NCBI GenBank assembly: GCA_900299215.1
Contig: OMIY01000179.1
Span: forward strand, 1-36,957
Direction of reading: 5' to 3'
Length of the DNA stretch: 36,957 nucleotides
From: a bacterium
GTDB lineage: Bacteria > Bdellovibrionota_B > Oligoflexia > Oligoflexales > CAIYRB01
Shown: positions 1 to 36,957 of the stretch, piece by piece
Position numbering within the stretch: the stretch's first letter is position 1
Layout: every line of letters begins with the position of its first letter
Translations under genes and position numbers: made by a program
The notes under the pieces: model-generated
The model's input: only the letters and a program-made list of their open reading frames with translations
Database searches by the model: none
Told to the model about the DNA's origin: nothing

Positions 1-1007
1 CTAAACTGCCCGTTGTTACACGGTACCGTCATGGTGTCGGCACCGGTCAGGTAAACCTGACCTCCAGCCTCGCAAGTTCCGGTGATCGTCAAACTCGAAG
101 AACTATCGTAAAATGGAGTCTGTCCCGGCTGGGTGACGGAAGGAGGCGCCGGAGCTAGGGTGTCGCGGATCCATGTTACATCGGTTGTATTGGAATCCAA
201 TTGCGATTGCGGGTCACGCTGCAGCACTGACACCAGGTACTGCCCGTCAGCGTTCTTGCCGAAACTAAAACTGAAAGCGCCGGCTACGCAATTTGCAATG
301 TTGCTACCGGAGGACGGTGCACTCACATCCTGGGCAGTCACACTACCACCGATCACAACCTGCATATTGTTGTCACAGGTTCCGCTCACTGTGAACGAAC
401 TACCGTTAGTCGTGGCCCCACTACCAGACGGCTGAGTGATCACCGGAGGACCTGGCTGCGTAGGCGTTGACAGAGACGGAGATTGCGAACTTACAGTCAG
501 ACCAGACTGCCCTGAGGACGTCGCTACCGTCCATGTAAAATCTGCCGGCTGCGAAAAAGGGACGACTCCAAGTAGCCCTTGAGCGAACTGCAACTTATAA
601 ACACCATCGACTGTTTTACCGATCTCGAAGCCAAATTTGTCTGCCACGCATGGTTGGTAAAGTGCCCCGGAGCTTGGTACCTGAATCTCCGCAGAACTAA
701 CGTCACCCGTGACCACCACATCAAGTCCGCTGACACAGTTGCCCTCAAATCGAAGTGATTGCACCCCACTAGTCAAACTTGTGCCTTGGGGTAGGGTTAA
801 GACCACAGGTGGAGTCACCGGCAGATCGGTAGTCCCCCCGGAACCACCTCCCCCCCCACCGGCATAGTTTTCAGCACCAGTCTCGGGCGCAGGCTGATCT
901 GTTTCGGCCGCACCCTTTTTGTCCTTTTTACAGGCAGCAAGAATAGCGGTACTTGCGAGAGCCAACAGCCCTAACCGACCGCTTCCCATGGATGCCGAAA
1001 TCTTCAT
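1..1007 (-). CDS. Lipoprotein with tandem Ig-like repeats (3' end beyond window)
   Basis: I translated this open frame from the reverse strand; it runs off the left edge, so the C-terminus is missing (335 complete codons seen). It begins MKISASMGSG and has a hydrophobic stretch ending in the lipobox LAAC with Cys26, followed by KKDKKG, so it should be a lipid-anchored envelope protein. A Gly-rich linker (residues about 50-59) precedes three successive beta-rich units, each opening with a G-x-C motif (GNC, GTC, GTC) and carrying a second Cys about 18-38 residues later before a short G-x-F type strand. This resembles bacterial Ig-like (Big) repeats with one possible disulphide each. Pro/Ser/Thr-rich linkers separate the units. 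The ATG follows GGGAG by six bases. Function is unknown; adhesion or surface display is only a guess. Confidence 0.8.
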   Translation of the reverse strand, partial: MKISASMGSGRLGLLALASTAILAACKKDKKGAAETDQPAPETGAENYAGGGGGGSGGTTDLPVTPPVVLTLPQGTSLTSGVQSLRFEGNCVSGLDVVVTGDVSSAEIQVPSSGALYQPCVADKFGFEIGKTVDGVYKLQFAQGLLGVVPFSQPADFTWTVATSSGQSGLTVSSQSPSLSTPTQPGPPVITQPSGSGATTNGSSFTVSGTCDNNMQVVIGGSVTAQDVSAPSSGSNIANCVAGAFSFSFGKNADGQYLVSVLQRDPQSQLDSNTTDVTWIRDTLAPAPPSVTQPGQTPFYDSSSSLTITGTCEAGGQVYLTGADTMTVPCNNGQF

Positions 1008-1008
1008 C

Positions 1009-1036
1009 GGAGACTCCCAGGAGTACTGAGATCTCC
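1009..1036 (-). promoter_or_regulatory. Hairpin over the ribosome binding site of the 1007 lipoprotein
   Basis: Read on the minus strand, GGAGA and TCTCC form an outer 5-bp stem, and ACTCC pairs with GGAGT inside it. The right arm contains the Shine-Dalgarno GGGAG, directly before the ATG at 1007. It could lower initiation, but short stems like this arise by chance. Confidence 0.3.
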
Positions 1037-1093
1037 GTCGGCAAACTCCTAAAAAACTTGAGCATTTTGATATTTTCTAGAAAATTCGTAGGC

Positions 1094-1120
1094 TTAGCCA
1101 TGGTGGTTAAACACGGCTAA
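1094..1120 (-). terminator. Weak candidate terminator after ppa
   Basis: TTAGCC and GGCTAA form a perfect 6-bp stem about 20 bases beyond the pyrophosphatase stop codon. No U-tract follows immediately on the minus strand, so this is a weak call. A separate 12-bp perfect palindrome, TTTTCTAGAAAA, lies at 1073-1084 between this hairpin and the lipoprotein gene. Confidence 0.3.
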
Positions 1121-1140
1121 AAATCGCCACAGACTCGAAT

Positions 1141-1692
1141 TCATTTTTTAAGGGAACTAGCACCGCTGCCAAAATCTTGTTGATACAATGCCACTGCAGC
1201 TTTCACAATGCCACGCGCGACCTCTGCATCTGCAAAATCTTCAACGACTACTTTCTTGCGCTCCAGGATTTTGTAATCCTCAAAAAACCTTTTGATCTCA
1301 GCAATGCGATGTGGTGGTAGCTCGGAAATTGAGTGGTAATGATTGAACTCAGGATCATGGACATGTACCGCAATGATTTTGTCGTCGGCCTCACCCTGGT
1401 CCACCATTTTCATGACACCAATAGGCCTTGCGTACATGATTGCAAGCGGAACGATACTCTCCTGCCCTAGTACCAACACATCGAGTGGATCTTTATCTTC
1501 ACAGTAGGTCTGCGGGATAAACCCATAGTTGGCAGGATAATGCACGCTACTAAACAGAATGCGGTCGACTTTGATGAGTCCGCTTTCTTTATGTAGCTCG
1601 TACTTTACCTTAGAGCCCTTTGGCACCTCGATGACTACAGGAAACTCATTAGGTACGCTGTTGCCAATACTGACATCGTGCCAAGGATTCAT
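1141..1692 (-). CDS. ppa: Inorganic pyrophosphatase, family I
   Basis: Cytoplasmic soluble pyrophosphatase that hydrolyses PPi to two phosphates and so pulls biosynthetic reactions forward. The signature D-x-D-P-x-D reads DKDPLD at residues 66-71, aligning with Asp65/67/70 of the E. coli enzyme, and is preceded by the family block YGFIPQTYC. The length of 183 residues is close to the usual bacterial size of about 175. I chose the ATG giving MNPWHDV, which follows AAGGA by about ten bases, over an in-frame start seven codons upstream that would overlap the preceding glucoamylase. The start is only two bases after the glucoamylase stop, so the two are almost certainly translated from one message, an unusual partnership. 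No family feature is missing. Confidence 0.96.
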
Positions 1693-1694
1693 GC

Positions 1695-3200
1695 TTAGAG
1701 GTCCTTCAGCCACTCAAGAAGTTGACGTCTGTGATCGCTTGCACTCAGGAGACTCGCGTAACTCCAAGTCAGGTGCCGCGCGCCACGCATAAAACCGGTA
1801 TTACGGTCAAACTGCTCATCGAGCTCGCCAACTAGGTTGGCGTGATGCCGGATCCTAGCTACGTATTGATCACCTGACTCAAGCAGAGCATTGATGACTG
1901 CGCGGAAAGAATCCTGGGAACTTTTGACGACTACGTCCTTTGTGAAACGCTCCTGCCCACCGGTCAATGTTGCAACCAGTGATCCTGGCAAGCTGGCAAA
2001 GAAAGCTCGGTTCTGGGCGTTGATTTCCACGCGGCCGGCCTTGGCAAAGCCAAGTGCTGCACGGTAGTGAAGCTCGGCAAGAGCGGCAGTGGCGATAAAC
2101 CACCCATGCCCTTGGGAGTTTGTGACACCGTCATAGCGATCTTCCGGGTAACGTCCAATTCCGGGAGCTAGAGCTAGTCCATCACCATCAACATTGCGCT
2201 GGTTGATTGGGAAAAGCTGTTTGAAGCTCTGCGAAATTCGGTACGCTGTTAGTAATACCCGGTCATCTGTCGGAGCAAAAAACTCGCCCTGATCATCAGT
2301 GTGCAACACGGCCAAAATCACAGCGACGTCGAGATTGGAGTTTTTGTAATCAATACCGCCGCTGCGATCATGGGTGGCAACAATATAACCGCGCTTATCG
2401 TCCCAGTAGCTTTCGGCAACAGCTGTCAAAAGCCTGGCCTGTGCGCTGTAGTGAGATGCTCTGGCCTTATCGCCGTTTTTCTGCATCCACTGCGCTCCAC
2501 GCAAAAGCGCGCGGCGCTGCGCCAACACGTTGTAGAAGTGGCGGCCTTTCACCTCTTCCCAAAGGTCGAATGTCGGAGTTTGCCAATGGTGGGCGGTATA
2601 ATCGAGGTATTGCGTCAGTGCCTCTTTAATGACACGAACCTCGCCCTGATCCACGAAAGTCGACTGCCCGTCGGCAGCAGCAATCGACAAGAAATTAAGC
2701 AGCGTCAAGGCACCCAGCGCTGGTCCATCTGTCTGAGGCCGACCCCAAGGTCTGTCGTACGGGGAGCCATCGACGTAGTACTTGGGCTCACCAATATTGG
2801 TGTAGTAGGCATCCACGGGACCGCTGGCCGTCGGGCGATCATTAATGCCCCTGACGAACACCGCATAGTTTCTCATGAACTCACCGAGTCGATTGCGTTC
2901 GGTGTGGTCGGTTTCAGTTTCGTATAATCTGGCGACGGTGGCCATCGTCAGAGCCGCATCGCGGGTCCAGTGATAGTAGTAGTCAGGATCTGCCTTAGAA
3001 GGTGAAGCCAGAACTGCACCGTTGCCAAGGAAGTTGTCCGTCATATGCCGTGCTGACTTGCGCATCTGTTGCTCGAGCCAGAATTGTACCGTCGCTTGAG
3101 CCTGAGCATTCGGAATCTTCTCGGTCTGGGATCCAGCACCATACCCAATTGCGCTGAAACCAAGCACCGCTGACACTACACAAGCGAGAGTCTTTGCCAT
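1695..3200 (-). CDS. Secreted glucoamylase, GH15 family
   Basis: Glucan 1,4-alpha-glucosidase releasing glucose from the non-reducing ends of starch or glycogen-like polymers. An N-terminal signal peptide ([23 protein letters not shown]) points to export. Family blocks include [12 protein letters not shown], the general-acid segment FDLWEEV with Glu215, and the general-base segment DEQFDRNTG with Glu462 followed by LTWSYASLL; the spacing resembles fungal-type GH15 enzymes (Glu179/Glu400 in Aspergillus). No starch-binding domain is seen. I chose the ATG at 3200 because GAGG lies at the right distance upstream; a GTG four codons earlier would place that site inside the gene. It heads a two-gene unit with ppa. 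Glucoamylase is less common in Gram-negatives than in fungi, so the lineage of this gene is worth examining. Confidence 0.92.
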
Positions 3201-3393
3201 GAAAATCCTCACGAAGGTCCGACCGAGTCATAAAATGTGCCCAAAGTCGTACCCGACATTTAAAGAAATTTCATCAAAATTTTTATTAGTTTGAGTAAAT
3301 TAGCAGAACTAGCGTCCTATCCCTGCTTTGCTATGTCTTACCGGCGACCAATCGATTACAATCAGAGCTAACTCATCGAATTTTTTGCAACTT

Positions 3394-3417
3394 AAGGACA
3401 GCTTTGTGGCTGTTCTT
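3394..3417 (+). other. Leader hairpin upstream of the 3435 hydrolase
   Basis: AAGGACAGC and GCTGTTCTT form a 9-bp stem with one G-T pair and a TTTGTG loop, 17 bases before the start codon. The rest of this 234-base divergent gap shows no convincing promoter to me; a TACAAT hexamer near 3356 has no well-spaced -35. Confidence 0.3.
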
Positions 3418-3434
3418 CGCCTGGCGGAGAACGC

Positions 3435-5345
3435 ATGGTCAGCTCTCATATCCAGAGTCCCAGGCTCAGGTCGCAGCCCTTATTGGGCCTAGCTTGTCTG
3501 CTGTTCGGCCTTTTCATCCTGAAGCCAGGTGCTGCCAGGGCTTTGCCAAGGGTCAGTGACGTCGACTGGAAGCTTTTTTATAATCAGCTGTTTGCACTTG
3601 AGATCCGCAAAGAGCTGAAAGCCCAAGGGGCTAATGACAGCGTGATCGATGCAACGATTCGCCAGTACAGTGGCTACACGCCCCTTAAATTTAACGAGGT
3701 GCTGACGAAGGTCCTAGGCGCCAACACGTCGGCCGAGGCCTTCAAATTGAGGCGCGCGATTTATTTCGACCACGTAGCTCAGAACAAAGTGACCAATCCG
3801 AGCTTTGACGCAGCAATTCCAGGCAACATCCGATCGAGTCCACTGGTGGCCGCTTATTTGAATCGTATTCAGGAAAACCGCGAGCGTCCTGTCTCCTTGC
3901 AGGAGAATTTTTTAACCTCGCCAGAGGGTGAAAACTTTATTCAGGCAGTGACAAAAGCCCAGGGAGGAGGGGCGTCACAGCAGGTTACATTGGTGCTAGT
4001 CCCTGGTTATGCTGCTCACGTGATTAAGTTCGCCATCTTTCCAGAGATGCTTGCCGACGCCAATCGTTACTGGGGTCGGCCCGACGGCCGGCCTATCCTA
4101 GCCGAACGAGGCCTCGACATAACCTACGAAGCCCCGAGCAATTTCTACAGTCGCGGCGAGGAGCGAGTGCATCCGTTTGACATCCTGACTCCCTCGGGTT
4201 GGGAGCTTGGTAATACCGTCGGATTCAATGCCGAAACGGCAGACCTACTCGCTAAATGGATTTATTCGCTGCCACAACGTTATGCTAACTCGAAATTTGT
4301 TTTTCTAGGCTACAGCAAAGGTGGCCCAACCATTTTCGAAATGCTCCAACGTCATCCCGACCTAAAAGAGAGAACTGCTGGAGTCATCACCTATGCCGGG
4401 GTCCTACAAGGAACTCATGTCGCCAGATTTGGTCGTGAGCAGATTTCGGGAGTTCTAGGCGCCAAATCAATTGCCGATTTGATCACCAAGGTTAGGTCGA
4501 AGACTGCTGAAGGAACCTTGGAAGCCATCGCCCCATTTCTAACGGCCTTTGACCTATCGGCAGTGAAAATACCACGGATCAAAGAGGTACTAAATTCATA
4601 CGGTGTCGACACCACCAGCTTCGATGCTAATTCCGACAGAGTCCTTGACGGACGGGAGCTTCGTGAGGTGGTCGACGGGCTAGTCGACCTTGAGCCGTTG
4701 ACTAGAGCTAGATGGAATTTAAGTTATTTCGACCGCTCCATCGTTGCCCCAGGGACATTTATTTTTAACCTGACTGCCGTCACAGATATTTCCACCTTTG
4801 CCAGCAACCGCATCAGCGGCGACCCACTTGGTCCTGAAACTTCAATATTAGCTCCTCAATTTACCGGTAATCGCCAAATTGACTGGTCAAAATTCAGCCT
4901 TGATGCCTGGTTTCTCTACCTCGCCTCTCAGCCTGGATTCAAGATGGCTCCTGGTGGGCTTTATGACACTCAAGTTGATTTGCAACACACTAAGACGCCG
5001 TGGCTTGACTCAAGCCCACTAACAGCCTCACTAACGGCAGAGGAGGTGAAAATTTTGTGGGACAACCCTGTCATCAGGGACCGCGTCTCGGCCCTCGGAG
5101 TGCGGAGCTTTGAAGACTTTCGCTCTTGGCCAAGGAGCAAGTTAATGGACGCGGACGCTGCCTCGAACATTGGAGCTTTCGATTTGGGAGAATTCAAGGG
5201 TCACCACTGGAGTCTATTTCTGCAGGCTTTCCGTCCACCGCGTGAGACTTCAGCGGATTTTGCTGTTTGGCAGTTTCCGCGTAAAGCTATGATGCGGGCA
5301 CTCCTGCAAACGTTTGCCTTGTATAACTTAGTTCAGCAAACTTGA
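3435..5345 (+). CDS. Secreted alpha/beta-hydrolase with EF-hand-like calcium loop
   Basis: Residues about 13-37 form a signal peptide or anchor (hydrophobic LLGLACLLFGLFILKPG then ARALP), so the protein acts outside the cytoplasm. In the middle lies an alpha/beta-hydrolase core: a strand VTLVLVPGYAAHV, and a nucleophile elbow G-Y-S-K-G with Ser294. His590 or His591 in GHHWSLF near the C-terminus is a good candidate for the catalytic His. Between them, residues 397-408 read DANSDRVLDGRE, which satisfies the 12-residue EF-hand loop (Asp1, Asn3, Asp5, Asp9, Glu12, hydrophobic 8). At 636 residues it is much larger than a simple esterase; the N-terminal 190 residues match nothing I recognise. GGAG lies eight bases before the ATG. 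Substrate unknown: ester or lipid is plausible. The lipoprotein gene at 5363 follows after 17 bases. Confidence 0.8.
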   Translation: MVSSHIQSPRLRSQPLLGLACLLFGLFILKPGAARALPRVSDVDWKLFYNQLFALEIRKELKAQGANDSVIDATIRQYSGYTPLKFNEVLTKVLGANTSAEAFKLRRAIYFDHVAQNKVTNPSFDAAIPGNIRSSPLVAAYLNRIQENRERPVSLQENFLTSPEGENFIQAVTKAQGGGASQQVTLVLVPGYAAHVIKFAIFPEMLADANRYWGRPDGRPILAERGLDITYEAPSNFYSRGEERVHPFDILTPSGWELGNTVGFNAETADLLAKWIYSLPQRYANSKFVFLGYSKGGPTIFEMLQRHPDLKERTAGVITYAGVLQGTHVARFGREQISGVLGAKSIADLITKVRSKTAEGTLEAIAPFLTAFDLSAVKIPRIKEVLNSYGVDTTSFDANSDRVLDGRELREVVDGLVDLEPLTRARWNLSYFDRSIVAPGTFIFNLTAVTDISTFASNRISGDPLGPETSILAPQFTGNRQIDWSKFSLDAWFLYLASQPGFKMAPGGLYDTQVDLQHTKTPWLDSSPLTASLTAEEVKILWDNPVIRDRVSALGVRSFEDFRSWPRSKLMDADAASNIGAFDLGEFKGHHWSLFLQAFRPPRETSADFAVWQFPRKAMMRALLQTFALYNLVQQT

Positions 5346-5362
5346 AATGAAGGGAGTGCGAA

Positions 5363-7045
5363 GTGCTCCGGTCCGCAACTTTTTTGAGCACGGTTTTGAT
5401 AGCTCTATGTTTGCTACCCACTGTTGGTTGCAAACGGAGCAGCAAGGCATCTAAAACGAGCTCGGCTTTAGATGGAACTGCCGATCTAATCACCGTCAAC
5501 AGCGCCACCGCCGATGCTGCCGACGCCTGCCGTAATAGTTTGATCAATCTCTGGACCAACGCCGTCAGCGATGGCCTTTTGGCTAATGGCGCACTTACAG
5601 GTCTGGGTACAGACTATCCTACAGGCAAAAAGCTCACGACCGACAGCGCCTATTTTCAATTGCTACGCATCTATTCTGTTATCGACTGGGAGCTACCTGC
5701 AGCCATCAAGCTTGCACAAAAAGATGGTTGTTTACCAGAAAATGTAAGTTTAGGAATAGGAACCTTCACCGACTCCTACGCCAAAACCAAGCCCGAGGTC
5801 TTTGCTGACGAGACTCGAGCCCTCAGAAAGCTTGAATCCTTGTTACCAATCGCTGTCCGCATCCCCACTATCATCCGCACCGATGACTTTGAAGATCCAA
5901 GATCTTGGCCACAGCCTTCGACCTTGAGTGAATCAATGCGCCAAGCCCAGTTTGCGGGAACAGCTGCTAAGCTAAGGTACGGACGGGAAATCGGCGCCCA
6001 ACGCGACGACATCAAAGAAAAACTGCGGGCTATGTTAACCACCCTAACTCCGGTTGCTCTGTCTACCAGCGGCACTTTTCCTCCATCAGGTAGCGGTGAG
6101 GGAAAGTTATACGCCGAGCTGTATATGCCACCCTTCCATGAATTCAAGTCGGATCAAATCAATGACGTTGGCACCTGGCAACTTAAGCAGGGAATCTCCA
6201 TGACCCCGCTCCCTAAAGAGGTCGACGTTAACGTCGCACGGATCACCCACATCGGGTACCTGGACCCACAAGAACCACCAAAGGAACCACTAATCAAATT
6301 TCAAATTTTTAAAGATTTTAAGAACCCAGACGAAGTTAGTATGAGAGTGGTCTTCGGTATGCTGGACCCAGACGGCGACGACAAAGGGCGCTTACCGCTT
6401 CGGGTCAATAATTATCGTAGCGCCTTTTTAGTCTCATTTTATCCCAACCTGGCTTTCGACAGTGAAGACGGATCCATCAAGAAATTTCTAAAAACACAAG
6501 TCAATAACGTCGCCAACCAGTTTCGCATCGATGCACGTATACACCAACTTACGCTGCGCCTTAAACGCGAAAGCGGCAAAGATCCCGTGCGCAACGGCGT
6601 TGACTCAATTTTACTTCACCCGCACTTTTCACTACGAGATTCAGACCTTTCATTTAGACTCAACCAAACTGCTGATAGCAATGCGGAAGCAAGAAATCTA
6701 AGCCGAGTTAGTTTTACTTGCACGCCTACCGGCATTCAGCAAAAACACAACTGCCACCGAGATTTTGGTGCCTACGCCGAGCTTGAAAGCTTTCTGCTCG
6801 AAGGACCTACTCGATTCTCGACCAGGATTGGTCGCCGCATCATGAAGACACTAAACCAACTCGTCGCTTATAACTCGAGATTCCTGATCAACTTAAACAT
6901 GGATGCTATCGAGGCGGCTATAGACTTACAATTCGCGACCATCGTCAGTGAATTCATAGCGGAGCAAGACAAACACCGCTCAGAGATCAAAAAACGACTC
7001 GAGGAAGCTTTATTTTCAGAAGATCATGCTGCGAGCGGTGGCTAA
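5363..7045 (+). CDS. Putative lipoprotein of unknown function
   Basis: A 560-residue protein with a GTG start preceded by GGGAG. The N-terminus is a short basic and hydrophobic stretch ending LPTVGC at Cys23, a lipobox-like sequence with Thr at -3, followed by KRSSKASKTSS; a lipid anchor is likely but not textbook. I recognise no domain. The mature region is largely soluble, has a pair of cysteines in FTCTPTG and HNCHRDFG (about residue 453-470) that could form a disulphide, and ends in a charged helical segment (EQDKHRSEIKKRLEEALF) that may be a coiled coil. Its position 17 bases after the secreted hydrolase suggests a shared transcript and perhaps a shared envelope role, such as partner or chaperone; that is inference only. 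Confidence 0.75.
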   Translation: MLRSATFLSTVLIALCLLPTVGCKRSSKASKTSSALDGTADLITVNSATADAADACRNSLINLWTNAVSDGLLANGALTGLGTDYPTGKKLTTDSAYFQLLRIYSVIDWELPAAIKLAQKDGCLPENVSLGIGTFTDSYAKTKPEVFADETRALRKLESLLPIAVRIPTIIRTDDFEDPRSWPQPSTLSESMRQAQFAGTAAKLRYGREIGAQRDDIKEKLRAMLTTLTPVALSTSGTFPPSGSGEGKLYAELYMPPFHEFKSDQINDVGTWQLKQGISMTPLPKEVDVNVARITHIGYLDPQEPPKEPLIKFQIFKDFKNPDEVSMRVVFGMLDPDGDDKGRLPLRVNNYRSAFLVSFYPNLAFDSEDGSIKKFLKTQVNNVANQFRIDARIHQLTLRLKRESGKDPVRNGVDSILLHPHFSLRDSDLSFRLNQTADSNAEARNLSRVSFTCTPTGIQQKHNCHRDFGAYAELESFLLEGPTRFSTRIGRRIMKTLNQLVAYNSRFLINLNMDAIEAAIDLQFATIVSEFIAEQDKHRSEIKKRLEEALFSEDHAASGG

Positions 7046-7058
7046 CCGCACGCAGCAT
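7026..7058. terminator. Strong hairpin between convergent genes
   Basis: ATGCTGCG and CGCAGCAT form a perfect 8-bp outer stem and GCGGT/ACCGC a 5-bp inner stem, separated by a single A:A mismatch, with a GGCTA loop. It spans the TAA stop of the lipoprotein at 7045 and lies just beyond the stop of the convergent transporter at 7068, so it can serve both strands. No U-tract follows on either side, so termination would be non-classical, or the hairpin may protect 3' ends. Confidence 0.6.
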
Positions 7059-7067
7059 GTGGCTCGG

Positions 7068-8489
7068 CTAACGAGCGTGACCTGTGGCTCTAGCTATCGG
7101 TCGTGACATCAGTAAAATAGCTCCCCCGGCTGCTAAACCTAGAACTGTGAGCAGGCCAAAAAATACGTCCTTTTGCATCAGACCGTAAAGGGCACCGATA
7201 TAACCTGAAAGGATATTGCCAAAAAAGCTGGATAGAAACCACATACCCATCATCATAGATACCATGCGTGCGGGAGCCACCTTGGTCACCAAAGATAATC
7301 CGACGGGCGATAAGTAAAGTTCGCCTACGGTCATCAGCAGGGTGCAGACTACTGGCCAGAGCAAGCTACCCTTGCCGTCGCCCACGACGCGGGCTGCCAC
7401 TGCCATGATGATGAAAGACAGACCGAGTATGGCACAGCCAATAGCCATTTTGGCCACACTAGACGGTTCCTTGCCGCGTCGCGCCTGCGATAACCAAAAC
7501 ATATCAAGAAGAGGTGCGAATAAGAAAATGAACAGAGGATTAAACGACTGAAACCAAGTCGATGGGATGGCAAAATTAAAAACCGTAGGCCAAACGGTGT
7601 TCTCGTCAGCCCATGTTTGCATGGTGTTGCCTTGCTGCTCGTAAACCGCCCAGAAGACGATGTTGAGAGTGCATAGCACAAAAAGCGCCCCGATCCGCCG
7701 CCATTCCTCCGACGTCAGCTTAGACGATGCTACCTCACGGGTACTGGAGCCCACTGCAGCGGCGCTAGTGGCCATTTTCAAATCTGGAGCCAGGTACCTT
7801 TGGCCCCATAGATAGATGACGAGACCCACAACCATGCCTATACCAGCAGCCGCAAAGCCATAATGCCAGCCGTACACGGCTGCCAAGGTTCCGCAAACTA
7901 GGTTACAAATAAAAGCACCGAGGTTTATACCCATATAGAAGATGGTAAAAGCGCCGTCTCGGCGCGGGTCCTCCTCATCATACAGGTTGCCCACCTGCGT
8001 TGAGATATTAGGTTTGAAAGCACCATTACCGAGAATAAGCAGCAATAGGGCCAGAAAAAACCAGTTCTCAAAGGCCATGACAAAATGCCCGAAGGCCATC
8101 AAAATGCCACCGAACACAACAGTCTTACGCTGTCCCCAGTAACGATCGGCTATCAAGCCACCTAGGAGCGGCGTCAGGTAAACGAGCCCGGTATACCACC
8201 CATAGATTACAGATGCCTGACCCTGCACATCCAATGGTAACATCGACTGAATCCAAGACCAGCCAATGACTGCGCCGGGTTCGCCGGCGACTCGCTCGCT
8301 GCCGCCTTGGAGCAGTTGACGACCGCTGACGAAAAGGTAGTTCACCATATAGAGCTTAAGCAGCCCACGCATACCGTAGTAAGAAAAGCGCTCCCACATT
8401 TCCGTAAGGAACAGGACAAAAAGTCCTATGGGATGGCCAAACAAAGTCCGGCCCTTGACGTGTTCTGGTAAACTCGCGGTCTCGTGCAT
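7068..8489 (-). CDS. Proton-dependent oligopeptide transporter (POT/PTR2 family)
   Basis: Inner-membrane symporter of the POT family, expected to import di- and tripeptides with protons. Residues 30-39 read EMWERFSYYG, a perfect match to the family E-x-x-E-R-F-x-Y-Y-G motif, and a second family block FYMGINLGAF follows near the fifth helix. About 14 hydrophobic segments can be counted over 473 residues, the usual size. I chose ATG 8489; AGAGGT lies about eleven bases upstream, overlapping the stop of the preceding transporter gene. A TTG seven codons upstream would overlap that gene. The seven-base gap to the MFS gene implies one operon for uptake. Substrate assignment beyond peptides is not possible from sequence alone. 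Confidence 0.93.
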   Translation of the reverse strand: MHETASLPEHVKGRTLFGHPIGLFVLFLTEMWERFSYYGMRGLLKLYMVNYLFVSGRQLLQGGSERVAGEPGAVIGWSWIQSMLPLDVQGQASVIYGWYTGLVYLTPLLGGLIADRYWGQRKTVVFGGILMAFGHFVMAFENWFFLALLLLILGNGAFKPNISTQVGNLYDEEDPRRDGAFTIFYMGINLGAFICNLVCGTLAAVYGWHYGFAAAGIGMVVGLVIYLWGQRYLAPDLKMATSAAAVGSSTREVASSKLTSEEWRRIGALFVLCTLNIVFWAVYEQQGNTMQTWADENTVWPTVFNFAIPSTWFQSFNPLFIFLFAPLLDMFWLSQARRGKEPSSVAKMAIGCAILGLSFIIMAVAARVVGDGKGSLLWPVVCTLLMTVGELYLSPVGLSLVTKVAPARMVSMMMGMWFLSSFFGNILSGYIGALYGLMQKDVFFGLLTVLGLAAGGAILLMSRPIARATGHAR

Positions 8490-8496
8490 CAACAGA

Positions 8497-9753
8497 CTAC
8501 CTCTCAACAAAATCTAGATCGCGACCAAAGGATTCAGGCAGTCGCCAGATTCCCAACAAAGACATAGCAAAACAAACAGCACCAACAATAGTCACGCCAC
8601 TTACAAGGCCAATAGACTTACTGAGTAGATGTACGGACGCTGTAAGTACCACAACAGAACCCCTGATGATATTCGGAATCAGGATCGTCGCTGTCCCACG
8701 AAGATTGGTGCCAAATTGTTCCGCTGGAATTGCCACAAACAAGGCCCAGTAGCCCGAAAAGAGGCCGAGAACCGTAAAGATACCGTAATAAAGTCCAGGT
8801 GTACCACGTTCGAGAAGTACAAAACCGGCAAAGATCCATGCAGTGATACCAACCAGCACTACTAGGGTTCGCCGGCGACTGTGCCACAACTGGCTTAGCC
8901 AACCAGCGCCAAGACTACCGAGTGAAAGGCCCACATAGTAGTAAATCACACCCTCACCCGCTGATACCGGCTCGGTCGCCCCGAGGGCTGCACAGATCTC
9001 CGGGGAGAAAGTGACTAAAATACCGATGACAAACCAGGTGGGCATGCCAAGTAAGATGCAGTGAGCCAGACGACGGAAACGGTCTCGGCTATTGAAGAAC
9101 CAGTCCAGTCGTCCTCGCGGCAGTTCGCGCAAATTGCGCATATGTTCGTACATTATGGACTCGCCAAGGGGCAGGCGAGCAGCAAGCCCCACAAGTCCAA
9201 GCACTCCCCCAACCAAATAAGCCGTCTCCCAATCGGTGTGTGCTGTGACAATTGCGGCCGCAATTGCGCCGATGACGCCAATTCCTGCCACAAAGCTCGT
9301 GCCAAAGCCGCGAGTCAGGCGCGGCAGCATCTCGCTAACGATTGTGACGGAAGCACCAAGTTCGCCCGCCATACCAAATCCAGCAAGAAACCTCAGAATG
9401 CTGTAAGAGTCGACTGTGGTAGCAAAAGCGTTGCTAATGTTGGCGATCGAATAAAGTGCCGCAGATATGAAAAGAACCGGCAGCCGGCCGATTTTATCCG
9501 CCAAGATCCCCCAGAGAAAACCACCTAGGAGCATCCCCAGCATCTGCAAGTCGAGCAGATCAAACCCTGTCTCCAACAGGTCGTGACCGGTCACACCCAT
9601 GCTTGTAAGACTCGGTATCCGGACGATACTAAACAGGACTAGGTCATAAGTAACGACGAAATTTCCCAATGCAGAAGCTAGGACCGGCCGATTTAGCACA
9701 GCGTTTTGCCAAGCAGCACCACTTAAAGCCTCTGATTCACTTTGCGCACCCAT
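8497..9753 (-). CDS. Major facilitator superfamily transporter
   Basis: A 418-residue membrane protein with about 12 hydrophobic segments. The loop 2-3 signature of the superfamily reads GGFLWGILADKIGRLPV, and RFLAGFGMAGELGASVTIV resembles the fourth and fifth helices of metabolite:H+ symporters (the sugar, aromatic-acid or dicarboxylate branches). It ends with a soluble tail containing ESFGRDLDFVER. The ATG follows a weak ribosome site. It is the first gene of a two-gene unit with the peptide transporter, divergent from ftsH across a 176-base gap that contains a 10-bp palindrome TTGCCGGCAA at 9820-9829. Substrate unknown; a small organic acid or sugar is likely. Confidence 0.88.
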   Translation of the reverse strand: MGAQSESEALSGAAWQNAVLNRPVLASALGNFVVTYDLVLFSIVRIPSLTSMGVTGHDLLETGFDLLDLQMLGMLLGGFLWGILADKIGRLPVLFISAALYSIANISNAFATTVDSYSILRFLAGFGMAGELGASVTIVSEMLPRLTRGFGTSFVAGIGVIGAIAAAIVTAHTDWETAYLVGGVLGLVGLAARLPLGESIMYEHMRNLRELPRGRLDWFFNSRDRFRRLAHCILLGMPTWFVIGILVTFSPEICAALGATEPVSAGEGVIYYYVGLSLGSLGAGWLSQLWHSRRRTLVVLVGITAWIFAGFVLLERGTPGLYYGIFTVLGLFSGYWALFVAIPAEQFGTNLRGTATILIPNIIRGSVVVLTASVHLLSKSIGLVSGVTIVGAVCFAMSLLGIWRLPESFGRDLDFVER

Positions 9754-9929
9754 ACATGCACCCGTAACTCAACGAATCAAATGAGATTTATGACAACTTA
9801 CAAATCTAGAGCCACCTGATTGCCGGCAAGTTTAGCCCAGCTCAGCCTCTGTGTCACTTACTCGCGTCAAGGCTATCCAGAATGGCAGGCAACTTGCAGT
9901 GATTGCTGGTGGAAGCATGAGGAATCACG

Positions 9930-11879
9930 ATGCTTAAACAAACCGTTGACAATTCCCCCGCCCGAACTAAACCGCCCTCAAGTCGAGAGCCATGGTGGGC
10001 ATTTAGCCTCGTTCTAACGTTGCTACTTGGCCTAATGGTTTACCTGCTAATACCCAACCCGCGCGAATCCAGTACGGGCCTAAGCTATAGCGAGTTTCTG
10101 GCAAAACTAGAACAGGGTGAATTAGCCACAGTCGTTTTGAAGGGCGACGAGATCTTCGCCGATGCAAAGCCACAAGACCCAACTGGTACCATGGGCCAGC
10201 ACTTTCGCATCGTCGCTATGGAAGATCCTGGCTTAGTTGATCGGCTTCGGACGAAAAACGTCCGTTTTTCACGGGAACTCTCTGGATCTTGGACGTCCGG
10301 ATTACTGTCATGGCTTTTGCCTCTAATAATTTTTTATGGATTTTGGAGTTTTATATTCCGGCGCGCCGCTGGTTCTCAAACAGGAATCCTGGCCATGACC
10401 AAATCGAAGGCGCGTGTTTATATGGAAAAAGACATAGTCACCACCTTCGCAGATGTTGCCGGCATCGACGAAGCCAAGGCCGAGCTTGAGGAAGTCGTAA
10501 ATTTTCTAAGAGAACCAGCGCGCTTTGCACGACTAGGCGGTAGGATGCCCAAAGGTGTGCTTTTGGTAGGTCCCCCAGGTACCGGCAAAACGCTGCTGGC
10601 TCGGGCCATCGCCGGAGAGGCTGGAGTGCCTTTTTTCTCGATTAATGGATCTGAGTTTGTCGAGATGTACGTTGGGCTGGGAGCAGCAAGAGTTCGCGAT
10701 CTTTTTCAAGAAACCCAAAAAAACGCACCTTGTATCCTCTTTATCGATGAAATCGACGCTCTCGGAAAATCCCGCGCACTAGGAATGGGCCACATTGCGG
10801 CAAATGACGAGAAGGAGCAAACCCTAAACCAGCTACTTGCTGAAATGGACGGCTTTGACCCGCGTGAAGGCGTGATACTACTAGCCGCTACAAACCGACC
10901 AGAAATCCTTGACCCGGCGCTGCTGCGCGCCGGGCGCTTTGACCGACAGGTCTTGGTGGCTCTTCCAGATCAAGCTGGACGGCGACAAATTTTAAATGTC
11001 CACCTTAGAAACATCACAGCCGAATCCAGTTTGGCTATCGACCATATTGCAGCTTTGACCCCAGGATTTTCTGGCGCGGACTTGGCTAATCTGGTTAATG
11101 AAGCCGCCCTCGTTGGTACGCGACGCGGTGCTGATGCAGTGAGCGAAAGTGACTTTACTGTAGCCATTGAACGAATCGTTGCCGGATTAGAACAACGCTC
11201 GCGCCTGATGAACCCGGACGAAAGGCGACGGATTGCGATTCACGAAATGGGCCACGCAACAGTAGCTCTATCACTCGGAACCACCGACAGGGTTCATAAA
11301 ATCAGCATCATTCCGCGCGGCATGGGAGCCTTGGGCTATACGCTACGACGCCCGACTGAGGATCGCTACGTGCAAGTGCGATCGGAGCTATTAGACAAGT
11401 TGGCGGTGCTGCTTGCGGGAAGAGCAGCCGAGTGCGAAATCTTGGGGGAACCATCCACCGGTGCGGCGGATGATCTAGCCAAAGCCACCAGCCTGGCCAG
11501 ATCGTTGGTCACAACTTTGGGAATGAGTACTAGTTTGGGCCTCGCGGTGAGTGAAGAGGATCAGGCCCCCTTGTTAGCCCCAAACATTGGTTTGGGAATG
11601 CGTTCGACTATTGGCGCGGCAACTGCCGATCTGATTGCGCAGGAGATTCGCCAAATTTTGGACGATTCTTACGCTCATTCAATTGCTTGCATCAGAACCA
11701 ACCGTAGCCTGCTCGATGACGGTGTCTCAATGCTACTCAAGTCCGAAACTCTGGACGAGGCAGCAATCACTGAACTCTGCATAAAGCATCCACCGAAAAA
11801 ACTGCCGACCTGCCCCCACACGAATCCGCAGGGAGATTTAGGAAGCGTTGTCAATTTAGCAAGTTTTGGGGACCAGTAA
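9930..11879 (+). CDS. ftsH: ATP-dependent zinc metalloprotease FtsH
   Basis: Membrane-anchored AAA+ protease for quality control and regulated proteolysis. Two transmembrane segments (about 24-42 and 124-142) flank a short periplasmic domain. The AAA module has Walker A GPPGTGKT at 214-221, the pore loop [10 protein letters not shown], Walker B ILFIDEID and the second region of homology ([20 protein letters not shown]). The zinc site HEMGH is at 438-442; most FtsH proteins have HEAGH, so the Met is a minor variant that leaves both His and the Glu intact. Length 649 is normal. GAGGA precedes the ATG by nine bases. The C-terminal tail (Pro/Cys-rich, [14 protein letters not shown]) does not resemble the housekeeping E. 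coli tail, so this may be a second FtsH paralogue in the genome. Confidence 0.96.
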
Positions 11880-11905
11880 TGGACTTCGGCCCCACCCCGC
11901 AAAAC

Positions 11906-11933
11906 TAAAGAAGCACCACATCCCTACCGATCC
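11906..11933 (+). promoter_or_regulatory. Candidate sigma-28 promoter for the chemotaxis operon
   Basis: TAAAG at 11906-11910 and ACCGATCC at 11926-11933 resemble the flagellar sigma factor consensus TAAA-N15-GCCGATAA, with a 16-base spacer. The -10 matches six of eight. It lies about 25 bases before the cheA start. Its -10 overlaps the left arm of the hairpin at 11927-11953, so the two readings are partly alternative. Confidence 0.4.
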
Positions 11934-11953
11934 TGTAACCAGAGGAGGATCGG
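11927..11953 (+). promoter_or_regulatory. Inverted repeat overlapping the cheA ribosome binding site
   Basis: CCGATCCT (11927-11934) and AGGATCGG (11946-11953) are a perfect 8-bp inverted repeat around an 11-base loop. The strong Shine-Dalgarno AGAGGAGG (11941-11948) lies partly in the loop and partly in the right arm. If transcription starts upstream, for example by read-through from ftsH, the hairpin would hide the site; a start from the sigma-28-like promoter would omit the left arm and leave it free. Confidence 0.5.
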
Positions 11954-11956
11954 CCC

Positions 11957-14938
11957 ATGTCATTTTCTGGAGAAGAACTAGACGAGTTTAAAGCGGAATC
12001 GCTTGAGCTTCTCGAAAATGCCGAGAAACAGCTCCTTTCCATCGACAAAGGTGGGGACTTCCGCGCAGCCTTCGACGCCACCTTCCGATGCTTCCATAAT
12101 CTCAAGGGAGCCGCCGGGATGATGGACCTAGAGAAGTTACAGGTCCACACCCACAAACTCGAAGAGCTACTGATGGGCTTTAAAGAGGCCACCAGTATGC
12201 CTAAACCTTACGTCACACTGTTTCTTCGTGGCATCGATGCTTCACGCATTCTTATTGATGGCGGCGACGTAACTTTTAATTATGACGTCGAATCAGAACC
12301 CGCTCCCCGTGAAAAGCCAAAGGCGCCTGAACTCTCTGCCGAGGCGATTGACGAGTTCCTATCTGAGTGCGAGGAAATCGTCGAACGCGTATCAGCAAAC
12401 CTTCAGACAATCGAAGGTGGCAACGAGATCAAACCGCGCACTGACGACATATACCGTGACATCCATTCCATGAAAGGATCTGCCTACCTTTATGGTTACA
12501 AGAAGCTGGGCGACCTAACCCACGCCATGGAGTCCAGTCTTGAAAAAATTCGCCAGGAAACCCACCTCCCCTCGAAGGAACTGCTGAACGCGCTGTTTCG
12601 CAGTCTAGAAATCATCGATCAATATGTCACACTAGTGCGATCAAAAACCGACCGAAGCACACTCGACCTATTGATTCCGAACCTAGAAAACGTGCTTAAC
12701 CTCTGCGCTGCCAACCTCCCAATGAATTTTAGTGAAGCTGCAAAGCCCACTTCAATAGATGAACCCGTAAGCGTCCCAGTCAGCAAGGAACCTCCGCAGG
12801 CGGTGCTTGGCAAAGAAAGCGAGGGGGCCACCTCGATTCGAGTCCCAATTTCGCTGCTCGACAACCTCATGACCCTTATGGGCGAGATGGTACTAGTCCG
12901 TAACCAAGTCATCCAGTTTTCCAACAAGTCGGATGACCTTGAGTTTGTCAGCATGAGCAAGCGGCTCAATGTCGTTACCAGTGAAATTCACGAAGAGATG
13001 ATGAAGACCAGGATGCAGCCTATCGGCAACGTCCTAACCAAGTTTAACCGTGTGGTCAGAGATCTATCGCAGGATCTAGGTAAACAGATCAATCTTCACC
13101 TTCATGGAACCGAAACTGAACTCGACAAATCACTACTCGAGGCTATCAAAGACCCACTAACGCATATCGTCCGCAATTCCTGCGATCATGGCATTGAAAC
13201 TCCTGATGTCAGGCGCAAGGCGGGGAAGTCTGACGTTGGCAACCTCACCATCAAATCCTATCACGAGGGCGGACAAGTCATTATTGAAGTTCAAGACGAT
13301 GGAAAGGGCCTACATCGCGAAGTCATCTTGCAAAAGGCTCTTGAGAAAGGGCTTATCACGCAGGCAGAGGTTGGCTCCTATAGTGAGAAGCAGGTCTTCA
13401 ACCTCATCTTCGAAGCAGGATTCTCAACAGCTGCCAAAATCACCAACGTATCTGGCAGAGGCGTCGGGATGGACGTCGTCCGCACCAATATCGAACGAAT
13501 CGGTGGGACGGTCGAGCTTGCTAGCATTCCAGGTGCGGGAACCAAGACTAAAATCAAAATCCCACTCACTCTGGCCATTATCCCGGCCTTGATAGTCAGC
13601 AGTGGCAATGGCACCTACGCCATTCCTCAAGTGCGACTTGAAGAACTCGTCCGCGTTGAGCAGTCTTCAACCACAAGCCGTGTCGAGATCGTTCATGGAG
13701 TACCGGTGTTTCGCTTACGGGGAAACATTCTCCCGTTAGTCGATCTCAATTCCGTATTGACACGGGAAAACCGCAACGACTATCGCGATGGCACATTAAA
13801 TATCGCAGTTCTAAACGCTGATCAGTTTTCGTTCGGCCTGATCATTGACCGAATTCAAGACACCGCCGACATCGTCGTCAAACCTCTCAATCGCCTGATT
13901 AAGTCACTACAGATATATTCAGGAGCTACAGTTTTAGGTGACGGTGCCGTCGCCCTAATCCTTGACATCCCAGGTATCGCTAAAGTCGCAAGACTGGAAA
14001 CAGCCGCTGCTCGGGCCATTGAAACCTCGGAAGATCTGGCAGAAAAAGCCAAAGCTTCCTCCGAAGTTCAAGACTACCTCATAGTTCGACTAAACTCCCC
14101 GACCAAACACGGTATCGTCCTCGGTTTTGTACACCGCCTTGAGGAGTTCAAGAGAAGTGAAATCGAGTATTCCGGACGCTTGCCGGTGGTAAGGTATCGC
14201 GATGTCATTCTGCCTCTAATCTCCGCCAATGAGCATCTCGGTTATCCCGAAGGCACGAAATCATCACAGTTTGTATCCGTGGTCGTAATCAAAAAGAAAG
14301 AAGCACTCTACGGACTAATCGTTGATGAAATCATGGATACGCTTTCTACCTCTGCAGATCTAGATTCGAAAATTAACGCCCAAAATGGCATCTTCGGATG
14401 TTTGAATACCCCAAACGAGCTGATAGTTATTATCGATCCATTTGATATTATCGAGCGTCAGTACCCTAACTCCAAACAACAGGAACTGTACCCAGCACCT
14501 TCTCTTGCTGCGGATTCTGGGGCTCAGGCCGTCGACGGGAAGTTCCCAAAAATTCCGGCGACGATCCTCTTGGCTGAAGACACCGCCTTCTTCCGCAAAG
14601 CAATCAAAGCAGTACTAGAAAAAACCGGTTACCGCGTGGTGTGCGCGAATGATGGGCAGGAGGCCATGGACCTTTTAGCTGATCCAAAAAACACCTTTGA
14701 TCTCGTGGTATCGGATATTGAAATGCCCCGTTTAAACGGGTTTCAGTTGGCTGAAGCGATACGAAAGCACCATGCTCACTCAAAACTCCCAATGCTTGCC
14801 GTTAGCTCGCGCGCTGACATCCATTCGATGGAGGCAGGACTTAAAGCCGGATACGACCGCTATCTCGAAAAACTCAAGCCCAACATACTTTTGAGCGCCG
14901 TGTCGGAGCTCATCCTAAAAGCGAGGAAAGCCGCATGA
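11957..14938 (+). CDS. cheA: Hybrid chemotaxis histidine kinase CheA with receiver
   Basis: Core kinase of the chemosensory array. Domain order: Hpt 1 (His47 in HNLKGAAG), Hpt 2 (His170 in HSMKGSAY), dimerisation helices from about 293, HATPase about 365-535 (N-box HIVRNSCDHGIE from 403, then DDGKG and GRGVGMDVV), CheW-like domain 1 about 538-680, a divergent CheW-like domain 2 about 705-845, and a C-terminal receiver from about 865 with Asp920 in SDIEMP. No recognisable P2 domain lies between the Hpt and dimerisation segments. At 993 residues it is far longer than the 650-residue E. coli CheA. Two phosphotransfer domains plus a receiver suggest an internal phosphate sink or a branched relay. 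AGAGGAGG precedes the ATG. It overlaps cheW by four bases (ATGA). Confidence 0.97.
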   Translation: MSFSGEELDEFKAESLELLENAEKQLLSIDKGGDFRAAFDATFRCFHNLKGAAGMMDLEKLQVHTHKLEELLMGFKEATSMPKPYVTLFLRGIDASRILIDGGDVTFNYDVESEPAPREKPKAPELSAEAIDEFLSECEEIVERVSANLQTIEGGNEIKPRTDDIYRDIHSMKGSAYLYGYKKLGDLTHAMESSLEKIRQETHLPSKELLNALFRSLEIIDQYVTLVRSKTDRSTLDLLIPNLENVLNLCAANLPMNFSEAAKPTSIDEPVSVPVSKEPPQAVLGKESEGATSIRVPISLLDNLMTLMGEMVLVRNQVIQFSNKSDDLEFVSMSKRLNVVTSEIHEEMMKTRMQPIGNVLTKFNRVVRDLSQDLGKQINLHLHGTETELDKSLLEAIKDPLTHIVRNSCDHGIETPDVRRKAGKSDVGNLTIKSYHEGGQVIIEVQDDGKGLHREVILQKALEKGLITQAEVGSYSEKQVFNLIFEAGFSTAAKITNVSGRGVGMDVVRTNIERIGGTVELASIPGAGTKTKIKIPLTLAIIPALIVSSGNGTYAIPQVRLEELVRVEQSSTTSRVEIVHGVPVFRLRGNILPLVDLNSVLTRENRNDYRDGTLNIAVLNADQFSFGLIIDRIQDTADIVVKPLNRLIKSLQIYSGATVLGDGAVALILDIPGIAKVARLETAAARAIETSEDLAEKAKASSEVQDYLIVRLNSPTKHGIVLGFVHRLEEFKRSEIEYSGRLPVVRYRDVILPLISANEHLGYPEGTKSSQFVSVVVIKKKEALYGLIVDEIMDTLSTSADLDSKINAQNGIFGCLNTPNELIVIIDPFDIIERQYPNSKQQELYPAPSLAADSGAQAVDGKFPKIPATILLAEDTAFFRKAIKAVLEKTGYRVVCANDGQEAMDLLADPKNTFDLVVSDIEMPRLNGFQLAEAIRKHHAHSKLPMLAVSSRADIHSMEAGLKAGYDRYLEKLKPNILLSAVSELILKARKAA

Positions 14939-15426
14939 GCGTCACTGCCGTCGACTACGTAAGAAGGCGTCCAGTCGAGCAACTCACAACCTTTCTTATT
15001 GACGGTCACCTCTTTGGCATCGATGTGCTTAAAATCGAAGAGGTCACAGGCAAGCAAAAAGTTTACGAAGTACCGAGATCGCCAAACTTTATTCGTGGCC
15101 TGGTTAACTTGCGCGGGCAAATAGTTACAGCTTTGGGACTGCGGGAGCTTTTTCAAAAGGATTCGAGCCGACGCGACGACCAAATGTCCGTTGTCTGCAA
15201 ACTTGATGGAAATCTGGTTGCATTGGTTGTCGACTCTATAGGCGATGTAGTCGAAATCGAACGTTCTTTATTTGAATCACCTCCGGACACAATCCCCTCC
15301 GAGGTTCGACGCTTTATCAAGGGGATTTACAAGATGAACGGTCAACTCATGAGTGTGATTGACCTTGGTGCGATAGAGAAGGAGTTTTCCCCCAACACCG
15401 ATCCCGCAACGACAAGAATCAATTAA
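14935..15426 (+). CDS. cheW: Chemotaxis coupling protein CheW
   Basis: Adaptor that links receptor tips to CheA in the cytoplasmic array. A single CheW/SH3-like domain fills the 163 residues: QLTTFLIDGHLFGIDVLKIE, then FIRGLVNLRGQIVTALGL, the usual receptor-docking strand region, and VDSIGDVVEIE. GAGGA lies within the end of cheA about eight bases before the ATG, and the start overlaps the cheA stop as ATGA, so the two proteins are translationally coupled and probably made in fixed ratio. No extra domain is present. Confidence 0.96.
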   Translation: MSVTAVDYVRRRPVEQLTTFLIDGHLFGIDVLKIEEVTGKQKVYEVPRSPNFIRGLVNLRGQIVTALGLRELFQKDSSRRDDQMSVVCKLDGNLVALVVDSIGDVVEIERSLFESPPDTIPSEVRRFIKGIYKMNGQLMSVIDLGAIEKEFSPNTDPATTRIN

Positions 15427-15447
15427 ACAATAGCCCAGGAGTCAATC

Positions 15448-17403
15448 ATGAGCGCACTTAAGAATGCTGAGAATCTAGTCTACGGAATGAACAAAGTCAT
15501 GGGTCGACCAGAGACCGATGATCCTGCTGCGATGCTTCAAGCCGTTAATCGTTCTCAGGCTGTTGCTGAATTCAGTATGGATGGGCTGCTTTTGAACGCA
15601 AACGACAACTATCTAAAGCTTACTGGTTATGAATTAAGTGAAGTCAAAGGCCGGACTCACAGCATGTTCTGCGACGCTAATTATTCACAGAGCGATAAAT
15701 ACAAAGTCTTTTGGGAAAGACTGCGCCATGGCGAATTTGAATCCGGCGAATATAAACGCATAGGCAAAGGTGGGCGCGAGATATGGGTTGCAGAGTCTTA
15801 CAATCCAGTCATGGACGCTAGCGGTAAGCCGTGCAAAGTTATCACCTTCGCTACCAACATCACTGAGACGCGCCAGGAGCTACAGGTAAGAACTGCCATC
15901 ATGAATGTCACTAGCATCGTCTCTGAGGCCAACCTCAAGGGCGACATCATGAGCATTAATGAAAAGTTCATTGAAGTATCAAAATATAGTCGCGAAGAGC
16001 TCATCGGCAAGCCACACAATACGACCCGTCACCCCGATATGCCCAAAGAAGTATTCAAGGAGATGTGGGCAACTATCGCTCGTGGCAAGATGTTCCGCGG
16101 CATAATCAAAAATAGGGCCAAGGACGGCACCCCCTATTATGTTGATGCCGTCATCGCTCCCATTCTAAGCGAGCGTGGCAGACCAAAGAAATACTTAGGT
16201 GTGCGCTACGACATCACTGCCATGGAAACCGAACGCCAAAACATGCGCGGCGTGATCAGAGCTATCGATGCTTCGTATGCATACATAGAATTTGATACGT
16301 CGGGAAATGTCACTATGTGTAACAAGAATTTCACCGAGACCATGGGCTATAGCCAAGAAGAGGTCACCGGTAAGCATCATCGACTGTTCTGCGAATCCAC
16401 TTATGCAAACAGCCTCGAGTACAGCCAGTTCTGGCCAGATCTAAAAGCAGGCCGCACCAAGAGCGGCATCTTTAAACGCGTCACCAAGATGGGTCGTGAA
16501 GTTTGGTTACAGGCTGTATACGCCCCAGTCACCGACGAAGTCGGACGCGTAGTTAAAGTCCTTAAGATCGCAACTGACGTTACCGAACAACAAAACATGA
16601 TCACGTCCATTCAAGAAACTTCTGCGACTCTCGCAAGTGCTGCAGCTGAGCTTACCGCAACAGCTACAGAGATGGCAAAAATTGCTGGGCGCACCAGTCA
16701 CGAATCCGAGTCGGCTGCAGCGGCCTCGGAGCAGGTATCCGCAGGAGTTCAGACTGTTGCTACCAATGTCGAAGAGATGGTTGCCTCGATTAAAGAAATT
16801 GGCAGATCCACTCACGAATCAGCGCAAATGGCAAAGCAGACCACTGCGAAAGTCCAAGAATCGAATGCCATCATCACTAAGCTTGGTGCGAGCAGTCAAG
16901 AAATTGGCGCTGTTATTAAAGTGATCAGTTCGATTGCTCAGCAGACCAATCTGCTCGCTCTAAACGCCACAATCGAAGCAGCGCGCGCCGGCGAGGCTGG
17001 CAAGGGCTTTGCGGTAGTTGCCAACGAGGTTAAAGAGCTGGCAAAACAAACAGCCAAAGCCACTGATGATATCACTAACAAGATTGGTGCAATACAAACC
17101 GACACCAAGTCAGCAGTTGACGCTATCTCGGGCATTTCCCAAGCAGTCGAGAAGCTAAACGGCCTGTCCGGCGTGGTTGCCACAGCAATTGAGGAGCAAA
17201 CAGCGACTACCAATGAGATTTCCCGCGTCGTTGTTGAGTCGAAAAAAGGTGTCGAAAGTATAGCTCGGACCCTTAAAACTGTTTCCACTGCTGCAAATGA
17301 GAGCACCTCTAGTTCCAATCAGACTTTGACGGCATCTCGCGGACTAGCCCAATTATCTGAGAAACTATCGCAGCTCGTCAAAAAGACGCAAAAAACGGTT
17401 TAA
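15448..17403 (+). CDS. Soluble chemoreceptor with three PAS domains
   Basis: A 651-residue methyl-accepting protein without signal peptide or membrane helix. PAS1 (about 30-140) and PAS3 (about 275-390) share a pattern, H-x-x-F-C (Cys75 and Cys315), FW, KR and GRE(I/V)W, like BdlA-type PAS domains, so they look duplicated. PAS2 (about 150-270) is different and close to the flavin-binding PAS of Aer: [13 protein letters not shown] with Arg194, His195 and Asp197, then [14 protein letters not shown]. The signalling domain carries the CheA/CheW contact tip [20 protein letters not shown] near 494-515 and Ala/Glu-rich adaptation helices. There is no C-terminal NWETF-type CheR tether. CAGGAG precedes the ATG. 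Inferred role: energy or redox sensing inside the cell. Confidence 0.93.
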
Positions 17404-17411
17404 CTAGACTC

Positions 17412-18506
17412 ATGCAAAAGCTCAAAGTCCTCATCGTCGACGACTCCGCCGTGTACCGCACTCAGATCAGTGCGGCACTCGAGGACGTCGACTGGCTTGA
17501 AACCATTGGCACTGCCGCTAATGGCCGCATAGCCTTAGAGAGGATCGAGCAGTTTAAGCCTGATTTTGTCATTTTAGACCTGGAAATGCCGGAGTTGGAT
17601 GGCATTGGAACGCTGCGCGAACTTAAACAGCGTCGGCTGCGTTGCAAGACCCTGGTTTTTTCATCGTTATCTAAAAAAGGCAGCGAAATCACTCTACAGG
17701 CTTTGTCGCTTGGGGCAACCGATTTTGTCGCCAAACCTGACAGCAACTCTTCCCATAGTGACACGCCAGCTGAGAGAATAAGGGCTCTGCTCCTTCCAAA
17801 ATTGGAGGCATTGAGACCGAGCACCGTGATTCATGTTGATAGTCGTCGCTCTAGTGCTACAACGAAGAGATCTGGTGTCATCTGGGACATATTCAAACCT
17901 CGGGTCGTCGTCATTGGCTCCTCTACCGGCGGACCCACGGTTCTTGAAAAAATTGCCGGCCTGCTCAAGCCGCCATTTTCTGTCCCTATTGTCATTACTC
18001 AGCACATGCCACCAGTATTCACAGCAACATTTGCTGAACGACTTGGCTCCATCGCCAAGGTCTCGGCTGTGGAAGCAAAAGACCAAATGCCCCTCGAGTC
18101 TAACAAGATTTATGTGGCTCCCGGCGACTTCCACTTGCGTATTACTGGGACAGCTGAAGATCCAGTGCTTACCTTAGATCAAGGCCCCAAGGTCAATTCC
18201 GTGAGACCAGCAGTTGATCCCCTCTTTGAGTCTGCCGCAGCAGTCTACGGTGAGCGATGTCTAGCTATCGTGCTAACTGGCATGGGCGCCGACGGCCGGA
18301 CTGGAGCCCAAGTGGTCAAAAATCACCGCGGAGCCGTCATGATCCAGAGCGAAGACTCTTGCGTAGTATTTGGTATGCCTGGTGCTGTTTTTGCCACAGG
18401 TAACTATGATTTGATCGGAGATCCAGAACAAATAGCTCTGTGGATGAACGAAAAGATAAGCTTACAGTTTCCACATTTTTCTACCCATGGAGGTAGGCGT
18501 GTTTGA
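17412..18506 (+). CDS. cheB: Chemotaxis methylesterase/deamidase CheB
   Basis: Removes receptor methyl groups during adaptation, activated by phosphorylation from CheA. The N-terminal receiver has Asp56 in ILDLEMP. The esterase domain carries the full triad: Ser171 in GSSTGGP, His198 in TQHMP and Asp294 in LTGMGADG, in register with E. coli Ser164/His190/Asp286. Length 364 is normal. It starts eight bases after the receptor stop and I see no good Shine-Dalgarno, so translation may depend on coupling to the receptor gene. It overlaps cheY by eight bases. Confidence 0.96.
   Translation: MQKLKVLIVDDSAVYRTQISAALEDVDWLETIGTAANGRIALERIEQFKPDFVILDLEMPELDGIGTLRELKQRRLRCKTLVFSSLSKKGSEITLQALSLGATDFVAKPDSNSSHSDTPAERIRALLLPKLEALRPSTVIHVDSRRSSATTKRSGVIWDIFKPRVVVIGSSTGGPTVLEKIAGLLKPPFSVPIVITQHMPPVFTATFAERLGSIAKVSAVEAKDQMPLESNKIYVAPGDFHLRITGTAEDPVLTLDQGPKVNSVRPAVDPLFESAAAVYGERCLAIVLTGMGADGRTGAQVVKNHRGAVMIQSEDSCVVFGMPGAVFATGNYDLIGDPEQIALWMNEKISLQFPHFSTHGGRRV
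18489..18494 (+). promoter_or_regulatory. Ribosome binding site that decides the cheY start
   Basis: GGAGGT lies five bases before a GTG at 18499. An in-frame ATG at 18487 is longer by four codons but would put this site inside the gene and has no site of its own, so the GTG is preferred. Confidence 0.65.
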
Positions 18507-18882
18507 AATTTTAATTATCGACGACACAAGATCGGTGCATGCATTTCTGCGCTCCGTGCTTTCGCCATTCACTGACTTATCACTCACCAGTGTTGCTAAT
18601 GGATCTGAAGGTCTGGTCACATTGCAGAGTGGCAAGCAATACGACTTAATTTTACTTGATTGGGAAATGCCAGTGATGGACGGTCCAACGACCTTCACCG
18701 CGCTGAGAGCAACTGGGTGCCAAACTCCAGTGGTAATGATGACGACCAAAAACGAACCTGATGATATCGCCCGCATGCTGCGCGCTGGAGTGAATGAGTA
18801 CATGATGAAGCCTTTTACCTTAGACATACTGCTCGAAAAAATCGAGTTTGCCACTGGAAAGGTGATTCGCCTTGCTTCTTGA
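18499..18882 (+). CDS. cheY: Single-domain response regulator CheY
   Basis: Receiver-only protein of 127 residues expected to carry phosphate from CheA to the flagellar switch or another output. It has the acidic pair in LIIDDT, phospho-acceptor Asp54 in LLDWEMP, the conserved Thr in MMTTKN and Lys104 in MMKPF. The Trp after the acceptor Asp is shared with other CheY-like proteins. With the GTG start the N-terminus (MFEILIIDD) has the usual length. It overlaps cheB upstream and cheR downstream (11 bases), in keeping with the tightly packed operon. An epsin or flagellar target cannot be told from sequence. Confidence 0.94.
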   Translation: MFEILIIDDTRSVHAFLRSVLSPFTDLSLTSVANGSEGLVTLQSGKQYDLILLDWEMPVMDGPTTFTALRATGCQTPVVMMTTKNEPDDIARMLRAGVNEYMMKPFTLDILLEKIEFATGKVIRLAS

Positions 18883-19741
18883 GCGAATATTACAATTTTT
18901 CGCTAAAGAGATCGAAGCCGAGTTAGGCATCGTCTACTCAGAGAGCAATTACTTTCAGCTACAAAATCGCCTTGAAGAGATTGCCAAACAAGTAGGTGCG
19001 AACGATATTTATGCCCTCTACGAAAGTGCCAAAGGTGGGCTCACCGGCCCGTTGAAGCAGTTACTTCTAGACATAGCAACTAACAATGAGACCTCATTTT
19101 TTCGCGACCCAAAAATCTACAAATCGATAGAGACTCTATTATTTGGTCAAGATACCAGCCCTCTCCAACCCTATGAAACTCTGCGTATTTGGTCCGCTGC
19201 GTGTTCGACTGGGCAAGAGCCATTGTCCCTGGCCATGATGCTGACAGAGAGAAGTGAAAAGACCAAGGCTGCACTCTCCTTTAACATACTTGCGACCGAT
19301 ATTTCTGAGCGCGTCCTCAACAAGGCCAAAACAGGAGTCTACACACAACTTGAGGTGCAAAGAGGGTTACCTGCCCCAATGATGCTTAAATATTTTACTA
19401 AGGATGATCAAGACCGTTGGACTGCCAGTATGGAGCTGCGGCGACACATCGAATACGGGAAATTGAATTTGCGAGATAAATTCGGATTTAATGGCCTCTT
19501 TCATACCATATTATGCCGTAATGTACTGATATACCAAAGTGTCGAAGGTAAACGAGACATCCTCACGCGCATCACCGAGGCGCTTTGCCCGGGTGGCTAC
19601 CTAATCCTAGGCGCTGGTGAGAGCTTAATCGGACTTTCTAATGACTTTGAACACAAAACCGTTGACGGTGTGATCATCTACCGAAAGAAGATACAGCAAC
19701 AGACCCCAGAGAATTTTGAGAAGTTGGAGAAGTTGGCATGA
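18872..19741 (+). CDS. cheR: Chemotaxis protein methyltransferase CheR
   Basis: S-adenosylmethionine-dependent glutamate methyltransferase that adapts the receptors. It shows the N-terminal helical domain, the block NNETSFFRD, the SAM-binding segment WSAACSTGQEPLSLAM and FHTILCRNVLIY, followed by GGYLILGAGESL. Length 289 is close to E. coli CheR. The only start that keeps the whole N-terminal domain is a TTG overlapping the cheY stop, with AAGGTG about ten bases upstream. No TPR extension is present. It overlaps the following lipoprotein gene by four bases. The receptor in this operon lacks a pentapeptide tether, so binding must be direct. Confidence 0.95.
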   Translation: MLLERILQFFAKEIEAELGIVYSESNYFQLQNRLEEIAKQVGANDIYALYESAKGGLTGPLKQLLLDIATNNETSFFRDPKIYKSIETLLFGQDTSPLQPYETLRIWSAACSTGQEPLSLAMMLTERSEKTKAALSFNILATDISERVLNKAKTGVYTQLEVQRGLPAPMMLKYFTKDDQDRWTASMELRRHIEYGKLNLRDKFGFNGLFHTILCRNVLIYQSVEGKRDILTRITEALCPGGYLILGAGESLIGLSNDFEHKTVDGVIIYRKKIQQQTPENFEKLEKLA

Positions 19742-20784
19742 GACTCACTTTAGCACTTGTGCTAGCGTTAAATGCAGCCTCCTGCCAATCAGTCCGTTCT
19801 AAACTTGAAAGTGAAGACCAGCCATTTGACTTTTGTAGCCGTAGTGACCGCTATCCAAATAATTTTGATCGGTCTGTTTGGAGTGCAGAAACCGTACAAA
19901 ATGCACTTGGCTTCCTTACAGAGGATCCACGCTTAAAAGGCAAGGCAACCTCAGCATATGCAGTTAGTTACCGTCGCATGACAGCTGCACGAGACCAAGC
20001 TCGTTGTCATTCCGGTGTTTTGGTGGATAAGAGCGAAGCCATGAATCTCCTAACTCATGAGCTAGCCGACATTATGACTCGTTGGTATATCACTGAGACT
20101 AAACTTTGTCTCAATGACAAGCTCGGTAACTCAAATGGCTTTTGCGGACTCTATCAGCGCGCGGTTAAGGACAACTATGACTCTCTCTCCGTTGCCATGG
20201 CAAATACTGCCGTGTACCTTAGTTCACACATAGCATGGTCCCTCTCAGCGGTCGCCTACAACGATGAATTCTGGGACCATTTTCCTGATGCAGCAACGCA
20301 TCATACGCGCGGACCTTTAGAACCAGCTCTGGCTGCGCGCAAGACTTGGCTGCGTGATTTCAAGCCAAGTTACGACCGCTTCAATGAGTTCCTTGGTAAT
20401 AGCCTTGAGGTGGTAGCAAAAGCTCTTGAAGACGCTGGGCTCCTTCGCGACCATGTCCTTTTAGCATCCACCCACATAAGCAAAATTTTGCCATGCAAAG
20501 CAAAATTCTTTAGCGGTATTCGAGATAAATCATTCAGTGCGGCTCTTGACATCCTTGACCTCAACCAGCCGGAATATCACCCCATGCTACGGCGTGATCG
20601 CACCCGCTATGTCCTAAATTACACTGAATTTGCACAAACTACTGACAACTCCTCCGTACCAGCTTCAGTGCAAGCCAGTGAGGATTTTGCTCTAACTGCT
20701 CTTGCAAGCCCTGCAGCCCGATTGACCTATCGCGAGCTACTTGGCGGGAAGACGGACTTTGTTTTCAAATGCGACACTATGTAA
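19738..20784 (+). CDS. Lipoprotein translationally coupled to cheR
   Basis: A 348-residue protein beginning MRLTLALVLALNAASC: a short signal sequence with a good lipobox (AASC, Cys16), so it should be anchored in the envelope. The mature part has several further cysteines (for example FCSR, RCHSG, LCLND, FCGLY, LPCKA, FKCDT), enough for disulphides, and otherwise looks alpha-helical. I recognise no family. Its ATG overlaps the cheR stop (ATGA) with GGAG upstream, so it is made together with the chemotaxis proteins, yet it must leave the cytoplasm. Possible roles are a periplasmic ligand binder, a motor- or stator-associated factor or an array-linked envelope protein. It ends 30 bases from a convergent gene with no clear terminator. 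Confidence 0.85.
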   Translation: MRLTLALVLALNAASCQSVRSKLESEDQPFDFCSRSDRYPNNFDRSVWSAETVQNALGFLTEDPRLKGKATSAYAVSYRRMTAARDQARCHSGVLVDKSEAMNLLTHELADIMTRWYITETKLCLNDKLGNSNGFCGLYQRAVKDNYDSLSVAMANTAVYLSSHIAWSLSAVAYNDEFWDHFPDAATHHTRGPLEPALAARKTWLRDFKPSYDRFNEFLGNSLEVVAKALEDAGLLRDHVLLASTHISKILPCKAKFFSGIRDKSFSAALDILDLNQPEYHPMLRRDRTRYVLNYTEFAQTTDNSSVPASVQASEDFALTALASPAARLTYRELLGGKTDFVFKCDTM

Positions 20785-20813
20785 AACTTGCGAATCACCG
20801 AGCCCTTGATGTT

Positions 20814-22418
20814 TTAGCTTTTTTCCCAACGCTGAAGCTCCGCATCAAATCCGCCCAAATCAACGGGTTTCGAATACACTAGGCGCAAATTGTGTTCACT
20901 TAGCACCTGACGCGTTAACTGGGGCAGAGGACTCAACCAAACTAGCCTGCCGCCACTAGCGAGCTCAGTCGCTAGCTTTGGCAAGAGACATTGGAAAAGT
21001 TGCTGCAAAGTCCCGCGATGAACACGACGTCCCATCGGTGGATTTGAGATGATTAGAGTAGGCCGAGGGGGTGCAAAAAAGAGGCAGTCAGTCTTAAAGG
21101 TTTGTACAAACGATGCACATCCCGCTGCTTCAGCGTTAGATCTCGCGGCTTGAATAGCGCGCTCGTCCAGATCTGTGCCATAAAGTGCGCTGGCGGAACC
21201 GTGCCGCCAACACTCGATTAATTCTGTACCCGATCCAACAAATGGATCCCAAATGATGTCATCGGGGCGCACCTCGGCTACGCGTGCCAAAGCTGCAGCA
21301 ATTGAGGGATGAGAAGCTGCCGGCACGTCAGCTAATCGGTAATTGAAACGAGGATCTTCGAGATATTTTGGGCACAAGTCGAGATGCCATTTACCTCCGA
21401 CTTTAGTCTGTCCAAATTCCCAAAGACTACTGCGTGGATCGTTGACAAAACTTGGCACTGTGTCAGCAAGAAACTGAACCGCTCGCCAAATTCCCGCATT
21501 GGTGAGCTTTGGCATTTGCAAGCGATATCGGACTGGTCCCTCGGTCAGACTGCCAAGCAGAGTCGCGACCTCGCCAGAGCTCAATGCTGCTGCAACTGCC
21601 TGTATCGAGTTGGCCTTGGTGACGACAGGCAGGCTGAAATTCAGGATTAACCGTAAAGCCCAAAGCTGACGTAGGCTGCCACTATGCGTGATGGCGATGA
21701 TGCCGTCGGCAACTTGGACAGCGTCCTGCCAGCCGTGTTCCCGTGCTTCGGCAATGACCAATTCTTCTAAACCGCGGCGGCACCAAAGCCAGACGGTAGT
21801 ATCCTTGGGTAAGTTCACCTCATCGAGAATGCAACCACCCTCAAGTCGACTTAACTCTCGCTGAATAATAAGCTGAGCCTTGCCAACCAGCTCCCTAACG
21901 TCATTTGCTGAAGAATTTTTAGCTACTAAGGACTCAATCTCGACCTTAGCGCTTTCTCTCCCCACCTTCGCAAGCGATCTAATGGCAGCTTTTTTGATTT
22001 CTTCACGCTGTCCTTTTGCCCGTAGTTGCCCGAGCAAGGCTGCCTCGCTGTCGCTACCGGGCAATCGGCCGAGAGCATTTATGGCATTTAATCTCGTCTT
22101 TAAATCGGAGTCATCAAGAAGGCTAAAGATGAGTGCGCGTAAGCTTTGATCTGGGTGCCGTTCTAGCAATTTACCGGCCAAAGCCGTGAAGCGGGCTCGA
22201 GCCGGCCTGACACTGAGCGGCAGGTGACGCAAAACGAACGCTAAACTTGCTTGGCCACCGCGAAGCAATGCGCGAATGATCAATTCACTATCTTTTTCCT
22301 CAGTAGTGCTAAGCAGATGGCACAGGCGATCGAGATCGCGAATGCCAGGCGTGTAGCCAGGATGTCGCACCTTTAACAAAAGGGCTTCGTGATCTTTTGA
22401 TTGATCTTGCTCGATCAT
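20814..22418 (-). CDS. HEAT-repeat/RNA-type methyltransferase fusion protein
   Basis: A 534-residue cytoplasmic protein with two parts. Residues about 40-200 are helical repeats of HEAT/Armadillo type (for example SLLDDSDLKTRLNAINALGR). The C-terminal part is a Rossmann methyltransferase of the THUMP-linked RlmL/Trm14 (UPF0020) group: motif I is DPFVGSGTE from Asp391, a TDLDERAIQAARSNAEAAG segment follows, and the catalytic motif is NPPMG at 459-463 where the family usually has NPPY. The segment between (about 205-350) may be a degenerate THUMP-like region. The NPP motif implies methylation of an exocyclic amino group, most likely in RNA. The start overlaps the stop of the upstream radical SAM gene (ATGA). 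Substrate unknown. Confidence 0.82.
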   Translation of the reverse strand: MIEQDQSKDHEALLLKVRHPGYTPGIRDLDRLCHLLSTTEEKDSELIIRALLRGGQASLAFVLRHLPLSVRPARARFTALAGKLLERHPDQSLRALIFSLLDDSDLKTRLNAINALGRLPGSDSEAALLGQLRAKGQREEIKKAAIRSLAKVGRESAKVEIESLVAKNSSANDVRELVGKAQLIIQRELSRLEGGCILDEVNLPKDTTVWLWCRRGLEELVIAEAREHGWQDAVQVADGIIAITHSGSLRQLWALRLILNFSLPVVTKANSIQAVAAALSSGEVATLLGSLTEGPVRYRLQMPKLTNAGIWRAVQFLADTVPSFVNDPRSSLWEFGQTKVGGKWHLDLCPKYLEDPRFNYRLADVPAASHPSIAAALARVAEVRPDDIIWDPFVGSGTELIECWRHGSASALYGTDLDERAIQAARSNAEAAGCASFVQTFKTDCLFFAPPRPTLIISNPPMGRRVHRGTLQQLFQCLLPKLATELASGGRLVWLSPLPQLTRQVLSEHNLRLVYSKPVDLGGFDAELQRWEKS

Positions 22419-24370
22419 TGCTGCCCTCTTTGGCTAGACCTGGATTCAAGCGCTCGCCGAATGAGGTGGCGCGAAACTTTAGTCTTTGGCACTGGAAAAT
22501 CAAACCAAAAACGGACATCTTCATCCAGTCCCACACCGTGCATAAAATTGTAAACAGCTTTACGCAAGGCGACACCCAATGCATCGTGATCGACTCCAGT
22601 AGGATCCTCGAAGTCAAGATCATTGTGGGCAAAGGAAACTGCTGGCATTGGTAATAGATTAATGCCGAATCGCGCTGGGTCACGCCCGATCGGGCTATGC
22701 GCTGTCACCGAGAATCGATGCCAAAAGGCTGAAGTGATACAGCCAGCGGCAAATAGCTGGCGGACCCGTTCCAAAGCGTCGACAGTCTCTTCAACGGTTT
22801 GAGTCGGAAATCCATACATAAGATAAGCGTGTACTAATATTCCGGCCTGTGACAGTGCATGGGTGACTCTGGCAACTTGCTCTACTGTCACGCCCTTATT
22901 CATGAGTTTTAGCAAGCGGTCTGATGCCACCTCAAGACCACCACTTACTGCAACACATCCAGCCGCTCGCATCTTTGCAGCGACTTGAGATTGCGCGAAG
23001 GTTTTTTCAAAGCGAACGTTCCCCCACCAGGTGCAGCTAATGTCACGCGCCAAAAGTCGCTCGGAAAGAGCGAGCAGAGTCTTTGGCGGAGCGGCCTCAT
23101 CGACAAAATGAAATCCAGACTGTCCGGTCTCATCAATCATAGCGACCATCCGGTCGGCAATTAGATCCGCGGCTTGTTCCTCGTAAACACCTATGTAGTC
23201 CAAACTGATGTCACAGAAGTTACATGACTTCCAATAACAGCCGTGAGCGAGTGTAAGTTTATTCCATCTTCCATCTGACCAGACTCGATGCATCGGATTT
23301 AACATCTCTAGGAGAGACAAATAACGATCCGTGGGCAATCCATCGTAGGTTGGGGTACCAGTATCCTTGAGCGGAATATCATGCTCTAAACTCGAGGATT
23401 TAAGGACCACGCGTCCGTCTTCTTTAAGGTAGGTTCGCAACAGCTGGTCTTTGTTTCTTCGCCCTTGAATCAAATCTAGTACGCACAGCAGCGGTCGTTC
23501 GCCGTCATCTAGCGTGATGAAATCGACGTAGTCAAAAATCCGGGGATCGGTCAAAGAACGCAGTTCAGTGTTGACATAGCCACCACCCATAATGATTTGG
23601 ATGGTCGGATCTAGAGCACGGATTGTCTCAGCCATTCTCAAAGCACCGTATACGTTTCCGGGAAAAGGAACAGTCAACCCAATAACTGTGGGGCGATGGC
23701 GTTGTACCAGTTCGACTGTAATTTCCCTGAGCAGCTCATCAACCAAGGAGGGTGGAGCCAAAAGAGCCGCGGCCAGCGGATCAAATGTGGGTACGCTGGC
23801 TGCAAGCTTTTCCCCATATCGTGAAAGCGTGAAATGCTCGTCAACTGCGTCATGTATCACATCGGCGAGATCATCAAGAAACAAGGTAGCTAGGTGCTTA
23901 GCTCGATCCTGTACGCCCAGTACGCCAAAGGCCCAGCCTAGAGCGTCGCCCTCTCCACCGTCACCGGGAGCGAATTGAGCCAGCGCGGCTTCCATCCGCG
24001 GGCCCTCGGGCAGGAAGTCACCACCCGCAATACGCATCGCCAATGTCGAATCTCGACCTTGGAGGAATCTGATGGTTGGCTCTACGGTGCGTAAGTAGTG
24101 TGGCAGATGACTCATAAAATGCTGCACCGCGACGGACGGCTTCCATCGCTTTTTGCCGGTAAGTTTTTTGCCGGACTGCAACTTAGTCTCCACCGCTTTC
24201 GCAACGTTCAGCAAACCTTCGCGGGAGAAAAGCCTCAACACAAGTTCAAGAGCCGGATCAGCTTGACGAGTTTCAAACCCCCGGGACCGCAGAAAGCCGG
24301 TCAGATAGGCCGTCGCTGGGTACGGGGTATTGAGTTGAGTCATTGGTGGGGTAAAAAGCAAGATGCGCAT
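22415..24370 (-). CDS. B12-binding-type radical SAM protein
   Basis: A 651-residue protein with an N-terminal cobalamin-binding-like Rossmann region (MRILLFTPPMTQLNTPYP; later VIGLTVPFPGNVYGAL and IIMGGGYVNTEL) and a central radical SAM domain. The cluster motif is C-YWKS-C-NF-C, Cys378, Cys383 and Cys386, that is CX4CX2C rather than the common CX3CX2C. I do not see the DxHxxG cobalamin ligand motif, so B12 binding may be base-off or absent. The C-terminus has YLMYGFPTQTVEETVDAL, typical of this group. It resembles anaerobic-style methylthio- or methyltransferases, but no substrate can be named. AAGG lies before the ATG. It is translationally coupled to the methyltransferase fusion. Confidence 0.88.
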   Translation of the reverse strand: MRILLFTPPMTQLNTPYPATAYLTGFLRSRGFETRQADPALELVLRLFSREGLLNVAKAVETKLQSGKKLTGKKRWKPSVAVQHFMSHLPHYLRTVEPTIRFLQGRDSTLAMRIAGGDFLPEGPRMEAALAQFAPGDGGEGDALGWAFGVLGVQDRAKHLATLFLDDLADVIHDAVDEHFTLSRYGEKLAASVPTFDPLAAALLAPPSLVDELLREITVELVQRHRPTVIGLTVPFPGNVYGALRMAETIRALDPTIQIIMGGGYVNTELRSLTDPRIFDYVDFITLDDGERPLLCVLDLIQGRRNKDQLLRTYLKEDGRVVLKSSSLEHDIPLKDTGTPTYDGLPTDRYLSLLEMLNPMHRVWSDGRWNKLTLAHGCYWKSCNFCDISLDYIGVYEEQAADLIADRMVAMIDETGQSGFHFVDEAAPPKTLLALSERLLARDISCTWWGNVRFEKTFAQSQVAAKMRAAGCVAVSGGLEVASDRLLKLMNKGVTVEQVARVTHALSQAGILVHAYLMYGFPTQTVEETVDALERVRQLFAAGCITSAFWHRFSVTAHSPIGRDPARFGINLLPMPAVSFAHNDLDFEDPTGVDHDALGVALRKAVYNFMHGVGLDEDVRFWFDFPVPKTKVSRHLIRRALESRSSQRGQQ

Positions 24371-24422
24371 GGTGCCCGCCTTACCATAAACCGCATGGCT
24401 CAGTCCATGGCGACCTTCGGGC

Positions 24423-24488
24423 TAAACGACTGAATACGCTAGTGTTTAGTAAATGCTTCGTCGTTTAAGAAAAATAACTAGCATTTAC
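24423..24488. repeat. Two interlocked inverted repeats in the divergent gap
   Basis: TAAACGAC (24423-24430) is repeated inverted as GTCGTTTA (24460-24467), and GTAAATGC (24449-24456) as GCATTTAC (24481-24488). A shorter pair, GCTAGT/ACTAGC (24438-24443 and 24477-24482), shares bases with the second. The pairs interlock, so they cannot all form at once. They sit between the radical SAM gene and the sigma-28 promoter and may be operators. Confidence 0.5.
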
Positions 24489-24494
24489 AGTGCC

Positions 24495-24521
24495 TTAAGT
24501 TAGACCCCTGTGAACCGATAG
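24495..24521 (+). promoter_or_regulatory. Sigma-28 (FliA-type) promoter of the receptor/flagellin-like operon
   Basis: TTAAGTTA (24495-24502), an exact 11-base spacer and ACCGATAG (24514-24521) match 12 of 16 positions of the flagellar consensus TAAAGTTT-N11-GCCGATAA. It is correctly placed about 37 bases before the receptor start, and the downstream genes are exactly those such a promoter would drive. Confidence 0.72.
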
Positions 24522-24558
24522 GCCTTCTGAGGAGCACTCTAGCTAGGGAGAAATCCGC

Positions 24559-26244
24559 ATGCAGGAAGGCCAAAGTCAAAGAGACGATACCCAAGTGGTC
24601 TCAACCGCCGCCTTAACTGGTACCGGGGCCTTGATGGCCATGTTGGCAGTGGGGTCGTTGGCCGTTTTAACTGACCTTGCACACTATGACTGGATGGGGT
24701 TCGGGCGCTCTGGCGAACTAAAGCTTGTTGCTGAGCACTTAACTGCCCTCCCAAATAACTTTGCCATCGCCACTTCAGAGTCTATTCGCGCGACGATCGA
24801 TGAAATGCTCACCTACCTCAGTTCAACGGTAGTTGTTCCCAGGCTGATGGTACAGATCTTACTTCTTATCAACGGCCTGATCTTGGTGGCTGCTATTGCC
24901 TCGCAGATTTTGATCTGGCGATTACGTCGACCCACCAAAGCTGGGAGGAGCAAAAGAATTGCAGGTGCCACTTCCACCACCGCGTACGGATCTCCCAGAG
25001 CTAGAGATAATCCCGCGGTCGATGATTTTCGTCTCGTCGACCCAAGCCTTGATGAGAACTACAGCGCTGAAACTGGAGTAAGCCCGGCACTTTGCGATGC
25101 TGCCGGCGTGCTACTTGAAGCTAATAGACGGCTATCAAGCGTCCGCCAGCAGTGCCAGGATTATGCCACCCAAACTGCTTCAGCACGCGGCGAATGGTAC
25201 GCCATAGGCACCCAGCTTTGGCATATAAGGCAACTTCAGGATCGTAGCTCCGACACCGTAAGAGGATTACGCAAAGCAACTTCGGCGATGATGCTTTCCT
25301 TCAAAGATACACTGAAGCTGGAAGCTGCTTTAGCTGGACGCATCGATGTGGTGTCAATGCACGTGCGCGATCTCAATGACAGATTAAGTTCCACTGAAGA
25401 GCTTATTAAGACAACAGACCAAGCGCTCTCACATTGCCGCACTGAGGTTAAGTCCGCCTCGACGCTCGTTTGCAATCTTGCCGATCGAGCCGGCGAAATA
25501 GTGGCTGCGATTGGAATTATTGACGATATCGCCGAACAAACTAATCTGCTCGCACTTAATGCCTCGCTCGAAGCAGCTCGTGCGGGCACTGAAGGACAAG
25601 GGTTTAGCGTAGTCGCCGACGAAGTTAAAAAATTGGCGACACGGGCAAACGCGGCAGCAAGAACGATCACCGCTCTGCTCATAGCTATAAAAACTGGAGC
25701 TAGCGAAGCCTCAGGGCGCCTTTCAAACGGTCAGCTCACAGTTGGTGAAGTAGCCAGTTCGTTACAAAAGATCTCTATGTCGCATGACACAAGTTCGAGC
25801 ATAGTCAACCGCGCGCTTGATGACATAGGGGTCATCGAGCACGAGTTGGAATATTTAGTTGATGCACTTGCGAACACGCAAAAAGAGTGTGTGACGATCA
25901 ACACAAACACCGAAACTTTATCAAAAACACAACAAGTCTGTTCCGAGACTGGCGCCAAGATCGGCAGTGAGATCCGCCATGCAGCTGCGAGCTTGGATCG
26001 CATTTCACGGGTATTATCAAGTCAATACCACTCTTTGTCACACTGCGAGCACTTGATAGATGGCGCTGCAACTTTAAGCAAAAGTGCGGCACCAAAGCCG
26101 ACAACTCTCACAGCTCTTGGCGATAACCTGAAATCACAAGATCCTGAATTCCTAACCAAACACCCGCTACATATAGTTAGGCAAGAGCCGCAGCTACATT
26201 TGGATAAGCTGAGTCCGAAGCTCGCAATAAGTCACGAGGTTTAA
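24559..26244 (+). CDS. Transmembrane methyl-accepting chemotaxis protein
   Basis: A 561-residue receptor with two membrane helices (about 17-39 and 93-117) enclosing a periplasmic part of only some 50-55 residues, too short for a standard four-helix or Cache ligand domain. No clear HAMP domain follows; instead there is a low-complexity charged stretch to about 180. The signalling domain contains the tip sequence [20 protein letters not shown] near 324-343 and [13 protein letters not shown]. Its tail ([20 protein letters not shown]) is not a CheR tether. GGGAG precedes the ATG. The gene sits behind a sigma-28 promoter and ends one base before a flagellin-like gene, so it probably belongs to the motility regulon. 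Confidence 0.9.
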
Positions 26245-26245
26245 T

Positions 26246-27181
26246 TTGTCGTTCAACATTAAAGATCGGTCTTTAGAACTTCGCCTGGAGCGTCATCTTA
26301 GCGACGCCCAGCGCGACGTCTCCGATGCCTTCGAGCGCCTTAGCTCGGGAACGATCTTTACGTCGAACGAGCCAAAACCTTCGGAAAGAGCGCTAGCTGA
26401 GGGTCTTGAATTCAAACTTCGCGGATTATCTGCTGCAAAGCGTAATGTAAATACAGCAATTAATTTAATTCAAACCGGCGAGGCGAGCCTATCCGAGGTC
26501 AGCAATATCATTCAGCGCCTAAAAGAAATCAATATTTCTGCTGCAAGCACCACTTTAAGCGATCGTGACAGGGCCTTCCTATTCGTTGAATACCAAGCTC
26601 TGCACGATGAAATAAATCGCATTGCAGAAACTACAGAATTCAACGGTATTCCACTGCTCAATGGTGCTTCCGAGAAAGTACCTGAAAGACTAGTGCTACG
26701 CGTTGGCGATCCGAGCAGGTCTGGCAGCCAGGGAGAAAATGGCACAGATCTGAACGTTATCGAGTTTAATGAATTAAAGAGTATCGTTGCCACCACGGAT
26801 GGGCTTGGTTTACGGTCAGCCGCCGATTTACTTGGTGGAGTTGATGAATATGGCGTGAGTCTGGATGATGCTCAGGAACTCCTAGAACCAGTGGACAGTG
26901 ATAACTTTTCCACCGTTTATGACGAAGCCCTGAGCCACCTTGCGAGTCACCGCGCCCTGTTTGGATCGATACAAACTCGATTAAACCGGGCCATCGATTT
27001 TATTGATGTATATCAGGAAAATATCGCTGCAGCCAAATCATCCATCGCCGATGTCGACTACGCTGAACAAGCCGCGTCTCTAACAGAGTCGCGCATAAGA
27101 CTCCAGGCCAGCACTGCAGTACTTGCTCAGAGCAATATCAACTCAGCACAGGCTTTAAATTTACTGAATACACTGCGCTGA
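26246..27181 (+). CDS. Divergent flagellin-like protein
   Basis: A 311-residue protein with the two terminal helical regions of flagellin. The N-terminal D0/D1 region has AFERLSSG, then GLSAAKRNVNTAINLIQTGE and RIAETTEFNGIPLLNG, but the usual N-x-A-A-D-D-A-A-G-L-A motif is replaced by TSNEPKPSERALAEG. The C-terminal region SSIADVDYAEQAASLTESRI, ending TAVLAQSNINSAQALNLLNTLR, is close to the filament-assembly helix, with three extra residues beyond the usual LLR end. The middle domain is short. Start is TTG, with GAGG six bases upstream, one base after the receptor stop. It could be a minor filament subunit, a filament cap-proximal variant or a non-motility homologue. FlgL is less likely given the C-terminus. 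Confidence 0.85.
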   Translation: MSFNIKDRSLELRLERHLSDAQRDVSDAFERLSSGTIFTSNEPKPSERALAEGLEFKLRGLSAAKRNVNTAINLIQTGEASLSEVSNIIQRLKEINISAASTTLSDRDRAFLFVEYQALHDEINRIAETTEFNGIPLLNGASEKVPERLVLRVGDPSRSGSQGENGTDLNVIEFNELKSIVATTDGLGLRSAADLLGGVDEYGVSLDDAQELLEPVDSDNFSTVYDEALSHLASHRALFGSIQTRLNRAIDFIDVYQENIAAAKSSIADVDYAEQAASLTESRIRLQASTAVLAQSNINSAQALNLLNTLR

Positions 27182-27193
27182 AGAAGGCACAAA

Positions 27194-27628
27194 TTAAGGG
27201 CCTGAGACCACTGGAAGCCTTGCCTTTTCCCAGGCAATCATACCTCCGCCAATATCACTGATCTGGGCGAATCCTAGTTCAGACATTATGACAGTTGCTT
27301 TGGCACTGCGGCTACCAGATCGGCAGTAAACCAGATAATGCTTCGACTTATCAAGTTTAGCCAACTGATCTTTGAAATCCTTCGCGTAAAAATCTAGCTG
27401 TTTAGCATCCTTGATATGATCTTCAGCAAATTCCTCTGCAGTACGCACGTCCAAAACGACCAAGGACTTTGACTTACTATTTGAGTCAATGAGCTGCGAT
27501 GCTTCCTGAACCGTAATCTGCTTGACGGTGACAGCAAAAAGTTCCGCAGAATCGATGAGTATAGTCATACTTACTGCGACTAGCGTAAAAACCATGGCCA
27601 CCAAAGAAACGAATTTTGATTTTTTCAT
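27194..27628 (-). CDS. Exported single-domain rhodanese-like protein
   Basis: A 144-residue protein with an N-terminal hydrophobic signal or anchor (FVSLVAMVFTLVAVSMTILI) followed by one rhodanese domain. The active-site loop reads YCRSGSRSA with Cys102, and the entry motif VVLDVRTAEEF and the C-terminal GGMIAWEKARLPV are typical. Single-domain rhodaneses carry persulphide sulphur; a periplasmic location suggests a role in thiol or sulphur handling. I chose the ATG at 27628 because GGAGG lies nine bases upstream; upstream in-frame starts have none. It follows the App1-like phosphatase gene by 31 bases. Confidence 0.9.
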   Translation of the reverse strand: MKKSKFVSLVAMVFTLVAVSMTILIDSAELFAVTVKQITVQEASQLIDSNSKSKSLVVLDVRTAEEFAEDHIKDAKQLDFYAKDFKDQLAKLDKSKHYLVYCRSGSRSAKATVIMSELGFAQISDIGGGMIAWEKARLPVVSGP

Positions 27629-27659
27629 GGTCAATACCTCCATCGCCACTTTCAACCAC

Positions 27660-28766
27660 CTAACGCTCGGCAGTCAACGCCTTTTGCCACTTTTTAGCAC
27701 CCTGAATGATCGCTGCTTCGGTCTGCATTGCAACACGCTCAAAGTCACATTTTAGACTACGTGCAAAAGTCTCAGCCAACGCCGGCCCCACGGCCTCGTC
27801 AGCATGGAGACGTCCTAGCGCCGCAGTAGCTGCAATTCCGAGCTCGGACTCGGCGCCGACGCGCTCCACTAAAGCCGTTAACATGACTATGATTTGCGAT
27901 TGGGTCATCCCATGGAGGTTGTGAAAATGTCGCGTCAATTGCCAAAGATTTTCAACCTGCAGCACACCGATCTGCATAAGTAGTAGCGCTGCTTGGTAAA
28001 AGTTATCAAACTGCTGAACGATCCCGCTCAAAGGATCCGACTCGGGCAAGGTGTAACCTGGGACGTTTCTAATCAGCACGGCAACGACTTTGGCCCCATT
28101 TCTGAGCGGCAAGCCATCCGCTAAATCCGCTGCAACGTCATGCTCAACACCTGCGTGTTCCAAGTACAAGCGGTAGCCAGTGGGGCTCAGCAGACCGTCC
28201 GCCAGCAGCTTAATTCCGGAGTAAATATAAGCATCTTGTTCAGCATTGTCGCCGATGAGTACAAATCGCGCATTAGGTCCGGCAGCTGCTAGCAAATTAA
28301 GTATGGCTAAAGATTTGTAGGCAACATGCTGACGCAGCAAATCCATCCGACCCATGCGCAGATTGTAAGCTTGGTCTTTAAATGTGTCAGAACTCCAATC
28401 AAGCCCATCCAGCATCATTTTTTCTGCTAATACTGATCGCAGCTGCGGGGGTGAAGATGAGACGAAGTGCAGACAGCGAGGAAATTCGCTCGTGGCCGGC
28501 AGTGGCACGTCGAGTTGACCCCAGCGAGCCAGCTGCAAAACCTCTGAGGCACCGCTTACCGTGACTTTATCCGTGGCATCCTCGAAAGCAATGCGGGCCA
28601 TCCGAATCACACTTTCGAATTCGGTCTCAAGGTAGGTCTTATCGATGTCACAGACTATGTGAACACCTGCCTTGTTGCACGGCTCAAGTTGGCGGGAGTC
28701 TACCAACTTCGCTAACTTGTAGCTCTGCTGCCGTGGTCTTGTAAAATTACGCCAAAAGCTGACCAT
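27660..28766 (-). CDS. App1-like phosphatidate phosphatase (DUF2183, HAD fold)
   Basis: A 368-residue protein with the HAD phosphatase motifs of the App1/DUF2183 family: motif I DIDKT with Asp40 and Asp42, the Ser motif FVSSSPPQL, a Lys in YKSLAIL, and the acidic motif GDNAEQDAYIY. Relatives hydrolyse phosphatidate or similar lipid phosphates. No signal peptide is seen, although the basic N-terminus could touch membranes. The C-terminal 120 residues are helical and not recognised. GGAGG lies nine bases before the ATG. It is followed closely by the rhodanese gene and preceded by nadB with a 62-base gap that holds only a short palindrome GACCTGAGGTC. Confidence 0.83.
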   Translation of the reverse strand: MVSFWRNFTRPRQQSYKLAKLVDSRQLEPCNKAGVHIVCDIDKTYLETEFESVIRMARIAFEDATDKVTVSGASEVLQLARWGQLDVPLPATSEFPRCLHFVSSSPPQLRSVLAEKMMLDGLDWSSDTFKDQAYNLRMGRMDLLRQHVAYKSLAILNLLAAAGPNARFVLIGDNAEQDAYIYSGIKLLADGLLSPTGYRLYLEHAGVEHDVAADLADGLPLRNGAKVVAVLIRNVPGYTLPESDPLSGIVQQFDNFYQAALLLMQIGVLQVENLWQLTRHFHNLHGMTQSQIIVMLTALVERVGAESELGIAATAALGRLHADEAVGPALAETFARSLKCDFERVAMQTEAAIIQGAKKWQKALTAER

Positions 28767-28828
28767 GTTAACCCCTCCCCTCTATGATGACCTGAGGTCG
28801 CGTAACTAGGAAGGGCAAAATATCTAAA

Positions 28829-30430
28829 TCAGCGAATGACTGTTTCTTTACGCCACTCCACGTCCCGGGGATGAGGATAATCGATATTAAAGTGAATCCC
28901 TCGCGATTCCTTGCGGGCAATCGCGCAGCGGATCGTCAAAGCCGCTACCAAGGCCAAGTTCCGCACTTCCAGTAGCGAATCCGTCACGCGGTAGTCCCAG
29001 TAATAGGTATCCAGCTCCTCGCGTAACGCATTGATGCGGCTAAGAGCTCTTTTGAGTCGCTTGTCGCTACGGACAATGCCGACGTAATGCCACATCAAGC
29101 GCCTGATTTCGTCCCAAACGTGCGACAGCACCACTAACTCATCAGCCGGGGCGGTTCCCTGAGGATGCCATGCCGGAACATGGACCTGGGTGATTTCGCT
29201 CGCAGTCGGATCATGAACCTGCCCCAACACGTCTTCCGCTACCCGATCAGCGAATACCAAGGCTTCGAGTAAGCTGTTGGAGGCCAACCGGTTGGCCCCA
29301 TGTAGGCCGGTACAAGCTGTCTCACCAAGTGCATAGAGTCCAGAAACTCCTGTACGCCCGTAGCCATCGGTAACCAGCCCTCCACAACTGTAATGAGCCG
29401 CAGGCACAACCGGAATCATGTCGTGCACCATGTCGATGCCGAATTTTTTACAGGTGGCATGGATGGTTGGAAAGTGTTTCAAAATAAACGCCTCGCCAAG
29501 ATGACGAACGTCCAGAAACACATTTGTCTCGCCTGTTTGTTTGAGTTCACTATCAATCGCACGCGCCACGATGTCGCGCGGAGCTAGCTCGGCCAAGGGG
29601 TGATAGTCGCGCATGAATTCAACGCCGCGACGATTTTTGAGTTTGCCACCCTCACCTCTCACAGCCTCAGAAATGAGGAAGTTCTTTGCCTGTGGATGAT
29701 AAAGGCAAGTGGGGTGAAACTGCATGAACTCTAAATTTGCCACCCGGCATCCCGCCCGCCACCCCATGGCTAAACCATCGCCTGTGGCTGCATCTGGGTT
29801 TGAGGTGTAGAGGTAGACTTTGCCATGGCCTCCCGTACACAGAAAGGTGTTGCGACTGCGGAGCGTCGAAATCTCCTGATTGTTGCGATCGAGTACGTAG
29901 GCCCCCAAGCAGCGATTTTCGGCAAAATCCGGCGCATATTTGTCGGTCGTCAGGAGGTCTACCGCCATCGTATTCTCAAGGATAGTGATGTTGGGCTCAG
30001 CTTTGGCCCTATCTATCATTGTGGCGAGGACACCTTTGCCCGTGGAGTCGTCGACATGAATCACGCGACGATGTGAATGTCCCCCCTCCTGGGTCAGATG
30101 GTAATGACCAGCAGCTGCATCTTCGGCCGAAAATGGCACCCCCCAGCGGATCAGCTCCTTTATCAATCTTGGGCCCGAAGTAACCACCAATTCGACTACA
30201 TCGCGGCGGCAAAGTCCTGCCCCAGCCACAAGTGTGTCTTCTATGTGCCGCTCGAAGGAATCGGCCTCGTCGAGAACACTGGCGATGCCTCCCTGCGCCC
30301 ACCAAGTGTTGCTGTCAGTCAGGCCACCCTTGGCGATCACGGTGACGCGCTGTTGCTTGGCCAGCTTGAGAGCCAGAGTCAAACCGGCTATACCGGACCC
30401 TATAATCAGATTTTCCGTGTAGCGTTCCAC
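28829..30430 (-). CDS. nadB: L-aspartate oxidase NadB
   Basis: Flavoenzyme that oxidises L-aspartate to iminoaspartate, the first step of de novo NAD synthesis. The FAD-binding N-terminus reads LIIGSGIAGLTLALKLA, the substrate region has QEGGHSHRRVIHVDD, close to the E. coli sequence, and TGGHGKVYLYTSNPDAATGD, LASNSLLEALVF and a C-terminal helical domain follow. Length 533 compares with 540 in E. coli. Start is GTG with AGAGGTGG about ten bases upstream. Neither nadA nor nadC is adjacent here. The succinate dehydrogenase flavoprotein is the main look-alike, but the EGGHSHRR segment and the length favour NadB. Confidence 0.95.
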   Translation of the reverse strand: MERYTENLIIGSGIAGLTLALKLAKQQRVTVIAKGGLTDSNTWWAQGGIASVLDEADSFERHIEDTLVAGAGLCRRDVVELVVTSGPRLIKELIRWGVPFSAEDAAAGHYHLTQEGGHSHRRVIHVDDSTGKGVLATMIDRAKAEPNITILENTMAVDLLTTDKYAPDFAENRCLGAYVLDRNNQEISTLRSRNTFLCTGGHGKVYLYTSNPDAATGDGLAMGWRAGCRVANLEFMQFHPTCLYHPQAKNFLISEAVRGEGGKLKNRRGVEFMRDYHPLAELAPRDIVARAIDSELKQTGETNVFLDVRHLGEAFILKHFPTIHATCKKFGIDMVHDMIPVVPAAHYSCGGLVTDGYGRTGVSGLYALGETACTGLHGANRLASNSLLEALVFADRVAEDVLGQVHDPTASEITQVHVPAWHPQGTAPADELVVLSHVWDEIRRLMWHYVGIVRSDKRLKRALSRINALREELDTYYWDYRVTDSLLEVRNLALVAALTIRCAIARKESRGIHFNIDYPHPRDVEWRKETVIR

Positions 30431-30473
30431 GTTAATTCAGCCACCTCTTTTAGGTAATCGCCCAAGCAGTCGG

Positions 30474-30502
30474 TTGACATTCGCGCGCGGCAAAGCCACA
30501 TT
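30474..30502 (+). promoter_or_regulatory. Weak candidate promoter for pgsA
   Basis: A perfect TTGACA at 30474-30479 is followed 17 bases later by CACATT, which matches only three bases of the -10 consensus. It lies in the divergent nadB/pgsA gap. Confidence 0.25.
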
Positions 30503-30584
30503 GTTGATGCGTCACCTGCACCCGTTAATACTTTCACTCAAGTCCCTTGGTCCGCAGGCGACCTGTGCTCATACGAAGGTTGGT

Positions 30585-31181
30585 ATGTCGACACTTTCTG
30601 CAACTGGACAATGGCTAAAGCACCTGCCGAATAAACTCACGATTGCCAGAATCTTGGTGATTCCGCTGCTACTCGTGCTTTATCCACTGACCGATGCATT
30701 GCACGTCCCTTGTGCTGTCGTTTTCGCCCTAGCGTCAGCAACCGACCTGCTTGATGGGTACTTAGCGCGAAAATACGGTAATGTCACGCCTCTTGGTGCA
30801 CTTCTAGACCCGATTGCAGACAAGATGCTTGTGGCAGCCAGCTTGGTGCTTCTTGCCAATTCCGGTGCCGTACCGGCCCTGCTTGCCGGGCTCCTGATTT
30901 GCCGTGATATTGGCGTCAATGGAATCAGATTAATGGCCATGGAACGAAACCTGAAGATTGAGGTCAGTGACTTTGGCAAGCTAAAGACCATGGTTTTGCT
31001 GGGTGCAATTTTCTGCCTGATGATCAACCAGCGAATTTGGGAGATCCCCTTCAGGGAGATCGGGATGATCTCCCTTTGGATCGGACTTCTACTCTCTCTT
31101 TACTCTGCTTGGAACTACGCGGAGAGATTTTTGCAAATGAGCAAAATCGACCTGAATTCCCATGGCAAGTCAGGCCTGTAG
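30585..31181 (+). CDS. pgsA: CDP-alcohol phosphatidyltransferase, likely PgsA
   Basis: Membrane enzyme expected to join CDP-diacylglycerol and glycerol-3-phosphate to give phosphatidylglycerophosphate, on the route to phosphatidylglycerol. The family signature D-x2-DG-x2-AR-x8-G-x3-D-x3-D is complete: Asp54, Asp57, Gly58, Ala61, Arg62, Gly71, Asp75, Asp79. It is preceded by NKLTIARILVIP, the usual PgsA start, and has about five hydrophobic segments in 198 residues. I chose the ATG at 30585, which follows AAGG by six bases, over a TTG 37 codons upstream that adds an unrelated basic stretch. Phosphatidylserine synthase is less likely given NKLT-x-x-R. Confidence 0.93.
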   Translation: MSTLSATGQWLKHLPNKLTIARILVIPLLLVLYPLTDALHVPCAVVFALASATDLLDGYLARKYGNVTPLGALLDPIADKMLVAASLVLLANSGAVPALLAGLLICRDIGVNGIRLMAMERNLKIEVSDFGKLKTMVLLGAIFCLMINQRIWEIPFREIGMISLWIGLLLSLYSAWNYAERFLQMSKIDLNSHGKSGL

Positions 31182-31302
31182 CACCAGCTAAGTTTAACCC
31201 TGGCGCCGCCATCCCCGGGCTATTACTAAGATTTTTCAACAATACTCCGATGCAAAGACGACGACCCGGGAGTTTCACCCGAGGCTAGGAGATCGTTCGG
31301 CT

Positions 31303-32175
31303 TTGCAACCAGTAACACGCGGAAACTTAGAAATTAAGCTGCTGACAACGTCTAAGGACGTCAGTCTCAGGCGTCTGCGTGGTTTTGCCGCCCCCGTTGG
31401 GGCGAAAGCGGACATTATTGGCTCAATCGATGAACTGCTAACTAAGCTAAAAAACGGCAGCATTGATTCCTTCTCAAACATCGTGTTGCACGATACCGCA
31501 GTCCGTATAACGGATGATCAGCTGCGCCAGCTCAATAAGATGGCCAGAGTCTATCGCATCGGTCCGATTGGATCCGTAGGTAGTGCCAACGCGGTGACCG
31601 GCACCCACACCGAATTTCAAATTGAGTGCGGGCTTGCTGAGTTTTTTGACTCAATCATTGTCCGCCGTGCCCTTCCACATGTGTGGTGTTGGCCTTCGTC
31701 CCTGCGCGCTGAAAATCTTCTAGGATGGGGCCATGCAACTACTTCATGGTCTGCTAACCAACCACAAGAGTTAGCAGAAGTAGCGCAAAATTTTCATCAG
31801 AGCATTGCTCTCACCGGAAGTGGCCGCCGCTTGATAGAGCTACTCACACACCAAGCCGCCACCCGCATACCAGAGCTCGACCTTGTGGTTACAGACGCCA
31901 CCTTTGGCTGCGATGGTGCCCTGATCCTCATGAGCCTCAAGTGCCAGCTCAACAGCGCCTCCGAACCTGATCTAGCAGCGCTAGCAGCCGAAATTCGCTC
32001 CTACCAGATGCCCGTGGCAGGGATGATCTACCATGGCGGCAATAGCGTTGAAATCATCGGTATGGCTGCTGGTAATCCCAGTTTGCCGATTGCAGCAACA
32101 GGAACTTTGTTGCTGCTAAATCGCGATCAACGGCAAGGCGAGAAAACCGCATCACCCCTGCCTCGCGCCGTGTAG
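31303..32175 (+). CDS. Conserved-looking protein of unknown function
   Basis: A 290-residue soluble protein with no signal peptide or membrane segment. I recognise no domain. Residues about 1-90 alternate strands and helices in a manner that could be a degenerate receiver-like fold, with LTTSKDVSLRRLRGF at the start and VYRIGPIGS near 85, but there is no acidic pair and no typical acceptor site. The second half contains LDLVVTDATFGCDGALILMS. The start is a TTG with TAGGAG about 11 bases upstream. The frame stays open for more than 30 codons upstream without ATG, GTG or TTG, so the true start could differ. The reading frame is clean and has codon use like its neighbours. Confidence 0.62.
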   Translation: MQPVTRGNLEIKLLTTSKDVSLRRLRGFAAPVGAKADIIGSIDELLTKLKNGSIDSFSNIVLHDTAVRITDDQLRQLNKMARVYRIGPIGSVGSANAVTGTHTEFQIECGLAEFFDSIIVRRALPHVWCWPSSLRAENLLGWGHATTSWSANQPQELAEVAQNFHQSIALTGSGRRLIELLTHQAATRIPELDLVVTDATFGCDGALILMSLKCQLNSASEPDLAALAAEIRSYQMPVAGMIYHGGNSVEIIGMAAGNPSLPIAATGTLLLLNRDQRQGEKTASPLPRAV

Positions 32176-32252
32176 CAACTCGGCAATGACAAGCAGCACT
32201 TAGGTGAGTAAAGTAGGCGCCTCTTGTGGTTTTTAAATTCGGAGTGAGCGCC

Positions 32253-33227
32253 ATGAAAACTTTGGACGTGGTCGGTATTTGTAATGCATTGGTGGACATT
32301 TTGATCCATGTCGACGACGCTGATTTGGTAAAGCTAGGTTTGCGCAAGGGTGTCATGCACCTCGTTGACGGTTCCCGTCAGTCTGAGGTCCTAGGTCACT
32401 TCAAAGATCGTCCACATGCGGTGGAGCTTGGCGGATCGGCAATGAATGCGATTCGGACCTTAGCCCAATTGGAAAAGCGCACTGCTTTTGCTGGCATGGT
32501 TGGCCCTGATGGATTTGGTGAGCGAATCGCAGCCAGGATGCATCAGCTCGGCATCAAGGCCAAGCTAGGTAAGAGCGACGAACCTACGGGCTCATGCGTG
32601 ATCCTGATCACCCCTGATGGTGAGCGCACCATGAACACACATCTCGGTGCGAGTAGACTTTACGGACATGCCGAAGTGCCTCACAAAGAGATCGAGCACG
32701 CGAAAGTGCTGCATTTCTGTGGCTACCAGTGGGACACCGATGAGCAGAAGTCGGCGATCAACCAGGCCATCACCACGGCTAAGGCTCACAACACCCTGGT
32801 GTCGTTCGACGTCGCTGATCCATTTGCGGTCGAGCGGAATCGCGACGCCTTTATCCATGTTATTAAAGAACATGCCGACATCGTGTTTGCGAATCGAGAA
32901 GAGGCGAAACTGCTTTACGGACTTTCTGCCGAAGAAACAGCGGCTCGGATTGCAGCCACCGGTGCCATTGCTGTAATTAAGTTAGGTGGTGAAGGCGCAC
33001 TCGTGCAGAAGGGTGCTGAGACTTATCGCATCAAACCGGTACCAACTCAGGTAGTAGATACCACTGCCGCAGGTGATATGTTTGCCGCTGGGTTCCTCTA
33101 TGGCTTCACATCGGGCAAGTCGCTTGATGCTGCCGGTAAAATCGCCGCAACTCTGGCCAGCGACGTGATTAGCAGAGTCGGTGCGACAGTGTCAGATGTT
33201 GCTTTGGGGACCGCCGCCAAGATCTGA
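32253..33227 (+). CDS. PfkB-family kinase, adenosine/sugar kinase-like
   Basis: A 324-residue cytoplasmic kinase of the ribokinase/PfkB fold. The first signature lies around ELGGSAMNAIRTLAQLEKRT, and the second around DTTAAGDMFAAGFLYG with Asp269 and catalytic Asp275. The N-terminus MKTLDVVGICNALVDILIHV and KGVMHLVD are like the adenosine kinase-type subgroup often found in Bacteroidota and proteobacteria. The substrate could be a nucleoside or sugar; adenosine is only a guess. I chose ATG 32253, which follows GGAG by eight bases, over a GTG nine codons upstream. Confidence 0.9.
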   Translation: MKTLDVVGICNALVDILIHVDDADLVKLGLRKGVMHLVDGSRQSEVLGHFKDRPHAVELGGSAMNAIRTLAQLEKRTAFAGMVGPDGFGERIAARMHQLGIKAKLGKSDEPTGSCVILITPDGERTMNTHLGASRLYGHAEVPHKEIEHAKVLHFCGYQWDTDEQKSAINQAITTAKAHNTLVSFDVADPFAVERNRDAFIHVIKEHADIVFANREEAKLLYGLSAEETAARIAATGAIAVIKLGGEGALVQKGAETYRIKPVPTQVVDTTAAGDMFAAGFLYGFTSGKSLDAAGKIAATLASDVISRVGATVSDVALGTAAKI

Positions 33228-33247
33228 GCGGCTGCACCCTTTCAATC

Positions 33248-33553
33248 CTACCAAGGCTCTGGGGTGAGTGGCTGTTGACTGAAACGCCGCTCACTCGCCC
33301 TTGGCGGGAAAAAATCAGCGCCTTTGACTAAATCCCAGTAAAGAGATTCGGCTTCGGACTTTTTCAGGAATTCAACGTGAGACTCTCTCAGTTCCTTAAT
33401 TTCAGGCACTGTGTAGCTCACGTTCACCCGGTAACGTCCGTTGGCCAAAAACTCGAACCACACCTTGTTTGCGGTGTAAGCCTGGCCAAGGTCTGGAATC
33501 AGCAGAAGGAAACCCACTGCCAATAGGTATGAATTGCGTCTAATCTTGGACAA
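33248..33553 (-). CDS. Small exported protein of unknown function
   Basis: A 101-residue protein with a clear signal peptide (basic SKIRRN, then YLLAVGFLLLIPDLGQA, cleavage likely before YTANK). The mature part is about 75 residues with a beta-strand start (VWFEFLANGRYRVNVSYTV) and a charged helix (KELRESHVEFLKKSEAESLY). No family recognised. Start is TTG behind the purine-rich GGGGAGGGGG. It faces the PfkB gene tail to tail and lepB head to head. Confidence 0.65.
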   Translation of the reverse strand: MSKIRRNSYLLAVGFLLLIPDLGQAYTANKVWFEFLANGRYRVNVSYTVPEIKELRESHVEFLKKSEAESLYWDLVKGADFFPPRASERRFSQQPLTPEPW

Positions 33554-33690
33554 GCCCGGCCCCCTCCCCTGCGAACCTTATCGGCTAGAAGTGGGGACGA
33601 CTTAAGAGAGCGGAATTCGCGGGTGACATCGCAGCAACTGTGTTATATCAAAAGACTTCTTTAACCCCGTCAGCGGAGCCTCAACAGCCG

Positions 33691-34485
33691 ATGTCGACCA
33701 CGCCAAGCAATGCCCAGGAGCTGAGCCAAGCCAGTGACGCTACCCCCCTACCGGAGCACTTAACCGCTAAGCCAGGGTTCTTTAGTTTCGATAACTTACG
33801 CAGTCTGGGCGTATTACTGGTGGTAATTCTGGCCCTGCGCTGGTCGATTGCCTCCCCATATCACGTCCCAACCGCTTCGATGGAACCGACGATTAAGGTT
33901 GGTGACAGACTCTTGGCATTCAAGCTTGCTTACAACTTCAAGGTCCCATTTACTGAAATCACTCTGGGCCATTGGGGTACTCCCAAGCGAGGCGACATCA
34001 TTGTGTTCAAGTACCCGCGCGATCCCGACGTGGACTACGTGAAACGCGTGGTTGCAGTTGGTGGCGACGAGGTTAAGCTAGTTGATGACATCCTGTACGT
34101 TAATAACGAACCCCAGCCTCGAACTGGCGTCATTGAAGATCGCGCGGTCCTCGATGACATCGACGACCAAAAAGACATCAAGTTACTGTACAAAGAAAAT
34201 CTGTTTGGTAACGAACACTACGTCATGCAGAACGTAGCGCAGGCGAGACACTTCAATCACAGTAACTGGCCATCTCCATCAATGTCGCCCTACAAAGTCC
34301 CCGAGGGCTCCGTTTTCTGTATCGGCGATAATCGCGACAATTCTACCGACTCCCGGGTATGGGGCCAGGTTCCTTTGGATTACGTTCGAGGCAAGGCTCT
34401 GTTCGTGATTTGGAGTGTCTACACCCCGCGAGATGCCACCCTGCCGGTATTCCGCTTCAGTCGATTCGGTAAGTGGCTTTACTAG
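33691..34485 (+). CDS. lepB: Type I signal peptidase LepB
   Basis: Inner-membrane serine protease that removes signal peptides of exported proteins. One membrane helix (LGVLLVVILALRWSIASPY) precedes the nucleophile block PTASMEPT with Ser63, the general-base Lys118 in YVKRVVAVGGD and the late box GDNRDNSTDSRVWG. The 264-residue length is normal for the single-anchor class. The start is uncertain: ATG 33691 has GGAG twelve bases upstream, while a GTG at 33640 would add 17 residues without a ribosome site. Other exported proteins in this window (glucoamylase, hydrolase, subtilase) are probable clients; lipoproteins use a different peptidase. Confidence 0.94.
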   Translation: MSTTPSNAQELSQASDATPLPEHLTAKPGFFSFDNLRSLGVLLVVILALRWSIASPYHVPTASMEPTIKVGDRLLAFKLAYNFKVPFTEITLGHWGTPKRGDIIVFKYPRDPDVDYVKRVVAVGGDEVKLVDDILYVNNEPQPRTGVIEDRAVLDDIDDQKDIKLLYKENLFGNEHYVMQNVAQARHFNHSNWPSPSMSPYKVPEGSVFCIGDNRDNSTDSRVWGQVPLDYVRGKALFVIWSVYTPRDATLPVFRFSRFGKWLY

Positions 34486-34494
34486 AAACAGCTT

Positions 34495-34513
34495 TGATTA
34501 AAATTTTTAATCA
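34495..34513. repeat. AT-rich 19-base palindrome after lepB
   Basis: TGATTAAAATTTTTAATCA is a perfect inverted repeat with a single central base, ten bases after the lepB stop codon. It may be a protein-binding site, or part of a 3' end region together with the next hairpin. Confidence 0.45.
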
Positions 34514-34521
34514 ATAAAATC

Positions 34522-34544
34522 GTCGGGTTAATATTTGACCCGAC
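34522..34544 (+). terminator. Candidate lepB terminator hairpin
   Basis: GTCGGGT and ACCCGAC form a perfect 7-bp stem with a 9-base AT-rich loop, 36 bases after lepB. No U-tract follows, so it is a hairpin-only candidate like the one at 7026-7058. Confidence 0.45.
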
Positions 34545-34561
34545 TAATTACCACAGTCCTT

Positions 34562-34589
34562 TAAACTGTTGGCTCAATCTTGCCGATAA
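34562..34589 (+). promoter_or_regulatory. Sigma-28-type promoter for the 34643 gene
   Basis: GCCGATAA at 34582-34589 is a perfect match to the FliA -10 element, and TAAA at 34562-34565 is the -35 core with a 16-base spacer (consensus 15). It is about 53 bases before the start of the small acidic protein. Confidence 0.6.
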
Positions 34590-34612
34590 GGGTCCTATAG
34601 CAGTTAAAGGAA

Positions 34613-34635
34613 CTCGCAACTGTCGGCTCTGCGAG
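34613..34635 (+). promoter_or_regulatory. Leader hairpin over the 34643 ribosome binding site
   Basis: CTCGCA (34613-34618) and TGCGAG (34630-34635) form a perfect 6-bp stem with an 11-base loop. The right arm contains most of the Shine-Dalgarno GAGG (34633-34636). The stem would lie wholly inside a transcript from the sigma-28-type promoter, so it could regulate translation. Confidence 0.45.
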
Positions 34636-34642
34636 GTGTCAC

Positions 34643-34945
34643 ATGGAAAGCGCACAAGACATTATTTTTGTTAGGGAATATTGGACCGGGGATTCCCGAG
34701 ATGGGGCTGTCGTCAACGGGGACGGCTACCACTACTACCGGATGTCTAAGTCGGGTTTGATTTTTGAAGCTTACGAGTTCTACGAGACTGATGATGGTCT
34801 CGAGGTGGCTTCGCCACTACCAGAAATGCAGAATGTTGATTGGATGAACGATCTTGGGTTTGAAGATATGGATGCGCTTGATCTGATCGATGAGCACGAA
34901 TTCCAGCGGATTCGCGTACTGACGCAGCCGCACTTGAAGACCTAG
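34643..34945 (+). CDS. Small acidic protein, possible flagellar-regulon member
   Basis: A 100-residue strongly acidic cytoplasmic protein (for example FEDMDALDLIDEHEFQ near the end) rich in Tyr early on (YHYYRMSKSG, EFYETDDG). No signal peptide, membrane helix or known domain. GAGG precedes the ATG by six bases. The upstream region has a perfect sigma-28 -10 element, which suggests expression with late motility genes; that is the only clue to its role. A regulator, chaperone or motor-modulating protein is possible. Confidence 0.72.
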   Translation: MESAQDIIFVREYWTGDSRDGAVVNGDGYHYYRMSKSGLIFEAYEFYETDDGLEVASPLPEMQNVDWMNDLGFEDMDALDLIDEHEFQRIRVLTQPHLKT

Positions 34946-35025
34946 GGATCACACCCTAGCCCCCATAATTGCTTGCGATGCGGGCTGACGACTGAAATTA
35001 AGTAGGAAGCCTTGTCGGGGGGGGA

Positions 35026-35256
35026 TTAGGCACTCGCCTCTTCGTCGTCGAATTCATTGCCATCAAATTCACGGCGTCGCTGTGCCAGAACATATCTGTA
35101 CCAGCTAACCGTCTGCTCAACCAGCCACTGATTTGCCATGTACTGCGACGGGGGAATCAACTCTTCGCAGTAATCGGCCAAATCGGCTTCGGTGCCGTCT
35201 GGATGCGCTCGCATCCACTCCTTTACTGACTTTTTGAATCGGTTTGCATCAAACAT
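35026..35256 (-). CDS. Small protein of unknown function
   Basis: A 76-residue helical soluble protein beginning MFDANRFKKSVKEWMRAHPD, with a Trp/Tyr-rich second half (ANQWLVEQTVSWYRYVLAQRR) and an acidic tail. I recognise no domain. I chose the ATG at 35256, which has GGAAGGG seven bases upstream, over an upstream in-frame start. The even pattern of charged and aromatic residues looks selected rather than random. A run of eight G lies just past its stop at 35017-35024. Confidence 0.62.
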   Translation of the reverse strand: MFDANRFKKSVKEWMRAHPDGTEADLADYCEELIPPSQYMANQWLVEQTVSWYRYVLAQRRREFDGNEFDDEEASA

Positions 35257-35421
35257 GCATAGCCCTTCCCGAGTAGTTGGCAATCATGACCCTCGTAGTG
35301 TAGATTGCCGAATAAGCCCTGCTCCTCCAGCAGGCTACAGTCGCACTGTTCCCAATGTCTCGCATCGGTACTTTTTGCCGATGCTTTAGGCAAAAGATTC
35401 CCACATAGGCCCTCATTGCCC

Positions 35422-36099
35422 ATGACAACAAGTCAAATTACTCTGTCATCATTTGTTGATTTGAAGGCTTGCCTACACGGAAGCCTCTGCACAGAAACTA
35501 ATGCTTTTGCATACGTCGGTAAGGCTTTAGGTGTTTGGGTCGAGAGTCTTCTGGATGAATTAGGTGTTGGTGATAAGCCCAAAATCCTAGGGGATGTGAG
35601 CCCGGGGGCGTATCTGCAGGGACGTGTGTATATCGCTGAGGATGCAATCGTCGAGCCCACTGCCTTTATTCAGGGACCCTGCTATATCGGACCAGGGGCG
35701 GAAGTGCGCCACGGAGCCTACATTAGGGGCCAAGTTTACATTGGTACCAAAGCAGTCGTCGGGCATACGACTGAGGTCAAAGGATCCATGTTCTTTGATC
35801 ACGCCAAAGCCGGACATTTCGCTTACGTGGGCGATAGCATCTTAGGGCGTGATACTAATCTAGGAGCAGGCACCAAGTTGGCAAACTTGCCGCTGCGCCG
35901 CTCGATCATCAAGGTCAAAGATCCGACGACTGATCAGTGGATCAGTACCGAATTACAAAAGTTCGGCGCCATCATGGGCGACAAAGCCCAAACTGGGTGC
36001 AACGCCGTGCTCTCGCCTGGTACCTTGCTGTTGCCAGGAACCGCGGTCCTACCTTGTGTGCACTTCCGCGGCACGCTTAGACAAGGATTTGCCCGCTAG
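35422..36099 (+). CDS. Left-handed beta-helix transferase-like protein (LpxA/GlmU-type)
   Basis: A 225-residue protein whose centre is a hexapeptide-repeat left-handed beta helix: GDVSPGAYLQGRVYIAEDA, VEPTAFIQGPCYIGPGAEVR, HGAYIRGQVYIGTKAVVG and further turns. His and Gly residues on the turns (for example GHTTEV, FDHAKAGHF) resemble the acyl- or nucleotidyl-transferase relatives of LpxA and GlmU. A short helical N-terminal region, not a nucleotidyltransferase fold, precedes it. It may acetylate an amino sugar or nucleotide sugar. The start is uncertain: the ATG at 35422 has no strong ribosome site, and an earlier TTG at 35305 would add 39 residues with no supporting features. Confidence 0.78.
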   Translation: MTTSQITLSSFVDLKACLHGSLCTETNAFAYVGKALGVWVESLLDELGVGDKPKILGDVSPGAYLQGRVYIAEDAIVEPTAFIQGPCYIGPGAEVRHGAYIRGQVYIGTKAVVGHTTEVKGSMFFDHAKAGHFAYVGDSILGRDTNLGAGTKLANLPLRRSIIKVKDPTTDQWISTELQKFGAIMGDKAQTGCNAVLSPGTLLLPGTAVLPCVHFRGTLRQGFAR

Positions 36100-36283
36100 C
36101 GCGAAAAGCTCGCATACCGATTACCTAATAGGAATTTATTTACATAAATTTCATACTCGGTTATTCTGGGTTACATCCGTTTTTTTTAATTAAAGCACAA
36201 CAATTCCTCGGTTTCGTAGTCGAATCGGTGGTGACATGGACAGTCATCGCCCAAGTATCTCATTTTTGGCAAGGAGGCCACAC

Positions 36284-36957
36284 GTGACTAGATACCTCGG
36301 TTCTCGGATCGCATTCGTTGTCGCCACTGTGTTCGGTACCACTCAAGCCATTGCCAAGGATTACATCGTCAAATTCAAATCAGATGCAAGTGCGACGATG
36401 GCTGCCAGTTTTGCCTTTTTTGAAGGAGGCGAAGTTAAGGACAGTTATAATCGCGCCAGACTTTTGAAAGTAGATCTTGGCACAACGGAAAGTCTTGCTG
36501 ACGAAGCTAAGACCATCACACGCCTCATGTCACGACCAGATGTCGAATATGTGGTCGAAGACTTTAAACTTCATGCTGTTGATGGCATCGGCATCACCGA
36601 TTCTGAGCGCCAGTGGGCCTTAGACAAAATCAACGCCACCGGAGCGTGGTCCCTAGGTAAAGGCTCACGTCACGTAACTGTTGCAGTGATAGATACGGGC
36701 GCTGACTACAACCACAAAAATCTCAAAGAAAATATGGTCCCCGGCTATAATTTCATCGAAAACAATGATGATCCGCAGGATATCGTTGGCATCGGCGGCA
36801 ACCCAGGCCACGGAACACACTGTTCTGGCATCATCGGTGCACGTGGCATTGAAGGAGGAACCGTAGGGATTACTCCAGACGTGTCGATTATGCCGCTACG
36901 ATTCTTGGATGAAAATGGCCAAGGTGACTTGCTGAATGCGATTCGCGCCATCGACTA
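36284..36957 (+). CDS. Subtilisin-like serine protease, N-terminal part (runs off window)
   Basis: I translated this open frame to the right edge; 224 codons are seen. Start is GTG with the strong site AAGGAGG six bases upstream. A signal peptide (VTRYLGSRIAFVVATVFGTTQAIA) is followed by a propeptide of the inhibitor I9 type (DYIVKFKSDAS, RLMSRPDVEYVVED). The catalytic domain has Asp137 in VAVIDTGAD and His176 in GHGTHCSGI, and the domain continues beyond the edge, so the Ser is not visible. Expected to be exported, self-processed and to degrade proteins. The preceding gap (36100-36283) has a run of eight T near 36180 but no clear promoter. Confidence 0.9.
   Translation, partial: MTRYLGSRIAFVVATVFGTTQAIAKDYIVKFKSDASATMAASFAFFEGGEVKDSYNRARLLKVDLGTTESLADEAKTITRLMSRPDVEYVVEDFKLHAVDGIGITDSERQWALDKINATGAWSLGKGSRHVTVAVIDTGADYNHKNLKENMVPGYNFIENNDDPQDIVGIGGNPGHGTHCSGIIGARGIEGGTVGITPDVSIMPLRFLDENGQGDLLNAIRAID

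Follow-up and report, generated by a model that had tools for sequence, protein, structure and literature searches.

In the 36,957-nt stretch of DNA analysed here, which we refer to as the window, a chemoreceptor gene is followed after a gap of one base by the gene of a flagellin homologue whose spoke has been rewritten, and this arrangement recurs across the class Oligoflexia. The pairing of the distinctive flagellin with a receptor is real and old, and it is apparently undescribed. A sequence-only reading of the window had proposed a sigma-28-type operon joining a receptor to a non-standard flagellin; this proposal was partly supported, the coupling being kept across the whole class. It was considered most likely that the two genes are paired because their products are made together at a late stage of flagellum assembly, and not because a filament talks to a sensor.

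A divergent flagellin with an altered spoke

The flagellin-like gene occupies positions 26246 to 27181 of the forward strand, encodes 311 amino acids and begins at a TTG codon, with a putative ribosome-binding site (GAGG, 26236 to 26239, forward strand) located 6 nt before it, within the end of the receptor gene. Its product was found to match PF00669 and PF00700, with the Flagellin_N region, the N-terminal D0/D1 part, at 26273 to 26668 (E 3e-26; 92.5 bits against a cut-off of 26.6) and the Flagellin_C region, the C-terminal D1/D0 part, at 26918 to 27166 (E 5e-17; 62.3 bits against a cut-off of 23), both on the forward strand. The AlphaFold2 (AF2) model reached a pLDDT of 79.4, and its best PDB matches in Foldseek were flagellar filament subunits, with E values down to 6.6e-15 and TM scores of 0.63-0.71 by query length.

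It was noted that DDAAG is absent from the protein and that NEPKPSER stands in its place. The altered stretch, IFTSNEPKPSER, comprises residues 37-48 (26354 to 26389, forward strand) and replaces RIN..DDAAGL. The sequence-only reading had described a replaced central D1 motif; the motif is indeed replaced, but the site is the spoke linking D0 to D1, through which adjacent subunits are packed. This spoke keeps the inner tube of the filament joined to the outer one (PMC5578693). Because of that role, few flagellin residues are as conserved as those of the spoke. D43, D44 and G47 were invariant in the 45 ordinary flagellins sampled and are lost in the clade to which the window protein belongs, so that on sequence comparison we file the protein as a divergent flagellin homologue and not as an ordinary flagellin. 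The clade has lost 13 positions whose conservation among ordinary flagellins is 88% or more, and 7 of these fall within residues 37-48. The change from RIN..DDAAGL to [VI]FT..xPxPx[ED]R is near-invariant in the clade except in one very divergent member (genome G047). Elsewhere the conserved packing positions of D0 and D1 remain, as does the C-terminal helix. A longer C-terminus had also been proposed for the protein, but the extension is slight, as its LLNTLR ending exceeds the LLR and similar endings of the ordinary paralogues by a few residues and its length of 311 aa compares with 281-308 aa among the complete ordinary paralogues.

Relationship to ordinary flagellins and distribution of the clade

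The genome containing the window is a 3.9-Mb draft in 459 contigs. At least four further flagellin genes were found in it, on contigs C419, C335 (two) and C394, together with two flagellin fragments (C122 and C192) and an FlgL gene beside FlgK on C300. The flagellin-like protein shares 36-38% identity with the ordinary flagellins encoded in the same genome, in contrast to the Bdellovibrio flagellins, which are >55% identical to FliC2 (PMC2791853). In a tree of 109 sequences, the window protein was placed in a clade of 40 with a support of 100/100 and a stem of 0.9; this clade lies inside the flagellins and apart from FlgL, which falls outside at 100/100. A profile of the clade gave 364-486 bits for full-length members and at most 240 bits for ordinary flagellins. 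That the protein might simply be the ordinary major flagellin of the species, an alternative raised in the earlier reading, is most unlikely given at least four ordinary flagellins, a separate FlgL and a separate clade.

Named matches placed the group in Oligoflexia, among Oligoflexales metagenome-assembled genomes and in Fluviispira multicolorata (Silvanigrellales). Members scoring >280 bits, which we read as orthologues, were found in 43 of 58 genomes with one copy per genome. Two more genomes (G046 and G047) contained a very divergent member at 227 bits, that of G047 being recognised by its position behind the same receptor. The clade was thereby present in approximately 45 of the 50 Oligoflexia genomes with flagellin matches, and most of the five genomes lacking it are incomplete drafts. 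Among eight relatives without flagellins, neither a clade member nor a strong FliG match was found; the presence of a clade member follows flagella. Sampling beyond the class covered 22 genomes, located via loci from unclassified and other Bdellovibrionota-type bacteria; these contained only ordinary flagellins, with no match >210 bits.

The partner receptor

The upstream gene (24559 to 26244, forward strand) encodes a methyl-accepting chemotaxis protein (MCP) of 561 amino acids and is preceded by a putative ribosome-binding site (AGGGAGA, 24545 to 24551, forward strand). Its signalling domain (25411 to 25914, forward strand; PF00015, E 1.7e-29, 103.3 bits against a cut-off of 34.6) contains the canonical hairpin tip motif, and two hydrophobic segments are separated by a loop of ~58 aa. 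The AF2 model (mean pLDDT 73.7, with hairpin blocks mostly >85) consists of TM1 at aa 16-43, TM2 at aa 95-123, a disordered linker at aa 124-169 occupying the place expected for a HAMP domain, and a long helical signalling hairpin at aa 170-510 with arms at 170-341 and 347-510. HAMP domains are common in MCPs and not universal. None was detected at E 0.01 in the 27 partner MCPs scanned, and the window's receptor is without one.

The window's receptor is similar to other MCPs in its signalling hairpin, its tip motif and, as among Oligoflexales partners, its two TM segments. It differs in having no HAMP domain, a loop of about 58 aa and a disordered linker, and the Silvanigrellales partners differ in having no TM segment. 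A two-TM receptor with a short periplasmic loop and no HAMP had been described in the sequence-only reading and was recovered here, but a loop of the length called "unusually short" is normal for this family of receptors, measuring 48-66 aa in all Oligoflexales partners with MCP domains except one. Because there is no HAMP domain and the short loop is near-constant, the receptor does not resemble small-molecule sensors that have a large domain in the periplasm. We found three MCP genes in total in the genome, two of them within the window, and a moderately supported split (79/61) set the partner MCPs apart from the remaining MCPs of the class. It was also noted that a chemotaxis operon is located at 11957-19741 of the window, encoding CheA with a receiver domain, CheW, a PAS-MCP, CheB, a CheY-like receiver and CheR.

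Conservation of the pair and its exceptions

A search for receptor/flagellin-like pairs elsewhere, as the earlier reading had suggested, recovered the pair in 33 of 41 loci from two orders, with the MCP gene immediately upstream and on the same strand. The intergenic gap had a median of 3 bp and ranged from -62 to 40, with most values between -1 and 26. The remaining neighbours were wholly different between the two orders, including APP1-type phosphatase and NadB-like genes in Oligoflexales and MshEN-domain, aminotransferase and other genes in Silvanigrellales, and the pair alone was common to both. Through a model built from the partner MCPs, no MCP was detected beside the ordinary flagellins in approximately 74 loci.

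Several of the surrounding genes were recurrent. In the window, the pair is followed on the opposite strand by genes for a rhodanese, an APP1-type phosphatase and a NadB-like flavoprotein (27194-30430), of which the latter two are neighbours of the pair in many Oligoflexales. A gene directly upstream of the MCP gene was encountered in nine Silvanigrellales loci (L109, L110, L111 and L113-L118), and its copy in L114 has an MshEN domain (PF05157, E 3e-10). The MshEN fold binds cyclic di-GMP in other proteins.

The exceptions concerned mainly the receptor. Ten Silvanigrellales loci encode a partner MCP devoid of TM segments, and in six Oligoflexales genomes another protein stood in place of the MCP, the flagellin being kept. 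Three of these replacements, all from one genus (L091, 3227-4975; L092; L096), carry a two-TM coiled-coil protein in the MCP's place, and the remaining three, from another family (L097, L105 and L107), carry a lipoprotein-like protein with a dermatopontin domain (PF14704). The label of "degenerate MCP" was considered for the coiled-coil protein and dropped, as no homology to MCPs was detectable (hhalign probability 0.8%). Its gene was itself observed behind an M23-peptidase-domain gene. One locus (L090) is solo, having no partner, and another (L088) begins where its contig does. In L080 and L081, which are sister species within the genus of the window, the receptor tip was changed to INLVALNSSIQSARAGDQGQGESFAAFATEV with a two-residue insertion, which we read as a tip that is decaying. 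The overall identity of the partner MCP was also low, at 16-25% to most partners. The no-TM partners of Silvanigrellales, the replacements, the solo locus and the tip decay together indicate that the flagellin is the constant part of the pair and the receptor the changeable part.

A sigma-28-type promoter-like box

Upstream of the receptor gene, a sigma-28-type promoter-like box was located at 24495 to 24521 of the forward strand, with TTAAGTTA as the -35 element (24495-24502), N11, and ACCGATAG as the -10 element (24514-24521). As had been claimed from the sequence, TTAAGTTA-N11-ACCGATAG matches 12 of 16 bases of the consensus TAAAGTTT-N11-GCCGATAA with the perfect 11-nt spacing, but the score alone is not significant. 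Eight matches of at least 12/16, one of them 13/16, were found on both strands of the window, and the score of the box in its own upstream region gave p = 0.03. A 12/16 box of this kind is weak evidence when alone, and position and conservation would carry the case.

We scanned 33 pair loci for a similar box and found that 15 reached p<0.05 individually, compared to under two expected; the combined value (p = 5e-10) is overstated, since the relatives are not independent. A CCGAT-type -10 at a similar distance was common to many pair loci, and the box recurred at the equivalent place in many Oligoflexales relatives. Some of the loci with a replacement partner had it as well, upstream of that partner (L091, L096 and L107). 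Among the Silvanigrellales loci tested, no outstanding box was found before the MCP or MshEN gene, the box not being evident in most, and of the four ordinary flagellin genes in the window's genome, three (L012, L013 and L014) had no sigma-28-like box in the same simple scan. Because the box was not seen at these places, the assignment to a regulon is not secure. The control of the three box-less flagellin genes may differ from that of the pair. A FliA-type sigma factor was identified in the window's genome (286.7 bits), and a FliA-like factor was also found in a non-flagellated relative (G008). Sigma-70 promoters in the region showed no excess over shuffles, and no terminator was found there.

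Interpretation of the pairing

The explanation that we prefer, at somewhat better than an even chance, is that the pair forms a late flagellar (sigma-28/FliA class) operon of Oligoflexia that encodes a specialised minor filament subunit and an array receptor. With the hook finished, FliA would be freed and the operon read. The flagellin-like protein would then leave the cell via the flagellar channel and be incorporated into one particular section of the filament, for which the hook-proximal end is the most plausible candidate. This placing is by analogy with FliC3 of Bdellovibrio bacteriovorus, which is present in a small amount at the proximal filament end (PMC2791853), and with FlaA of Shewanella putrefaciens, the hook-proximal flagellin in a segmented filament (PMC6299084). 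The altered spoke may suit the protein to a junction, or it may stiffen the stretch that the protein forms. The receptor would join the CheA/CheW array, and as both products would be made at the same moment, sensing would appear together with the filament; receptor and flagellin-like protein need not touch. Counting against this explanation are the lack of a box at three ordinary flagellin genes and in the Silvanigrellales loci tested, a class-wide adjacency stronger than plain co-regulation usually needs, the FliA-like factor of the non-flagellated relative, and the solo locus.

The window protein is similar to the minor flagellins FliC3 and FlaA in being one of several flagellins per genome and in sharing the D0/D1 fold, and by the same analogy a small positional contribution to the filament is also probable here. 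It differs from them in its conserved PxPxER, which stands for DDAAG, and in the location of its gene behind a chemoreceptor. As in sigma-28 (FliA) late operons, flagellin and receptor genes lie behind a TAAAGTTT-N11-GCCGATAA-like box; here, however, the order is obligate-looking, with an MCP and then one specialised flagellin across the class. Filaments of several flagellins, sigma-28 operons and MCPs without HAMP are all known already. No earlier description of a pair of an MCP and a spoke-variant flagellin was found in the literature searched, which lay mostly outside subscription journals, and within this literature a class-wide, single-copy spoke-variant flagellin behind an MCP appears undescribed. 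With its spoke rewritten throughout a class, one copy beside ordinary flagellins and a tie to a chemoreceptor, the protein offers a clean natural test of the role of the spoke and of why bacteria keep several flagellins, as well as a marker for Oligoflexia flagella. It also raises the question of why production of a receptor is coupled to that of one specific filament subunit.

There is a small but real chance that the adjacency is neutral, with two late flagellar genes sharing a promoter by chance and the flagellin being a redundant extra copy. Sigma-28 regulons commonly include both flagellins and receptors, and the partner swaps show that the first gene is dispensable. However, a redundant copy would be expected neither to persist as a single copy with an almost invariant derived spoke over the class nor to keep one gene order in 33 of the 41 loci.

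It is unlikely that the flagellin-like protein remains outside the filament altogether, being exported or retained as a ligand, a surface adhesin or a regulator. The loss of spoke positions found invariant among ordinary flagellins would agree with such a role, as would the existence of flagellin homologues with other proposed roles, of which we take PDB 3k8v, a "flagellin homolog", to be an example. Against it, the class as a whole has preserved the C-terminal helix and the packing positions of D0 and D1, filament subunits are the best structural matches, and the protein is present where flagella are.

We regard it as quite unlikely that the receptor monitors the flagellin-like protein, such as its export, assembly or filament load, and signals this to CheA. 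Adjacency kept across two orders in otherwise unrelated neighbourhoods speaks for such a link, as do the missing HAMP domain and the near-constant short loop of nearly all Oligoflexales partners. However, ten Silvanigrellales partners are without a TM segment, so that contact in the periplasm cannot be general. The flagellin is kept where a coiled-coil or dermatopontin-domain protein has replaced the receptor, the MCP tip of L080 and L081 is decaying, and the overall identity among partners is low. The filament-associated signalling role hinted at in the sequence-only reading was therefore left unsupported by the no-TM partners, the six Oligoflexales replacements and the decaying tip in sister species. 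A more elaborate version, which we hold to be decidedly improbable, treats the clade as a dedicated filament-status module in which a partner coiled-coil receptor would report, within the cell, the export or assembly of the changed-spoke flagellin, and the MshEN protein of Silvanigrellales would add a tie to cyclic di-GMP; chemotaxis output would then follow the state of the filament.

Finally, it is highly implausible that the protein is a hook-associated, FlgL-like junction protein and not a flagellin: it is similar to FlgL (HAP3) as a predicted export substrate of the flagellin superfamily whose spoke holds prolines, like the DDP of FlgL, but this identity was rejected and is largely refuted by the sequence tree, in which the clade groups with flagellins and outside the FlgL clade at 100/100, and a separate FlgL is present beside FlgK, while the TIGR02550 score of 68.8 bits is below the cut-off of 127.2, NCBIfam cut-offs being uninformative here as ordinary flagellins also fall below them.
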